Shown piece after piece: positions 1 through 64,000 of a DNA stretch of 64,000 bases. This DNA comes from Prochlorococcus marinus str. MIT 0919 (lineage in GTDB: Bacteria > Cyanobacteriota > Cyanobacteriia > PCC-6307 > Cyanobiaceae). Where the stretch lies: positions 1,629,598 to 1,693,597 of the forward strand of contig NZ_CP114779.1 of assembly GCF_027359375.1 (NCBI RefSeq), in the 5' to 3' direction. Every line of letters starts with the position of its first letter. Positions within the stretch are counted from its first letter, which is position 1. Below the pieces are notes generated by a model. It was not told where the DNA came from and did not search any database. It was given only the letters and a program-made list of their open reading frames with translations. The position numbers were made by a program, and so were the translations under genes.

Positions 1-42
1 AAAGGCTTAGGACTTTTAGCAGAAGAAGATCAGTCTCTTTAG
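1..42 (+). CDS. Possible C-terminal tail of an upstream gene (partial)
   Basis: Frame 1 is open from the window edge and ends in TAG at 40-42, giving 13 residues ending EEDQSL. The stop lies two bases before the convergent end of gltX, and such tight 3' ends are common in this window. Thirteen open codons can occur by chance, so this is only a suggestion. No product can be named. Confidence 0.3.
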   Translation, partial: KGLGLLAEEDQSL

Positions 43-44
43 GC

Positions 45-1475
45 CTATATAGCTTCTCTTATTCTTTTTAGGTCTTTATTCATTTTAGAAAGTAAAACCC
101 AGGAAGATATTAGATCTGGACCTTTCAAAGATCCTAATAAAGCTGCTCTAAGACTTTTCATGATTAAACCTTTTTTAAACCCTCCATTTGTGGCAACTTC
201 ATTTATTAATGCTTTGGCTTTTGCGTGACTTAATTCTTTGAATGTTTCAGATTCTATTTTTTGTAAGAGTAATTGCAAAGATTCTTTGGCACCTTCTATT
301 GCTAATTGTTCAATAGCATCTTCTTGGAGGTAAGGCTTTTCAAAAAAGAATTGACATTGATCAATACTATCTTTGAGCAAAGTAATAGATGGCTTTATTA
401 ATTCTACTAGCTCATTAGCCCAACTTTGATTAGGCAAAACCCATCCTTTTTCTTGCAGTAATGGTTCAATCTCTTTAAGTATTAATTTAGATGGCCAATT
501 ATGAATTACTTGTGAATTAAGCCACTTTAGCTTTTCCCAATCAAATTTTGCTCCTGCTTTATTTACACGGTTAAAATTGAATACTTTTGATGCCTCTTCA
601 AGAGTGAATTGCTCTGACATCCCTTCGGGCACAGACCACCCCAGCAATGTCATGTAGTTCGCCATTGCTTCTGAGGTGTAACCCATAGTCCTAAAGTCAT
701 TTATTGAAGTAACACCATCTCTTTTGGAAAGTTTTCGTCCTTCTTCATTAAGTATTAGAGGAGTATGGGCAAAGTTGGGGATAGATAATTTTAGAGCTTT
801 GTAAAGAAGAATCTGCTTGGCAGTATTGGCAATATGGTCCTCTCCCCTTATGACATGACTGATCTCCATATAGGAATCATCTATTACTACAACTAGGTTG
901 TATAGGGGGTCTCCAATTTGATTTGCGGGGGCTCTTCTAGATATAACCATATCTCCACCAAGGTCTTTCCCTCTCCATCGCATAGGCCCTCTAACCAGAT
1001 CATTCCATTCAATGAGTTCATCATCATCAATTTTGAAACGAACAACAGAGGTTCGGCCTTCGGAGATGAACTGAGCTTTCTTTACTTCACTTAAGTTCCT
1101 ATGACGATTGTCATACCTTGGGGCTTGATTATGTGCCTTTTGAGATTCTCTCATTTGTTCAAGCTCTTTTTCGCTTGTGAAGCACCTATAAGCAAGACCT
1201 TTCTTAATTAATAAATTGATGGCTTCTTGATGGGAATCGATACGTTTGCTTTGAATTAAGGGTTCTTCGTCCCAACTGATCCCTAACCATGAGAGACCTG
1301 CAAGTATGTTTTGGGTATATTCATCTTTAGATCGTTCTTTATCGGTATCTTCTATACGAATTAAAAAACTACCGTTGTTGTTTTTTGCAAATAACCAATT
1401 AAATAAAGCAGTTCTTGCTGTCCCTATATGAAGAGTCCCTGTTGGGCTGGGCGCAAGTCTAACTCTTACAGTCAA
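45..1475 (-). CDS. gltX: Glutamyl-tRNA synthetase
   Basis: This is a class I aminoacyl-tRNA synthetase that charges tRNA-Glu in the cytosol. In cyanobacteria Glu-tRNA also feeds tetrapyrrole synthesis through the C5 pathway, whose hemL, hemC and hemH genes lie in this window. The ATP-site HIGT motif is at residues 16-19 and the KLSKRDG (KMSKS-type) loop is near residue 250. The length of 476 aa is normal for a bacterial GluRS. The ATG start lies about 20 bp downstream of tRNA-Asp on the same strand, so the two may share a transcript. Cyanobacterial GluRS is commonly non-discriminating and also charges tRNA-Gln; this is known of the family, not shown here. Confidence 0.97.
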
Positions 1476-1495
1476 TGCTCTTTAAAATCTGGATA

Positions 1496-1569
1496 CGGGA
1501 CCGACGGGATTCGAACCCGCAACTTCCGCCGTGACAGGGCGGTGCTCTAACCAGTTGAACTACGGTCCC
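1496..1569 (-). tRNA. trnD: tRNA-Asp (GTC)
   Basis: The reverse strand gives a 74-nt cloverleaf with acceptor arm GGGACCG paired to CGGTCCC, a G discriminator, a TTCGAAT T-loop and anticodon GTC (plus-strand GAC at 1533-1535). CCA is not encoded. It lies between the 62-aa hyper-conserved gene and gltX, all on the minus strand. Confidence 0.97.
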
Positions 1570-1730
1570 AAGGGATAAGGCTTTTAAAAACTCTAAGAAG
1601 AGTTAGCCTAATTCTTCAGAGTAACCAAAGAAGTATCAATCTAGAACATGCCCCTCGTCAAATTTGCTAAGAGGAATTTTAAGTTTTTAACTTCTTTATA
1701 GAAGTTCAAGATTGACTGATTTTTTGAGGG

Positions 1731-1919
1731 TCAGGGTCGAAAACCTGCCGGCTCTATAAGTCTGACTTGGTTTCCCCGTGCAGTGAATTCGCGCCCTTGA
1801 TCACTTTGGACAACAACTCTGCCGCCAGACTTGACTCGAATAACACGTGCCCTAACCCAGCCAAGAGCTGCTGACTCAAGGACTTTAACAACATCTCCAG
1901 GTTGTAGATCTAACTCCAT
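1731..1919 (-). CDS. Hyper-conserved 62-aa picocyanobacterial protein (PSHCP-type), Tudor-like
   Basis: This 62-residue basic protein begins MELDLQPGDVVKVLE and is rich in short beta strands (GWVRARVIRV, GGRVVVQSD, NQVRLIEP), which fits a small SH3/Tudor-like barrel. I recognise it as the Prochlorococcus/Synechococcus hyper-conserved protein. From memory, that protein was reported to have a Tudor-like fold and to interact with tRNA. The gene lies between tRNA-Trp and tRNA-Asp and next to rplS and gltX, which fits a role in tRNA handling or translation. The start is a clear ATG. Its precise cellular function is unknown to me. Confidence 0.88.
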   Translation of the reverse strand: MELDLQPGDVVKVLESAALGWVRARVIRVKSGGRVVVQSDQGREFTARGNQVRLIEPAGFRP

Positions 1920-1955
1920 TCTCAGAACAAAGAAACTGCTTTAGGGGTGATCGAA

Positions 1956-2028
1956 CGCGCCGTGGAGGACTTGAACCCCCGACATCAGGTTTTGGAGACC
2001 TGCGTTCTACCAACTGAACTAACGGCGC
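1956..2028 (-). tRNA. trnW: tRNA-Trp (CCA)
   Basis: The reverse strand folds as a 73-nt cloverleaf with acceptor arm GCGCCGT paired to ACGGCGC, a G discriminator, a TTCAAGT T-loop and anticodon CCA (plus-strand TGG at 1993-1995). It lies about 60 bp downstream of rplS and about 36 bp upstream of the 62-aa hyper-conserved gene, same strand. Confidence 0.97.
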
Positions 2029-2090
2029 ATTGTAGTTGCCCTAGTACCAAAGTGGTGATTTTGGTATTTGGATTGAACGAGGTCGAGACC

Positions 2091-2582
2091 TCAGCGATCA
2101 AAGCGCTGCTTGACGCGAGTGGCTTTGCCAACTCGTTCACGCAGATAGAAAAGCTTCGCCCTTCTAACTTTACCGCGACGCTCGACTTTAATTGAGGCTA
2201 CTTGTGGGCTATGTACCATAAAAACCCTTTCGACCCCAACTCCTTGAAAAATACGTCTTACTGTAATTGTCTGATTAAGCCCCCCATGCCTTTTAGCGAT
2301 TACAACTCCTTCATAGGGCTGAACACGCTCTTTATTACCTTCGCTTATGCGTACACCTACTTTTACCGTGTCACCAACATAAACATCAGGGAGTTTATTT
2401 TTTTGCTGAGCTAGCTCAAATTCTCTAATGAGGTCATAGGGTTTAGAGCTTTTTAGCAATGTTTTTTTCTTTGCAGAAGATTTAGCAGGCTTGTCTTTAG
2501 TTGCAATCGCCTCATCGGAACCCTTTGTCCCATCTTTGCTTTTTTCCTCGATTGGAGAGGTATTTTCTAATTCAGACGTCAT
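2091..2582 (-). CDS. rplS: 50S ribosomal protein L19
   Basis: L19 sits at the 30S-50S interface of the ribosome. The C-terminal 115 residues are typical L19, with [34 protein letters not shown] and the basic end [17 protein letters not shown]. The N-terminal 45 residues are a charged, Lys/Ser-rich extension. I place the start at the ATG at 2582 (MTSELENTS, 163 aa). An in-frame TTG at 2630 would add 16 residues that do not look like L19. A short palindrome at 2079-2092 touches the stop codon and may help end transcription. The gene heads a minus-strand run of translation genes. Confidence 0.95.
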
Positions 2583-2977
2583 CACGCTTTTTGTAATTAT
2601 TTGCCGAAAAACTATTGTAACTCTTCGCAAAGAGTTCTTTTTTAGATTTGGCTTTTTTTCTTTATGTTTAGATTTTTTAAAACTTAAATACTCCCTTTGT
2701 ATACCATCTCAATCCATTGGTGACCATTGAATATTCTTGCTCCATAAAGGCGGCTAGCTCATCACCCTTGAGAATTTTGCCTTATAGCTATCTAACAAGC
2801 TGAAACAAAGGATGCTTGACTCATTGCTTTATATAATTAATTGATTGGTTAGAATCCTTTATCCAGCTCATCTTTAATTTTTAGAATTTATCCAATAATT
2901 ATTGGTAGCTTGAAGTTATTACTAAGCATCCTTTCTTCAAAGAAGGTTTGCTCACGCACAATCTTTTTGGTTTCAAT
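2583..2977. other. Intergenic region between divergent rplS and map
   Basis: This gap of almost 400 bp is long for such a compact genome. I see no tRNA, no convincing short gene and no strong hairpin. A TTGACT (2816-2821) and a TATAAT (2832-2837) are present but only 10 bp apart, too close to form one promoter. It presumably holds the outward promoters of rplS and map. Confidence 0.5.
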
Positions 2978-3820
2978 ATGAACAAGCTATTTGCAGATTT
3001 ACTTTCGACGGGTTCTTTAGGCAGGAGCAATACTCAAGGCCCTGTTATTCAGAAGAGAAGAGGAGTGGAAATCAAATCAGCTAAAGAAATTGAAATCATG
3101 AGGGAGGCAAGCAGAATTGTTGCAACTGTCCTTAGAGAAATTAATGAGATGGTTCAGCCTGGACAAACCACCACAGATCTAGATCAATATGCAGAAGAAA
3201 GAATAAGACAAATGGGAGCTGTGCCTAGCTTTAAGGGATACCATGGGTTTCCTGCGAGTATTTGCTCAAGCGTTAACAATGAAGTAGTTCATGGGATACC
3301 AAGCCCTAAGAAAATAATTAACTCTGGCGATTTATTGAAAGTGGATACTGGTGCTTATTTTGAGGGATATCACGGTGACAGTTGCATTACTATTTGCGTA
3401 GGGGATGTTTCAGAAGAGGCAAGAAAATTAAGTAGAGTTGCTCACGAGTCTCTAATGGCTGGTCTTGCTCAAATAAAACCAGACAATACGCTTCTAGATA
3501 TCGCCGGTGCAATTGAAGATCATGTAAAGGCTAATGGATTTAGCGTTGTTGAAGACTACACAGGTCATGGAGTGGGTAGGAATCTTCATGAGGAACCATC
3601 AGTATTTAATTTTAGGACTAATGAATTGCCAAATATAAAATTACGTCCAGGAATGACTCTTGCTGTAGAACCAATACTTAATGCTGGGGAGAAATATTGC
3701 AGAACGCTTAAAGATGGTTGGACTGTAATTACGAAAGATGGAAATCTATCAGCTCAATGGGAGCACACTATTTTAGTAACTGCTAATGGTTATGAAATTC
3801 TTACTGATAGACAGGTTTAG
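2978..3820 (+). CDS. map: Methionine aminopeptidase, type I
   Basis: This enzyme removes the initiator methionine from nascent proteins using two divalent metal ions. The metal-binding scaffold is visible: VDTGA and GDSC carry the two aspartates, [14 protein letters not shown] the histidine, and AVEPIL and QWEHTILV the glutamates. The ATG at 2978 ([10 protein letters not shown]) gives 280 aa; a TTG at 2948 would add ten unsupported residues. About 35 residues precede the catalytic domain, as in longer cyanobacterial and plastid forms. It converges with the SDR gene across a 31-bp gap. Confidence 0.96.
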
Positions 3821-3851
3821 TTTTTACTAAGAATTTGAATTTTATAAATCA

Positions 3852-4598
3852 TTATTTTTTAGTCAAGCTTATGTAGATAGTTCTAATTAGTTCATTTAAA
3901 GGACATAAAAAGTAAGTTATAGGATTTGGTGTGACTATTATTAAATTTAAATTAAGCCTTGCTTGATTGAGAATTTGATTCGCTACAAAATCTGAGTTCA
4001 TTATACCAAGGGGGTTTAGCTTTGATCGAAATGGGCCAAGAATTAGTTTGCGAATTTTTAAATTAGAACGTTCTTTAGGTTTTGCTGAATGCCATTTTAG
4101 GCTGACAATTTGCCCAATTAATCTTTTACTTATTTCATAGCTTGGACTAAGTGCAGGTTGAATTTCAGCCTCAGAGGTGTTTACCCAAAGTTCTTTTTTG
4201 GACTCAGGATTAGGGCTGTTTTCAGCGATTTTTTCGAATCGCTCCATAAGCCTCCAGGTGCTTAGAGCGTTTACTTCAAGAGCCTCATGTAGCGCTGATG
4301 AGCTAATGCTTCCGCCTGGATTGATTCCATGATTCAGTATTAGGACGTCTAACGTTTTAAAAATACCGTCTAGCTTTTCTTCTTGACCACATTTCCACTG
4401 AACCCATTCGTTAGGAGAATTGGCAGAATTGTCTTTATTTTTAATGGATTTGTGGCTTAAACCTATAACCAAAGCTCCTTGCGATCTAAGTTTTTTTGAT
4501 AAGGAGCAACCAAGGCTGCCTCCAACTCCTGTAATTCCTACGCGTCGATTTTCCCAATTTCGAGTAGAAGCCACACCAGGACTAGACAAACTTTCCAT
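3852..4598 (-). CDS. Short-chain dehydrogenase/reductase family protein
   Basis: This 248-aa protein has a Rossmann fold. A TGVGGSLG (TGxxxGxG-type) nucleotide-binding motif lies near residue 23, NHGI replaces the usual NNAG, and the catalytic pair appears as SYEISK (YxxxK). The substrate cannot be told from sequence. The C-terminal 60 residues are hydrophobic and include VTPNPITYFLCPLNELI, which could contact a membrane. The divergent neighbour starts at 4787. Confidence 0.8.
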   Translation of the reverse strand: MESLSSPGVASTRNWENRRVGITGVGGSLGCSLSKKLRSQGALVIGLSHKSIKNKDNSANSPNEWVQWKCGQEEKLDGIFKTLDVLILNHGINPGGSISSSALHEALEVNALSTWRLMERFEKIAENSPNPESKKELWVNTSEAEIQPALSPSYEISKRLIGQIVSLKWHSAKPKERSNLKIRKLILGPFRSKLNPLGIMNSDFVANQILNQARLNLNLIIVTPNPITYFLCPLNELIRTIYISLTKK

Positions 4599-4786
4599 AA
4601 TTAGTTCATAAATAACGAGTTTTAGTTATGGGAAACCAAAATAGAGAAATTTTGAGCATCGTTTAGCTTGATCAAGACTAGTCGCTAATTCTTGATACCA
4701 AAGTATTTTTTTTAAAAACACTTCTAAAAGTTTTAATGCAGACTAAAATTTTTAGATAATAATTTTAATAGTAAGGAAACTCGGTA

Positions 4787-5878
4787 ATGGGTAAGACCTT
4801 AATTATTGGGTCTTGTGAGCCGTTTAGCGGAAAATCGGCTTTAGTTCTTGGTATTGCAAAATATTTAAAGGATTCTGGAAAGGACATTCGTTTTGGAAAG
4901 CCACTTGCTACTAGCTTTGAGTTTGAGCTAGGAACTCATTCAGAGCCTGAAAAACTTATCGATGATGATGTTCGTTTTGTAGGCTCCATACTTGGATTAA
5001 CTCAAGAACAATTGATTCCTTCTGTTCATTTAGTAGCAGCAGAAACTGCAGAAAAACGATTACAAGAATCAACTCTTGAACCTGGGGAAGGCTTTAAATT
5101 AATACAAGATCAATTAGAGAATGCTTTTGAGGGTTTAAATATTCTTGAAGCGGCAGGCAGCCTTCATGAGGGATTACTGTTTGGGTTGAGTCTTGGACAA
5201 GTTGCAAAGGCCCTAAATGCAAGGGTTTTACTTGTTCATCTTTGGGAAGATAGTAGAAGTGTTGATGCACTTTTAGCAGCAAAAGAGCAACTTGGTGAAA
5301 ATCTTGCTGGAGTTGTTTTGAATGCAGTCACCCCAGATGATTTGCAATCGCTTAAAGCCAGGGTTATACCTACTTTGAATTCCTTAGGATTTGATGTCTT
5401 TGGAGTAATGCCACGTTCGCCTTTGCTTAGAAGTGTGACTGTCGAGGAGTTAGTAAGACGTCTTCACGCAAGAGTTATATGCTGCGAAGATAGGCTGGAA
5501 TTAATGGTCGAAACTTTAACAATTGGTGCGATGAATGTTAATTCTGCTATGGAGTTCTTTCGTAAGAGACGCAACATGGCAGTAGTTACAGGTGCTGATA
5601 GAACTGATATACAGCTAGCTGCTTTGGAAGCGTCTACCCAATGCTTGATTCTTACTGGAGCAGGAGAGCCATTGCCCCAATTGATTAATAGAGCTGAAGA
5701 GCTAGAAGTACCTTTGTTGAAAGTAGATACAGATACACTCTCAACTGTAGAAGTTATTGAACAAGCTTTTGGACATGTAAGACTTCATGAGTCAGTGAAA
5801 GCTAATTACGCATTTCGTTTGGTTCAAGAACATTGTGAGTTGAGTCGTTTTATGGAAGCCATTGGAATTAGTTTATAA
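4787..5878 (+). CDS. BioD-like P-loop protein with DRTGG domain
   Basis: The N-terminal half (about residues 1-210) is a dethiobiotin-synthetase/CobQ-like NTPase fold with a deviant P-loop, GSCEPFSGKSAL. The C-terminal part (about 215-340) matches a DRTGG domain, including AVVTGADRTDIQLAALE. The same pair of domains forms the N-terminal regulatory part of some phosphotransacetylases, but no catalytic Pta domain follows here, so the protein is a stand-alone regulator-like module. An AAGGAAA sequence about 9 bp upstream supports the ATG. It is followed 33 bp later by a SLOG-family gene on the same strand. Function is not known to me. Confidence 0.82.
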   Translation: MGKTLIIGSCEPFSGKSALVLGIAKYLKDSGKDIRFGKPLATSFEFELGTHSEPEKLIDDDVRFVGSILGLTQEQLIPSVHLVAAETAEKRLQESTLEPGEGFKLIQDQLENAFEGLNILEAAGSLHEGLLFGLSLGQVAKALNARVLLVHLWEDSRSVDALLAAKEQLGENLAGVVLNAVTPDDLQSLKARVIPTLNSLGFDVFGVMPRSPLLRSVTVEELVRRLHARVICCEDRLELMVETLTIGAMNVNSAMEFFRKRRNMAVVTGADRTDIQLAALEASTQCLILTGAGEPLPQLINRAEELEVPLLKVDTDTLSTVEVIEQAFGHVRLHESVKANYAFRLVQEHCELSRFMEAIGISL

Positions 5879-5911
5879 ACCAATGAATGCCGCTAATTTC
5901 TTTTTAATTTC

Positions 5912-6436
5912 ATGAGGAAGCCCTTGAGTCGCTCCCTCGATTTACCAGCTCTTGGGCGGATTGATACGCTTGCCCAAGAATTAGCTTTATTGCAAGATAA
6001 AGGGAAAAGAAGAATAGCTATCCTTGGGAGCAGGCATGTTCCTGTAGTGGCAATTCATCTTGTTGAATTAATAGCTCGTTCTTTAGCCCAAGAGGGACAT
6101 ACTTTAATTACTTCTGGCTCGCAAGGTGTTAACGCTGCAGTTATTAGAGCAGTTTTAGAAGTCGATCCTTCATTGTTAACTGTATTACTCCCTCAGAGTC
6201 TTGATAGGCAAACCCCAGAGATAAGAGAGCTACTCAGTCTTGTTTTGCATTTGGTTGAGAAGGGGGATAATGATGATCTTTCTTTGCCTATGGCAAGCAG
6301 TTTGTGCAATCAAGAAATAATAAGTAAATGCGATCAATTGATTTGCCTGGCTTTTCATGACAGTGAGACGCTTTTAAATAGTTGCCATAGTGCGGAGGAT
6401 ATGGGAAAAGTAGTTAGCTTGTTATTTTTTGATTGA
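5912..6436 (+). CDS. DprA/SLOG-like Rossmann-fold protein
   Basis: This 174-aa protein contains RRIAILGSRHVP near residue 33 and GHTLITSGSQGVNAAVIRA near residue 85. This is the pattern of the SLOG (Smf/DprA-LOG) nucleotide-binding superfamily, as in DprA's G-S-R and S-G-G-A segments. It is shorter than true DprA and lacks the SAM and winged-helix domains. Cyanobacterial homologues are often labelled DNA recombination-mediator protein A, but the ligand here is unknown. It follows the DRTGG gene closely, so the two are probably co-transcribed. Assignment to the fold is firm; the biological role is inference. Confidence 0.72.
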   Translation: MRKPLSRSLDLPALGRIDTLAQELALLQDKGKRRIAILGSRHVPVVAIHLVELIARSLAQEGHTLITSGSQGVNAAVIRAVLEVDPSLLTVLLPQSLDRQTPEIRELLSLVLHLVEKGDNDDLSLPMASSLCNQEIISKCDQLICLAFHDSETLLNSCHSAEDMGKVVSLLFFD

Positions 6437-6492
6437 ATTGGAATTTAGAGATGGCTTGAAAAATTAAAAAATACTTTTTTATATATAACTTG

Positions 6493-6536
6493 TTGGAAAT
6501 CCAATGCACTTTTTTATAATCTAATACGAAGTGCAT
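6493..6536 (+). promoter_or_regulatory. Promoter of the YajQ gene bracketed by an 8-bp inverted repeat
   Basis: A TTGGAA (-35-like, 6493-6498) and TATAAT (6515-6520) are 16 bp apart and face the YajQ ATG at 6544. The arms ATGCACTT (6504-6511) and AAGTGCAT (6529-6536) form a perfect inverted repeat with a 17-bp spacer that contains the -10 box. This looks like an operator, although RNA structure is possible. Confidence 0.55.
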
Positions 6537-6543
6537 AGACCCT

Positions 6544-7041
6544 ATGGCCGCCACTTATTCTTTTGATGTCGTTTCAGATTTCGACCATCAAGAATTGGTT
6601 AATGTAATTGATCAATTACGAAGAGAAATTAGTCAAAGATATGATTTAAAAGATTCAAATACTGAAATTGTCCTTGAGGAAGAGAAAATAATTATCACAA
6701 CTGCCAGTGATATGACTTTGCAATCAGTTGAAACGGTACTTCTCCAGAAAACAACAAAAAGAAAGCTTTCTTTAAAGATTTTCGATTTTCAACCCGCAGA
6801 AAGCTCTTCTGGAAATAAAGTTCGACAAGTTGTACATTTAAAAAGAGGACTTTCTAAGGAACTTGCAAAAAAACTAAGTAAAGAAATTAGAAATGAATTA
6901 AAGAAAGTAACAGCTTCTATTCAAGGAAATAGTCTGAGAATAACTGGCAAGAGTAAAGATGAATTACAATTAGCGATAGAATATTTCCGTAAAAAAGAAT
7001 CTGACCTTGAGGTCCCTTTGCAGTTTGAGAATTATAGGTAA
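6544..7041 (+). CDS. YajQ family nucleotide-binding protein
   Basis: This 165-aa protein matches YajQ (UPF0234/DUF520) along its whole length. It starts with ATYSFDVVSDFDHQELVNV, has the SQRYDLKDSNTEI segment, and ends with ESDLEVPLQFENYR. YajQ proteins have a doubled ferredoxin-like fold and bind nucleotides; in Xanthomonas a member acts as a cyclic di-GMP effector. Whether this one binds c-di-GMP is not shown by the sequence. A clear promoter with an overlapping inverted repeat lies just upstream (6493-6536), and the leader before the ATG is very short. Confidence 0.93.
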   Translation: MAATYSFDVVSDFDHQELVNVIDQLRREISQRYDLKDSNTEIVLEEEKIIITTASDMTLQSVETVLLQKTTKRKLSLKIFDFQPAESSSGNKVRQVVHLKRGLSKELAKKLSKEIRNELKKVTASIQGNSLRITGKSKDELQLAIEYFRKKESDLEVPLQFENYR

Positions 7042-7098
7042 GTCAGTGAATGAAAAATAATTACCCTACTTAAGACTAATTTGCAAAAAGGATTTTTT

Positions 7099-7308
7099 AT
7101 GAGCTTAAGTCAAGAAAAATTAATTGATAAGTTAACGAAAAAAGTCCTTTCTTTAACTTCTAAGCCTAATGATTTGGAGAAAAATTGTTGGATGATTGTA
7201 CATGAATATTGTAATGGATCCATGCCTTTTGAATATGACATTAGGGGTATTGATGAAGATCTATATTTAGAAGTGCTTAAGAGTGTCAGAGCCCAACTAG
7301 AGAAATAA
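7099..7308 (+). CDS. Small conserved-looking protein of unknown function
   Basis: This 69-aa acidic/basic mixed protein (MSLSQEKLIDKLTKKVLSL) has no signal peptide or membrane span. The C-terminal part, IDEDLYLEVLKSVRAQLEK, looks helical. I use the ATG at 7099; a TTG at 7081 would add six residues. It lies 57 bp after the YajQ gene and before the prohibitin gene on the same strand. I do not recognise a family. Confidence 0.65.
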   Translation: MSLSQEKLIDKLTKKVLSLTSKPNDLEKNCWMIVHEYCNGSMPFEYDIRGIDEDLYLEVLKSVRAQLEK

Positions 7309-7390
7309 TTTATTTGAATTGCTTGCTTAGTCTGAAAAACATCACACAAACTCTCAGTTAAAGATATCCTTTAAGTATCTTAAAAAAACT

Positions 7391-8194
7391 ATGACTACTC
7401 CTATCCGCAATGTCACGCCTGGGGGATCAGGTGGGGCAGCAACTCTAATGCTTATCCTTTCATTTACAGGGATTTTGCTGCTTACTCAAGCTTTATTCAT
7501 TGTTCCTGCAGGTCAAGTTGCTGTAGTTACAACTCTTGGGAAAGTCAGTGGAGGCTCTAGGCGAGCAGGTTTGAATTTTAAGGTTCCTTTTGTACAGTCT
7601 TTTTACCCTTTTGATGTTAGGACGCAGGTACAAGATGAAAAATTTAGCTCTCTTACTAAGGATTTGCAGGTTATAGATGCAAATGCAACTGTCAAATATG
7701 CTTTGAAAGCAAGTGAAGCTGGTCGAGTTTTTCGAACAATTACTTACAGTGATAGAGAAGTTTATTCAAAAATCATAAAGCCTTCTTTATTAAAGGCTTT
7801 GAAATCGGTCTTCTCTCAATATGAGCTGGTTACAATTGCCAGTCAATGGAGTGATATTTCTGAATTAGTAGAGAAGACTGTTTCTGAAGAACTTAGCAAG
7901 TTTGATTATGTAAGTGTACAAGCACTAGACTTAACAAACTTGAAAATAGCTGATGAATATAAAGCTGCTATTGAGCAAAAGCAAATTGCTGAGCAGCAGT
8001 TACTTAAAGCTCAAACAGAGGTGAAGATTGCTGAACAAGAAGCGCTTAGATATGAAACTCTTACTAGAAGCTTGGATGATCAGGTCTTATTTAAATTGTT
8101 CTTAGATAAGTGGGATGGTAGAACTCAAGTTGTCCCTTCATTGCCTGGAAATAAAGGATCCACTCCGCCTGTAATTGTTGGTGGGAGAAAATAA
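7391..8194 (+). CDS. phb: Prohibitin/SPFH domain protein
   Basis: This 267-aa protein has one N-terminal membrane anchor (about residues 18-40, TLMLILSFTGILLLTQALFI) followed by an SPFH domain. The domain begins VPAGQVAVVTTLGKVSGGSRRAG and contains TKDLQVIDANATVKY. A coiled-coil region, EQKQIAEQQLLKAQTEVKIAEQEAL when read through, lies near residues 195-220. Prohibitins form large membrane-bound rings that scaffold or chaperone membrane proteins; in cyanobacteria the exact role is unsettled. A 24-bp hairpin follows the gene. Confidence 0.92.
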   Translation: MTTPIRNVTPGGSGGAATLMLILSFTGILLLTQALFIVPAGQVAVVTTLGKVSGGSRRAGLNFKVPFVQSFYPFDVRTQVQDEKFSSLTKDLQVIDANATVKYALKASEAGRVFRTITYSDREVYSKIIKPSLLKALKSVFSQYELVTIASQWSDISELVEKTVSEELSKFDYVSVQALDLTNLKIADEYKAAIEQKQIAEQQLLKAQTEVKIAEQEALRYETLTRSLDDQVLFKLFLDKWDGRTQVVPSLPGNKGSTPPVIVGGRK

Positions 8195-8216
8195 TAATTA
8201 TCTCTCATTCAAAATG

Positions 8217-8278
8217 ATTAATTAGCTATCTGTGCTTGCATCCTTTTAAAAAGGTGCAAGCACAGATAGCTAATTAAT
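8217..8278. terminator. Bidirectional terminator-like 24-bp perfect hairpin
   Basis: The arms 8217-8240 and 8255-8278 are exact reverse complements (core GCTATCTGTGCTTGCA). The 14-nt centre can pair further (CCTTT with AAAGG). It sits between the convergent phb and hemL genes, where a two-way terminator is expected. The arm ends are AT-rich, but there is no long T-run, so the mechanism is inferred. The stem is unusually long for a terminator. Confidence 0.75.
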
Positions 8279-8292
8279 TGCTAACTAGTCTT

Positions 8293-9591
8293 TCATGCAA
8301 TTTCTTGAAAAGTCTCTTGGAAAGCTTTGATCGTTGTTTCTATATCATCTTCTGAGTGGGCTAGTGATGTGAATCCAGCTTCAAAAGCACTTGGAGCTAA
8401 ATAAATACCTTTTTCAAGCATTGATCTGTGCAGCCTTCCAAAACGTTCGGAATCAGTTTGTTTTGCTTCTTGGAAGTTTCTCACTGGCCCTTCACATAGA
8501 TAAAAACCAAACATTCCGCCAATACAGCTCCCGGAAATAGGAAGCCCAGCTTGCTTTGCTGCTTCACAAATACCATTAATTAATCTTTGAGAAAGATTTT
8601 CTAGTTTTTCGTAGATTCCTTCTTGTTTCAAAAGTTCTAGGGTTTTTATCCCTGCTGTCATTGCAAGTGGATTCCCACTGAGTGTTCCTGCTTGGTACAT
8701 TGGCCCTGCAGGGGCAACCATTGACATGATTTCTTTCCTGCCTCCATAAGCCCCTACAGGCAGACCACCACCAATAACTTTGCCCATAGTAGTTAGGTCA
8801 GGCTTGACTCCGAACCTTCCTTGCGCACCTCCATAACTAATCCTGAACCCAGTCATAACTTCATCAAAAACCAAAAGAGAACCATTTTCTTTTGTTAGTT
8901 CTCTTAGGCCTTCTAGGAAACCTGGCTCTGGGGGTATGAAGCCAGCATTGCCAACAACAGGTTCGAGGATTACGCCCGCTATAGCATCAGGGTTTTCTGC
9001 AAATAGTTCCTTAACGGCCTCTAAATCGTTGTAAGGGGCTGTAAGAGTGTTTGAAGTTGTACTTCTTGGTACACCGGGAGAATCAGGCAGTCCAAGGGTT
9101 GCAACGCCTGATCCTGCTTTGACCAGGAACATATCTGCATGGCCGTGATAACAACCTTCAAATTTGATTATTTTGTCTCTTCCAGTAAAAGCTCTGATAA
9201 GCCTTAATACAGACATGCAAGCTTCTGTACCACTATTGACAAAACGAACCATCTCTACGCTTGGCAAAGCTTCTATGACCATTTCGGCGAGCTTGTTTTC
9301 CAATGCGCAAGGAGCTCCGAAGCTTGTGCCTTTCTCTAAGGCTTCTTGCAGGGCGGCTATAACCTCAGGGTGAGAATGGCCGCAGATGGCTGGCCCCCAG
9401 CTTCCGACATAGTCAATGAAGCGATTTCCATCAATATCCCAAGCATAAGCACCTTTTACCCTGTCAAAGACAATCGGATCACCATTGACTGATTTGAAAG
9501 CCCTAACAGGAGAGCTGACACCACCAGGCATTAGTTCTTGAGCAGCGTTAAAAACTGCCTGGGAAAGATTTGTGTTAAAAGCGTTTGTCAC
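8293..9591 (-). CDS. hemL: Glutamate-1-semialdehyde 2,1-aminomutase
   Basis: This PLP enzyme makes 5-aminolevulinate from glutamate-1-semialdehyde, the last step of the C5 route to chlorophyll, haem and cobalamin. The fold-type I aminotransferase motifs are clear: [16 protein letters not shown] and the PLP lysine in [15 protein letters not shown] near residue 270. The 432-aa length is standard. The ATG at 9591 is followed directly by the family's usual N-terminal helix. A stem-forming repeat lies in the leader (9606-9648). The gene converges with phb. Confidence 0.98.
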
Positions 9592-9912
9592 GGCAACTAA
9601 TCTAATGGGCTGCTAAGACAGTTCGCCATAATGGCTCAAAACAGCCCAATTCGTCTCGTAAATGTTTGTTTGTTCTAAATCCCATAGGGTGATTTGTCTA
9701 TTGTTAAAAAAATATTATTGCACTAGGCAGGAAGGTAAACCTTGCTGTAGCAGCACTCTTAGAGGAAATCCATTGGTTTTAAAAGGCTTTAAAAAACATT
9801 ACGTAAGATGTTGCAAATAGTGTGGGGATTTGAAAATAGATCTTCACAATTTGCTTAACAAGAATTGATGTGTGGCTTTAAAGCTTTGATATTTTCAATT
9901 ATTGATTGGTTG
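9592..9912. other. Intergenic region upstream of hemL
   Basis: About 320 bp separate hemL from xth, both on the minus strand, so this is the hemL leader and promoter region. TGGGCTG (9606-9612) and CAGCCCA (9642-9648) are complementary and could close a loop of 29 nt just upstream of the hemL start. I see no gene or tRNA here. Confidence 0.5.
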
Positions 9913-10746
9913 TTATAGAAAATGATCATCTTCATCATAAATTTCATCTGGAGGCCAATTGATATCGACAATTACTGGCGCATGGTCACTTGGTTTAATG
10001 TTGCCTCGAGTTTTTTTGTGAATTACGCAACTTTTGACATTATCAACAAGTTCACTTGATAGGTATATATGATCAATCCTCCAGCCTTTGTCTCGATCCC
10101 ATGCGCCACTACGGTAATCCCACCAACTCCAGTGGTTTGTATTTTGTTCAAAAATTCTAAATATATCTTCTAGCCTTTCCTTTAATATATATTTTAGAGC
10201 TTTCCTTTCAGGTTCACTTGCCATAATACCCCCTGATAATCTTTCAGGACTGTGGATATCTTTATCTTCAAGAGCAATATTGAAATCACCTAGAAGACAT
10301 AAAGGCTCTTCTCTTTTTGACTGATAAGCAAGATATTTTTTTAGCAACTCAAGCCATTTCAGTTTATAAATGTATTTTTCAGAATTTAAAGAAGAGCCAT
10401 TAGGTACATATACATTGACGAATCTAATACCATTTAATGAAGCACTTATAATTCTTTTTTGTTCATCAAAATGTTTAATTTCGGAGGAATTTGCAAGTTC
10501 ACCAATAAACCCAAAGCGAATATCTTCTTGTGGAATTTTGCTTATTAATGCAACCCCATTATATGATTTTTGACCATAAAAACTAACATTATAACCATTT
10601 TTCTCAAAAGATTCTCTTGGGAAAAATTTATCTTCAACCTTTGTTTCTTGGAGGCATAATAAATCAGGTTTCACCTCTTCTAGGAAGGATTCAATTTGAT
10701 TGATTCGTGTTCTAACTGAGTTGACGTTCCAAGTAGAAATCAGCAC
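9913..10746 (-). CDS. xth: Exodeoxyribonuclease III
   Basis: This is a DNA-repair nuclease of the exonuclease III/AP endonuclease family. MLISTWNVNSVRTR at the start, LCLQETKVED, YVPNGSS, LLGDFNIALED and the terminal SDHAPVIVDI are the expected catalytic motifs (Asn, Glu, Asp-Asn and Asp-His). The length of 277 aa is close to the usual size. The ATG at 10746 leaves a divergent gap of about 50 bp to the next gene, which contains a plus-strand TATAAT at 10772-10777. Confidence 0.95.
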   Translation of the reverse strand: MLISTWNVNSVRTRINQIESFLEEVKPDLLCLQETKVEDKFFPRESFEKNGYNVSFYGQKSYNGVALISKIPQEDIRFGFIGELANSSEIKHFDEQKRIISASLNGIRFVNVYVPNGSSLNSEKYIYKLKWLELLKKYLAYQSKREEPLCLLGDFNIALEDKDIHSPERLSGGIMASEPERKALKYILKERLEDIFRIFEQNTNHWSWWDYRSGAWDRDKGWRIDHIYLSSELVDNVKSCVIHKKTRGNIKPSDHAPVIVDINWPPDEIYDEDDHFL

Positions 10747-10798
10747 TAGAGAATGTTCATAAATATATTGCTATAATCTAGCTATATTTATTCGATTA

Positions 10799-11137
10799 AT
10801 GTTTGAACTGATGAAGTCTCCTACGCGATATTTTTTTCGTATTTTTTATACCCTTCTTCCAATACTTGCTTTAGTTGGCGTGCAAAACACCTTGCTTAGA
10901 AATAAATCCTTTCATTTAGCTGGCTTCAATAGTCTTGAGCCCGAAAGGAATGCTCATACTGACTTTGACGATCCAAATAAGCCTGATTTGCCTTCAGGCC
11001 CAATGGATTTAATGAATGCTATTAGAAGAGCAACAGCTATGGATGATGCCACAAATCCTACTGATGCACTTGATGAAGCCATTCATAATTTCAATAGTCA
11101 AGAACAAGACAACTTGGTTATACCCCCTGTAAATTGA
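10799..11137 (+). CDS. Unknown protein with N-terminal membrane anchor or signal peptide
   Basis: This 112-aa protein starts with a hydrophobic stretch, FRIFYTLLPILALVGV (residues 13-28), that may be a signal peptide or membrane anchor. An acidic soluble part follows (DFDDPNKPDLPSGPMDLMNAI, then ATNPTDALDEAIHNF). A TATAAT at 10772-10777 would give a leader of only about 15 nt. Starts at 10799 or 10811 are both ATG. I recognise no family; it is probably specific to picocyanobacteria and possibly faces the lumen or periplasm. Confidence 0.7.
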   Translation: MFELMKSPTRYFFRIFYTLLPILALVGVQNTLLRNKSFHLAGFNSLEPERNAHTDFDDPNKPDLPSGPMDLMNAIRRATAMDDATNPTDALDEAIHNFNSQEQDNLVIPPVN

Positions 11138-11200
11138 AATTTTTATTAGCAACTATTCAGATTTTGGCTAGATTTTGAGATGGTCGGATAAAGACTATTT

Positions 11201-11863
11201 ATGAGAGATCATCCAATTCCACCGGTTACCGAGCCTTTGCAATATCGAGCCATAGGGCTTGTTAGAGGGATGTATAAACCAGTTGATGGAAATTGTTTTA
11301 CACGTGGAAATCTTGTTGATTCTGCTGGAGAAGAATTAGAAGCTGTTGTTTTAGGGAGAGTTATGACTCTAATGAAAAGACATATACCTATGGACAAACC
11401 GCATCTGTGGGTCGTATACCCCAGATGTAGAGATTCAGATCATTTGCATTTCCAAATAAGTGGTATTTGGGAACCAAGCACTTTGAACTCAAAATGCGAA
11501 GACCAACCTGATTTAAAAAATCAAGCTAAAGAATCGACCGAAGTTTTAGACAGTGTGAAAGAAGGCGATAATTATTTTTCGATAAGGGGAGAATTGATAT
11601 ATACAAAACCTGAAAGTAATGACTTAGTTATTAAAGTACGGCAAAAATCAAGGTTGAATGGAACCAGGCCACTCCCATTTAAGCTAAGATTAAAAGGAAG
11701 CATTCCACTAGATAGCTTAAGAAATTTTGTAAGTTTAGAGGTGAGACGTATTGGACAATTTTTGCACTTAGAGAATTATGAAACTATAGCCCCCATATCT
11801 ACTAGAGGTGGAAAGAATAAAAGTAAGAGTTCGTATTTGTATAAACGAAAGAAGATTGAATGA
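11201..11863 (+). CDS. Conserved cyanobacterial protein of unknown function
   Basis: This 220-aa soluble protein begins MRDHPIPPVTEPLQYRAIG. The N-terminal 100 residues (RAIGLVRGMYKP, LVDSAGEELEAVVLGR, KPHLWVVYPR) look like a cyanobacterial domain of unknown function that I recall from other genomes. The middle (about 105-125) is a low-complexity linker. The C-terminal part (YFSIRGELIYTKPESNDLVIK, then PLPFKLRLKGSIP) is beta-rich and basic. No catalytic motif is evident. The final basic run KNKSKSSYLYKRKKIE could bind RNA or membranes, which is speculation. Confidence 0.75.
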   Translation: MRDHPIPPVTEPLQYRAIGLVRGMYKPVDGNCFTRGNLVDSAGEELEAVVLGRVMTLMKRHIPMDKPHLWVVYPRCRDSDHLHFQISGIWEPSTLNSKCEDQPDLKNQAKESTEVLDSVKEGDNYFSIRGELIYTKPESNDLVIKVRQKSRLNGTRPLPFKLRLKGSIPLDSLRNFVSLEVRRIGQFLHLENYETIAPISTRGGKNKSKSSYLYKRKKIE

Positions 11864-12010
11864 AATCTTTTTTTAATGTCTCTAGGACTTGTTACTCTGC
11901 ATTTCGAAAAAGGTTTTTTTTAATAACTGCTATTCTTATTCTGGGGTAATTAGATTAAACAGTTGACACTTTTGTAATGAAATACTTGCCCCTCTTTATT
12001 TGATTAGAAA

Positions 12011-13243
12011 ATGAAACAACTTTTTTTTGATTGTCCTACTGGCCTTGCAGGAGATATGTTATTAGGGTCCTTGGTTGACCTAGGTGTTCCCCTTAATGTT
12101 ATAGAAAGTGCGTTATCAGCTGTAGGCATTGAAACTAAGTCTTGTTTTAAAATTCAAGAAGGGAAAAGCTTTGGCCTCAGAGGAAAACGAGTATTGGTGG
12201 AGAGCAATGAGACTAAAAAAAATCATCGAAGGTGGGTTGACATCAAGAATTTAATTGTCGATTCTACCTTAAAGGAAATTGTAAAGCAGAATTCTCTGAA
12301 AGTTTTTGAGGCCTTAGCTTATGCTGAATCATCTGTTCATGGCATTGATATTGCGCTTGTTGAATTTCATGAAATTGGGTCATTAGATACTTTGGTTGAC
12401 GTTATAGGTGTTTGTGCTGCAATAGAACATTTAGCTCCTGAGAGGATATGCTGTACTCCACCACCAGCAGGCTCGGGTTTTGTTCAAACTGAGCATGGTA
12501 AATTGCCAGTTCCGGTTCCTGCAGTTTTAGAACTAGTCAAAAACCATCAGATTATTCTTTCCTCCAAAGATGATGAACCATTGGGTGAGTTAACTACACC
12601 AACGGGATTGGCATTGATGATAGTACTTGCTGATGCATTTTCTAGGCCTAAATCTTTGAGTATTAAATCACTAGGTATTGGTTTAGGGACTCGTAAACTA
12701 GATAGGCCTAATTTATTAAGGGCGTGCTTATTGGAAGTGGAAGAATGCAAAAAATTTAATTCAAGTATTCAAAATTTTGCTTGGCAAGAGATATATAAGC
12801 AAGAGTCATGGATTGATGATGCCACTCCAGAAGATATATCTATGTTGAGGAGCCGACTTGTTGCTGCCGGTGCAATTGAAGTTGTTTCTCAACCTATTCA
12901 TATGAAGAAAGGCCGGCAAGGTATATCAGTAATAGCTTTGGTAAGAGAAAATGATTTGGATAAGTTAAGAATGGTTTGGTTGTTGCATGGAGTCACCATA
13001 GGAATTAGAGAAACATTGGAAGGTCGCTGGGTTTTACCTAGAAGGATAGGGGTTTGCTTGACTCCTTTTGGTGAAATTAATGCAAAGCAAGTTCGCCGTC
13101 CTAATGGTCAATTAACTATTAAGCCTGAACATGATGAATTGGTTAGAATCAGCTCTAAGACAGGTAAAACTATAGATGAGATTCGTAATGAGTTTTTTCT
13201 TAGAACTGAAACATTCTCTTCAACAGAGGAATGGAAAATATGA
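12011..13243 (+). CDS. larC: LarC-type nickel-pincer cofactor protein (DUF111)
   Basis: LarC inserts nickel into the pyridinium bis-thiocarboxylate cofactor of lactate racemase-type enzymes. The start, FFDCPTGLAGDMLLGSLVDLG, is diagnostic of the family. HEIGSLDTLVDVIG, PVPVPAVLEL and GELTTPTGLAL are further conserved blocks. The 410-aa protein is one continuous frame, unlike the frameshifted larC of Lactobacillus. No larA, larB or larE is visible in the window, so its substrate enzyme is unknown. The stop codon overlaps the next start (ATGA at 13240). Confidence 0.88.
   Translation: MKQLFFDCPTGLAGDMLLGSLVDLGVPLNVIESALSAVGIETKSCFKIQEGKSFGLRGKRVLVESNETKKNHRRWVDIKNLIVDSTLKEIVKQNSLKVFEALAYAESSVHGIDIALVEFHEIGSLDTLVDVIGVCAAIEHLAPERICCTPPPAGSGFVQTEHGKLPVPVPAVLELVKNHQIILSSKDDEPLGELTTPTGLALMIVLADAFSRPKSLSIKSLGIGLGTRKLDRPNLLRACLLEVEECKKFNSSIQNFAWQEIYKQESWIDDATPEDISMLRSRLVAAGAIEVVSQPIHMKKGRQGISVIALVRENDLDKLRMVWLLHGVTIGIRETLEGRWVLPRRIGVCLTPFGEINAKQVRRPNGQLTIKPEHDELVRISSKTGKTIDEIRNEFFLRTETFSSTEEWKI
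13225..13230 (+). promoter_or_regulatory. Shine-Dalgarno that selects the 13240 start
   Basis: AGAGGA lies 9 nt before ATG 13240 but directly abuts the alternative ATG 13231. This spacing favours 13240 as the start of the UPF0104 gene. Confidence 0.6.
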
Positions 13244-14229
13244 TTGATAAATTTAGAAAAGTAATTCATATTTGTAGAGAATTATTTAAAAAAGTATATT
13301 TACCTGGTGGATTAAAAATTTGGATTACATTTTTTTCTTTTCTTTTTATAGGATATTCAATTTATTCTAATTTTGGTAAATTATCTCAACAATCAATACC
13401 TAAATCTTCTTTTCTCTTCTTGATATTTGGTTTTTTTGTAAGTTTCCTAAGTCTGATAGTTAATGCATATGCATGGAAGAGGATTGTAATATGGCTGGGC
13501 TATAAATCTAAAGATATTAATTTTATAAGTCTATTTTTAACTACAAACATTCTAAAATATTTACCAGGAGGTATTTGGCATTTTTTAGAGAGGTTTAGAA
13601 CATTAAAGAAATATATGAGTCTAGAAACTGCTTTTTATTCAGTTATATTAGAACCTTTATTTATGATAATAGCAGCATTATTTTGGGTACCTTTTAATAG
13701 GCTTCATTTCTTGACTATGATAATTTGCTTTTTCCCATTACTTTTGCTTACCCGGAAATTTAGACGACCAGTTATTTCCTCATTGAAAAGCTTAAAGATT
13801 TCCGATTTCAAAAAAATAGATGAAGAAATTTCTTTTTCCCAATCTTCAAATCTAAGTGTTATACAACACTCTAATTACCCTTATATTGCAATCTTAGCAG
13901 AATTAGCTTTTATTTTATTGCGCTTTGGAGGGTTCTGGTTTTGTTTATATGCATTTTCTATCCAGGATAGTTTGACAACTTTTAGTTGGCTTTCGGCATT
14001 TTCTCTCTCTTGGATAATAGGCCTTGCTGTACCTTCTGCCCCTGGAGGTGTAGGTATTTTTGAAGCTTCTATTCTTTTACTAGTAAAAGGTGGCGCCCCA
14101 GAGATTTCACTTATTTCAGTTTTGCTTTGTTATCGGTTAATTGCAAGCTTAGCTGATCTATTTGCTGCACTAGTAGGTAGCAACATAAGATTCTTTTCTC
14201 GATTTAGTCGAATCTCAAGAGAGAATTAG
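13240..14229 (+). CDS. UPF0104 / lysylphosphatidylglycerol synthase transmembrane-domain protein
   Basis: This 329-aa membrane protein has about eight hydrophobic segments, for example IWITFFSFLFIGYSI, FLFLIFGFFVSFLSLIV and LAELAFILLRFGGFWFCLY. The family block FSLSWIIGLAVPSAPGGVGIFE appears near residue 260. Members are flippase-like integral membrane proteins related to the MprF N-terminal half, but no catalytic LPG synthase domain is present. I use the ATG at 13240, which overlaps the larC stop as ATGA. The 3' end overlaps the convergent iron permease gene by four bases. Confidence 0.82.
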   Translation: MIDKFRKVIHICRELFKKVYLPGGLKIWITFFSFLFIGYSIYSNFGKLSQQSIPKSSFLFLIFGFFVSFLSLIVNAYAWKRIVIWLGYKSKDINFISLFLTTNILKYLPGGIWHFLERFRTLKKYMSLETAFYSVILEPLFMIIAALFWVPFNRLHFLTMIICFFPLLLLTRKFRRPVISSLKSLKISDFKKIDEEISFSQSSNLSVIQHSNYPYIAILAELAFILLRFGGFWFCLYAFSIQDSLTTFSWLSAFSLSWIIGLAVPSAPGGVGIFEASILLLVKGGAPEISLISVLLCYRLIASLADLFAALVGSNIRFFSRFSRISREN

Positions 14230-15776
14230 TTGTCTATCTTGGGGGATTTATTTTTATAATCTAGCGTTGGTATTAGTGCAATGGATGCTATTAGCCCCAC
14301 TGAGAGTATAATCAAGGAAGGAATGATAGATTCACCCATTCTTTCATCGCCAGCGTATTGAAAAATTCTTACGGAAAGTGTGTCAAAATTAAAAGGTCTT
14401 AAAACAAAAGTTAGTGGTAACTCTTTTAATGTATCTACAAAAATTAATAAAAATCCAACAGCAATAGGCCCTTTCAGCAATGGTAAATGTATCTTATTTA
14501 AAATTTCTTTCCATTGTGAACCTAGGCTAGTTGCCGCTTCATCAATATTTGGGTTAATTCTTTCAAATGCCGAATCTATTCCTCCTTTCCCTACTGCTAA
14601 GAACCTAGTTGAATAACCCCAGAGTAACAATAATAAAGGGGAGAAACCCCATGGATCTCCTCCAAATGAAAGCAAGGCTAGTGCCAAGACAGCCCCTGGT
14701 ATAGCGTAGCCAATACCTGAAAGGAAAGTAATACTTTGCATCCATGTATTTGACTCCCATCTTTTAGCAATTCCCAGAAATATTGCTGCAAACATCGCAA
14801 ATGATGCAGAAATTAATCCCAAACAAATACTTCTAATTGATAGTTCTACAAGCTCTATATCTAATCCTTGTTGAATTTGGTCTAAGTTAATTGCTACCCA
14901 TATTAAAGGAATACCAAGAGTGAAAAGTGGAGGGGTAATTGTTATACATTGAGCTAATAATTGTCTATAACCTTGCAATTCCCATGTAGGAGAGTCAGCT
15001 CCATCAACATCTTCAGACCATCTCCTGCTTTTTCTTCTTAGGATTTTTTCGTATACGACTAGAAACATTACAAAGGCCAGCGCAATTAAGGCAAGAGCTA
15101 TTGCTCCTGCAGGGTTCCCTTCTGTAATCCAATTTTCAATAATTCCAGCTGAAATGCTTGGGATATTTAGTAATTCAACTGCTCCAAGTTCATTTATTAC
15201 TTCCATTCCCATAAGTGCTATTCCTGCTCCTATAGCAGGCAGTGTCATCGGAAGTGCAATGCTCATGAAACCATTCCAAGGACCAATCCCTAGACTTCTG
15301 CAAGCTTCAAGTTGATTCTTTCCACATTTTGCAAAGCTTTCTGTGCTTAAAAGAAAAACATATGGATATGTCGTTAAAGCCATTATTAAGACACCCCAGC
15401 TCATGCCATGAACTCGTAGAGAATTTATGCTGCCTAGATCAATTAGCGTTGCTGAAAGTAAATATGCAGGAGTTGCTAGAGGCAATAGTTGAGCTATACG
15501 AAGGAATTTCCTTCCATTAAATCTGCAGTTTGCTAAAAGCCACCCATTAATAGTGCCGAGCAAACCTCCAGCTATTGAAGTAAATAAAACAAGTTGAAAA
15601 GTCCCCCATATTTGACTTAATCCATCAAGTCCTAGGCGAACAACACCTGTTTTAATGCCATTTATTCCCTCGCCAAGAAGACCGAAAATTGGCCATAAAA
15701 TTAAAAAAGCAAGAACAATCGCAAGTAGATTTAAAAGGGCTCTTCCTTGTTTTGATTTTGAATTAAAAGAGCTCAA
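14226..15776 (-). CDS. ABC transporter permease, iron(III)-type, fused two-domain
   Basis: This 516-aa inner-membrane protein carries two BPD-type permease domains in tandem. Each has the EAA-like loop that contacts the ATPase: EACRSLGIGPWNGFMSIALP near residue 160 and DEAATSLGSQWKEILNKIHLP near residue 415. The arrangement matches FbpB/FutB permeases for ferric iron, though thiamine permeases are related. The ATPase and binding protein are not in this window. The start is TTG at 15776, overlapping the TGA of the CobW gene (TTGA), so translation is probably coupled. Confidence 0.85.
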   Translation of the reverse strand: MSSFNSKSKQGRALLNLLAIVLAFLILWPIFGLLGEGINGIKTGVVRLGLDGLSQIWGTFQLVLFTSIAGGLLGTINGWLLANCRFNGRKFLRIAQLLPLATPAYLLSATLIDLGSINSLRVHGMSWGVLIMALTTYPYVFLLSTESFAKCGKNQLEACRSLGIGPWNGFMSIALPMTLPAIGAGIALMGMEVINELGAVELLNIPSISAGIIENWITEGNPAGAIALALIALAFVMFLVVYEKILRRKSRRWSEDVDGADSPTWELQGYRQLLAQCITITPPLFTLGIPLIWVAINLDQIQQGLDIELVELSIRSICLGLISASFAMFAAIFLGIAKRWESNTWMQSITFLSGIGYAIPGAVLALALLSFGGDPWGFSPLLLLLWGYSTRFLAVGKGGIDSAFERINPNIDEAATSLGSQWKEILNKIHLPLLKGPIAVGFLLIFVDTLKELPLTFVLRPFNFDTLSVRIFQYAGDERMGESIIPSLIILSVGLIASIALIPTLDYKNKSPKIDN

Positions 15777-16855
15777 GCAAATCCCTTCCCAGAATGAGAT
15801 TCAACACAAGCTGTTAATTGTAGTTTTAGTTTCCTACGATCCATTGATTTTCCAATTAAAACAATTTGGTTTTTGCGCTCTCCAATCCATTCGCTGTCAT
15901 CAATTGAAAAACGCTTTCCTGCTAGGTGAAAAATATGCTTTCTATCACTTTCATTAAACCAAAGTATCCCTTTTGCTCTAAAGACCTCTGAAGGTAATTG
16001 ATTGTCCAGAAAATTCTGAAATTTTCTTAGTGAGAAAGGACCATCGGACGTAAATGAAAAAGAAGAAAATCCTTCAATTTCATTGTCATGATGATTATGA
16101 GAATCCTTATTATGACTATGCTCATGATTGCATATCCCGTGATCATGATCACAATTATCATGATCGTGCTTGTTAGAAGTTCCCTCTAAGTGAAGGCGGT
16201 CTGATTCGAAAAGTCCAACACTTAAGAGTAATCCAAGCGGTACAACTCCATTGGAACTTTTTAAGATTCTAGCGTCTTTTTTTAAGCCAGATAATTCTTT
16301 CTCAAGCTCATTAATTTTTTCTTCTTTTACAAGATCACATTTATTTATTACCAAGATGTCTCCATAAATCACCTGTGATCTTGCTATTTCGCTAGTGGTA
16401 ATTTCATCGTTAAAGTTTTCAGCATCAATAAGAGTAATAATTGAATCAAGACGAGTACTGTCTCTAAGTTCACTGCCAAGAAATGTCATGGCAATAGGTA
16501 AAGGATCTGCTAACCCTGTAGTCTCTACTATTAGATAATCAACACTGTCCCTCTTTGAAAGGATTTTTTCTACAGCCTTAAGAAGTTCCCCATTTATTGA
16601 GCAACAAATACAGCCATTACTTAATTCAATCATATCCTCTCCAGTTTTAATGATTAAGTCATTATCAATACCAATCTCCCCAAACTCATTTACTAGAACA
16701 GCAGTCTTCAATCCTTTTTGGTTGCTAAGTATATGATTAAGCAAAGTTGTTTTCCCTGCTCCTAGAAAACCTGTGAGGATAGTTACTGGAAGGGTTTTTG
16801 AGTCAATTTCAACGACCTCAGCTTTTCCTAAGGATTTTTCTTTTAATGAACTCAT
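15773..16855 (-). CDS. CobW/COG0523 family GTPase with His-rich metal region
   Basis: This 360-aa P-loop GTPase is of the type thought to deliver zinc or cobalt to target enzymes. The Walker A is GFLGAGKTTLLN near residue 32, the metal-binding CxCC motif is NGCICCSI near residue 83, and the guanine-specificity motif is NKCD. A strongly His/Asp-rich insert (HDHDNCDHDHGICNHEHSHN and onward, about residues 225-255) precedes the C-terminal domain. It is upstream of, and overlaps, the iron permease. A pterin dehydratase gene lies just upstream, an association known for zinc-responsive COG0523 proteins. Confidence 0.9.
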   Translation of the reverse strand: MSSLKEKSLGKAEVVEIDSKTLPVTILTGFLGAGKTTLLNHILSNQKGLKTAVLVNEFGEIGIDNDLIIKTGEDMIELSNGCICCSINGELLKAVEKILSKRDSVDYLIVETTGLADPLPIAMTFLGSELRDSTRLDSIITLIDAENFNDEITTSEIARSQVIYGDILVINKCDLVKEEKINELEKELSGLKKDARILKSSNGVVPLGLLLSVGLFESDRLHLEGTSNKHDHDNCDHDHGICNHEHSHNKDSHNHHDNEIEGFSSFSFTSDGPFSLRKFQNFLDNQLPSEVFRAKGILWFNESDRKHIFHLAGKRFSIDDSEWIGERKNQIVLIGKSMDRRKLKLQLTACVESHSGKGFA

Positions 16856-16915
16856 GCTTTTGTAGGAGAAAGAGCTTGAAAGCTTTTCAGAGATATTTTT
16901 TAAGTATAAAGTGCC

Positions 16916-17206
16916 TTACATCGTAAAAACGGCATTAATTTCATTAGCAAGTTTAATGTCAAGACTGCTAATTCCTCCAAGGTCATGTGTTGTTAGCTTA
17001 ATTGAGACTTTAGAATACACATTATCCCACTCAGGATGATGATTTGATGACTCTGATAAAAGAGCGACTTTGCTTATAAAACCAAATGCTTGAATGAAAT
17101 TATCGAATTTAAATGTTCTTTGGAGTTTGTTATCTTCTAATTTCCATTCAGGCAGCACATCACTGAGTTTGCTGAGTTCACTTTGAGTTAACAATGATCT
17201 TTCCAT
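16916..17206 (-). CDS. Pterin-4a-carbinolamine dehydratase
   Basis: This small enzyme (96 aa) dehydrates 4a-hydroxytetrahydropterin and also serves as a folate or pterin-recycling factor. The active-site block [19 protein letters not shown], followed by THDLGG, is diagnostic. The ATG at 17206 gives [14 protein letters not shown], a normal N-terminus. It lies 60 bp before the CobW-type gene and 7 bp after the YjbQ-type gene on the same strand, so all three and the iron permease may form one transcript. Confidence 0.93.
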
Positions 17207-17213
17207 AACATTA

Positions 17214-17861
17214 TTAAGTGGGTTGATTCTTTTGACTAGTTAAATCATGCATACGATCGATTAGTAAATCTAACTTTGTTTCAATTTCACCATCTTGATT
17301 GGTTTGTTCAGGGTTGTCCCTTTTGATGACTTCTTTATTTATTTTTTCAGGATTTGTTTTTACGAGAATTTGATTCAAGGATTCACTTTTTGGCCTTGAC
17401 TCAACTTTAGCTATTTCTCCAACTGCATGTAAGCTTACCTTTCTGAAATTATTAGCATAACGGTGCTCCCAAAGATAAATTGCCTGCCATGTCCCTAGTA
17501 CAAGCTTAGAATCATTAATGCTTAAACTTAAGCAAGTACATGTGAGGGCTGTTTTAATATGAGCAGGCATATCATCAATCCCTTCTTCTGAATGCAGGTA
17601 CTCTTGCTTTAAACTTGTCTTATTAAGAGAGGTAAATTCTTTTTCCGGCACTATCGCTTTCATGTATGAAGAAAGGTCTTTTAAAACTTTTGGATCAGCA
17701 TTTTCATTAATTGTCAGGCTGCAACTAGTATGTTGAATAGATAGAACAAGGATGGCCTGATTTATTTTATTTTTGATTATCCATTCATTGATTTTTGGAG
17801 TGATATTTAGAAAGCCTTCACCATTTGTTTTAAAGGTAATTTCTGAAAAGATTTGATCCAC
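17214..17861 (-). CDS. YjbQ/UPF0047 family protein with C-terminal extension
   Basis: The first 140 residues match UPF0047 (YjbQ). They include [18 protein letters not shown], then [11 protein letters not shown], and [15 protein letters not shown] near the end of the domain. Members are small beta proteins, some with secondary thiamine-phosphate synthase activity. About 60 further residues, rich in Asn, Glu and Lys and without motifs, extend past the usual length and probably form a flexible tail. The gene is the first of the minus-strand run leading into the pterin dehydratase. Confidence 0.88.
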
Positions 17862-18226
17862 TGATTTTTAAAATAATATTAGAATTTTCCTTCACTCTAA
17901 TAAATCTTTTTTAAAAATACAACAAAAAATTATAAATAATTTAATGAATTATTATTTTTCTTTTTAGACTAATAATTATAAGAGGCAAAGCTTATTTTAT
18001 ATCTTACAGTGTTCAAGCTGTTCTCTGTTAGGTCTAAAATAACTTAAGTTTTAAAAAGACTTTCTCTATAAATATGGCGAATCTTTTGCAGATTTTGCTT
18101 TTGAAGGCGACCAAGAACTATCTTGCTATAGGTTCAGGATGGCATCAGAGATAACTAATAAAGCCTGATATTTAAAGACTGATTGGTTGATTTGACATTA
18201 GGCTTAATAAATGTCGATCAAATCAA
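17862..18226. other. AT-rich divergent intergenic region
   Basis: This gap of about 365 bp separates the divergent YjbQ and M32 peptidase genes. The left half is very AT-rich. A 26-codon frame (18074-18154, MANLLQILLLKATKNY and so on) is present but has no supporting ribosome site. No tRNA or strong hairpin was found. The region presumably carries both promoters. Confidence 0.45.
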
Positions 18227-19771
18227 TTGTCTGATAAAGCGTGGCAAAAGCTAGGAGACTATCTCCAGGAGACTAAGGTACTTGGCTCAATTCACAGTAC
18301 CCTTTACTGGGATCAAAATACTGCAATGCCAGCTTTAGGGGCTGAGTGGAGAGGAGCTCAATTAAGTCTTTTAGCAAGGTCATTACATTCAAGACAAACT
18401 AGTGACTATTTTCAGGAATTGCTGATTAATGCAAAGGAAGAATTACAAAACAATAATCACAATTCTATTTCCAATGAGTTGCTTGCAAAGAAAAGAAATC
18501 TCGAATTGCTAGATCAAGAGATAACTCGTCAAAAGAAGTTAGATCCTGAATTAGTGAGTCAAATTTCAGCTGCTCAGGCAAATGGGTATGCTCTTTGGCA
18601 ACAAGCTAAATTAAAAAATGATTTCCAATGTTTTAAACCTGCGCTTAAGAAATTAATTTTGCTTAGGCAAGAGCAAGCTAAGCAGCTTAATGAGCAAAGA
18701 AGTTGTTGGGAAACATTGGCTCAACCTTTTGAACCTGATCTAACAATCAAAAGATTGGATGAATTATTTGAACCTCTAAAAAAATGTTTACCTGAACTTA
18801 TAGATAAATACAGTACTCCTAAAAATTTAAAGCAACCTAAATGGGACTTATCAGAAAAGTCTCAGCAAGCTCTTTGTGATCGTTTACTGAATACATGGGG
18901 GAGGGATAATAAACTCACATCTTTAGCAAGGTCCCCCCACCCTTTTTCTATTACTCTTGGTCCAAAGGATTTTCGCCTTACTACTCGAGTAGTACCGGGA
19001 CAGCCTCTATCATGTTTTCTTGCTACAGCTCATGAATGGGGACACTCGCTCTATGAACAAGGGCTTCCTGCTGAAACTCACCAATGGTTCGCTTGGCCTT
19101 TGGGGCAAGCGACCTCTATGGCAGTTCACGAAAGCCAATCACTTTTTTGGGAAAACAGAGTTGCCAGAAGTAAGGAATTTGCAAATCGGTTTTGGAAGTA
19201 CTTTGAAGAAGCAGGAGCTCCGCTTCAGTCTGGGGATGATTTATGGAGACAAATGAATCCATTAACACCTGGATTGAATCGCGTTGAAGCTGATGAACTT
19301 AGCTATGGTTTGCATATATTGATTCGTACTGAACTAGAGATTTCATTACTTGAAGACGGATTAGAAGTAGATGCAATACCTTCTGAATGGAATAAAAAAT
19401 ATCGTGACCTTATTGGCATAGAGCCAACAAATGATTCTGAAGGTTGCTTACAAGATGTCCATTGGAGTGAAGGTGCTTTTGGCTACTTCCCTTCCTATTT
19501 AATCGGACATTTAATTAGTGCTCAACTGGCTGAAGCAATGATTCTCGATTTAGATAAAAGTGGAATATACGCAAAAGATCCTATTGGCAGTTGCATTTTA
19601 GAGGGTTCGGAGTCAGAGCTTTTGTCTTGGCTAAGAAAAGAAGTGCATCATTTTGGGAGACAAGTTAACGCTGAGCAATTGGTGGAAAAAGTGACTAAAA
19701 AACCTCTTTCCAGCGAACCTTTTTTGAAGTATTTACAGAATAAGTTAGAGCAAATGACCAGTACACCTTAG
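18227..19771 (+). CDS. M32 family metallocarboxypeptidase (Taq-type)
   Basis: This zinc carboxypeptidase removes C-terminal residues from peptides. The zinc motif HEWGHSLYEQ lies near residue 267, and a following glutamate-rich helix (MAVHESQSLFWEN) supplies the third ligand, as in Thermus carboxypeptidase Taq. The 514-aa length is typical of the family. The start must be TTG at 18227 because the frame closes at 18188-18190 and the family N-terminus (LGDYLQETKVLGSIHSTLYW) begins just after it. A seven-codon out-of-frame ATG mini-frame (18211) overlaps this start. Confidence 0.93.
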   Translation: MSDKAWQKLGDYLQETKVLGSIHSTLYWDQNTAMPALGAEWRGAQLSLLARSLHSRQTSDYFQELLINAKEELQNNNHNSISNELLAKKRNLELLDQEITRQKKLDPELVSQISAAQANGYALWQQAKLKNDFQCFKPALKKLILLRQEQAKQLNEQRSCWETLAQPFEPDLTIKRLDELFEPLKKCLPELIDKYSTPKNLKQPKWDLSEKSQQALCDRLLNTWGRDNKLTSLARSPHPFSITLGPKDFRLTTRVVPGQPLSCFLATAHEWGHSLYEQGLPAETHQWFAWPLGQATSMAVHESQSLFWENRVARSKEFANRFWKYFEEAGAPLQSGDDLWRQMNPLTPGLNRVEADELSYGLHILIRTELEISLLEDGLEVDAIPSEWNKKYRDLIGIEPTNDSEGCLQDVHWSEGAFGYFPSYLIGHLISAQLAEAMILDLDKSGIYAKDPIGSCILEGSESELLSWLRKEVHHFGRQVNAEQLVEKVTKKPLSSEPFLKYLQNKLEQMTSTP

Positions 19772-19797
19772 GATGCCTCTCGAAAATATTTTTCAGT

Positions 19798-20385
19798 ATG
19801 GCCAATCTTGATCAAGCGCCAAGTAGGGTTATGTCCAACCTCCTACATGTTCTGCCTGCATTCGCAGCAGAAAAGGATTTACGGGTAAATACAATAGTTG
19901 AACTTAATTCCAACACAATTAATAAATACGAATTAATTACGGAAACGGGGCATTTAAAACTTGATCGTGTTGGTTACTCATCTTTAGCCTATCCATTTGC
20001 TTATGGATGTATTCCTAGAACATGGGATGAAGATGGTGACCCTTTGGATATTGAGATTGTTCAAGTTACAGAGCCTTTGGTTCCAGGCTCAGTTGTTGAA
20101 GCGAGGATTATTGGGGTTATGACTTTTGATGATGGAGGGGAGGTTGATGACAAAATTATTGGTGTTATTGCAGATGATAAACGCTTAGATCACATAAAAA
20201 GTTTTGAGCAATTAGGAGAACACTGGCTGCAAGAAACAAAATATTATTGGGAGCACTATAAAGATCTTAAAAAGCCAGGTACATGCAAAGTTAATGGCTT
20301 TTTTGGGGTAGAGAAAGCAATTGAAATTATTAAATCTTGTGAGACTCGCTATTTAACTGAAATTGATCCAAAATTAGTAGATTAA
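19798..20385 (+). CDS. ppa: Inorganic pyrophosphatase, family I (copy 1, complete active site)
   Basis: This enzyme hydrolyses pyrophosphate and pulls biosynthetic reactions forward. Compared with E. coli PPase, every active-site residue I can place is kept: Glu35, Lys43, Glu45, Arg57, Tyr65, Tyr69 and the metal-binding DEDGDPLD with Asp79, Asp81 and Asp84. EHYKDLKKPG holds the Tyr-Lys pair. The N-terminus is about 15 residues longer than in the bacterial type. A second family I gene with an altered Asp lies at 35650. The stop codon directly abuts that of the convergent hemC. Confidence 0.93.
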   Translation: MANLDQAPSRVMSNLLHVLPAFAAEKDLRVNTIVELNSNTINKYELITETGHLKLDRVGYSSLAYPFAYGCIPRTWDEDGDPLDIEIVQVTEPLVPGSVVEARIIGVMTFDDGGEVDDKIIGVIADDKRLDHIKSFEQLGEHWLQETKYYWEHYKDLKKPGTCKVNGFFGVEKAIEIIKSCETRYLTEIDPKLVD

Positions 20386-21336
20386 TTAAGTTGAACGTAC
20401 ATTGTCAAAAATATCTTGCAGTATTTCCATTGCGCCTTGAGATTTCAACTCATTTGCTAAATCTATTCCAATTAACTCGGGATTTGTTTTATCTCCCCTT
20501 TTAGAGTCTTTAATTAACTTTTTACCATCAAGACTTGCCACCATTCCTGTAAGTATCAATTCATCATTATCTATTTGGCTATTAACCCCAATAGGAACCT
20601 GACATCCTCCTTCCAACTCTCTTAGAAATGATCTTTCTGCTAGGCACCTTTGGGAAGTTGGCAGATGTTCAAGAGTTTTAATAATTTCAATCACTTCTGA
20701 TTTCCCTTTTACACATTCGATTCCTAATGCACCTTGCCCAACTGCATGTAGAGATATTTTACTCGGAATTAATTGATGAATTCTGTCGCTAAAACCTAAT
20801 CTTGTTAATCCTGCAGCGGCTAAAATTAAAGAATCGTATTCTCCCGCATCAAGTTTTTCAAGTCTGGTAATTAGATTACCTCTAACGTCTTTGAAAACCA
20901 GATGGGGATAATGATGTCGAAGTTGTGCTAGTCGTCTAAGTGAACTAGTTCCTACTACCGTCCCTGAGGGGAGAGTATGTAGTTGATGGGTTTTAAATTT
21001 TTCATTTACCACTAAGGCATCTGCTGGATCTTCTCGTTCAGTTACGCATCCAAGTATTAATCCTTCTGGCAGGTTTGTTGGGAGGTCTTTTAGAGAATGT
21101 ACTGCTATATCTGCTCTCCCAATTAGCATTTGTGCTTCAAGTTCTTTAGTAAAGAGTCCTTTATCTCCAATCTTGGCAAGTGCTACATCTAGGATCTTGT
21201 CCCCTTGTGTAGCCATTGCCTCTACTGAAACATTAATGCCGGGATAGGCCTTCTCAAGCTGATCTTTCACCCAGTTTGTCTGGACCATGGCTAGCTTGCT
21301 TCTGCGAGTTGCTATACGCACTTGGTCTAGAACCAT
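20386..21336 (-). CDS. hemC: Hydroxymethylbilane synthase (porphobilinogen deaminase)
   Basis: This enzyme joins four porphobilinogen units into hydroxymethylbilane in tetrapyrrole synthesis. The start, [17 protein letters not shown], is typical. The loop [14 protein letters not shown] near residue 240 carries the cysteine that anchors the dipyrromethane cofactor. KDLPT and [11 protein letters not shown] are the substrate-binding blocks. The length of 316 aa is normal and the ATG at 21336 agrees with the family. It is downstream of the sigma factor gene on the same strand. Confidence 0.97.
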
Positions 21337-21516
21337 TAGTATTATTTATTTCTTATTCACCTTACTCATTGGAGGTAACCCTAATTCACTCATATTGCGA
21401 TACTTTAATTACTCTGATCCTTGTAAAAAATGTAGTTTGATATTTGGACACTGAAATTCAATTCTTTATTTCTAGACTGGAGCAGCGATTAAGCAGACTT
21501 TGCTAACTATATTCTT

Positions 21517-22794
21517 CTATTTAATATATTCTTTAAGCACACCATTTCTATTAGGGTGACGAAGTTTCCTAAGAGCTTTGGCCTCAATTTGACGAATTCG
21601 TTCTCTTGTTACATCAAAAATTTGTCCAATTTCTTCTAGAGTTTTCATACGGCCATCATCAAGACCATACCTAAGCCGCAGGACATCTCTTTCTCGAGGA
21701 CTGAGGGTTGCAAGAACTCCTTCCAAATCTTCTCTAAGCAGTGTTTTTGCAACGTCCAGCTCTGGATTCTCTGAATCTGATTCAATGAAATCACCAAGAC
21801 GAGAGTCTTCTTCTTTGCCAATAGGTGTCTCTAAAGATATTGGCAATTGAGCACTCTTAGCAATGAATCGAAGCTTCTCAATAGTCATTTCCATGCTTTC
21901 TGCAATTTCCTCCTCGGAGGGTTTCCTGCCAAATTCTTGACTAAGGACTTTCGTTGTCTTCTTAATTCTTGAAATAGTTTCGTATAAATGAACAGGGAGT
22001 CTGATGGTTCGACTTTGGTCTGCAATTGCTCTTGTAATGGCTTGACGAATCCACCATGTTGCATAGGTAGAAAACTTATATCCTTTTTCATGATCAAATT
22101 TTTCGGCTGCTCTAATAAGACCAAGACTGCCTTCCTGAATTAAATCTTGGAAAGAAAGCCCTCTATTCATATATTTTTTTGCTATTGAAACAACTAATCG
22201 AAGATTAGATTGCACCATTTTTTCCTTAGCACGTCTTCCAAGCATTAGCCTTCTTCGAAATCTTATTACTGGCATTTCGACTAAAGCAGCCCATTCTTTT
22301 TTTGATGGGTAATGCCCATTCTCACTCTCAAATTGAGTGGCAAGTTCTTCCAATTCAAGAAGATCAGCAATCTTTCTGGCGAGTTCAATCTCTTCGTCTG
22401 GCCTAAGTAATCTGATCCGACCAATTTCTTGTAGATAAACTCTTATAGAATCTTCCGTATAAACTCCTTTAGGGCCAATTTTTATACTTGCGAGTGCTTT
22501 ATCAACGGGGCTCTCTAGAGCGTTAGTTAATGATATATCCGCATTGATTTCAGTATTGCTTGCTTGAGCAAGTAATTGATCAGCTGCAAGATCTAAATTA
22601 TTTGGTTCAAGAGATTTAGACTTAGTAGAGGCTTTCCCTTTAGATTTTGCAGTACTTTTCCCTTTTGATTTTTTTGTAATTGATTTACTTTTAGTGCTTT
22701 TTAATGATTTAGTTTCGACAGCTTTAGAACCGTCTTTTTTTGTTGCTTTGGTTTTTGCCTTTGCAACAGGTTTTTTGGAGACGACAGAACTCAT
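21517..22794 (-). CDS. rpoD: Principal RNA polymerase sigma factor (sigma-70 group 1)
   Basis: This is the housekeeping sigma factor. Region 1.2 begins [16 protein letters not shown], region 2 includes [20 protein letters not shown] and [10 protein letters not shown], and region 4 includes [20 protein letters not shown]. The first 65 residues are a low-complexity Lys/Ser/Thr/Ala tract ([19 protein letters not shown]), very basic and without region 1.1 features. Cyanobacterial principal sigma factors are about this size (425 aa). Both the long upstream gap and the isolated position suggest its own promoter in 22795-23180. Confidence 0.95.
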
Positions 22795-23180
22795 TGCTAA
22801 AAGTTTAAAAAATGGTAGAAATTTAATTAATAAATATTTCTTAAAAACGATCCTTGATCATCAATTGCAACTTTTTAAAACTTACGCTTTTAAAAGCCTA
22901 TTGAGAGGAGTATTCGCTATTTTTTAAGCGAATACTCTTCATTGATGACTTTAAAAACTATTTTAAAGTTTTTGTTGCAGTTGAATGAAGGTATTTATCA
23001 TCATTGCAGCGTTGCTAGGGGCTTTCTTAGGACGGCCAAACAATTAAGGAACATAACCTTAAATTGCTTTGACTTCGCTCCTTCCCTCTGAACAGAACTC
23101 TGAATGATTAACGCAACAGCAGTTTGCTGCTTACTCTTTAATTTTAAGAAAAATTTTCAAAGTTAGCAACTATTGCTTTT
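22795..23180. other. Divergent intergenic region between the sigma factor gene and priA, with hairpin
   Basis: About 386 bp contain no gene that I can support. A strong inverted repeat lies at 22905-22918 / 22927-22940 (core GAGTATTCGCT), with an 8-nt loop and one G-T pair. Neither side is followed by a T-run, so it is not a standard terminator. A smaller TTAAGG/CCTTAA repeat occurs near 23045-23063. An untranslated regulatory leader or a small RNA is possible. Confidence 0.5.
22905..22940. repeat. 14-bp inverted repeat (hairpin) between divergent genes
   Basis: The left arm 22905-22918 and right arm 22927-22940 pair over 14 positions with one G-T pair at 22907/22938. The loop is ATTTTTTA. 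It lies about 110 bp upstream of the sigma factor start and 240 bp upstream of priA. No T-run follows on either strand. Confidence 0.7.
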
Positions 23181-25442
23181 ATGGGATTTTTTGAAATAGA
23201 AGTATGGCTTCAAGTTGGTAGAGAAGGACGTTCCTTTACCTATTGCGATAGCAAAGGGTTGAGTATTGATTTAGGAGATATTGTTGCAGTGACTTTGCGT
23301 GGCCGGCAGATGAACGGTCTTGTTGTAGGTAAGCGAATAAGAGAGGATCCTTTAAGTGGTAAAAGATGTAAAGATCAAGAAAAGAATCGTTCTTTGACAG
23401 AAGTTGAGGAGATTGTTCAGAAGGCAGCTGTAGATCAGGAATGGCAAGACTGGTTAGAGGAATCTGCATCGAAATGCTATACAAGTTCCTTTCGAATGCT
23501 AAAAGCGGCCTTGCCTCCAGGATGGCTTGGGTATAGAAAATCAGCCAACAAAAAACTAAAAAGGCTTTTATGGGTTTCTATAAACCCATCATTTGATTGT
23601 CAGCAAAATCTTCCCTCGAAGCAGCAAGGAGTTATTGCTTTGATTAAGACAAAGGGTGGTGGTATATGGCAAAAGGACTTATTGGCAAATGGAGTAACTC
23701 TCGGAGTATTAAGGAGTTGCTTATCTATTGGTGCAGTATTGCGTGAAAAACGTACGATCCAAAAAACTAATGATCGTTTTAGAAAAGACAAAGGGTTTTT
23801 AGTAAATGAACAAGAGAAACCGCGGAATTTAACTGACGAACAAAAACTTGCTATTGATTGCTTTTCTAAACAATCACCAGGAACTGCTCTTTTATTGTGG
23901 GGTGTAACAGGTTCAGGAAAAACAGAAGTTTATCTTCAAATAGCTTCACAAGAACTGACTAAAGGTAGACATTGCTTAATCTTAGCCCCTGAGATTGGTT
24001 TAATACCTCAACTTGTAGATCGCTTTGTTAGACGTTTCGGCTCTCAAGTTTTGGAATATCATAGTGGATGTTCTGAGAATGAACGTATCAGCACTTGGCG
24101 TAAGATTTTAACAACTTCGGAACCCACAATTGTTGTAGGGACTCGTTCCGCAGTTTTCTTGCCTTTGTCACCGTTAGGTTTGATTGTTTTAGATGAAGAA
24201 CATGATAGTTCTTATAAACAAGAGTCCCCAATGCCTTGTTATCACGCTAGAGATTTGGCTTTAGATAGAGCAAAAAGAACTGGAGCGAGAATTATTTTAG
24301 GCAGTGCTACACCATCATTGTCTACATGGAAGGAATTGCAACCTGCAGGATCGATAGCTGTTGCAAGACTTTCTTCTCGTATTGCTAACCAGCCTTTACC
24401 TTTAGTTCATGTTGTAGACATGAGGCAGGAGCTATCTGAAGGTAATAGGCGGCTGATAAGTAAACCCTTGATGAAGAGGCTTTCACTTTTACCCGAGCTG
24501 AAAGAGCAAGCAGTTGTTTTGGTGCCTAGAAGAGGTTATAACACTTTCTTAAGTTGTCGTAGTTGTGGAGATGTGGTCCAATGCCCAAATTGCGATGTCT
24601 CTTTAACTGTTCACAAAGGGCAGCAAGGGTCTCAATGGTTACGGTGTCATTGGTGTGACCATCGAGCAAATATTGGCTTTCGGTGTAATGAGTGTGGATC
24701 AAGTGCTTTCAAGCCTTTTGGCGCAGGAACACAGAGAGTAGTAGAGCACCTGTCTAATGAATTAAGCCATTTGAAGTTGTTACGCTTTGATCGTGATACA
24801 ACTGGTGGCCGCGATGGCCATCGCCGATTGCTGCAAAGATTTTCCTCTGGAGAAGCTGATGTTCTTATAGGCACGCAAATGCTTGCCAAAGGTATGGATA
24901 TCCCTCGGGTGACTCTTGCTGTGGTTCTTGCCGCAGATGGTTTGTTGCATCGACCTGATTTGTTTGCAGAAGAGCAATCTCTACAGCTTTTTATGCAATT
25001 GGCAGGAAGGGCTGGACGAGGGGATAAACCTGGAAAAGTTTTTGTGCAGACTTACTCTCCCGACCATCCAGTTATCAAACATTTAGTTGATGGTTGTTAT
25101 GAGGATTTTCTAGGTAAAGAAGCCAAATTAAGAAGCGAGGCTGGCTTGGTCCCTTACAGTCGGGCTTGTTTGCTTCGCCTGTCTGGAGAGCGTGCTTCTG
25201 TAACTGCAACTTCGGCTACTGCCTTGGCAGAATACATAGAACCTCTTTGCAAGGCCAAAGGGTGGACTATCATTGGACCTGCACCTGCCTTAGTAGAAAA
25301 AATTGCAGGCAAAAGTCGCTGGCAGATTTTATTGCATGGACCAGAAGGCGCTCCCTTGCCCTTGCCGCAAGGTAATAAATTGTGGGAATGTCTTCCTAAA
25401 GGTGTCAATCTTTCAGTAGACCCCGATCCAATTAATCTTTGA
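23181..25442 (+). CDS. priA: Primosomal replication helicase PriA
   Basis: PriA reloads the replisome at stalled forks. The 753-aa protein has an N-terminal DNA-binding part. A superfamily 2 helicase core follows with Walker A GVTGSGKTEVYL near residue 240 and DEEH in LIVLDEEHDSSYKQE near residue 337. A cysteine zinc region is next (CRSCGDVVQCPNCDVSLTVH, then CHWCDH and CNECGS), and the C-terminal helicase motifs include GTQMLAKGMDIPRVTL and QLAGRAGRGDKPG. The ATG at 23181 gives a natural start. The gene ends 8 bp from the convergent DUF3153 gene. Confidence 0.96.
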   Translation: MGFFEIEVWLQVGREGRSFTYCDSKGLSIDLGDIVAVTLRGRQMNGLVVGKRIREDPLSGKRCKDQEKNRSLTEVEEIVQKAAVDQEWQDWLEESASKCYTSSFRMLKAALPPGWLGYRKSANKKLKRLLWVSINPSFDCQQNLPSKQQGVIALIKTKGGGIWQKDLLANGVTLGVLRSCLSIGAVLREKRTIQKTNDRFRKDKGFLVNEQEKPRNLTDEQKLAIDCFSKQSPGTALLLWGVTGSGKTEVYLQIASQELTKGRHCLILAPEIGLIPQLVDRFVRRFGSQVLEYHSGCSENERISTWRKILTTSEPTIVVGTRSAVFLPLSPLGLIVLDEEHDSSYKQESPMPCYHARDLALDRAKRTGARIILGSATPSLSTWKELQPAGSIAVARLSSRIANQPLPLVHVVDMRQELSEGNRRLISKPLMKRLSLLPELKEQAVVLVPRRGYNTFLSCRSCGDVVQCPNCDVSLTVHKGQQGSQWLRCHWCDHRANIGFRCNECGSSAFKPFGAGTQRVVEHLSNELSHLKLLRFDRDTTGGRDGHRRLLQRFSSGEADVLIGTQMLAKGMDIPRVTLAVVLAADGLLHRPDLFAEEQSLQLFMQLAGRAGRGDKPGKVFVQTYSPDHPVIKHLVDGCYEDFLGKEAKLRSEAGLVPYSRACLLRLSGERASVTATSATALAEYIEPLCKAKGWTIIGPAPALVEKIAGKSRWQILLHGPEGAPLPLPQGNKLWECLPKGVNLSVDPDPINL

Positions 25443-25450
25443 CAATCAAA

Positions 25451-26545
25451 TTAAGGAGGCAGTTCGGGAAATCCGTAGCCCATTTTTACTTTAAGGTTCT
25501 GCAGGACAATTACCAAGGTTAAAGCCAATATCACAGAAGCGACTCCTAATCCAAGCTTGCTCCATCTCCAGTACTTCAGTTCAAGCTCATTAAGGAGACC
25601 TTCCTTTAGTTCCCAATTAACACTTGAACTTTTTGTAATAGCAGGTTGAGGGAACGCTTTTATTCCTAATTTGCTTGGAGCTGGCTTTACTACAAGTGAC
25701 AGTTTTAACCCAGGTATTTGAGGAAGATCTCTAAGGTCTACTTTTAACTTGAACAACTGTTTATAGCCAATTAAAAAGTTTGTTTGATTCAAGTTCATGT
25801 CTGGAGGTTCAACTTTAATACCTGTCACTTCTAATGCGGAATCTATAGTTTGCTTTAGCAATGCATTAGCTTCTATAGAGCTAAGAGAGGGAGTATTAAA
25901 TACTTGTTTACCATCTTCTGTTGTTAAGATATTTATTTTTGGGATTGTTGTATTTAATGAATTTTGGAATTGATATTGCCATGGTATTAGTTTGTTCGAG
26001 TTGCTGTCTACATTTACATTCATTGTTAGCTTGTCCGGTCCCATTAGTTTGATTTCAGTGGTATACCGCACACACCCACTCAAAATAATAGTTATCCCTA
26101 ATAGGATACCTATAACTAGTAATGTAAAACCTGCTTTTAATGGTTGTGTTGGACCTGTAGGTGGTAATTGCACGTCCTTTTTTTTGATAATTTTTTTGCG
26201 CCCTTGGCTTGTTTTTGTTATGGGCTCGAGCTTTAAATTTGGGACTTTAACAGACCAATTATCTGGTCTTATAAGTGTGGGAGCTGTCAGTATGGAAAGA
26301 AGGTGTTTTGCATTCTGACGAATGCTTATATCACTATGACTTAGAAGATTTTGACATAGTGCAATAGCTTCTTTTTCATCACCTTGCCCCATATAAGCAG
26401 TAATCATTAAGAGTTTGACCTTCCCTTCAATCTCAAGAGTTAGATTATTTACTTTGTCTAATTTGTTAAGTAACGCAAGACACTGCCTATATTCGCCTTT
26501 CGCCAGCGCAATCTCAGCACTATTTAAACTTTCAGAGACCTGCAA
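25451..26545 (-). CDS. DUF3153 cyanobacterial membrane protein
   Basis: This 364-aa protein has a helical N-terminal part (about 1-110, TPR-like, SLNSAEIALAKGEYRQCLAL), then a hydrophobic helix near residue 140 (AGFTLLVIGILLGITIIL). Next comes a block starting LSGCVRYTTEIKLMGPDK that matches DUF3153, and a C-terminal helix (LGLGVASVILALTLVIVLQNL). The domain between the helices would lie on one membrane face. The function is unknown. It ends 1 bp after argB on the same strand, so the two are probably co-transcribed. Confidence 0.78.
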   Translation of the reverse strand: MQVSESLNSAEIALAKGEYRQCLALLNKLDKVNNLTLEIEGKVKLLMITAYMGQGDEKEAIALCQNLLSHSDISIRQNAKHLLSILTAPTLIRPDNWSVKVPNLKLEPITKTSQGRKKIIKKKDVQLPPTGPTQPLKAGFTLLVIGILLGITIILSGCVRYTTEIKLMGPDKLTMNVNVDSNSNKLIPWQYQFQNSLNTTIPKINILTTEDGKQVFNTPSLSSIEANALLKQTIDSALEVTGIKVEPPDMNLNQTNFLIGYKQLFKLKVDLRDLPQIPGLKLSLVVKPAPSKLGIKAFPQPAITKSSSVNWELKEGLLNELELKYWRWSKLGLGVASVILALTLVIVLQNLKVKMGYGFPELPP

Positions 26546-26546
26546 T

Positions 26547-27449
26547 TCACCCCCTACCAGTAATCATTGTTCCTATACCAGCATCTGTAAATATTTCAAG
26601 CAATAAAGCATGGGGGATTCGACCATCAATAATATGTGCAGCAGAGACTCCTTGAGCTAACGCTCTAATGCAACAGTTGGTTTTAGGTACCATTCCACCA
26701 GTTACGACGTTTGTTTCAATTAATTTTCTTGCTTCGTTTAGACGTATGCACCTTATGAGCGAAGAGGGATTGTCTTGGTCTTTAAGCACGCCAAGCGTGT
26801 CAGTAAGTAAAATGAGCTTTTCCGCTCCTAATGCTGCTGCAATTTCTCCTGCAACAGTATCAGCGTTAATGTTTAAAGATTCTCCTTGCGATGATGAGGC
26901 CACACTAGAAATTACAGGTATGTAGCCTTTCGCTAAAAGTGGTTCAATAACATCAGTGTTTACTTTCGCGACTTCTCCAACTAATCCATGACTGCCATCC
27001 CCTAGCTTCCTGGCTTCTATAAGGCCGCCATCAATCCCACATAGGCCTACAGATAGTGAACCCAATTGATTGATTCCATTAACAATCTGCTTATTAACTC
27101 TTCCAACAAGAACCATTTCGACAATGTCCATTGTTTGCCTATCAGTAACTCTCAATCCATTTCGAAACTCACTATTAATTCCGAAATTTTGTAGCCATTG
27201 ATTAATTTCAGGCCCTCCACCATGAATAATCACTAGTTGGGCTCCAACACTTGAAAGTAATGCAATATCTCTGAAAACCGCTTTTTTTAATTTTTCACTT
27301 GACATTGCTGCGCCTCCATATTTGATTACAATTCGACGTCCTGCAAACTTCTGGATATATGGAAGAGCTTCGCTTAGAACAGACACTCTTATTGCATCAT
27401 TTCCTAAATGAGCTGAGTTAAATTGATTTTCAGAATTTTTGTTGTCCAC
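26547..27449 (-). CDS. argB: Acetylglutamate kinase
   Basis: This enzyme phosphorylates N-acetylglutamate in arginine synthesis and is the target of PII in cyanobacteria. [12 protein letters not shown] (residues 38-49), [31 protein letters not shown] and the terminal [18 protein letters not shown] block are family signatures. The 300-aa length agrees. The extended N-terminal helix with [11 protein letters not shown] is the arginine-sensitive type. It is followed by the DUF3153 gene and preceded by the DUF2854 gene, 15 bp upstream. Confidence 0.97.
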
Positions 27450-27464
27450 GAGGTAATAAAATCA

Positions 27465-28034
27465 TTAAATGTCGTCTTTTGTTAGACCATCTCCAGGTTT
27501 TTGACTAGGCAGTAGCGTTAATTCTAGTTGTCCTGTACCGCAGCTGATTAAGGTTGCTTCGAAATTTTTTGCGAAAAATCTACCTAATCGATCTTTTTTC
27601 TCCTCCCACTTTTCTATCGGGACTCCATTAACTTCGAATTTCATTTGAATCCCAGATCTTGTTCCTTTATCAAGAATAGCTATTTCTTTGAGTTGCGGAG
27701 GCTTCAATTCGTCCCACAGTTTAAGTACTTGAAGAGAAGATTCAAGATGTGCTCTTTGCCCATATCGCCATCTAGTTACATCATCAATTAGATCTTGGAA
27801 CTCTTGAGGAACTTTTGTTTTGAGCAGTGTTAATTCCTTTGATGAATTCTTGCAATTTGCAGGGGATAATTCAGAATTCTTTAAAGCCAGTCCAATAAGA
27901 AGAATAGGTACGCCATAAAAAAAGGTTGGTACACTCAGATTAGCGGCATTGCTGAAGTAAGAACTTAGTCCTATAACAGTTAACAAGGCTCCTAAAATAG
28001 AAATTAGACTTGCTGGAGAAATTGATTTATTCAT
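27465..28034 (-). CDS. DUF2854 cyanobacterial/plastid membrane protein
   Basis: The 189-aa protein starts with two hydrophobic segments (residues 8-29, SLISILGALLTVIGLSSYF, and 37-52, TFFYGVPILLIGLALK) separated by a short turn. A soluble domain follows (DVTRWRYGQRAHLESSLQ and so on). This pattern matches DUF2854, found in cyanobacteria and plants. It is probably a thylakoid or plasma-membrane protein, function unknown. The gene is 15 bp upstream of argB. Confidence 0.8.
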   Translation of the reverse strand: MNKSISPASLISILGALLTVIGLSSYFSNAANLSVPTFFYGVPILLIGLALKNSELSPANCKNSSKELTLLKTKVPQEFQDLIDDVTRWRYGQRAHLESSLQVLKLWDELKPPQLKEIAILDKGTRSGIQMKFEVNGVPIEKWEEKKDRLGRFFAKNFEATLISCGTGQLELTLLPSQKPGDGLTKDDI

Positions 28035-28086
28035 GAACTTTATTTTGGCATTAGTTGTTTCAGAATTTCATTAAGAAAAAGGATTT

Positions 28087-28275
28087 ATGGATTCATCTAA
28101 AAGCAAAACTATTGATCCAAATGAATTAATAGCTCTATTAAATGATGATAGAGCTTTGATTTTAGAGAAAATTGATCAAGGGGACTGGCCTGAGCTTAGG
28201 CATGATTTAGCTGCTTTGGAAAGGGAATTGAGTCAGCTTTTAACTGTTGCATATGAGAAGTTCGAGTCTGACTAA
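28087..28275 (+). CDS. Small acidic protein of unknown function
   Basis: This 62-aa protein, MDSSKSKTIDPNELIALLN, is helical and acidic (GDWPELRHDLAALERELS) with no membrane span. It starts with an ATG preceded by AAAAAGG, a weak ribosome site. It lies alone on the plus strand between the divergent DUF2854 gene and the convergent ssb gene. No family is recognised, but the codon use resembles that of neighbours. Confidence 0.65.
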   Translation: MDSSKSKTIDPNELIALLNDDRALILEKIDQGDWPELRHDLAALERELSQLLTVAYEKFESD

Positions 28276-28300
28276 CTGCAACTTTCAAAAGGCTTGGCGT

Positions 28301-28747
28301 TTAGAAAGGTATTTCATCTGTGTCGGGAATTAAAGGCGAGCTGTCCCAACTTGTAGATGGTTGACCATCGCTTGGTGAGTTCGCTGCTGCTTTGCTCTGA
28401 ACTTCTGGTGTGTTCAGGGGAGAAGAGTCTCTAGTGTTGGATTGCTCTGAAATGCTATGAAACCTAGCGAGAGTGAATTCTGCCTTCTTTTCTTTTGTTC
28501 CATCTTGTCGGGGGATTGTATTCATTCTCAGGCGCCCTTCTAAAACAAGTTTCTGACCAACATGAATATTATTTTGTAATTCTTGTGCCAAGTTCCCCCA
28601 TCCAATTACTTTTATAAAGCCTTGAGGGTCATCCGCTCTAAGACCGTTAAAACTAACTTCCATTTCTGCTATGGGAGTGGTGTTCCCTTGGGTGTAACGA
28701 ATTGTTGGAGCTTGCCTCACAACAGCTTCGAGTAAGCAGTGATTCAT
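28301..28747 (-). CDS. ssb: Single-stranded DNA-binding protein
   Basis: This is the replication/repair SSB. The OB-fold occupies about residues 1-100 (NHCLLEAVVRQAPTIRY, then FIKVIGWGNLAQELQNNIHV and LEGRLRMNT). A Ser/Pro-rich linker and the acidic tip DTDEIPF follow, the expected partner-binding tail. At 148 aa it is slightly shorter than E. coli SSB. It is divergent from cobK, whose start is 26 bp away. Confidence 0.94.
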   Translation of the reverse strand: MNHCLLEAVVRQAPTIRYTQGNTTPIAEMEVSFNGLRADDPQGFIKVIGWGNLAQELQNNIHVGQKLVLEGRLRMNTIPRQDGTKEKKAEFTLARFHSISEQSNTRDSSPLNTPEVQSKAAANSPSDGQPSTSWDSSPLIPDTDEIPF

Positions 28748-28772
28748 TTCAATTCAAGCGCGCAGAGTTATC

Positions 28773-29576
28773 TTGATGCACAGTAGAAAAAATTGCCACC
28801 TACATATTTGGTTGTTAACCGGCACGCAGGAAGGACCAGAGCTGGCAAAAGCCTTTATAGACAGAGGGTGCAAAGTTAGCGTCAGTGTTGTTTCTTATGA
28901 GGCTTCTTTGTCATACTTTGGCTTGGGTTTGGAGTCTTTATGGGTTGGTTCTTTGAAAGGAGTTGAAGAAATTTCTTTGGTTTTAAGCAATGCTCAGGAA
29001 AATCACAATGGATTTGACTATGTTATTGATGCAACACACCCTTTCGCAAGAATAATAAGCTCTGATTTGAGAAAAGCTTGTTTAATATTTGGCCAAATCA
29101 TTATTAGATATGAACGTTATTGTGAGAACCTACCTGGGGCTAACTTCATAAGAAATTTTCATGATCTTTCAAGTTTTAACTTGAAAGGCAAAAAATTACT
29201 TTTAGCTATAGGTTCAAAATATTTATCAGAATGTTTAAATGAAATCCATGATATTGGTGCAATTCCATTTGCAAGAGTTTTGCCTCGAGTTTCTAGTTTC
29301 GCCAAAGCATTATCTTGCAAAATACCTGAAGAAAACTTAGCAATTTTACAACCTTTGACTTCTTCGCCTGAAGGTGCAATAGAGAAAGCACTCTGTAGAA
29401 GCTGGAATATAAATGGGGTTATTTGTAGAGAATCAGGAGGTGGAACTCAAAGATTATGGCAGTCCATCTGTAAAGCGCAAAATATCAAGCTCTGGCTTAT
29501 ATCAAGGCCCACTGCGCCTGAAGGTATTTTAGTGGCTGATACCCTGGTAAAATTATTGCAATATATAGGGCTTTAA
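28773..29576 (+). CDS. cobK: Precorrin-6A reductase-like protein (CobK/CbiJ family)
   Basis: This enzyme reduces precorrin-6A or cobalt-precorrin-6A in corrin-ring synthesis. The 267-aa protein starts with the family's dinucleotide-type motif, LLTGTQEGPELAKAFIDRG, and contains VIDATHPFARIIS and GVICRESGGGTQRLWQS. The last of these is equivalent to the family's conserved end region. Prochlorococcus makes a cobalamin-type cofactor, and cobO lies elsewhere in the window (49274). It is co-directional with cutA, 33 bp downstream. Confidence 0.88.
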   Translation: MMHSRKNCHLHIWLLTGTQEGPELAKAFIDRGCKVSVSVVSYEASLSYFGLGLESLWVGSLKGVEEISLVLSNAQENHNGFDYVIDATHPFARIISSDLRKACLIFGQIIIRYERYCENLPGANFIRNFHDLSSFNLKGKKLLLAIGSKYLSECLNEIHDIGAIPFARVLPRVSSFAKALSCKIPEENLAILQPLTSSPEGAIEKALCRSWNINGVICRESGGGTQRLWQSICKAQNIKLWLISRPTAPEGILVADTLVKLLQYIGL

Positions 29577-29609
29577 TACCTTCTTGTTTTAACTTTTAAA
29601 TTTCTATCT

Positions 29610-29942
29610 ATGTCTAAATCTATAAAGCGTAAAAACTGTGTCTTGGTTCTAACTACAGAAAAGAATAATGATAGTGCTAATTATTTAGCTAATAGGCTGC
29701 TAGTTAAGAAATATGCAGCGTGCATTACTTTACGCAAAATTAAATCTATGTATTGGTGGGATGGTTCAATTGAAGAGAGTAAAGAGGTTCAACTTATGAT
29801 AAAAACTAATCACAATAAATTGGATTTACTTTTAAAAGAAATAAAAAAATTACATTCATATTTAAAACCCGAGATAGTTTTTTGGGATGCGGATTGCAGT
29901 AAAGCATATGGGGATTGGCTGCAGCATGCAATTATGACTTAA
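29610..29942 (+). CDS. cutA: CutA1 divalent-cation tolerance protein
   Basis: CutA1 forms very stable trimers and has been linked to copper tolerance. The 110-aa sequence has the family pattern: KYAACITLRKIKSMYWWDGSIEES and EVQLMIKT, then LHSYLKPEIVFWDAD. The start MSKSIKRKN gives a normal length with a short basic extension. It ends 5 bp before the stop of the convergent PfkB kinase. Confidence 0.92.
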   Translation: MSKSIKRKNCVLVLTTEKNNDSANYLANRLLVKKYAACITLRKIKSMYWWDGSIEESKEVQLMIKTNHNKLDLLLKEIKKLHSYLKPEIVFWDADCSKAYGDWLQHAIMT

Positions 29943-29947
29943 AATAG

Positions 29948-30964
29948 TTATGTTTCATCTAAATAATTATTAACTAGCTTTTTAAGGTCAATTTGAGACC
30001 TGGTGCCGACTTGTGTAACTATATGGCCAGCGCAGATTGAGCCTATTTGCCCACATATGTCTAGACTTTTTCCGAGAGAGTAACCATAAAGAAAGCCACT
30101 TGCGTAAAGATCACCAGCACCAGTCGTATCAATTACTTCTCCCATTCTATATGGTTTAATTGTGAAACAATTTCCACCTGAAATTATAATAGAACCATTC
30201 TCTCCCATCGTTAGGACTGATATATCACAATGCTTATTGATAATGCTTTTAGCTTCATCTAGGCCTTTGCTTTTGTATAGTGAAATTATTTCACCTTCAT
30301 TGGCAAATATTATATCTATATAATTACTAATTAATTCTTGAAAGCTTTCTCTGTGTCGTTCAACGCAAAATGCATCTGAGAGAGAAAGAGCAATTTTACC
30401 TCCTGAAGATTTGCATTCCTTTGCAGAAGTTATAAAAGCTTTTTTGGCTTCAGGATGATCCCACAAATAACCTTCTAGATATAGAACTTTTGCTTGTTTT
30501 ACTAAAGATAGATCTATATCTTGAGGATTGAGAAAAACTGAAGCACCTAAGTAAGTGCACATAGTTCTCTGTGCATCAGGCGTTATAAGTATTAAGCACC
30601 TTGCAGTTGATGGTCCTATATCAATTGGAGGAGTCTGGTAATTAGCACCTGTTGAACATATATCATGTGTAAATATTTTCCCAAGATCATCATTTTTTAC
30701 TCGTCCTATAAAGCCTGCTTCAATTCCTAGTTGTGCTAGTCCTGCAATTGTATTTGCAGCAGAGCCTCCAGAGCTTTCCAGACCAGGTCCGCTTACTAGG
30801 TATAGTTCTTCTGCTTTGCTCTGATCAACTAGGGTCATGGAACCTTTAGTCAATGAATTCTGTTCTAAAAAAGTGTCTGTTGAATGTACAAGAATATCTA
30901 CAATTGAATTCCCTATCCCTACAACATCAAATTGCTTTTTGAGTGTCTTGTCTCCTTTTTTCAA
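29948..30964 (-). CDS. PfkB-family carbohydrate/nucleoside kinase
   Basis: This 338-aa ribokinase-like kinase has GGSAANTIAGLAQLG near residue 66 and the ATP-site signature DTTGAGDLYASGFLYGYS near residue 286. The start, FDVVGIGNSIVDILVH, is typical of adenosine kinase-like PfkB proteins found in cyanobacteria and often labelled sugar kinase. The exact substrate cannot be read from sequence. It lies just downstream of purA on the minus strand (40 bp), which makes a purine nucleoside substrate plausible, as an inference. Confidence 0.85.
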   Translation of the reverse strand: MKKGDKTLKKQFDVVGIGNSIVDILVHSTDTFLEQNSLTKGSMTLVDQSKAEELYLVSGPGLESSGGSAANTIAGLAQLGIEAGFIGRVKNDDLGKIFTHDICSTGANYQTPPIDIGPSTARCLILITPDAQRTMCTYLGASVFLNPQDIDLSLVKQAKVLYLEGYLWDHPEAKKAFITSAKECKSSGGKIALSLSDAFCVERHRESFQELISNYIDIIFANEGEIISLYKSKGLDEAKSIINKHCDISVLTMGENGSIIISGGNCFTIKPYRMGEVIDTTGAGDLYASGFLYGYSLGKSLDICGQIGSICAGHIVTQVGTRSQIDLKKLVNNYLDET

Positions 30965-31004
30965 ATTGTCTCCTTCAGAGTTTTTATTAGCTATTAGTTT
31001 AAGT

Positions 31005-32363
<1,359 letters not shown>

Positions 32364-32409
32364 TCAGATTTTCTCCTTTAAGTCAAAGTAATTGATTAAA
32401 GCTTATCTT

Positions 32410-32844
32410 TTAGACTTCTTTTTGAACGATTTTTTCTGCTCTTGATAGTTCTTTATTTAGTCTGGCTTTGAGTTTTTCGGGTATAGGACGATCTTTAAAT
32501 GTTTTGTAATGACCAGCCATTGCATTTAAGGCTGTTTGCATCGTTGTAAAAGAGGTTGTCCCATTTACTTGAGGCCTGTTTCTATACCTTGAGATATAAG
32601 CTGTTATAAGTTCCAAGGCTTCGTCTTTTGCAGTGGAACGATCGGCAGAATCATCTGGAATGTCTACAGTACTTTTTAGATTTTCTGCAACAGAAATAGT
32701 GTCTTGCACAAAATCCCCAGTCATAAGAGCTTTACCTGCTTGAGCAACTTGACCGAAAGGAGCAAAGATTAGTAAAAGGCTTAAACAAATTGCTGAAACT
32801 GTTTTGATCAGTTTTGCCTTAAGTTTATGAAAGATAGGATTCAT
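32410..32844 (-). CDS. psb27: Photosystem II assembly protein Psb27
   Basis: Psb27 binds CP43 on the lumenal side while photosystem II is assembled or repaired. A signal peptide is clear (residues 10-36, LIKTVSAICLSLLLIFAPFG, then AQA as the cleavage site). The mature part, with TISVAENLKSTVDIPDDSAD and SRYRNRPQVNG, matches the four-helix Psb27 fold. No cysteine follows the hydrophobic core, so the lipid anchor known from Synechocystis Psb27 appears to be absent. The gene lies 42 bp downstream of proS, same strand. Confidence 0.92.
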   Translation of the reverse strand: MNPIFHKLKAKLIKTVSAICLSLLLIFAPFGQVAQAGKALMTGDFVQDTISVAENLKSTVDIPDDSADRSTAKDEALELITAYISRYRNRPQVNGTTSFTTMQTALNAMAGHYKTFKDRPIPEKLKARLNKELSRAEKIVQKEV

Positions 32845-32886
32845 TTTAATGAACAGAGTTATTAAGACTCTAGGAGAATTAGGGTT

Positions 32887-34680
32887 TTATGGAGACTTCT
32901 CCTTGAATATCTTTTCTATTAACATTTTCACAGCATCTTCAAAATTCAGAATAGATACATTCCTATTAGATCTCTTAAAGAGCTCTACTTGTCCGGATGG
33001 AGCATCTCTACCTACAACCAGTCTCCAAGGAATTCCAATTAGATCTGCGTCTTTAAATTTTACGCCAGCTCTCTCCTTCCTGTCATCAATAAGAACATCA
33101 ATGCCGTTTTCTTTTAACTTGTTATAAATGAGTTCTCCAAGGTTTCTTTGACCCTCATCTTGAATATTAGCTATTACAACAATTACATCAAAAGGAGAGA
33201 TGCTTAGCGGCCAAATTATTCCTGATTCATCATGGTTTTGCTCAACTGAAGCTTGTGCAAGTCTGGAAACACCAATCCCATAGCATCCCATCCAGAAAGG
33301 TTCTAAACCTCCTCCTTCATTGGTAAAGCCTTTTTCTAGTGCCAAGGAGTACTTTCTTCCTAGTTGAAAAATATGACCTACTTCAATTCCTCTTTTCTCT
33401 AATAAAACTTCTTTTCTGTTATGACAGCAATTATCGCCAGGCTGCGCTTTCCTAATATCTGCGATCTGTGGAGTGCCTCCAAGTAGCTCCCAAGTGCAGA
33501 AAATTTTATGTTTATGAAGCTCATTTGCTCCACATACAAAACTTTTTAATTCTGAAGCAGTTTGATCTGATACTCTTATGAATTGTTTCTCCCAACCCGA
33601 AGAATTAGATAAAAAAGAATCTTTTAAATCAGGACCTATTGAACCAAAAGGTAAATCTTTTAACCCCTGCAATTTTAAATCTTCTCTTGAAATTGAGCTT
33701 ATCTTTAATACGTTTTTCTGAGTATGTTTACTAATAAAGTTAATGAGCTTAACTTCATTCAGTTCTTGATCTCCCCTAATACTTACAAGAATTGGCTGTT
33801 TCTCTAAATCTTCGAGAGTTGCTAACATTACAATGACTTTTATTACTTGGTCCGAGTTAAAAGATTCCCCTTCACATAATGCATCTATTGTCATTTTATC
33901 TTTTGTTTCTATTAAAGACATTTTGCCTGTTTCTAAAGCCTTTGCTTGTTTGGGAATAGAAACGGCTTTCTCTTGATTTGCAGAGTATCTTCCATCTGAA
34001 CTAATTAAAATTAAATCCTCACCGGCATCTGCTGTAACCATATACTCTTGTGATGCTGCTCCACCTATTGCTCCGCTATCTGCCTCTACTGGAACAGTTT
34101 CAATCCCACATCGAGAAAAAATATTTTTATAAGCATCTTTCATCTCTTCATAGGTTGACTGAAGGTCTTCTTCGCTTGAGTGGAAAGAGTATCCATCTTT
34201 CATGATAAATTCCCTACTTCTCATCAATCCAAATCTTGGGCGAATTTCATCTCTAAATTTTGTTTGTATTTGATATAGGTTTATAGGTAGTTGCTTATAA
34301 GAATTTACTGTTTCTCCAACTAGTTTTGTAATGATTTCTTCATGAGTAGGTCCTAAGCCAAGCTCTCTTCCTTGTCTATCTTTTAAATTAAACATAATAC
34401 CTTCTCCTTGAGTATAACTCTGCCATCTTCCAGTTTGTTTCCATAATTCTGCAGGATGAAGTTGAGGCAAAAGTACTTCTAAGCAACCTTTAGAATTAAG
34501 TTCTTCTTGAATAATTCTGGTAATCTTTTGCAGAGTTTTCCACATTAGAGGCATGTATGCATATATCCCAGATGTTGCACGTTTTATGAAGCCTCCTCGA
34601 AGAAGCAATTGATGAGAAATTATATCGGCGTCGGCGGGAACATCCCGCAGCGTCACCAGCATTAGGCGGGAGACGCGCAT
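32887..34680 (-). CDS. proS: Prolyl-tRNA synthetase
   Basis: This is a class II synthetase of the bacterial type. MRVSRLMLVTLRDVPADADI is the usual start, and FRDEIRPRFGLMRSREFIMKD holds motif 2. The insertion (editing) domain with GAIGGAASQEYMV lies near residues 220-400. The C-terminal anticodon-binding domain ends KMLIEKIFKE. The 597-aa length is standard. The upstream divergent gap contains a nested hairpin (34747-34788). Confidence 0.97.
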   Translation of the reverse strand: MRVSRLMLVTLRDVPADADIISHQLLLRGGFIKRATSGIYAYMPLMWKTLQKITRIIQEELNSKGCLEVLLPQLHPAELWKQTGRWQSYTQGEGIMFNLKDRQGRELGLGPTHEEIITKLVGETVNSYKQLPINLYQIQTKFRDEIRPRFGLMRSREFIMKDGYSFHSSEEDLQSTYEEMKDAYKNIFSRCGIETVPVEADSGAIGGAASQEYMVTADAGEDLILISSDGRYSANQEKAVSIPKQAKALETGKMSLIETKDKMTIDALCEGESFNSDQVIKVIVMLATLEDLEKQPILVSIRGDQELNEVKLINFISKHTQKNVLKISSISREDLKLQGLKDLPFGSIGPDLKDSFLSNSSGWEKQFIRVSDQTASELKSFVCGANELHKHKIFCTWELLGGTPQIADIRKAQPGDNCCHNRKEVLLEKRGIEVGHIFQLGRKYSLALEKGFTNEGGGLEPFWMGCYGIGVSRLAQASVEQNHDESGIIWPLSISPFDVIVVIANIQDEGQRNLGELIYNKLKENGIDVLIDDRKERAGVKFKDADLIGIPWRLVVGRDAPSGQVELFKRSNRNVSILNFEDAVKMLIEKIFKEKSP

Positions 34681-34746
34681 GACTCTCTTTCCTTTGGTAC
34701 TGAGTCATGATGATACCGCTCTTTAAGCAAACTGAAACAACCGCTT

Positions 34747-34788
34747 GTGAAAGTGTCCTTTCTGCACAAATGGACATAGATCTTTCAC
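34747..34788. repeat. Nested hairpin between proS and the HTH gene
   Basis: The left arm 34747-34758 (GTGAAAGTGTCC) pairs with GGACA (34772-34776) and CTTTCAC (34782-34788), leaving a 5-nt bulge on the right and a 13-nt loop. It lies in the divergent 157-bp gap, about 65 bp upstream of proS and 50 bp before the HTH gene. Confidence 0.6.
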
Positions 34789-34837
34789 GCCTTGTCTGCT
34801 AATTTCTGCAAAGTTTTTTTCGCCCTGTTCTTAGATC

Positions 34838-35293
34838 ATGTTTAATGGGGCAGTGGATATAAATCAATCTCAAGCATCCGGTATTAACCCAGACCTTAAA
34901 TCTGTTATCTCTAATGGTGATTCTTTGGTTGGTATAGACGAAGTTCAGAAGTCACTGAATCGATCTAGAGCTTCTGTTTATAGGTATACCAATACTGACA
35001 GCAGGAATCTCAATCCTCCATTCAATCCGAGGAAGCTTAATCCTGAATTTAGAAGTGATCAAAAGGACCCTCTTTTGTTTCACCCAAATGAGGTGGCAAG
35101 ATTTGCTAAAGATATTCTTAGAATTAAAGAGGTCACAGTTGAAGTATTAAATTCACCTTCTACTGCTACTCAAAACGTATTGGGTTCTATCCTTGAGGAG
35201 TTGAAACTCATAAGGATGCACCTTGAAACTAAGTCAAATTCAGCAGAAGGTTTTGCAAATAAACAAAATAACAAAGACTGGCCAGCAGCATAG
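34838..35293 (+). CDS. Helix-turn-helix protein, resolvase-labelled cyanobacterial family
   Basis: This 151-aa protein has a MerR/HTH_17-like segment, LVGIDEVQKSLNRSRASVY (about residues 31-49), near the N-terminus. A middle part follows with FNPRKLNPEFRSD and LLFHPNEVARFAKDILR, a second helix pattern that may bind DNA. The C-terminal helix (ILEELKLIRMHLE) may dimerise. Homologues in cyanobacteria are sometimes called resolvase, but no catalytic serine-recombinase motif is visible here. Probably a DNA-binding regulator; the target is unknown. Confidence 0.68.
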   Translation: MFNGAVDINQSQASGINPDLKSVISNGDSLVGIDEVQKSLNRSRASVYRYTNTDSRNLNPPFNPRKLNPEFRSDQKDPLLFHPNEVARFAKDILRIKEVTVEVLNSPSTATQNVLGSILEELKLIRMHLETKSNSAEGFANKQNNKDWPAA

Positions 35294-35408
35294 TTAATTC
35301 AAAAAAGTGACCCCTTAAATACTCGTAATTATTAGATAAATTCCATCGGGTCTATTAAGATGCTAATTAAACCCCCATGAATTTTTTATATCTTTTTATT
35401 TAATCTGA

Positions 35409-35696
35409 ATGGATTCAGAATCAACTTCATCGCGGCAACAGCTCCAGGAGGTTAACCCTCCATCAGGTTTTAAACCAGGAGAAGACTCTCAGGAGGGTGA
35501 TGATGAAGACCCTTATAGTTGGAATGGTCCGTCCAATGCTTTGCTTGGTTTGGCTATAGCGATTACTTCAATCGGTGTTCCACTGTTGGTTGTGTTAATC
35601 GATCAGCCCCCTTCCAATGAAAAAACAGTTCCTTCTGCCTTAGAACCTTATGGATCTAAGTCCTCTTCCTCCATCTCCTTCGCAAGGTTTAGTTAA
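35409..35696 (+). CDS. Small single-span membrane protein
   Basis: The 95-aa protein has an acidic, Ser/Gln-rich N-terminal half and one hydrophobic segment (ALLGLAIAITSIGVPLLVVLI, when read as two parts, about residues 44-64). It ends in a Ser-rich tail. Its last 47 bases (35650-35696) overlap the start of ppa copy 2 in another frame. The ATG at 35409 has no strong ribosome site. No family is recognised; topology suggests a thylakoid or plasma-membrane anchor. Confidence 0.68.
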   Translation: MDSESTSSRQQLQEVNPPSGFKPGEDSQEGDDEDPYSWNGPSNALLGLAIAITSIGVPLLVVLIDQPPSNEKTVPSALEPYGSKSSSSISFARFS

Positions 35697-36171
35697 CCTT
35701 ATTGTTGAAATACCAGCAGGGAGTAGAAACAAGTATGAATACTTTTCCAAAGCAGGAGTAATGGCTTTGGATAGAGTTTTGCATTCGTCTGTTAGATACC
35801 CCTTTGACTATGGTTTTGTCCCTAACACTCTTGCTGAAGATGGAGCACCTTTAGATGCAATGGTAATAATGGAGGAGCCAACATTTGCGGGTTGTCTTAT
35901 CCAGGCGAGGCCAATAGGGGTACTTGATATGCATGATTCAGGTGCATATGACGGTAAATTATTGTGCATACCAACGGCAGATCCACGTCAAAATGGTATT
36001 AACAGCATTAAGCAAATTTCTCCTAGCCAGCTTGAAGATGTAGCAGAGTTCTTTAGAACATATAAGAGTTTAGAAGGCAGAGTTGTTGTTATAGATGGCT
36101 GGAGGGATTTTGATGCTGTGGCAGATTTACTACAAACATGTATTGATGCGAATAATCAATCCCATAAATAA
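35650..36171 (+). CDS. ppa: Inorganic pyrophosphatase, family I (copy 2, altered catalytic Asp)
   Basis: The start MDLSPLPPSPSQGLVNLIVE matches the cyanobacterial-type family I PPase, so the ATG at 35650 is right even though it overlaps the preceding gene by 47 nt. Glu20, Lys28, Glu30, Arg42, Tyr50, Tyr54 and Tyr-Lys in FFRTYKSLEG are kept. The metal motif reads AEDGAPLD: Asp64 and Asp69 are present but the middle Asp (E. coli Asp67, a likely general base) is Ala66. Activity may be reduced or absent. Copy 1 at 19798 retains this residue. Confidence 0.9.
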   Translation: MDLSPLPPSPSQGLVNLIVEIPAGSRNKYEYFSKAGVMALDRVLHSSVRYPFDYGFVPNTLAEDGAPLDAMVIMEEPTFAGCLIQARPIGVLDMHDSGAYDGKLLCIPTADPRQNGINSIKQISPSQLEDVAEFFRTYKSLEGRVVVIDGWRDFDAVADLLQTCIDANNQSHK

Positions 36172-36228
36172 ATTATTTTCTTCAAAGGATTTATGGTATA
36201 TCATACTGGTTCCTTCTAGATATTGATT

Positions 36229-36591
36229 ATGATCAAAAAAGTTACTATATATAGTTATTCTATGTGTGGAACTTGTAGGAAGGCTTTGAAATGGTTGAAC
36301 GATAACAAGATCGAATATGAATTATTGGATATTACAAAAGAAGTTCCTTCTAAAGAACTTATTTTAAGTGCTATAGAACAATTGGGAGATAGGAAGTATC
36401 TTTTTAATACTAGTGGTAAGAGTTACAGATCCTTGGGCTCAAATGTTGTTAAAGCAATGACAAAGGATGAATCATTGAAAGCTCTTTGTAATGATGGAAA
36501 GCTTATTAAAAGACCCTTTTTGGTTGATAGTAATAAACATATATTAATTGGGTTTAACGAGCTTAAATGGAGCGATCATTTTTTGAGATAG
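36229..36591 (+). CDS. ArsC/Spx-family thioredoxin-fold protein
   Basis: This 120-aa protein has the thioredoxin-like start VTIYSYSMCGTCRKALKWLN with a CxxC pair (MCGTC), unlike classical ArsC (single Cys in CxxS). The central block LFNTSGKSYRSLG and the terminal block KRPFLVDSNKHILIGF match the ArsC/Spx/YffB family. Arsenate reductase activity is not assured; Spx-like regulation is also possible. I use the ATG at 36229 over the TTG at 36223. The last 29 bases overlap the convergent membrane protein gene. Confidence 0.85.
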   Translation: MIKKVTIYSYSMCGTCRKALKWLNDNKIEYELLDITKEVPSKELILSAIEQLGDRKYLFNTSGKSYRSLGSNVVKAMTKDESLKALCNDGKLIKRPFLVDSNKHILIGFNELKWSDHFLR

Positions 36592-38062
36592 AGTTTAAGT
36601 CATCTAGTTCAATAATTAGATCACTAAAGTCAGTATTATTTTTGAATTGTCTAAAGCTAAATATTTTAATTCCTTCTAGGAAGGATGTTATTAACTCTTG
36701 ACTCTCACTCAGTATTGCTTCTTCTTCTAGAGATGATGCTAATTCTTCCCAGAACTTATCTATAGCCTCTAATGCTATCTTTTCCATTTGATAATCCTTG
36801 GCAGATAATCGCTCACCAGTATTTTTTGATAAACCTAGAATTACATCTGCCATGCTCGATGCGAGTTTCATGCTTATAACTGACTCTGCCCTGTCAATTA
36901 TTTGATTGTCTCTTAATGGAATAGGCAACTTGGAACTTTCTATGCTTTTCTGAAGTGAATGATTTAATAGTGCTATAAGCTGAGCCCGCATATTAGGCCC
37001 TATTTTCTTTAGTAATAATGGCATCCATAGTCTTAAGAATTCTTTTAATTCACTACTTCCTTTCTTCCCGGGTGACTTATAGCTACATAAGCCCCGTATC
37101 CTATTAGGTAGAAGATTTGATTGAATATTTTGCTGGAAAGAATCTATGATTTTCACAGTTAATACCTCAAATAATTCAATAGCAAGTACTGCAACTACCC
37201 ACTGACTTATAGCTGCTCTTAATGGCTCAATTTGAATTAATTTTGCATAAGAAAGCTTTGCAATTGTTGGGAATATTCGTAGTAATCTTAGAAAAGGTGT
37301 GAAAAATAAAATGTCTCCCCATTGCTTGATAATTGCATCTTTCCAAGTAATGGTTCTAAACCTAATCTTTAATAAATATGCTTGCAGAATTATATTTATT
37401 AAAAATAAAAGTTGAAATGGTAAATCTAATTTCCAAGAGTAATCTAAAATCCTACCGTCTTGATTTTTTTGCAGTATATAGCTTGCGTTTAACTTTGGTA
37501 TTATCTTTTCTTTTAAGAACTTAGACTCATTACTCCACCCATTCTGCTTAATATATTCCCTTGTATGAAATTTAGTTATTGAATCTTTATAGTCTCTTTC
37601 TCCGATACGCGTTACAAGACGCTTTTTTATCATCTCAATATTGTTAATATTTGTGTTAACTCTACTCCTCTCTAGCTCATCTATAGCGGACATTATAAGT
37701 TGCTTGTTTTGATTAAGCATTTGTTCCAATCTTTGATCTTTAAATTCTTTCTTTGAAATAAAGTTGTCAAGACTTTGATAGCTTTTAATATATTCTTGAC
37801 TTTTTTGATGCATTCCAACTCCTTTGATCTTGTCATACCTCGCAGTGATATTTGGAAGCGAGTAAAATGAAACCTCTAATGAGGGAATATTGAAAAGTTG
37901 AAATTTTTTGTTGACCCAAAAACTTCTTAGTTGTATATAACTTATGTCGAATATGGCCCAGGCTAGATTCGCTACCGCTAGGAACGCTATTGCCTTGTTC
38001 CATTTATCAAAAAATTGTTGCTTAGGTGTTGGTTTCGTATTTTGCCAGCGAGGACGAATCAT
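36563..38062 (-). CDS. Large cyanobacterial membrane protein, ion-channel-like segment
   Basis: This 499-aa protein has an N-terminal hydrophobic segment (FLAVANLAWAIFDISYIQL, about 28-46), then a long charged region (about 90-190). Next are further membrane segments LPFQLLFLINIILQAYLL and WGDILFFTPFLRLLRIFPTI. The latter has spaced arginines (FLRLLRIF) like an S4 helix. The remaining 220 residues are soluble and helical. The overall pattern resembles a voltage-sensor-like cyanobacterial protein, but I cannot name a family. It overlaps the ArsC-like gene by 29 bp at its end. Confidence 0.68.
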   Translation of the reverse strand: MIRPRWQNTKPTPKQQFFDKWNKAIAFLAVANLAWAIFDISYIQLRSFWVNKKFQLFNIPSLEVSFYSLPNITARYDKIKGVGMHQKSQEYIKSYQSLDNFISKKEFKDQRLEQMLNQNKQLIMSAIDELERSRVNTNINNIEMIKKRLVTRIGERDYKDSITKFHTREYIKQNGWSNESKFLKEKIIPKLNASYILQKNQDGRILDYSWKLDLPFQLLFLINIILQAYLLKIRFRTITWKDAIIKQWGDILFFTPFLRLLRIFPTIAKLSYAKLIQIEPLRAAISQWVVAVLAIELFEVLTVKIIDSFQQNIQSNLLPNRIRGLCSYKSPGKKGSSELKEFLRLWMPLLLKKIGPNMRAQLIALLNHSLQKSIESSKLPIPLRDNQIIDRAESVISMKLASSMADVILGLSKNTGERLSAKDYQMEKIALEAIDKFWEELASSLEEEAILSESQELITSFLEGIKIFSFRQFKNNTDFSDLIIELDDLNSISKNDRSI

Positions 38063-38186
38063 AATTACTATCTCTTCTATTTAACTTAATGGTATATATA
38101 CGAAGTGACTATCCTTCGCTTCTGAATTCATTCAAATGCATAAGGTTTAATTGCAAAAAACCAACTCAAGAATTGATGGCGACTTT

Positions 38187-38870
38187 ATGAAAAAAAAGAA
38201 TTCAAGTAACTCGGGATTTTTCTATGGACTCTGGGATTTTTGGGGACCTCTTTTGGTGACATTATCTTTATACACCGGCATAAGAGTTCTCTTGGCTGAA
38301 GCGAGGTATATACCTTCTGGTTCTATGACTCCCACTCTTCAAATCAATGATCGTCTTTTCATTGAAAAATTAACCTTTAGACGAAGAACACCGAAGAGGG
38401 GGGAAATAGTTGTATTTAACTCTCCTCATTCTTTTGATAAAACATTAATCTCTCAGCGCTTAAGACCATTACCTTCAAATCTTAAATGTGTCTTTTTAAG
38501 CTTGCCGATTGTAAATTCCTTTCCAGCAATTGGTGACCAAGCATGTGATGCCTACATAAAAAGAGTCGTTGCTATAGAAGGTGACGAGATCCTTGTTGGA
38601 CTTAGAGGTGAATTATATGTTAATGGTGAGTTACTGGAAGAAAGTTATGTAAGAAATTATTGTGGTTTATCTATTGCGAATATAAGCAATTGTAAGGCTT
38701 TAAGAAGTCGTGTCCCGGAAGGTAATGTTTTTGTTCTGGGTGATAATCGTAGTAATAGCTGGGATGGAAGGTATTGGCCGGCTAGTCCATTCTTGCCGAC
38801 AAAAGAAATTATAGGTAAAGCCTCTTGGAGGTTTTGGCCGCTTACTAGAATGGGGCCTGTTCATGAATAA
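38187..38870 (+). CDS. lepB: Signal peptidase I
   Basis: This membrane peptidase cleaves signal peptides from exported proteins. PSGSMTPTLQ holds the nucleophilic Ser, and IKRVVAIEGDEI holds the Lys of the Ser-Lys dyad. The terminal VLGDNRSNSWDGRYWP is box E. One N-terminal membrane anchor (residues 17-35) is visible. I choose the ATG at 38187 over an upstream TTG (38151). The last 26 bases overlap the convergent dihydroorotase-like gene. Confidence 0.94.
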   Translation: MKKKNSSNSGFFYGLWDFWGPLLVTLSLYTGIRVLLAEARYIPSGSMTPTLQINDRLFIEKLTFRRRTPKRGEIVVFNSPHSFDKTLISQRLRPLPSNLKCVFLSLPIVNSFPAIGDQACDAYIKRVVAIEGDEILVGLRGELYVNGELLEESYVRNYCGLSIANISNCKALRSRVPEGNVFVLGDNRSNSWDGRYWPASPFLPTKEIIGKASWRFWPLTRMGPVHE

Positions 38871-40125
38871 GTCCACAAGCTTCAACTCCTCCTATGAAAT
38901 TGTCAACTCTCAGGGGCTCATTAGAGTTTAAACCAATAGGATTTTGATGAGAAATCTTATTTAGGTTTTTAGCAGGGTCAAATAGTAACCATCGGTTACT
39001 ACCAATCTTTAATCTCTCTGTTGGTAAAGCTAATATCTCTGAAGGACCAAAACTTAGAACTTGCCATAATTCCTCTACAGACCATCCATTGTTTTGGATT
39101 AGTTCTTCCCACAGAGAAGGAAGTACTAAGTGATGTCCAGTAACGCCTGGCAGTCTTTGATCTGCTGGTTTTTTGCTTTCAGCTTTCATCAAAGGGATGG
39201 CATGAACGGCGACCCCCGTAAGCGTATTTTCTTTTAAAGCCCTTATTAAACTATTCCGGTCTTCTGAGTCGCCTAGGGATGGACATACTCTTAATCCAGT
39301 AGATGTAAACCCAAGCTTTGAGCTGTCTGATAAAAGGTGCCACCAGGAAACACTTGCCATGGGTTTTGGCAAGCTTCTCGCAAGCATTGCAACGCCTTCA
39401 GCCGTAGATAGATTCATTAATCTTAAATTAATCTCAGGGTGTTGCCTTTGGAGATCAAGAAGTACGCCTAAAGGAATTGTTTCGCTAGCAACAGGGTCTA
39501 AATGGAATCCCAGCCGCAGAGTTTCTACACTTTCTCTTAAAATTCCATTTCCTTGAATGGCTTTATCTCTTGGGGCAATAAGGACAGGAGCTTTCCCTAT
39601 CTCGCCAAGTAAGAATACCTTTTTAATAAATTCAATTGGCGGTATGTAATCATCGCAAGAAAAGCCTTTTGCACCAAATTTTAGGAGATCTCTGTGAGGT
39701 GATAATTCTTGACCTTTTCCATTTAAGCTGAGGCTTCCCCAGAGATGAAATAATACATCTGTGCTGTTTGGTGTGAGTCCGAGTGATAAATGTTCAGGCT
39801 TGTCTCTCCAAGTATTGCCTTTAGGGAGAAGTCCAATTTGACCATACCCTCCGATTGCAGCTTTGCTTTTCAGACTCGTTAGTGTTTCACTTAAGCCATT
39901 TAATGGATCTTCAAGAGTGGAGTGTGGGTCGACTAAGCATGGAGCAAGAATTTTGTTTTTGGCTGGAGTCTTTTTTAATCTAAGCTTTTTAGCCATGTCA
40001 TGAGCCTCATCTCCAAAAGCTCGTATTTCGTTATCACATATGAGAACAGTCCCTTCAAATAAAGATTCCTTTGCGCCTAAAAGAATCTTAACTGGGCTTA
40101 ATAAAATCGACATATTCATATGCAT
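38845..40125 (-). CDS. pyrC: Dihydroorotase-like protein lacking metal ligands (PyrC homologue)
   Basis: The 426-aa protein has the amidohydrolase layout of dihydroorotase, but key residues differ. The first ligand motif (HxH in DPHxHLREP) reads DPHST. The His after the fourth strand (HVST) is replaced in LMNLSTAEGV, and the final DHAPH motif reads VHAIPL. The GAKGFSCDD block and the C-terminal SFGPSEILALP fit the family. So the fold is kept but catalysis is doubtful. The start is ATG 40125, overlapping the stop of the phosphatase gene as TAATG; a TTG start at 40149 is less likely. Confidence 0.78.
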   Translation of the reverse strand: MHMNMSILLSPVKILLGAKESLFEGTVLICDNEIRAFGDEAHDMAKKLRLKKTPAKNKILAPCLVDPHSTLEDPLNGLSETLTSLKSKAAIGGYGQIGLLPKGNTWRDKPEHLSLGLTPNSTDVLFHLWGSLSLNGKGQELSPHRDLLKFGAKGFSCDDYIPPIEFIKKVFLLGEIGKAPVLIAPRDKAIQGNGILRESVETLRLGFHLDPVASETIPLGVLLDLQRQHPEINLRLMNLSTAEGVAMLARSLPKPMASVSWWHLLSDSSKLGFTSTGLRVCPSLGDSEDRNSLIRALKENTLTGVAVHAIPLMKAESKKPADQRLPGVTGHHLVLPSLWEELIQNNGWSVEELWQVLSFGPSEILALPTERLKIGSNRWLLFDPAKNLNKISHQNPIGLNSNEPLRVDNFIGGVEACGLIHEQAPF

Positions 40126-41459
40126 TAAAGAGCTCCTTGAGCTGTACAATCTATCAGGCCTCCTAGATGTGAGGTGATATTTAGGCTTGTAATAATTGCT
40201 AAACCTTCTTCGTCATCTGGGATGTCTATTACTGTAATGCCGCCATTACCTTGCTTGATCATCCAAATGTCTGATGGACTAAGTCCTAGTAAGTTGCAGA
40301 TTATGGTTTTATTTACTGCATCGTGAGCTACTACTAATGCAGTGTCAGTGCTCGAAAGACTATCGCAAATTTGCATCCAGCAACCAACAGCACGATCCCA
40401 GACATCCTGTATGGTTTCACCATCAGGCATTTGAACTTTTTCTGGCGAAACTTGCCATTCTTTTAATAACCCCCCCCACGAATTTTTTATTTCTGACTCA
40501 AGCTTTCCTTCCCATTGGCCATGCCCTATTTCTATCAGCTCTTCAATGCATTTGATTTTTATATTTGAATTGTTTTTAAGTATTATTTTTGCTGTTTCCA
40601 AAGGTCTTGACATAGAGCTGCTAAAGACCTTGCTGAATTCTGTATTGCGTAAGAATTTGTTTGCGGCATTTGCTTGCTTTTTACCATTGTCATTTAGTGG
40701 AATATCTATTTGACCTTGGAATCGCCCTTCCTTATTCCAATTTGTTTCACCATGTCTTACAAGAATGATGCGAGCATTGCTCTTTTGTTTTGGGAATGGA
40801 GAACCCAAATGAGATGTAATGTTAAGACTTTCTATTTGTGTATTGTTAGAGCCTTTCTTAAGACCAGAGTTGATTTTTATAACAGATATTGAAGCATTGT
40901 CTAACCGAATCCTTCTAAAGCCATTTTCTGGTTTCCCTATTAATTGTAATATTATGCAACGGAGAATTGCGTTGTGACCAACTATTAGGACATTTTCTTC
41001 TTTTATTGGATCATGCCTATTTAATAAGTTTGCTATAAACTCTTCAGCTTGATCCATTAAGTCTTTGATTGGTTTGTATTGACTTCCGTCTTCTTTTGTT
41101 AAAACAAGTGCGTTGGGATTCTTTTTCCAAATGCCAAACTGTTCTGGGTAATTTGACTGAACTTCCTCACTTGTCAGTCCACTCCATTGACCTAAATCAA
41201 CTTCTAAAAGATTTTTGTCGTAGATTATTTTGAGTTCGCTATTCCTATCTTTGAGCAATTCTTTAGTTGTATCTGCAGCTCTTTGAAGAGGAGAGCTATA
41301 AACACTATCAATTGATAGATCTGCAAGCTTTAGTCTTGCTTTCTTTGCTTGGAGAGTTCCTTCTTCAGTAAGAGTTGAAAGGTCATTGCGACCTTGTATT
41401 CGATTTTGTAAGTTGAAACTACTTAATCCATGTCGAACTAGCAGCAGTCGCAGAGTCAT
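40125..41459 (-). CDS. Two-domain histidine phosphatase (phosphoglycerate mutase-like)
   Basis: This 444-aa protein joins two histidine-phosphatase domains. The first starts LLLVRHGLSSFNLQNRIQG (RHG at residues 8-10) and has LIVGHNAILRC. The second starts near residue 233 with IILVRHGETNWNKEGRFQGQ and has LVVAHDAVNKT. Both His motifs are intact. Cyanobacterial members are often annotated as 2-carboxy-D-arabinitol-1-phosphatase or phosphoglycerate mutase; the substrate is not shown. The stop overlaps the start of the dihydroorotase-like gene, so the two are translated together. Confidence 0.9.
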   Translation of the reverse strand: MTLRLLLVRHGLSSFNLQNRIQGRNDLSTLTEEGTLQAKKARLKLADLSIDSVYSSPLQRAADTTKELLKDRNSELKIIYDKNLLEVDLGQWSGLTSEEVQSNYPEQFGIWKKNPNALVLTKEDGSQYKPIKDLMDQAEEFIANLLNRHDPIKEENVLIVGHNAILRCIILQLIGKPENGFRRIRLDNASISVIKINSGLKKGSNNTQIESLNITSHLGSPFPKQKSNARIILVRHGETNWNKEGRFQGQIDIPLNDNGKKQANAANKFLRNTEFSKVFSSSMSRPLETAKIILKNNSNIKIKCIEELIEIGHGQWEGKLESEIKNSWGGLLKEWQVSPEKVQMPDGETIQDVWDRAVGCWMQICDSLSSTDTALVVAHDAVNKTIICNLLGLSPSDIWMIKQGNGGITVIDIPDDEEGLAIITSLNITSHLGGLIDCTAQGAL

Positions 41460-41568
41460 TGGCAGAAGTTCTTTACGAACTCATCTTATGAATAGTCTGT
41501 CAACCTAATGTTAATTAGGGCATGAGAATTGTTCTTTCCTCATTTTTTATTTATTGAGTCAGTTCAAT

Positions 41569-42924
41569 ATGCGAAAACAAGCTATCTCTCAATGGAAAGT
41601 ATTAGTAGCAGTTTTGTCGCTGTTCCTAACAGTTCTAATTTGGCAAAAAGGTCTTCAGGAAAGTTTTGATAGACCTTCTGTAAGTCCTAGGATTTCTCTG
41701 AATCAACATGAGATAGCTTTATTGGCCCAGCCTGCTCTTCCTGTGAACGTTGAGACGGTTTTTGTAGGGACCAGTCCTAAGAATACTCTTAAAGAACTTC
41801 TTATGGAAATCCCAATAAACAACATTAGCGACAGAGAAAAACTTTTGCTTGCGTTGTTGGATGATTCAAAAGATATACGGCCTTCTCTTGTGGCAGCTTC
41901 TATCAAAGACAATGAGTTTCAATTAATTAGAGAACAAATATTAGAGAGTTTAGATGAGAATGGTGTTGCTTCAAGTTTATCTTCTCTTGCAAGCTTGAAG
42001 CGAGACCCTTTGATCTATGCGCTTTCATGTGGTGCTGTTGGAGGACGGTCGGGAGATTGTGTTGATAATAGAGTTTCTCAAAGCATGGCTTTGAGATTAG
42101 TTGCTAGTCAACTGATCCCAATTTTTGCAACTTTCCTTGGAATTAGCTTGTGTTTGCGTCAAGGATGGTTGCTTGTTCGTAAAAGGAATAGAATATGGCC
42201 CACTATTACGCCTTTGCCCCTATCAATAATAGATATGGTCCTGCTTGTTGCAGGAGGCTTTGTTGTTCTTGGAGAAGTTATAACACCATTAGTTGCTATT
42301 CCAATCAGCCAAGTGCTTACTAATGGGATCGCTAGTCCTATTAAGGAATCTGTAAATGTATTAATTGGTTATAGTTCCATGACTGTGCCACCTTTGATAA
42401 TTTTTCGCCAACAGTTAAAAGTAGTTAGCAGCTTACAAATGCCTTTGGGAGGATGGATTCAATGGGGTTTGAAACCTCTTAACGAGTCTTTTTTGCAAGC
42501 CCTTCATGGTTGGTTGCTGGTTTTGCCATTCGTTCTACTTATAAGTTGGTTGATGACTTCTTTGATTGGTGATCCAGGTGGAAGTAACCCTTTGTTGGAG
42601 TTGGTTTTGGGCAGCAACAATTTTTTTGCCTTAGGGATCTTATTTCTGACAACAGTAGTATTAGCCCCCTTGTTTGAAGAATTTATTTTTCGAGGAGCAC
42701 TGTTACCTGTTTTGGTTCAAAAGCAAGGACGAGTATTAGGAGTATTAATAAGTGCACTTGTTTTTGCACTTGCGCATTTAAGTATTGGTGAATTACCTCC
42801 TCTAATCGTTCTCGGGGTTGGACTTGCTCTTTTAAGGCTAAGCTCCGGGCGTCTGTTCCCATGTGTAGTCATGCATTCACTTTGGAATGGAATTACATTT
42901 GTGAATTTATTGTTATTGGCTTGA
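41569..42924 (+). CDS. CPBP-family intramembrane metalloprotease
   Basis: This 451-aa membrane protein has a signal-anchor start (VLVAVLSLFLTVLIWQ), a soluble region of about 130 residues and then several membrane spans. The CPBP (Abi/Rce1-type) motifs are EEFIFRGALLPVL near residue 375, LVFALAHLSIGEL near residue 405, and a third His in VMHSLWNGI near residue 440. The glutamates and histidines probably bind zinc. I choose the ATG at 41569 over the TTG at 41554. The substrate is unknown. It lies 80 bp before the FtsL-like gene. Confidence 0.86.
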   Translation: MRKQAISQWKVLVAVLSLFLTVLIWQKGLQESFDRPSVSPRISLNQHEIALLAQPALPVNVETVFVGTSPKNTLKELLMEIPINNISDREKLLLALLDDSKDIRPSLVAASIKDNEFQLIREQILESLDENGVASSLSSLASLKRDPLIYALSCGAVGGRSGDCVDNRVSQSMALRLVASQLIPIFATFLGISLCLRQGWLLVRKRNRIWPTITPLPLSIIDMVLLVAGGFVVLGEVITPLVAIPISQVLTNGIASPIKESVNVLIGYSSMTVPPLIIFRQQLKVVSSLQMPLGGWIQWGLKPLNESFLQALHGWLLVLPFVLLISWLMTSLIGDPGGSNPLLELVLGSNNFFALGILFLTTVVLAPLFEEFIFRGALLPVLVQKQGRVLGVLISALVFALAHLSIGELPPLIVLGVGLALLRLSSGRLFPCVVMHSLWNGITFVNLLLLA

Positions 42925-43004
42925 AAAGTTGTTGTGAATATGGTTCTCTATACTCTTGCAAGGCTCCTTAGAGGATGTTTGACTTGATTAATTGTGGATA
43001 TTAA

Positions 43005-43475
43005 GTGGTTGTTCATGTTAAAAGAGCTAGCTCTTTTGAGCATAATAAGGACATTGAGTTGCCGTTAAGAACTCTTTCTTTAATGAGAGGATCATTTTCG
43101 GCAAGGAAAATCTCAAGAAAATATCCAGTGCTGGCTGGTTTTCATAGAGGTATAGATGGGGGGTTAATAGGAGTCCTTTTTTGTGCAGCCTTAATGTCTG
43201 CCGTGACATTGCATTCACAGTATCTTTGGACTCGTTCGTTTTCCAAGTTGGAAATTACTCGTGATTTGACTCATAGGCTCGAAGAGTCGATAGCTAATTT
43301 AGAACGTTATCTTTTGAACAGTGTTACATTGCCAAATACTATGGTAGAGACAAAGTCGTCAGACCTTCTTTATATCCCATCTCCTCCTGTAAATAGGCGT
43401 ACATTATCAACTAGTTCTGTTGCCGTAGATTATATAAATAGATTATCTAGCTCGCCAATCATTCATGGCTATTAA
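43005..43475 (+). CDS. FtsL-like bitopic protein upstream of ftsI
   Basis: The 156-aa protein has a short basic N-terminus, one membrane span (about residues 51-70, GGLIGVLFCAALMSAV), then a helix with a heptad-like pattern (SKLEITRDLTHRLEESIANL), followed by a Ser/Pro-rich tail. It ends 5 bp before ftsI on the same strand. The size, topology and place match FtsL, which joins FtsB and FtsI in the divisome, although the sequence itself is not recognisably FtsL. The start is GTG at 43005. Confidence 0.7.
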   Translation: MVVHVKRASSFEHNKDIELPLRTLSLMRGSFSARKISRKYPVLAGFHRGIDGGLIGVLFCAALMSAVTLHSQYLWTRSFSKLEITRDLTHRLEESIANLERYLLNSVTLPNTMVETKSSDLLYIPSPPVNRRTLSTSSVAVDYINRLSSSPIIHGY

Positions 43476-43480
43476 GGCGA

Positions 43481-45265
43481 GTGAATAGGAAGCAAGGGAC
43501 CCGACGACCTAGATCCAAAACTTTAGGCGCCCCACCTTTAGTACCGATACCTTCTTACAGGTTAAAGCTAACCTTTAGTATCCTTTGCATTGCTCTTTTG
43601 GGCTTGACAGGAAGAATGGCTTGGTTGCAATTGCTTGAGGGATCTTACTTAGAATCTCGTGCACGTAACTTCCAGACTAGGGAAATTAAGCCTTTAGGAA
43701 GTAGACGTCCAATTGTTGATCGCAAAGGAAGATTGGTGGCACTAGATGAAAAGAGGTTTAGGCTCTACGTTCACCCTAGTCAATTTAAATTTCCAGGAGA
43801 TAAAGCAGGAATTATTCGTACGCCTACAGAAGTTGCAAGGAAACTCTCTAAACTCTTGCCTCTTTCGACTAATAAATTAGTAGAAGTTATGGGCAGAAAA
43901 GATTCAGGAGTGAAACTTATTGAGAATTTATCTAGTGATATTGCGGCTGACATACGAAGACTACGTATTAGCGGATTAGATTTAGAACCTTATTTGCAAC
44001 GTGTTTATCCACAAGGTGATTTATTTGCAAATGTCGTTGGGTTTTTGGACTATGATCGTAATCCTCAGGCAGGATTGGAGTTAAGTCAAAGCAAAGAACT
44101 TTTGCGTCAAGAGAGAGTCCGTAAGCTTAGGTATGGAAGAGATGGGACCCCTTTACCTACTGATATAGAGCCAGGTGTATTGTTTCAGGATGATTTGCGT
44201 GTGAATTTGACATTGGACGCACGCCTTCAGGAAGTGGCCGTTAATGCCATTCAGAAACAAGTAATTGAGTGGGATGCAAAGAAGGCAGTCGCCATTGTCA
44301 TGAATGTCGAGAATGGTGAGATATTAGCTTTGGCATCCACTCCTACATATAATCCTAATAAGTATTGGGATTATTCTCAAACTTTATATAAAGAGTGGTC
44401 TGTTCAAGAATTATTTGAACCTGGATCGACATTCAAGCCTATTAACTTAGCATTAGCACTTGAAGAGGGTGCGATTGATTCAGGAGGAACTGTTTATGAT
44501 TCTGGAAGTATAAGTGTCGGAGGATGGCGACTAGGTAATTGGAATAAAAAACCTAATGGAGTTATTAATTATGCCAAAGTTCTTCAGGTCTCAAGTAATG
44601 TTGGCATGGTAAAGACAATGCAAAAACTAAACTCTTCAAAATATTGGGAATGGCTTAAGAAATTAGGCATAGACAAAAAGCCGGACACTGACTTACTTGG
44701 AGCTGTAGGGGGCCAATTGAAAAGTAAGGAAGTATTTATAAGTCAACCTGTTGAGCAGGCAGTTGCTTCTTATGGGCAGGGGTTCTCTATAACCCCTTTA
44801 AAATTAGCGCAGCTACATGCTCTACTTGCGAATGGAGGAAAATTTGTAAGGCCACATATTACAAGAGGATATCCAGAAAAATTATCTAACAATTTTGAAG
44901 ACTCTGAACCTATCTTTAGGCCAGAAGTTACCAATACAGTACTTCGGTGGATGGAATCTGTCGTCGATAATTATGGAGAAAATAGTGTAAAAACGCAGAA
45001 TTATCGAATAGGGGGCAAAACAGGAACTGCTGATCAAATTAGAAATGGAGTTTATAGTTCTAAAATTTGCAGTTTTGTAGCGATTTTACCAATCCAATCA
45101 CCGCGTTTTGTAGTTCTCGTTGCTGTAGATGGGCCCAAAAAGCCTTATGCATATGGAGGGACTGTTGCCATGCCTGTCGCAAAGAAGATTGTTGAAAGTT
45201 TAATTGTGATAGAAAAGATTCCTCCTACAACTGGTTTGAAGGTTGTGGATTCTTTGAAAAATTAG
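43481..45265 (+). CDS. ftsI: Peptidoglycan D,D-transpeptidase FtsI (penicillin-binding protein)
   Basis: FtsI cross-links septal peptidoglycan. One membrane span (TFSILCIALLGLTGRMAWLQ, about 33-52) precedes a dimerisation domain. The catalytic Ser-x-x-Lys is FEPGSTFKPIN near residue 312. The SxN motif is VSSNVGM near residue 372, and KTG is GKTGTADQ near residue 512. The 594-aa length is usual. The start is GTG at 43481, only 5 bp after the FtsL-like gene. tal follows 100 bp downstream. Confidence 0.95.
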   Translation: MNRKQGTRRPRSKTLGAPPLVPIPSYRLKLTFSILCIALLGLTGRMAWLQLLEGSYLESRARNFQTREIKPLGSRRPIVDRKGRLVALDEKRFRLYVHPSQFKFPGDKAGIIRTPTEVARKLSKLLPLSTNKLVEVMGRKDSGVKLIENLSSDIAADIRRLRISGLDLEPYLQRVYPQGDLFANVVGFLDYDRNPQAGLELSQSKELLRQERVRKLRYGRDGTPLPTDIEPGVLFQDDLRVNLTLDARLQEVAVNAIQKQVIEWDAKKAVAIVMNVENGEILALASTPTYNPNKYWDYSQTLYKEWSVQELFEPGSTFKPINLALALEEGAIDSGGTVYDSGSISVGGWRLGNWNKKPNGVINYAKVLQVSSNVGMVKTMQKLNSSKYWEWLKKLGIDKKPDTDLLGAVGGQLKSKEVFISQPVEQAVASYGQGFSITPLKLAQLHALLANGGKFVRPHITRGYPEKLSNNFEDSEPIFRPEVTNTVLRWMESVVDNYGENSVKTQNYRIGGKTGTADQIRNGVYSSKICSFVAILPIQSPRFVVLVAVDGPKKPYAYGGTVAMPVAKKIVESLIVIEKIPPTTGLKVVDSLKN

Positions 45266-45365
45266 TATTTACTAGAGATTAGTTTGATCTCATAAATATA
45301 AGGGTGAAATTAATGGGGAAATAGCTACCTTGAAAGTAAAAGAATACATAGAACAAGAAACCCTT

Positions 45366-46373
45366 ATGAAGAACTTATTGGAACAACTTACAGCCATGAC
45401 AGTTGTCGTTGCTGATACAGGTGATCTAGAGGCTATTAGGACTTTCAAGCCTAGAGATGCTACAACCAACCCTTCGTTAATTCTTGCTGCAGCTCAGATG
45501 CCAGATTATCAAGGTTTAATTGATGAGTCTTTGCAAGCTTCTAGAGATAAATTGGGAGATGGAAGCACTCCTAAAAAAATAATTGAAGATGCTTTAGATC
45601 AAGTTTGTGTAGTTTTTGGTAAAGAGATTTTAAAAATTATTCCTGGAAGAGTTTCGACGGAAGTAGATGCTCGTCTTAGTTATGATACAGAAGCGACAAT
45701 TGAGAAAGCAAGGAAGCTGATCAGTCTCTATGAAAAAGCTGGTATAACAAAAGATCGTGTGCTTATAAAAATTGCATCTACTTGGGAAGGAATTAAGGCT
45801 GCTGAAGTTTTAGAAGAAGAAGGCATTCATTGTAATTTGACTTTATTATTTAACTTTTGCCAGGCTGTTGCTTGTGCAGAGGCAGGTGTAACCCTTATTT
45901 CTCCATTCGTAGGCCGCATACTTGATTGGTATAAAGCAAAAACAGGCAAAGATTCATATTTAGGAGCTGAAGACCCTGGAGTTATTTCTGTCACTCAGAT
46001 TTTTAACTATTTTAAAGTTAATAATTATCAAACAGAGGTTATGGGAGCTAGTTTCAGAAATATTGATGAAATTATTGAATTAGCTGGCTGTGATTTGTTA
46101 ACAATCTCCCCGGCGTTGTTGGATCAATTAAGGAATACACATGCTCCTCTTCTTAAAAAGTTAAACTATTTGGCCCCTACTAGTTCTGAAGAGAAAATTA
46201 GTGTTAATCGTGATAATTTTAAAGTAATGATGGAGGCTGATTTGATGGCAGATGAGAAGTTAAAAGAGGGAATTGAAAAGTTTAGCAAGGCAATTGAAGC
46301 ATTAGAGGTTAAATTGGGAGACAGATTATTTATACTTGAAGATAATAAGGCATGTGCATTAAAAGCATCTTGA
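45366..46373 (+). CDS. tal: Transaldolase
   Basis: This pentose-phosphate enzyme moves a three-carbon unit between sugar phosphates. The start [20 protein letters not shown] and [16 protein letters not shown] are diagnostic. The Schiff-base lysine is in [15 protein letters not shown] near residue 135. The SLGAEDPGV-like region ([19 protein letters not shown]) fits the TalB type. The ATG at 45366 gives 335 aa; the TTG at 45330 would add an unsupported 12 residues. A hairpin (46480-46513) follows, shared with the convergent reductase gene. Confidence 0.96.
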
Positions 46374-46479
46374 TTAATAAAGGCTGTTGATTTTTGTATG
46401 GTGAATATAAAAATATTTTTCTCTCTTTATAGTAATTTAAAGATATTTTACGGTTCAAAACACGTATCTTGATTTTATA

Positions 46480-46513
46480 GTTATCAGCTTCATTTTGTCA
46501 ATGAAGTTATAAC
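46480..46513. terminator. Hairpin between convergent tal and the FAD reductase gene
   Basis: CTTCATT (46488-46494) and AATGAAG (46500-46506) form a 7-bp stem with a 5-nt loop, and GTTAT (46480-46484) with ATAAC (46509-46513) adds an outer 5-bp stem. It lies between two convergent genes. No long T-run follows, so terminator activity is inferred from position. Confidence 0.5.
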
Positions 46514-46536
46514 GATAACAAATTAGTCCGATGATA

Positions 46537-47664
46537 CTATCTTTGGAAAATCAATCTTTTAATGACTCGCTGAGCTATATCCTCATAACTCATTTTCCCA
46601 GACAAAATCTGAGCAATTCTTTCTGGCGCAGTAGGTCTTTTTATTCCTAACTGATAACCAACTTTTGGGAACCTATAAAAAACTTGAGAAATACGCCTTC
46701 CCCATGCCATTGAATCCCCCCACTCCAACTTAATTGCTTTCGTATAGCCACTTAAATCTTGAGTTCTGCCTTCAAGCCATAGATTGAGATGTTTTGCTGC
46801 TTGACAACCACTCATAAGTGCAGGGCGCAGTCCTTCAGCTAAAAAAGGGTCACATAGTGAAGCTGCGTCACCTACTGCGACTATTCCATTTGAGTGAAGG
46901 TCATTATGGCCATTCCATACTCTTAGAGATGAGCTTGTTCGTTCACCTTCTCCGGGCGCAAATCCAAGGTTAGGTAGAAGTTGTTCAAGAATTGCATCGC
47001 TATTGCTAGAGTTTTTGCCAATAAAAGTTCCAACTCCAATATTTACATTTCCTCTTAGTGGGAATGCCCAAGCAAAACCATGTTTAACTAATCCGAATTC
47101 AAACCTGGCAGTACCTTCTTTTAAGCTACCTCTACCATTTAATCTTACTGAAGTTGTTGAAGCAAAATGAAGATTTTTTGGTCCTAAATTAAAGACTTTT
47201 GACCATTGTGAATTTGAGCCATCAGCAATAACTATTGATCTAGTTTTAATCGTTTGATTGTTTTCAGAGTTGATAATCCAATGGTTTTTTTCTTGCGCAA
47301 TTTTGCAAGCGTTAAAAGGTTTTAAAAGTTTTGCTCCTTTAGAGATTGCCTTTTCAATCAAAAAATTATCTAGATTTTCTCTTCTTACAATCCAAAAAGG
47401 CGAGGAGCCTGGGAGCTCAGCAATAACTTCATCAGATAAGAACCAGCTAAACTCAACACTGCTGATAATTTCTTCTATAACTGGTTGAAGGCTAAAGGGA
47501 AAGTATTCTTGAACTGAAGCAGCCATCCCTCCTCCACAAGGCTTTCTCCTAGGGAAGTCATCTTTTTCAAGTATGACTACTTCTTTGTTCGCATTTGCCA
47601 GGTGAAATGCTGCAGCACCCCCTGCTGCACCAGCACCCACAACTACTACATCTGTAAGAGTCAA
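46537..47664 (-). CDS. Geranylgeranyl reductase-family FAD oxidoreductase
   Basis: This 375-aa flavoprotein starts [20 protein letters not shown], the FAD-binding GxGxxG motif. It contains [10 protein letters not shown] near residue 38 and [21 protein letters not shown] near residue 265. The pattern matches the geranylgeranyl reductase (ChlP-like) family, but the protein is shorter than chlorophyll-specific ChlP, and other isoprenoid or quinone reductions are possible. The start is TTG at 47664, overlapping the frr stop as TTGA. It converges with tal. Confidence 0.85.
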
Positions 47665-48209
47665 ACTTTTAAAATTTCTGATTCTTTTTTAGAGAGGTTT
47701 TGTTCAATCTCACCTATAAATTTATTAGTAAGCTTTTGTACATTTTCTTGCTCATCTCTACTTTGATCTTCTGAAGCATCACCTGCTTTCTCTGATTTTT
47801 TAATTCTTTCGATTGCATCTCTTCTAATATTCCGAAGTGCAACCTTACCTTCTTCCGCGTATTTAGAAGCTAATTTGCAGAACTCTTTCCTCCTTTCTTC
47901 TGTAAGAGGTGGAACATTTATGCGAATTATTTTACCGTCGTTATTTGGAGTAAAGCCAAGGTCACTAATGGCAATAGCCTTTTCTATCAGTGCTAAAGAG
48001 CTTAAATCAAATGGTTGAATTGCAATTGTCTGAGAATCAGGTGTAGAGATTGTCGCAAGTGATTTCAAAGGAGTTTCTGAACCATAATATTCCACAGTTA
48101 ATCGATCTAAAAGAGATGTACTCGCTCTACCAGTTCTAATCGTGTTGAAGTTGCGTTGAGCAGCTTCTACCGATTTACGCATGTTTGATTCGAGGTCTTG
48201 AAGAAGCAT
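47661..48209 (-). CDS. frr: Ribosome recycling factor
   Basis: RRF splits post-termination ribosomes with EF-G. The 182-aa sequence has the family pattern: [21 protein letters not shown] near the start, [15 protein letters not shown], and [21 protein letters not shown]. The helical C-terminus is usual. The length is near the 185 aa standard. It lies downstream of pyrH (about 50 bp), the common frr/pyrH pairing, and its stop overlaps the start of the FAD reductase. Confidence 0.97.
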
Positions 48210-48258
48210 TGATTTGAAAACTTAAAACTAAGAAAAAAGAGTTGAAAAGGTAATGAAA

Positions 48259-48972
48259 TTAATTGGCATTTTTAATTAAAGAACCAATTGCCTCTCCAGC
48301 TACTGCTTTGCTTATATTCTCAGATTCGAAAATGTTAAAGACAACTATCGGGATATTGTTATCTTTGCAAAGCGCTATAGCTGTACTATCCATTACAGCT
48401 ATCTCTCTGGTTAAGACTTCTTGAAACGATAATTTTTTGAATTTTGTTGCATTTGGGAATTTTTTAGGATCCCGATCATATACACCATCAACTTTCGTAG
48501 CTTTAAAAATTACTTCGGCATTTATTTCGGCTGCTCTTAATGCGGCAGTTGTATCAGTTGTGAAGAAAGGATTCCCACATCCGCCTCCAAATACCACTAC
48601 TCTCCCTTTCTCAAGATGTCGAATCGCACGTCTTCTTATATATGGCTCTGCTATTTGCTGCATCTCGATAGCACTTTGGACTCTTGTGGGAACACCAGCT
48701 CTTTCTAAACCGTCCTGAAGTGTGATGGCATTCATTACTGTCGCAAGCATTCCTACATAGTCTGCAGTTGCTCTATCCATGCCAGCAGCGGATCCTTTGA
48801 GGCCTCTAAAAATATTTCCCCCACCTACGACAATTGCTAATTGGGTCCCTCTAGAGACAACTTTTGAAACATCTTTGGCAATTGAAGAAACTATCTCGGG
48901 ATCTATTCCATATGGTTTATCTCCCATTAGAGCCTCACCACTGAGTTTTATAAGAGCGCGTGAGTAAGCCAT
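48259..48972 (-). CDS. pyrH: UMP kinase
   Basis: This amino-acid-kinase-family enzyme phosphorylates UMP. The start [19 protein letters not shown] and [11 protein letters not shown], then [17 protein letters not shown], and [16 protein letters not shown] are diagnostic. I choose the ATG at 48972 (MAYSRALIK), giving 237 aa; a start at 49002 would add ten residues not seen in the family. It forms the usual pair with frr downstream. Confidence 0.97.
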
Positions 48973-49087
48973 TCTTGGTCGATATCTATAAGACAGTAGC
49001 AAGGTTCTTAAAAGATCTTCGTATCTGTATGGGTTTGCTGGTCTGTGGTTTAATCGTACGTTTTAATTAATTAAAGGTAATTTTCTT

Positions 49088-49264
49088 GTGGAAGCTTCTT
49101 CATCCGACAGTTTAATAATGGCAAAACTAACTATTTCTGCAATTTTGAGAAGTTGCAAAGAAGAGGATTCCTGGAAAGATCCATCTGTTCATAGAGCAAT
49201 ATTAGTGAGTGGATTATCAGTTTTGGTTGCTTCTTCTAAACTTATTGAAGAAGATCTAGGCTAA
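49088..49264 (+). CDS. Small protein of unknown function (58 aa)
   Basis: A GTG-initiated frame, VEASSSDSLIMAKLTISAIL, runs to TAA at 49262-49264 and fills most of the gap between divergent pyrH and convergent cobO. The sequence is helical and ends LVASSKLIEEDLG. An internal ATG at 49118 would give 48 aa. The good fit to the gap (10 bp to the cobO stop) and normal-looking codon use suggest a real gene. I do not recognise a family. Confidence 0.6.
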   Translation: MEASSSDSLIMAKLTISAILRSCKEEDSWKDPSVHRAILVSGLSVLVASSKLIEEDLG

Positions 49265-49273
49265 GTTAATATT

Positions 49274-49966
49274 TTAAAATTCAACACCTTCTTGTGCTTT
49301 AACACCTTGCTCTCTAAAAGGATGATGCAATAATTTCATTTCAGTTACTAAATCTGCTTTGCTTATAAGGTCTTTATGTGCACCTCGACCAGTCAAAACA
49401 ACATGCGTTAGAGGAGGCCTTTTTTCGATTCCTTGTATTACTTCCTCTACAGAAATATATCCAAGCTTAATTGCAATATTGATTTCATCAAGTATCACTA
49501 ATTTGTATTCACTATTTATCAAGTAAGATATTGATTTCTCCCAAGCTTTCCTTACAAGATCCTTATCTTTATTCCTATCTTGGGTCTCCCAAGTAAACCC
49601 TTCTCCAAGGGCATCCCAGCTTAGTAAAGGACCGAATAATTTTAATGCGCTAGCTTCGCCAGGCTCCCACCCCCCTTTAATAAATTGAATAATTGCAACT
49701 TTCTTATTATGGCCTAGAGTCCTTATGGCCATGCCTAAGGCCGCAGTGGTTTTCCCCTTGCCATTACCTGTGAAAATAATGATTAAAGATTTTTGGATAT
49801 TTCTTTCTTTTACTCTTTTCTCTTGAACTTCTTTTCTTTGCTTCATACGTTTAATGTAAGCATCTTCTTTAAGATCTGCTTCTAAATAACCACCCATTCC
49901 AATATGTTGAGATTTTTTGTCTAATTCCTTTAGCCTTTCCTCTTCATTACCTTTGCTTTTAATCAT
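49274..49966 (-). CDS. cobO: Cob(I)yrinic acid a,c-diamide adenosyltransferase
   Basis: This enzyme attaches the 5'-deoxyadenosyl ligand during cobalamin synthesis. The P-loop is FTGNGKGKTTAALGMAIRT near residue 68, and IQFIKGGWEPGEAS and LVILDEINIAIKLGY follow as in CobO/BtuR. The first 60 residues are a Lys/Glu-rich extension (RMKQRKEVQEKRVKERN). The length of 230 aa is slightly over usual because of it. cobK is about 20 kb away in the same window. Confidence 0.95.
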   Translation of the reverse strand: MIKSKGNEEERLKELDKKSQHIGMGGYLEADLKEDAYIKRMKQRKEVQEKRVKERNIQKSLIIIFTGNGKGKTTAALGMAIRTLGHNKKVAIIQFIKGGWEPGEASALKLFGPLLSWDALGEGFTWETQDRNKDKDLVRKAWEKSISYLINSEYKLVILDEINIAIKLGYISVEEVIQGIEKRPPLTHVVLTGRGAHKDLISKADLVTEMKLLHHPFREQGVKAQEGVEF

Positions 49967-50016
49967 AAGAATTCAATTGCTATTAAAAACTATATATTAG
50001 ATTTTGCTGTAAAACA

Positions 50017-51189
50017 TTAAGCAACTTTTTGTTTACCTAAAGCAGCATCTACAGCTTTTTGCTGATCTCTTCTTGTTATCCAATGATGATAAGTCCGAGT
50101 ATGAATGGCCACAGAATGACCCATCATTCTTGCTGAAACTGTATCTGGCAGACCAATGTGTATTGTACGAATAGCCCAAGCATGCCTTAGGTCATACGGA
50201 GTAAAGGGTATTTTGTACCTATTGAATTGTTCAGTTACTCTTCGTCCAACTTTTTGAAGAGTTGTTTTTGACAAGTCTTTTTGAATTTCTGGTAATTCAA
50301 TGAGAGAGTCTCCTAGTTTGTCCAGGTTAAAGATTCCTACCCATTCTGGGAGAAAGGGCCAAGCTTGATGCTCCCCTGTCTTTGTGCTTGGAAATATTCT
50401 TAAAACTTTATCCCCACTTTTTTTTAGGCAAGAAATATCACAAAAAAACACTTCATGATTTCTTAGCCCATACGTTGCAATTAACCCAAAAACTAATTTC
50501 CATTTTTGGTTTGGGATTGATTTGTAAGAACTTATTATTTGCTCATCACTTGGCAGTTTTCTAAATTGTGCCTTGTGCAAACCATAGCCATAAGCTATTT
50601 TCCTCCAATCTTGGGGTAATTGGATATTTAGGTAATTAGCAAGAGAATTGATAACAGTTCCACACTGTTGCCTACTTCTAGTATTTTCTGAATAGCTAGA
50701 TAGTGCTCTGAGCATTATTTCTTTGTTTAATTGTGAGCCATTGTCAAAAGCAATTTCTTTAAGCCTTTTTAAATATGGTTTATAAGCTGAATTCCAATTA
50801 GATATTTGGCTTGAGGCCATAGTTCTTATATGTTTCTTTTCAAAAAAATGCGATTCAAATTTTGCTATTGCACCTTCTATTTCTGTTTGATAGTTAGATT
50901 TTGTTTTTTCTTGCTTCTTGACTGACCAGTTTTCCCAAGTGAATTGTTTATGCTCAATTTGTAGAGAAACTAGTTGAAGTTTTTTTAAGGCTTGGATTAG
51001 ACCTTCTGAGCTTGCAGGTATGCCTAAGCTAATTCTTTGGACTTTAAAATTCTCATGTGACTTGTTACATGGCAATGGCCCTCGAATAGATAGTTTTTGT
51101 CCTCTCTTTTCAATTCTTAATTTCACCCCTTCCGAGGCAAGATTGAGATTAATGTTCCGGAGTTCACTATTTAGTGTCATTAGTCTCAA
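50017..51189 (-). CDS. Tyrosine recombinase/phage integrase-like protein
   Basis: This 390-aa protein has the tyrosine-recombinase C-terminal pattern: YGLRNHEVFF (Arg I), TPYDLRHAWAIRT (His-x-x-Arg, with Asp-Leu-Arg-His), MMGHSVAIHTRTYHHWI (Gly-His and the Tyr nucleophile). The N-terminal domain is long (about 190 residues). No attachment-site repeats or phage genes flank it, so it may be a resident chromosomal protein rather than a prophage remnant. It diverges from hemH, 60 bp away. Confidence 0.82.
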   Translation of the reverse strand: MRLMTLNSELRNINLNLASEGVKLRIEKRGQKLSIRGPLPCNKSHENFKVQRISLGIPASSEGLIQALKKLQLVSLQIEHKQFTWENWSVKKQEKTKSNYQTEIEGAIAKFESHFFEKKHIRTMASSQISNWNSAYKPYLKRLKEIAFDNGSQLNKEIMLRALSSYSENTRSRQQCGTVINSLANYLNIQLPQDWRKIAYGYGLHKAQFRKLPSDEQIISSYKSIPNQKWKLVFGLIATYGLRNHEVFFCDISCLKKSGDKVLRIFPSTKTGEHQAWPFLPEWVGIFNLDKLGDSLIELPEIQKDLSKTTLQKVGRRVTEQFNRYKIPFTPYDLRHAWAIRTIHIGLPDTVSARMMGHSVAIHTRTYHHWITRRDQQKAVDAALGKQKVA

Positions 51190-51249
51190 TGGTTACACAT
51201 ACATTGACGTCATTAGGGGCTAAGCTCAAGCCCTCATTCTTAGTTTTTT

Positions 51250-52425
51250 ATGACTAGGGTAGGCATTCTTTTAATGAATCTTGGGGGACCTGAGCGCATT
51301 AAGGATGTTGGACCTTTTTTGTACAACCTTTTCTCTGATCCTGAGATAATTAGAATTCCTATTCCGTTTTTTCAAAAACCTCTTGCTTGGTTTATTAGTG
51401 CTCTTAGAAGTTCAAGATCTCAGCAGGCATACCAAGCTATTGGTGGTGGATCTCCTTTGCGGAGGATTACAGAGCAACAAGCTAGAGAGTTGCAAAGTGA
51501 ACTTCGCCAGAGAGGTATTGATGCAACAAGTTATGTTGCTATGCGATATTGGCACCCTTTTACTGAATCGGCTGTATCAGATATAAAGGCTGATGGCATA
51601 AATCAGGTTGTTGTACTTCCTCTATATCCACAATTTTCTATAAGTACAAGTGGCTCTAGTTTTAGAGAGCTTAGAAGATTAAGGGAAGCAGATCCTGCCT
51701 TTCAAAAACTACCTATAAGATGTATTAGAAGTTGGTTTAATAATAAAGGCTATATAACTTCTATGGCCAAATTAATTCAAGAGGAAATATTGCTATGTGA
51801 ATCACCAGAGAAAGCACATGTATGCTTCACTGCTCATGGGGTTCCTAAAAGTTATGTTGAAGAGGCCGGGGATCCTTATAAGGATGAAATTGAAGATTGT
51901 TCAATATTGATTATTGACCAACTTGAGAAAGCATTAGGTTATAGCAATCCTTATACTCTTTCTTATCAGAGTAGAGTTGGTCCAGAAGAATGGCTTCAGC
52001 CATATACTGAGGATGTTTTTGAAGAACTTGCTAATTCAGGAAAAAAGGAACTAGTTGTTGTACCAATTAGTTTTGTAAGCGAACATATCGAAACGCTGCA
52101 AGAAATTGATATAGAATATAGAGAGATAGCAAAGGGTTTTGGTATAAAGAATTTTAGAAGAGTTCGAGCTTTAGATACCTATCCAATGTTCATACATGGA
52201 CTTGCAGATTTGGTTACTTCATGCCTTGAAGGGCCTGAAATTAGTCTAGATGAAGCTGCAAAATTGCCTGAACGAGTTAAGCTTTATCCCCAAGAGAAAT
52301 GGCAATGGGGATGGAATAATAGTGCTGAAGTTTGGAACGGTAGAGTTGCAATGTTTGTATTTATTGTACTTTCATTAGAGTTGTTCATTGGGAATGGGCC
52401 TTTGCATTACATAGGCCTGCTATAA
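51250..52425 (+). CDS. hemH: Ferrochelatase with C-terminal chlorophyll-binding domain
   Basis: Ferrochelatase inserts iron into protoporphyrin [54 protein letters not shown] (with catalytic His) and [13 protein letters not shown] (with Glu) are family blocks. The last 45 residues carry a linker and one membrane helix with [19 protein letters not shown], a CAB/LHC-type chlorophyll-binding motif (ExxNxR). This fused form is typical of cyanobacteria and plastids. The 391-aa length agrees. The divergent integrase gene lies upstream. Confidence 0.97.
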
Positions 52426-52566
52426 ACGATTTTTTCTTTTAATTCCTGTGTTCGAATATCAAATAATTAGCCTATTAGGCTTATTATTTGAATTTTTCTT
52501 TATATTTCCTGGGCAAAGTAAGCATTAGCCATATAGCATTTATTGATACAGCGAACATTTTCTGCC

Positions 52567-54333
52567 GTGACCCTGACTTCTTCACCGGTAGGCCTGGGTG
52601 ATTCAGAGAATCAGGAACATTCCCATATATTAGGGGCAGATGCCCTTATGGATGCCTTGCGTCTTCATGGTGTAAATACAATTTTTGGATATCCAGGTGG
52701 TGCAATTCTTCCTATTTATGACTCAGTTTATAAAGCCGAGCAACAAGGTTGGTTAAAACATATTCTGGTAAGGCATGAGCAAGGTGCAGCTCATGCTGCG
52801 GATGGGTTCGCTAGAGCGACAGGAAATGTAGGCGTTTGTTTTGGCACTTCTGGCCCAGGTGCTACGAATCTTGTAACGGGAATAGCCACTGCTCAGATGG
52901 ACTCAGTTCCATTGGTTGTTGTTACCGGACAAGTTCCAAGACCTGCAATAGGAACTGACGCCTTTCAAGAAACTGATATTTTTGGAATTACTCTTCCAAT
53001 TGTTAAACATTCTTGGGTAGTAAGAGATCCTTCTGAAATTGGATCTGTCGTTGCTCAAGCTTTTTTTATTGCAGCATCAGGTCGACCTGGACCTGTTTTG
53101 ATTGACATCCCAAAAGATGTTGGTCAAGAGTTATTTAATTACAAGCCTGTCAAGCCAGGTTCTGTTATACCAAGGGGCTTTAAGCTCCCTCCCCAGCCTA
53201 GTGATTCATCTATTGCAGAAGCCTTGACATTGATAGAGAAGTCTCGACAACCTCTTTTATATGTGGGAGGAGGAGTTATCTCAGCAGGTGCTCATAGCAG
53301 CTTGGCTGATTTAGCAAAAAGACATCAGTTGCCAGTAACTACAACATTAATGGGGAAGGGAGCTTATGACGAGCGGGATAATCTTTCTGTAGGCATGCTT
53401 GGCATGCACGGCACTGCCTATGCAAACTTTGCAGTTACCGAGTGTGATTTATTAATAGCTATTGGCGCAAGATTTGACGATAGAGTTACTGGGAAATTAG
53501 AAACATTTGCACCAAAAGCGAAGGTGATTCATTTTGAAGTTGACCCTGCAGAGGTGAATAAAAATAGAGTCGCTGACGTTGCTGTGCTAGGTGATGTTGC
53601 TATCAGCCTTAAGAAAATTGTTGAATTAAGCAATGCTAGAAATATAAATCCAATCACTAGAGATTGGATTGAATTGATTAATAAGTGGAAAAAGCAGTAT
53701 CCGCTTGTTACCCCTAGCCCTGAAGGTATGATTTACCCTCAGGAAGTTCTGCTAGAAATAAGAGATTTGGCTCCTGATGCATATATAACTACAGATGTTG
53801 GTCAGCATCAAATGTGGGCTGCACAATATTTGCGTAATGGTCCTCGGCAATGGATTAGCAGTGCAGGTTTAGGCACTATGGGCTTCGGGGTGCCTGCGGC
53901 TGTTGGTGTTCAAACCGCCTTGCCAGAAAAACAGGTTATATGTATAGCTGGAGATGCAAGTATCCTCATGAATATTCAAGAACTTGCAACCATTGCTGAA
54001 TATAAATTAAATACAAAAATCATTATTATTAATAATCATTGGCAAGGGATGGTAAGGCAGTGGCAGCAAAGTTTTTATGAGGAAAGGTATTCTGCAACAA
54101 ATATGCTTGACGGAGAGCCAAATTTTGTTGCTTTGGCAAATGCTTTTGGAATTAATTCGGTTTTGATTGAAGAGCGCAGTACCTTTAGAGATAAATTAAA
54201 AGAAGCTTTGTTTTCGGATGGACCAGCCCTTGTAAATGTGAATGTACGTAGAGATGAGAATTGTTATCCTATGGTTCCACCTGGGAAAAGTAATGCAGAA
54301 ATGGTTGGCCTTACTCAAAAAGAAGATTTTTAA
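52567..54333 (+). CDS. ilvB: Acetolactate synthase, large (catalytic) subunit
   Basis: This thiamine-diphosphate enzyme starts branched-chain amino acid synthesis. [31 protein letters not shown] (with catalytic Glu) and [15 protein letters not shown] are N-terminal blocks. The ThDP motif runs from [12 protein letters not shown] to [13 protein letters not shown] favour GTG at 52567 (588 aa, giving MTLTSSPVG) over TTG at 52543 (596 aa), because the recalled family N-terminus starts MTLTS; neither has a clear ribosome site. The small regulatory subunit is not in this window. Confidence 0.93.
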
Positions 54334-54413
54334 GAGAATGAAATTTTGTTTTCATATTTAAGACTTGAAAACTTCAAATTAATTAAACTTTTCCAGAATC
54401 TATTTTAGATTTA

Positions 54414-54764
54414 ATGAAATTATTTTTCACTTTTTTACTTTTACTATTCTTGATATTATGCTCGCTTCCAATTCAAGCTTTAGCAGCTGAAGTTTTTCAG
54501 ATAAATAATTCTACAACCATCCAAATAGGTGATCAAAATCGTATCTATAGTATCAAGATTGCATGCCTGAGTGTTAAGCCTGAGAATGAAGAATTTGCTT
54601 TTAAATATTTAAAGAAAGAACTTCCCAGAAGGACAAAAGTTAATCTAAAACCAGTCGGTTATGAAGAAGGTAAATTGTTATCTAAGGTGATTAAGATTAG
54701 CTCTCAGGAAGACTTGGGTAATTCTATGAAAGAACTAGGCTTGGCAGATTGGGAATGTGACTAG
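54414..54764 (+). CDS. Exported small protein, nuclease-like beta pattern
   Basis: The 116-aa protein has a signal peptide (residues 1-25, FFTFLLLLFLILCSLPIQAL, cleavage after ALA). The mature part, ATTIQIGD-like (STTIQIGDQNRIYSIKIACL), then KKELPRRTKVNLKPVGY, resembles a thermonuclease/OB-type beta sheet without catalytic residues. It is probably periplasmic. The last four bases overlap the convergent pgeF gene. Function is unknown. Confidence 0.62.
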   Translation: MKLFFTFLLLLFLILCSLPIQALAAEVFQINNSTTIQIGDQNRIYSIKIACLSVKPENEEFAFKYLKKELPRRTKVNLKPVGYEEGKLLSKVIKISSQEDLGNSMKELGLADWECD

Positions 54765-55552
54765 ACTTGGCTTGAGCATTCTTTGTATTTTCTCGTTAAA
54801 ATAGTACTCCATTGCCAAGATTTTATTTTGTCTCTCCTCCATGAAGAGAATAGGCTTTTCTCTTCATAGGTGCAATTTTTATTGACACTTATATTGCTAC
54901 TTCTTATCCCTTCAATTTTTAATTGACACTTGGCTATAGAACGTATATCTAGTAAGAATTTATCTGTATTTAGCTCACACTTAACTATATCAATTAAATC
55001 TACAAGTCTACTCTTTTGAAGGAGATTAGCCTTTCTCTCTTGTATATTTTTGCTAATTAGATCAATTACAGTTTTATCAACTTGGTAGTTTTTTAAAGAG
55101 ATTGCTGGACCTAAAGCAACAATAAGATTACTTGTATCAGAATCAAAAGCTTTGAGCTTTGAGATAGTTTCTTTAATGATATTTTTTGTAAGCCCTCTCC
55201 AGCCTGCATGTGTTGCGGCTACTTGACCAGTTTTAATATTTCCAAAAATAATAGGTATGCAATCAGCTGTATATATCCAAAGACTCTCTTGTTGCCCATC
55301 ACTGATAATGCCATCTGCACATAAATCTCCTGATTGATTTAATTCGGATGTTGTAACTACTCTATTGCTATGAACTTGATTTAATGATGCAAAGCTGTGA
55401 GTAATATTAAAACACTTAGATAATTCTTTTGGACCATAGTCCTGTGAGGCTTTGCCGAAAAAACCATGCCTAAAACCATGGCGATTAAAAAGATTAGATT
55501 GGATTAAAAGGCCATATTTTGTATTTGAACTACTCCAATCTTCTTTAAGCAC
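54761..55552 (-). CDS. pgeF: Polyphenol oxidase/PgeF-type peptidoglycan-editing protein (YfiH family)
   Basis: The 263-aa protein has the laccase-domain motifs of the YfiH/PgeF family. They are HSNRVVTT near residue 60, TADCIPIIFGNIKTGQVAATHAG when read in two parts near residues 95-115, and HAGWRGLTKNIIKE. Members hydrolyse adenosine or remove misplaced serine from peptidoglycan precursors. The Cys-His metal ligands (TADC and THAGWRG) are present. The gene overlaps the exported-protein gene by four bases at its end. Confidence 0.9.
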   Translation of the reverse strand: MLKEDWSSSNTKYGLLIQSNLFNRHGFRHGFFGKASQDYGPKELSKCFNITHSFASLNQVHSNRVVTTSELNQSGDLCADGIISDGQQESLWIYTADCIPIIFGNIKTGQVAATHAGWRGLTKNIIKETISKLKAFDSDTSNLIVALGPAISLKNYQVDKTVIDLISKNIQERKANLLQKSRLVDLIDIVKCELNTDKFLLDIRSIAKCQLKIEGIRSSNISVNKNCTYEEKSLFSSWRRDKIKSWQWSTILTRKYKECSSQV

Positions 55553-55591
55553 CTATTTGCTTGTAAGTAATTACTTTTGATTATATTAGAC

Positions 55592-56488
55592 CTAAGTTAT
55601 CGAATGATCTCTAAGCATCCAAAAACCAGAAAATTTCTCTTCTTCTGGGGAACTTTGAATTGCAATAAATTGAAGCCCATCTAGTTGATCTTTTGAACTT
55701 AGGAGGTCTTTTTGTGCTTTTTCTGAGTCTAGTTTGCTCATGTCTGTAACAAGCCATCTGTCTTCTTGCCCAGCTTCTAGTATTAATTGATTCTCTTCTA
55801 TAACTAGTTTTACTGGTTCTATACCACTAAGCCAGGCTGCCAAAGCGAAAGATCGATTCTTGCTAAATAGGCGTAAGCCAGGAACAGGGACCAGGGGTTG
55901 AAGCTTTGGTCTGATTGGCAAAAGCCCTTTAAATTCTATCGGCCAGTCTTTGGAGTCTCTAAGGCTTTCGAGATCAAGTGAAGCAAAATTCCAAGCGTCT
56001 CCTCTTAGCGCTTCTGGGAGGGGTATTGGAGTATTAAGGATCCTTGCAGGAGGAGGAGCTATAGGGCCAGCCATATAGCCAGGGAGATTTGGATAGACTG
56101 TCTTTTCTCTTTCTGCAAGCCAATCAAGCAAAGAGTATGTTCTTCTGCTCTCTTTAACCTCTAGGCCCAATGATTCAGCTGCTTTCTTTATCATAGTCTT
56201 CATAGAGGCTCGCCAAGACCTAATTCTTTGAGGAGGCCCCCACCCTTGTTTTTTGGCTTCTCTGAGTGCTTCTTCTAGTGCTGTCGAAAGCCATATTGAA
56301 TTGACTTCACTTGCAGGACATTGTTTCTCCCAGCGAAAAGTTTCTTCGTTTGAGATATCTTGACTGCTTGATATCAGTAGTTCCCACCTTTTTTTGCCAT
56401 CAGCCTCAATGATTGGTCGAGAGTAAAAGTCAACTTCCCAATCTGCTGATTTGCCTTTTTGGAGCGCTTTGGTTTGAGTGAAATCCAT
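55592..56488 (-). CDS. Tab2/Atab2 family RNA-binding protein
   Basis: This 298-aa protein matches the cyanobacterial/plastid Tab2 family (DUF1092). The start WEVDFYSRPIIEADGKKRWE and the central LLDWLAEREKTVYPNLPGYM, with GPIAPPPARILN, are family blocks. In Chlamydomonas Tab2 promotes translation of psaB. In cyanobacteria the target is not settled. The start codon overlaps the stop of rps1b as TAATG, so the two RNA-binding proteins are translationally coupled. Confidence 0.92.
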   Translation of the reverse strand: MDFTQTKALQKGKSADWEVDFYSRPIIEADGKKRWELLISSSQDISNEETFRWEKQCPASEVNSIWLSTALEEALREAKKQGWGPPQRIRSWRASMKTMIKKAAESLGLEVKESRRTYSLLDWLAEREKTVYPNLPGYMAGPIAPPPARILNTPIPLPEALRGDAWNFASLDLESLRDSKDWPIEFKGLLPIRPKLQPLVPVPGLRLFSKNRSFALAAWLSGIEPVKLVIEENQLILEAGQEDRWLVTDMSKLDSEKAQKDLLSSKDQLDGLQFIAIQSSPEEEKFSGFWMLRDHSIT

Positions 56489-57759
56489 TATTCAGATGTA
56501 TTGTCTTCATTTTTTTTGAGAAGGTCTTTTACTTTCTTTGCGCGTTCTTCTGCTTCAGCTAAAATTTTCTCTTTCTCTACAAGTATCTCACCTGGAATGC
56601 CCTCAAGCATCGCTGTGTTTAGGCCAATTCTCCCTCTCCTCGGATCGAGTTCAGTAATAATGGCTTTGATTAATTCGCCTTGAACAAAAATTTCTCTTAA
56701 AGATCTTATGCTGCCATTCGTAACCATTGATTGATGCAAAAGTCCGCTAATACCACCTAAATCAATAAAGAAACCATAAGGTTTAATTGCTAAAACTTTC
56801 CCCTCAACAACTTGGCCAATTTCTAATTCTGCAAATTTTGCAGTAATTACAGCTTTCTTTTCAGAAAGAATTAGTTTTCTTGTATCTGGATTTACCTCTA
56901 TAAAGGCAACCTTAAAGCTTTTGCCTACTAGCGATTCATGGTTTTGACCTTGCTCAAGTTGAGAGCGAGGTATAAAGCCTCGCAGACCTTCTAAGTCACA
57001 AGTAACACCTCCTCTATTAAAACCATTAATTTTTACTTCTGTAACTTTTCCAGCTTTTTCTTGTTTCATTACTTTCTCCCAGCTTTTTCGCAGTTCAAGT
57101 GCTCTACAGCTAATAGTGACCATCCCATCTGCATTCTGTTCACGAGTGACTAACACTTCAACTTCCAGTCCTTTCGGGAAACGCTCTTTTAGATTTGTAA
57201 TTACACCTAGCCCGCATTCGTTTTTAGGCATAAACCCTGGTGCTTTTCCACCTATGTCTACATAGATTCCATCACTCTCAACACCTATTACGGATCCTTT
57301 TGCGATTTCTCCCGTTGCCCCTACAGGCTCGTTTTCATTTAAAGCTTCTAAAAATGCATCCTCATCAAAATCAAAATCATCGACACTCCTTTCAAGAAAA
57401 CTAGCTTCTTTGAAATTTTCTGACTGAATGGATTCTTTTTCAAGAAGATCAGCCATCGAAAGATTTTCTATAGACTCAAGTTCTAATTCGTTTGAATAAG
57501 TTTTGTTATCAGAATTTGATAACTTTGTTGGCGATTTTGGTAGTTGAAGGTTCTGAGGAACGTCGTTTTTTGGAGCATTTATGTACTCATTGTTTATGCG
57601 TTCTTCTTCTTCTTTTTGAAGATTTTCTTGCTCTTCCTTTCTACTGATATGCATTACCTGCAAAGGTTTGCGCGCATTTCGCGGGGCCTTTGAGGGCGGG
57701 TTAGGCCTATTTGGTTGAGTGCTTCCTGGTTCAGCCATATTCCCCTGGGGGGTTGTCAA
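56488..57759 (-). CDS. rps1b: Ribosomal protein S1 homologue B, three S1 domains
   Basis: This 423-aa RNA-binding protein has three S1 domains. They begin with KGSVIGVESDGIYVDIGGKA (about 155), then KVTEVKINGFNRGGVTCDLE (about 240), then VEGKVLAIKPYGFFIDLGG (about 325). The first 140 residues are a charged, Asn/Glu/Ser-rich extension without a fold. It is the S1-B (Nbp1-like) form rather than the main S1, which is not in this window. The ATG at 57759 is fixed by upstream stops. It overlaps the tab2 start. Confidence 0.87.
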   Translation of the reverse strand: MTTPQGNMAEPGSTQPNRPNPPSKAPRNARKPLQVMHISRKEEQENLQKEEEERINNEYINAPKNDVPQNLQLPKSPTKLSNSDNKTYSNELELESIENLSMADLLEKESIQSENFKEASFLERSVDDFDFDEDAFLEALNENEPVGATGEIAKGSVIGVESDGIYVDIGGKAPGFMPKNECGLGVITNLKERFPKGLEVEVLVTREQNADGMVTISCRALELRKSWEKVMKQEKAGKVTEVKINGFNRGGVTCDLEGLRGFIPRSQLEQGQNHESLVGKSFKVAFIEVNPDTRKLILSEKKAVITAKFAELEIGQVVEGKVLAIKPYGFFIDLGGISGLLHQSMVTNGSIRSLREIFVQGELIKAIITELDPRRGRIGLNTAMLEGIPGEILVEKEKILAEAEERAKKVKDLLKKNEDNTSE

Positions 57760-57799
57760 TGAGTCATTCTTGCAGGCAACGTTAAATTAATTCTCTAAA

Positions 57800-57805
57800 A
57801 GGAGG
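57800..57805 (+). promoter_or_regulatory. Shine-Dalgarno for the ATT-start creatininase gene
   Basis: AGGAGG is a full match to the anti-Shine-Dalgarno and lies 8 nt before ATT 57814. It is the strongest ribosome site I saw in the window, and no ATG, GTG or TTG is at a suitable distance. Confidence 0.72.
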
Positions 57806-57813
57806 CGATTTCA

Positions 57814-58647
57814 ATTAATTCTAAATTTCGACGTTTTGATTATTTAAGTTGGCCCGAAGCTTCTCAAGCAGCTTCAAAAGAGGGATCTACTTTGGTTTGG
57901 CCATTTGGTGCTTGTGAGCAGCATGGACCTCATTTGCCTTTGAATACCGATATTTTGTTTGCTGAAAGAATCCTTACGGAGGTTTTAAATCGATTGCCTG
58001 ATGAGATGCCTATTTGGATGCTTCCTCCTCAGGAAATAGGCTTTTCTCCGGAACATACAGGTTTCCCTGGAACACTTACTCTTTCAGCAGATTTGATGCT
58101 GGGCCTTGTCAGTGAGATTGGTAATCAGCTTGCTTTGATGAAAGTTAAAAGATTAATTTTTTTTAACGCTCATGGTGGTCAGATAGGACTTTTGCAAACA
58201 ATCGCAAGACAGTTAAGGAAAGAATGTCCATTTATGGCTGTCTTGCCTTGTTTCTTATGGAGCGGTGTAGAGGCTTTAAAGGATTTGCTCCCTAACAGAG
58301 AAGTAGAGGAAGGGCTTCATGCCGCTTTAGCAGAAACAAGTTTAATGCTTTCTCTGCAATCTGAATTGGTTGGTAATGCCAGACCATTTGACGGTGATGA
58401 AAATTCTTTCCCAAAACCTCCTATTCCAGAAGGCTGGAGTTTAGAAGGCGCTGCACCATATGCATGGCTTACGAAAGACATCAGTTCTACAGGGGTTGTG
58501 GGTGATAGCAGAGGGGCAAACTATGAACTGGGGGAAAGGTTGCAAGAAGCCTTGATAGATCATTGGACTAAGCTTTTTTTAAATTTGATGAACAGTGATT
58601 GGCCTCCTTTAAACCCTCTAAAAAGTTCAAATAGCAATAAGGACTGA
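57814..58647 (+). CDS. Creatininase-family amidohydrolase with apparent ATT start
   Basis: The 277-aa reading (NSKFRRFDYLSWPEASQAAS after the initiator) fits the creatininase family. The block WPFGACEQHGPHLPLNTD holds the metal Glu and His, GFSPEHTGFPGTLTLS the next His, and NAHGGQIGLL and AALAETSLM the remaining ligands. The frame opens after TAA at 57796-57798 and has no ATG, GTG or TTG before TTG 57892, which would cut off the first strand. ATT at 57814, 8 nt after AGGAGG, is the best initiator. The next gene is ado. Confidence 0.82.
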   Translation: MNSKFRRFDYLSWPEASQAASKEGSTLVWPFGACEQHGPHLPLNTDILFAERILTEVLNRLPDEMPIWMLPPQEIGFSPEHTGFPGTLTLSADLMLGLVSEIGNQLALMKVKRLIFFNAHGGQIGLLQTIARQLRKECPFMAVLPCFLWSGVEALKDLLPNREVEEGLHAALAETSLMLSLQSELVGNARPFDGDENSFPKPPIPEGWSLEGAAPYAWLTKDISSTGVVGDSRGANYELGERLQEALIDHWTKLFLNLMNSDWPPLNPLKSSNSNKD

Positions 58648-58718
58648 TAAATTGCTGCACATTTTTTGATTAGTTATGTAAAGTTCCTCATATTGACAAA
58701 TTTAATTAGAAGAAAATT

Positions 58719-59447
58719 ATGCAAACTCTTGAATCTTCTAAGGTTGCGGTTATTGGTGATTTAGCTGGTAATGCGGAAAGCTTGCCTGACTTCACTTCCG
58801 AAAAATATAAAGATGCTTACAGTCGTATCAATGCGATTGTTATAGAGGGGGAGAAGGAAGCCCATGACAACTATGTATCAATAGGAACTCTTATTCCTGA
58901 GAAGGCAGAGGAGCTTAAAAAGCTTGCAATCATGGAAATGCGACATATGAAGGGATTTACAGCTTGCGGCAAAAATCTTGGTGTTATTGCTGACATGCCT
59001 TTCGCCAAAGAATTCTTTTCTCGTTTGCATGGGAATTTTCAGAAGGCTTTAAAAGAAGAAAAAATCACTACATGCTTCTTAATTCAAGCCATTCTTATAG
59101 AGGCTTTTGCTATCTCGGCATATCACGTTTATATACGTGTCGCTGACCCCTTTGCAAAGAAAATTACTGAGGGAGTTGTAAAAGACGAGTATTTACATCT
59201 CAACTATGGCCAAGAATGGCTAAAGGCCAATCTTAAGACTTGTAAGGAGGAGTTGATAAAGGCAAACAAAGAGAATTTGCCAATAATCAAGTCAATGCTT
59301 GATCAGGTTGCGGAAGATGCAGAAGTGCTTCAAATGGATAAGGAGGAACTAATGGAGGAATTTATGATTGCTTATCAGGATTCTTTATTAGAAATGGGCT
59401 TGGATTCAAGAGAAATAGCTAGGATGGCTTTAGCAGCGATAGTATGA
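58719..59447 (+). CDS. ado: Aldehyde-deformylating oxygenase (alkane synthase)
   Basis: This di-iron enzyme converts fatty aldehydes into alkanes and formate. The metal ligands are visible: EGEKEAHDNY near residue 45, MEMRHMKGF near residue 73 (ExxH), ILIEAFAISAYHVY near residue 128 and KDEYLHLNYGQEWL near residue 157 (ExxH). The 242-aa length matches cyanobacterial ADO. aar follows 158 bp downstream in the same direction, the standard alkane gene pair. Confidence 0.97.
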   Translation: MQTLESSKVAVIGDLAGNAESLPDFTSEKYKDAYSRINAIVIEGEKEAHDNYVSIGTLIPEKAEELKKLAIMEMRHMKGFTACGKNLGVIADMPFAKEFFSRLHGNFQKALKEEKITTCFLIQAILIEAFAISAYHVYIRVADPFAKKITEGVVKDEYLHLNYGQEWLKANLKTCKEELIKANKENLPIIKSMLDQVAEDAEVLQMDKEELMEEFMIAYQDSLLEMGLDSREIARMALAAIV

Positions 59448-59605
59448 AGACTTCAATTTAAAGATTGCTAAGTCAAAATTTCTTTTGTTTGTATTTATTC
59501 TAAGTTAATTAATAGGAATAGATCCTTTTACTTTGTACATGATGAGCTAGTGTCTCAAGCTACCCTTAATAGGGATAATTCCGATTTGTATTTTTGATCT
59601 AAATA

Positions 59606-60649
59606 ATGTTTGGACTAATCGGACATTCAACAAGTTTTGATGATGCCAAAGAAAAGGCAAAAGGCTTGGGATATGAACATATTGCCAAGGGAGACCTTGA
59701 TGTTTGGTGTAGTGCCCCTCCTCAACTTGTGGAGCATGTAAATGTTGTAAGTGCTATAGGTAAGCGTATTGAAGGAGCTTATATAGATTCTTGTTTTGTT
59801 CCAGAGATGCTAGGTCGTTTTAAAACTGCAAGAAGAAAGGTCTTAAATGCTATGGAACTTGCTCAAAAGAAAGGCATCAATATCACCGCCTTAGGGGGTT
59901 TTACATCAATAATTTTTGAAAATTTTAATCTTCTGCAGAACAAACAAGTAAGAAATACCACTCTTGAATGGGAAAGTTTTACTACTGGCAACACTCATAC
60001 TGCTTGGGTTATTTGCAGGCAGTTGGAAATCAATGCACCCCTTATAGGAATTGATCTGAGAAAGGCTCGTGTCGCTGTAGTGGGGGCAACTGGAGACATT
60101 GGTAGTGCAGTTTGCAGATGGTTGTCTGAAAGAACAGGGGTTGCAGAGCTTTTATTAGTTGCTAGGCAACAGAAGCCTTTACAAGATCTTCAAAAGGATC
60201 TTGGTGGAGGCCAAATACTTAACCTGGAAGAAGCTTTACCTCAGGCTGATGCAATTATTTGGGTTGCTAGTTTGCCAAAGACTTTGGAAATCGATAGATC
60301 TACATTAAAGAATCCTTGTTTGATGATTGATGGTGGATATCCTAAGAATCTAGATTCCAAGTTCAATGGGTCAGGCATTCATGTCTTAAAAGGGGGGATA
60401 GTCGAATTCTTTACAGATATCGGCTGGAATATGATGGAGCTTGCTGCAATGGATAAGCCTCAAAGGCAAATGTTCGCTTGTTTCGCAGAAGCAATGCTTT
60501 TAGAGTTTGAAGAATGTCATACCAATTTCAGCTGGGGAAGGAATAACATCACCCTTCAAAAAATGGACTTTATCGGAGAAGCCTCAGTTAGGCATGGTTT
60601 TTCTGTGTTAGGCCTAAATGAGGCCAGTCTTCAGGCAGCCATTGCTTGA
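59606..60649 (+). CDS. aar: Long-chain acyl-[ACP] reductase
   Basis: AAR makes the fatty aldehyde that ADO uses. The start [20 protein letters not shown] is typical of the 340-aa cyanobacterial AAR. The NADPH motif [20 protein letters not shown] lies near residue 153. [11 protein letters not shown] and [20 protein letters not shown] are family blocks. The stop overlaps a possible TTG start of accA (TTGA at 60646). ado, aar and accA therefore form one unit that joins fatty-acid supply to alkane output. Confidence 0.96.
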
Positions 60650-60672
60650 TCCTGCAATTTGCATTTGTTTTC

Positions 60673-61662
60673 ATGGCGCGTCGTTACCTTTTGGAATTTG
60701 AGAAACCACTTGTTGAGCTCGAAAAGCAAATAGACCAAATTAGAGAACTTGCCAGAGATTCAGAAGTTGATGTGAGCCAACAATTACTTCAACTAGAAAC
60801 TCTGGCTGCAAGAAGAAGAGATGAAATATTTAAAGCTTTGACGCCAGCACAGAAAATACAAGTTGCCAGACATCCTCAAAGACCTAGCACGCTTGATTAT
60901 ATTCAAATGTTTTGTGATGACTGGATAGAGTTGCATGGAGATAGGAACTCCAGTGATGACAAGGCTTTGATAGGTGGTATTGCGCGTATAGATGAAAGAG
61001 CGGTTCTTGTCATTGGTCAGCAAAAAGGTAGAGACACTAAAGAGAATGTGGCAAGAAATTTTGGCATGGCAAAACCATCGGGCTATAGAAAAGCTCTACG
61101 GTTAATGGATCATGCAGATCGTTTTAATCTGCCAATTATCTCTTTCATTGACACTCCAGGTGCTTATGCAGGCCTACTAGCAGAGGAGCAAGGGCAAGGA
61201 GAGGCTATAGCGGTCAACCTTCGGGAAATGTTTCGATTAAGGGTTCCTGTTATAGCAACAGTTATTGGTGAAGGTGGATCAGGGGGTGCATTAGGTATTG
61301 GTGTCGCAGATAAATTATTGATGTTTGAACATAGTGTTTATACAGTGGCAAGCCCTGAAGCATGTGCTTCGATACTTTGGAGGGACGCAGCCAAAGCACC
61401 TGAAGCAGCATTGGCATTGAAGATTACAGGTGACGATTTAATGGCTTTGGGAATAGTTGATGAAGTTATTAAAGAGCCTTCTGGGGGGAATAATTGGGCA
61501 CCTTTACAGGCAGGCGAAGCGCTAAAAGAAGCATTAGCTCGTAATCTGAGAGATCTTGATGCTCTTACTGCGAAACAATTAAGAGAAAAACGTTATGAGA
61601 AATTTAGACAAATGGGTAGATTTTTAGAGCCAAGCACTTCGAATGAAGAGGTAATTAATTAG
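60673..61662 (+). CDS. accA: Acetyl-CoA carboxylase carboxyltransferase, alpha subunit
   Basis: This subunit moves the carboxyl group from biotin to acetyl-CoA, the first step of fatty-acid synthesis. The start [19 protein letters not shown] and [48 protein letters not shown] and [20 protein letters not shown] are family blocks. I choose the ATG at 60673 (329 aa) because it gives the usual start MARRYL; the TTG at 60646 would overlap aar as TTGA. It directly follows the alkane genes. Confidence 0.96.
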
Positions 61663-61690
61663 ATTTATACTATTAATTTTAAAAATTGAT

Positions 61691-62398
61691 TTGCCAACAG
61701 TACTAATTACAGGTGCATCCAAAGGCATTGGAGAAGCTACAGCAAAATTATTTGCAAAATCAGGCTGGGATCTTCTTTTAGTAGCCCGCAACGAAAAGAA
61801 ATTAAAAACTTTATCCGAAGAACTTTCTTGTTCAGGTTCCAAGGTTTTTTTTAAGGCGTTGGATTTGTCGCAACCTGATCAAATCGCTCCAGGTATATCA
61901 GGCTTATTGAAGAATGGCCTCTGCCCATCTGTATTAATAAACAATGCTGGCATTGCTTGGACAGGTGAATTGATTTCAATGCCACTTGAGCAGTGGAATT
62001 GTTTGATGCAAGTCAATCTGACCAGTGTTTTCCAAGTTTGTTCAGCAGTTGTTCCTTTAATGCGAGCTAATGGAGGTCTCATTATTAATGTAAGCAGTCA
62101 TGCTTCTAGAAATGCATTTCCACAGTGGGGTGCCTATTGCATTAGCAAAGCGGCATTAGTTAGCTTTACTAAATGCCTCTCTGAAGAGGAAAAAATCAAT
62201 TCTATTAGAGCTTGCACTCTTACCTTGGGATCTGTTAATTCGAGTCTATGGGATTCAGATGACGTTAAGGCTGATTTTAATCGGGAGTTGATGATTGGGG
62301 TAGATCAAGTTGCTGCTGAACTTTTTCATTTAGCTCAACAACCATCAAAGCAGGTAATAGAAGACATGACTTTAATGCCAGCTTCTGGAGCTTTTTAG
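61691..62398 (+). CDS. Short-chain dehydrogenase/reductase (SDR)
   Basis: The 235-aa protein is a classical SDR: LITGASKGIGEATAKLF at the start (TGxxxGIG), INNAGIAW for NNAG, NVSSHASRNAF for the Ser, and WGAYCISKAALVSF for YxxxK. The start is TTG at 61691, fixed because the Rossmann strand begins right after it. The substrate is unknown, but the place after accA and the alkane genes makes a lipid-related role possible. It faces the convergent trpF across 88 bp. Confidence 0.88.
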   Translation: MPTVLITGASKGIGEATAKLFAKSGWDLLLVARNEKKLKTLSEELSCSGSKVFFKALDLSQPDQIAPGISGLLKNGLCPSVLINNAGIAWTGELISMPLEQWNCLMQVNLTSVFQVCSAVVPLMRANGGLIINVSSHASRNAFPQWGAYCISKAALVSFTKCLSEEEKINSIRACTLTLGSVNSSLWDSDDVKADFNRELMIGVDQVAAELFHLAQQPSKQVIEDMTLMPASGAF

Positions 62399-62486
62399 CT
62401 TTTTCTAAAGTTTCCTATTTTAACTTTTGTGATTTTTAAAGAATATTTGGTTTTTATTGTCAAGTGGCTAAAGATCCCGGATCGTT

Positions 62487-63143
62487 CTAATTCTTGATTG
62501 ATTTTATTAGAAGCTCAACTTGCTCAATATCTTTTATTCCTGGTGATTTTTCTATTTTACTAGATGCGTCGATTCCATATGGATTGGCTTTTGCAAGAAT
62601 CTCTGGGACCCATTCTGCAGAAACTCCTCCTGCTAACCACCAAGGTTTCTGAAAGTTGACATCACTAAACCATTCAAGAGGAAGTCTTTTCCCAGTTCCT
62701 CCTAGCTCTTTAGCACTCCATGTATCAAAAAGTATTGCATCTACAAATTGCTGGTAGCTTTCAGCAAGAAGCAGTTGCTTTCTTTGACGAATACGTAATG
62801 CTTTCCACCATTTCACTTTTGGGTACTTCTCTTTAAATCTTTTGCAAATTCCATAAGATTCTTTGCCGTGAAGTTGAATAACAGAAGGACATCCTTCCCC
62901 TGTCAGGCATTCTGAAATATCTTTTTCAGATGGGTTGCTTACCACCCACACTCTTTCTATATCAGGGAAATATTGCTCAAGAGCTTGAAAAAGTTCTCTT
63001 CTTTGCTTGTTTTCTAAGTAACGTTTAGAGCTATTCACTCCTACAACTCCTATAGCATCTGTCCCTAGGGAGGCTATTTTTAGAGCCTGTTCTTTTTTTG
63101 TGACACCGCAGATTTTGATCGCTGGTTTTAATTGAACCTTCAT
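62487..63143 (-). CDS. trpF: Phosphoribosylanthranilate isomerase
   Basis: TrpF isomerises phosphoribosyl-anthranilate in tryptophan synthesis. The start AIKICGVTKKEQALKIASLG holds the catalytic Cys. VIQLHGKESYG, ALRIRQRKQ and LFDTWSAKELGGTGKRLPLEW near residue 142 are family blocks (the Asp in LFDT). The terminal WLAGGVSAEWVPEILAKANP and GIDASSKIEKSPGIKD fit the TIM barrel phosphate site. The length of 218 aa is normal. The M50 protease gene diverges upstream. Confidence 0.96.
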   Translation of the reverse strand: MKVQLKPAIKICGVTKKEQALKIASLGTDAIGVVGVNSSKRYLENKQRRELFQALEQYFPDIERVWVVSNPSEKDISECLTGEGCPSVIQLHGKESYGICKRFKEKYPKVKWWKALRIRQRKQLLLAESYQQFVDAILFDTWSAKELGGTGKRLPLEWFSDVNFQKPWWLAGGVSAEWVPEILAKANPYGIDASSKIEKSPGIKDIEQVELLIKSIKN

Positions 63144-63208
63144 TGTTAAAGACGATAAATGGACTTCTTTATAGGATTGGGAAACCGTTCAACATCTTTA
63201 AGTTATAT

Positions 63209-63214
63209 GGAGGT
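63209..63214 (+). promoter_or_regulatory. Shine-Dalgarno that supports TTG 63221
   Basis: GGAGGT lies 6 nt before TTG 63221 and about 24 nt before the in-frame ATG 63239. The spacing favours TTG as the start of the M50 protease. Confidence 0.6.
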
Positions 63215-63220
63215 GCGAAT

Positions 63221-64000
63221 TTGCAGTTCATCGAGTTTATGAGGATTCGTGGGATCCCTATAAGGGTTCATCCAAGTTGGTTGTTTATCGGTTTTGTTTT
63301 TACCTTTGCTTCACAGCAGCAAATAGAAACCCTTTTGGATACAAAAGAACATATTTTATTGACTTGGTCCATAGGCCTTTTGACCTCTTCACTTCTGTTC
63401 TTATCAGTTGTTCTACATGAATTAGGACATTCTTTCATGGCACTAAGGGAAGGGATAAAAGTGACTAGTATTAATCTTTTCTTATTTGGTGGCGGTACTC
63501 GAATTGAGAAGCAATGCGAAACGGCTATGTCATGCTTCAGGGTCGCCATTATTGGACCAGTGATAAGCCTTTTTCTTGCATTTATATGCTTTAGCTCTTT
63601 ACATTTATTTCCCAATTCAAGTCAAATAGTATCTAATTTATTAGTTCAAGTAGGGACTATAAATCTTATCTTGGCTTTGTTTAATTTGTTACCAGTCTTA
63701 CCATTAGATGGAGGAATAATTCTCAACTCACTGGTCTGGTACTTTACAGGTAGTAAGCGTAAAGGGTTGAAATTTGCAAATTCTTCAAGTAGAACTCTTT
63801 CTATATTTGCAATTTTTTGTGGGAGTTTTATTTGCTTTAAGTCGGGTGGCTTAGGCGGGTTATGGTTGATAGTTATCGGCTGGTTTGGTTTAGCATCAGC
63901 GCGTTCACAGAATCAAATATTTGCTTTAGAGGAAATATTATTGGAATTAAAAGTTAGTCAAGCAGCCAGAAAAAACTTTAGAGTTTTAGAGGCAAGCGAG
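63221..64000 (+). CDS. M50 (site-2-type) membrane protease, 5' part
   Basis: This gene runs off the window with 260 codons and no stop. After a short N-terminus the sequence starts MRIRGIPIRVHPSWLFIGFV. The zinc motif is VVLHELGHSFMALREG, and the third ligand is in NLLPVLPLDGGIILNS. Four to six membrane spans are visible. It matches the M50 family with probable CBS domains further on. The TTG at 63221 has GGAGGT in place. Members cut membrane regulators; the target is unknown. Confidence 0.92.
   Translation, partial: MQFIEFMRIRGIPIRVHPSWLFIGFVFTFASQQQIETLLDTKEHILLTWSIGLLTSSLLFLSVVLHELGHSFMALREGIKVTSINLFLFGGGTRIEKQCETAMSCFRVAIIGPVISLFLAFICFSSLHLFPNSSQIVSNLLVQVGTINLILALFNLLPVLPLDGGIILNSLVWYFTGSKRKGLKFANSSSRTLSIFAIFCGSFICFKSGGLGGLWLIVIGWFGLASARSQNQIFALEEILLELKVSQAARKNFRVLEASE

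Follow-up and report, generated by a model that had tools for sequence, protein, structure and literature searches.

A putative AUU/AUC start codon behind a strong Shine-Dalgarno sequence in a creatininase-family gene of Prochlorococcus

Experimentally supported AUU and AUC start codons are few in bacteria, and in the literature we searched none was described in cyanobacteria, Prochlorococcus included. By precedent, translation from AUH starts is weak and subject to repression by IF3, the examples being infC, pcnB, sigR, cvfC1, and ccpN (PMC5472188, PMC9764084, PMC13009471), and Staphylococcus aureus reporters with AUH starts yield about 10–30% of the output of AUG (PMC13009471). The creatininase-family gene described here resembles Escherichia coli infC and pcnB in having a near-cognate AUU start that would limit translation (PMC5472188, PMC9764084), but it encodes a metabolic enzyme, belongs to a cyanobacterium, and has AUC more commonly than AUU among its orthologues; its Shine-Dalgarno (SD) sequence is also very strong, whereas that of E. 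coli pcnB is poor. The AUU of E. coli infC serves feedback by IF3 (PMC5472188, PMC9764084). We looked for an unusual start codon at infC in the genome that holds our window (the whole 64,000-nucleotide stretch of DNA analysed), but the gene begins with ATG, and autoregulation by AUU as in E. coli is therefore not directly transferable. Closer in architecture are S. aureus cvfC1 (AUU) and ccpN and infC (AUA), which likewise combine a conserved AUH start with a strong, extended SD sequence (PMC13009471), although these are cases from Bacillota that involve regulatory or small proteins and IF3 and were proven by ribosome profiling, whereas ours is drawn from comparison. Streptomyces sigR (GTC) likewise has a non-canonical start, one that sets a low dose and is repressed by IF3 (PMC5472188); codon, gene, and phylum all differ, and the IF3 dependence proven for sigR would here be expected by analogy.

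The open frame occupies 57799-58647 of the forward strand (282 codons) and is bounded upstream by an in-frame TAA (57796..57798, same strand). As the preliminary description had it, the frame contains no ATG, GTG, or TTG until the TTG at 57892..57894. An SD sequence, AAGGAGG (57799..57805, forward strand), would pair with the 3′ end of the genome's own 16S rRNA (GGCTGGATCACCTCCT, which includes the usual CCTCC), and we verified that AGGAGG lies 8 nt ahead of the proposed start, ATT at 57814..57816 on the same strand. The resulting coding sequence would run from 57814 to 58647 (forward strand; 277 codons plus stop). The claim that this is the best ribosome site in the window did not hold up: other AAGGAGG sites fall within the window's range. 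Taken alone, the pairing of an SD sequence with ATH is no more than chance would give, AAGGAGG-N4-8-ATH occurring 93 times in the genome and the reversed pattern 81 times. What lifts the present pair beyond chance is that it heads a frame lacking a canonical start, the sole such case found on either strand of the 64-kb window, and that it is conserved. Among the 60 loci returned by genome-wide pattern searches none resembled a second case; one candidate, L259, was rejected because its frame stays open only through being cut by the locus edge. Folding of the leader RNA around the start revealed no structure beyond that of shuffled sequences (z = +1.0).

To place the start we aligned orthologues from Prochlorococcus and Synechococcus (named genomes, the genus, the family, two other genera, and extra stretches), a set of 153 distinct sequences and 149 distinct proteins that may include a few species twice. 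Offsets were counted from the E of the EQHGPH motif (57916 in the window), which places 57814 at −102 and 57808 at −108, and for most of the family the alignment from start to motif is free of gaps. In Synechococcus and LLIV-type Prochlorococcus an ATG stands exactly at −102, the position of ATT 57814, and 37 loci in all carry ATG there. Where no ATG is nearby (n = 49), the codon at −102 is ATC in 37 loci, ATT in 9, and GTG in 3, and is nothing else. A large genus whose genomes are small has its ATG at −108, without an SD sequence, and in loci with ATG at −108 the −102 codon is TTT (42), ATT (7), TTG (5), or also TTC, AAT, TCT, AAG, or CAT; judging from this column, the constraint on −102 vanishes once an ATG is available at −108. 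The 46 ATT/ATC loci vary on either side, with −108 being ATT (41), TTT (3), or AGT (2) and −99 being ATT, AGT, ACT, or AAT, so that ATY is invariant at −102 alone. Across these loci the canonical codons found at −24, −72, −111, and −117 are inconstant, and 5 of the 46 have no ATG, GTG, or TTG whatever from codon −111 to the EQHGPH motif. The gene accordingly has the marks of a non-canonical AUH start: no canonical codon stands at the true start position, the ATG codons of orthologues fix that position, and both the codon and a strong SD sequence are conserved from species to species. The start codon at −102 changes in other lineages too, L191 (genome G033) having GTG in place of the ATG of its sister L190.

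Initiation at TTG 57892, the earliest canonical codon of the frame, would shorten the protein by 26 residues, and 34 of the 46 ATT/ATC loci have TTG or a different canonical codon at −24. We nevertheless regard initiation there as very improbable and rejected it as the start. Twelve of the 46 lack a canonical codon at −24; downstream of −102, a canonical codon is not met in L009, L012, L016, and L109 until 8 codons into the active-site motif region, and in L034 not until 26 codons into it. None of the Prochlorococcus and Synechococcus orthologues, whose N-terminal alignment had been proposed as a check, starts at the equivalent of TTG 57892. Moreover, the codons ahead of this TTG evolve as coding sequence. 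Among 29 close relatives the ratio of synonymous to non-synonymous changes was 84:1237 from −150 to −102, 1002:606 from −99 to −60, and 1125:318 from −60 to −24; no comparable synonymous excess was found in the shifted frames after −102, and third-position variability begins at −102. By this measure codon-type substitution sets in at −102 and is absent upstream. The PF02633 match sets in before TTG 57892, at residue 15 of the frame, and solved creatininases likewise extend upstream of this codon. Query residue 10 aligns with residue 8 of the creatininase 1q3k, so the N-terminus would be of normal length if translation began at 57814; taken together, the alignments to Pfam and PDB already fix this end of the protein. 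It had been proposed that a TTG 57892 start would remove the first strand. Such a start does shorten the N-terminus, excluding the segment KFRRFDYLSWPEAS, but because TTG 57892 encodes the L of TLVWPFGA, what is lost is the conserved RRFDYLSWPEAS segment and not the first strand.

Other codons close to ATT 57814 could in principle be used. An alternative ATT (57808..57810, forward strand; offset −108) is ATT in 41 of the 46 loci and corresponds to the ATG at −108 of other clades, and in some relatives upstream codons overlap the SD sequence: TTG stands at −117 in twelve loci, and at −111 three ATT/ATC loci (L002, L003, and L017) carry a GTG, within or adjoining the SD sequence, that could serve as the start there. 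However, ATT 57808 lies just 2 nt after AGGAGG, its counterpart is TTT or AGT in five loci, the canonical −111 and −117 codons are absent from the window and from most relatives, and LLI-like loci have a stop at −114. We thus think a start at 57808 or at these upstream codons highly unlikely. That ribosomes reach the frame by shifting out of another one upstream, or that an ATG is concealed by a sequencing error, is less credible still, to the point of being negligible. There is a short ORF in another frame just upstream in the window (ATG 57758 to TAA 57784), but it terminates ahead of the SD sequence, its ATG is not kept in relatives, and no coding signal precedes −102. As for a sequencing error, which had been named as a possible refutation, we excluded it by checking orthologues, because dozens of independent genomes, single-contig assemblies included, share the absence of ATG. 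ATT 57814 is thus well supported by comparison as the start.

The strength of the SD sequence follows the start codon. A duplex energy of −5.9 kcal/mol or stronger was found in all 46 ATT/ATC loci and in 15 of 96 ATG loci, with the caveat that orthologues are related and counts of loci are not counts of independent events; a rank test of SD energy between the two groups gave p of about 1e-17, a value that ignores kinship among the sequences. P. marinus is among the organisms in which SD sequences are scarce (PMC10783764), which makes a kept strong SD sequence notable. What comparison by itself shows is the position of the start, the loss of canonical starts, the conservation of ATT or ATC at this one codon, and the presence of a strong SD sequence every time.

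The gene tree groups the ATT/ATC rows in a single, well-separated clade (46 rows, 43 of them ATT/ATC and three with ATG at −108; SH-aLRT 94), and a tree of the neighbouring S1-domain, aldehyde-deformylating oxygenase (ADO), and acyl-ACP reductase (AAR) genes, from which the creatininase-family gene was left out, recovers the same clade with support of 0.93. L036 lies outside it in both trees. This locus, from Prochlorococcus AG-409-G20, has an ATT start with AAAGGAGGCGATT, near-identical to the window, and AAGGAGG is present; its likeness to the window would reflect either convergence or recombination, and the AUU/AUC start seems to have been gained separately there. Inside the clade ATT and ATC interchange, with no return to ATG, GTG, or TTG at −102. 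Some relatives within the clade or beside it have acquired a new ATG at −108 (L010, L022, and L102) or at −111 (L077), and L022 and L102 have lost the strong SD sequence as well. The pattern fits either a single gain from which these lineages later escaped through a new ATG or two gains, and L036 adds a separate gain in each case; support inside the clade is too low to choose between the two.

The mechanism that we propose begins with a 30S subunit that would be positioned by the unusually strong SD sequence AAGGAGG, whereupon the initiator tRNA would read the near-cognate AUU (AUC in relatives) and translation of the creatininase-family gene would proceed from ATT 57814, presumably with fMet. 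IF3 would discriminate against the near-cognate AUH, and the strong SD sequence would only partly offset the weak codon, so protein output is predicted to be low and sensitive to IF3. As a whole explanation of the locus, a start at ATT 57814 with a strong SD sequence and low, IF3-sensitive translation is in our judgement very probable. Weak output and dependence on IF3 are the parts of it that lean on precedent, the E. coli, Streptomyces, and Staphylococcus genes arguing for translation that would be limited by IF3 and low or conditional; a link to control by initiation fidelity is plausible on the same analogy. That AUU or AUC has been kept so long beside a strong SD sequence suggests a protein deliberately made slowly or conditionally, and would point to selection as opposed to a tolerated relic.

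The relic reading nonetheless deserves weight. Under it the start is the true one, but a single ancestral ATG to ATY mutation was neutral and the strong SD sequence merely rescues an unregulated gene. One main clade explains nearly all cases, the genomes are AT-rich as ATT itself is, which favours drift from ATG to ATT and so counts against our explanation, and in such AT-biased genomes changes of G to T or C are easily fixed. Arguing mildly the other way, ATT and ATC have been swapped within the clade without reversion to a canonical codon that is only one base away, and L036 shows the same arrangement of ATT and AAGGAGG outside the clade. We doubt that the start is a neutral relic but consider it a real possibility. 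Returning to regulated initiation, we suggest with somewhat less than even confidence that this enzyme gene, which diverges from the S1-domain gene and precedes the alkane-pathway genes, is kept by selection under initiation-fidelity control throughout a major branch of low-light Prochlorococcus, AUU or AUC with a compensating SD sequence making its output responsive to IF3 or to the status of the 30S subunit, and that the switch evolved on two or more occasions, some lineages having since reversed it with a new ATG two codons upstream. Because dozens of genomes from this highly abundant phototroph conserve the arrangement and sister clades provide natural ATG controls, it offers a ready comparative system for the trade-off between SD strength and start codon. 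There is also a practical consequence, as gene callers restricted to ATG, GTG, and TTG will truncate or miss the creatininase-family protein throughout the clade.

The protein belongs to the creatininase superfamily, scoring 214 bits against PF02633 (gathering cut-off 31.3), and falls below the curated cut-offs of both the strict creatininase model TIGR04448 (76.6 bits; cut-off 235) and the MftE model TIGR03964 (118.2 bits; cut-off 172). It shares a fold family with the creatininase of Pseudomonas putida (PDB 1q3k, 1j2t), and the EQH...D and NxH motifs align, but where creatininase has GHYEN the window protein has AHGGQ and thus lacks the Glu after the second metal-site His. By these sequence criteria the assignment stops at creatininase-family hydrolase. 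A second creatininase-family gene, 29–33% identical, is present in genomes of the window's genus (L004, L005, and L006).

Downstream on the forward strand lie ADO (58719..59447; PF11266) and a gene at 59606..60649 that is probably AAR, a name given from its position beside ADO, as Pfam finds in its product only dehydrogenase-type NAD-binding domains. The divergent neighbour (56488..57738, reverse strand) encodes a homologue of ribosomal protein S1 with three S1 RNA-binding domains. A promoter scan of the intergenic region gave no convincing site for the creatininase-family gene. Between the divergent genes, at 57766..57776 (not assigned to a strand), is a conserved block, ATTCTTGCAGG, with the consensus ATTCT[TG][GA]CAG. 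Nearly every Prochlorococcus and Synechococcus locus has the block, ATTCT[TG][GA]CAG(G), at about −150, the exceptions being those of the small-genome genus that has ATG at −108; either the S1-domain gene or the creatininase-family gene may use it as a promoter or operator.
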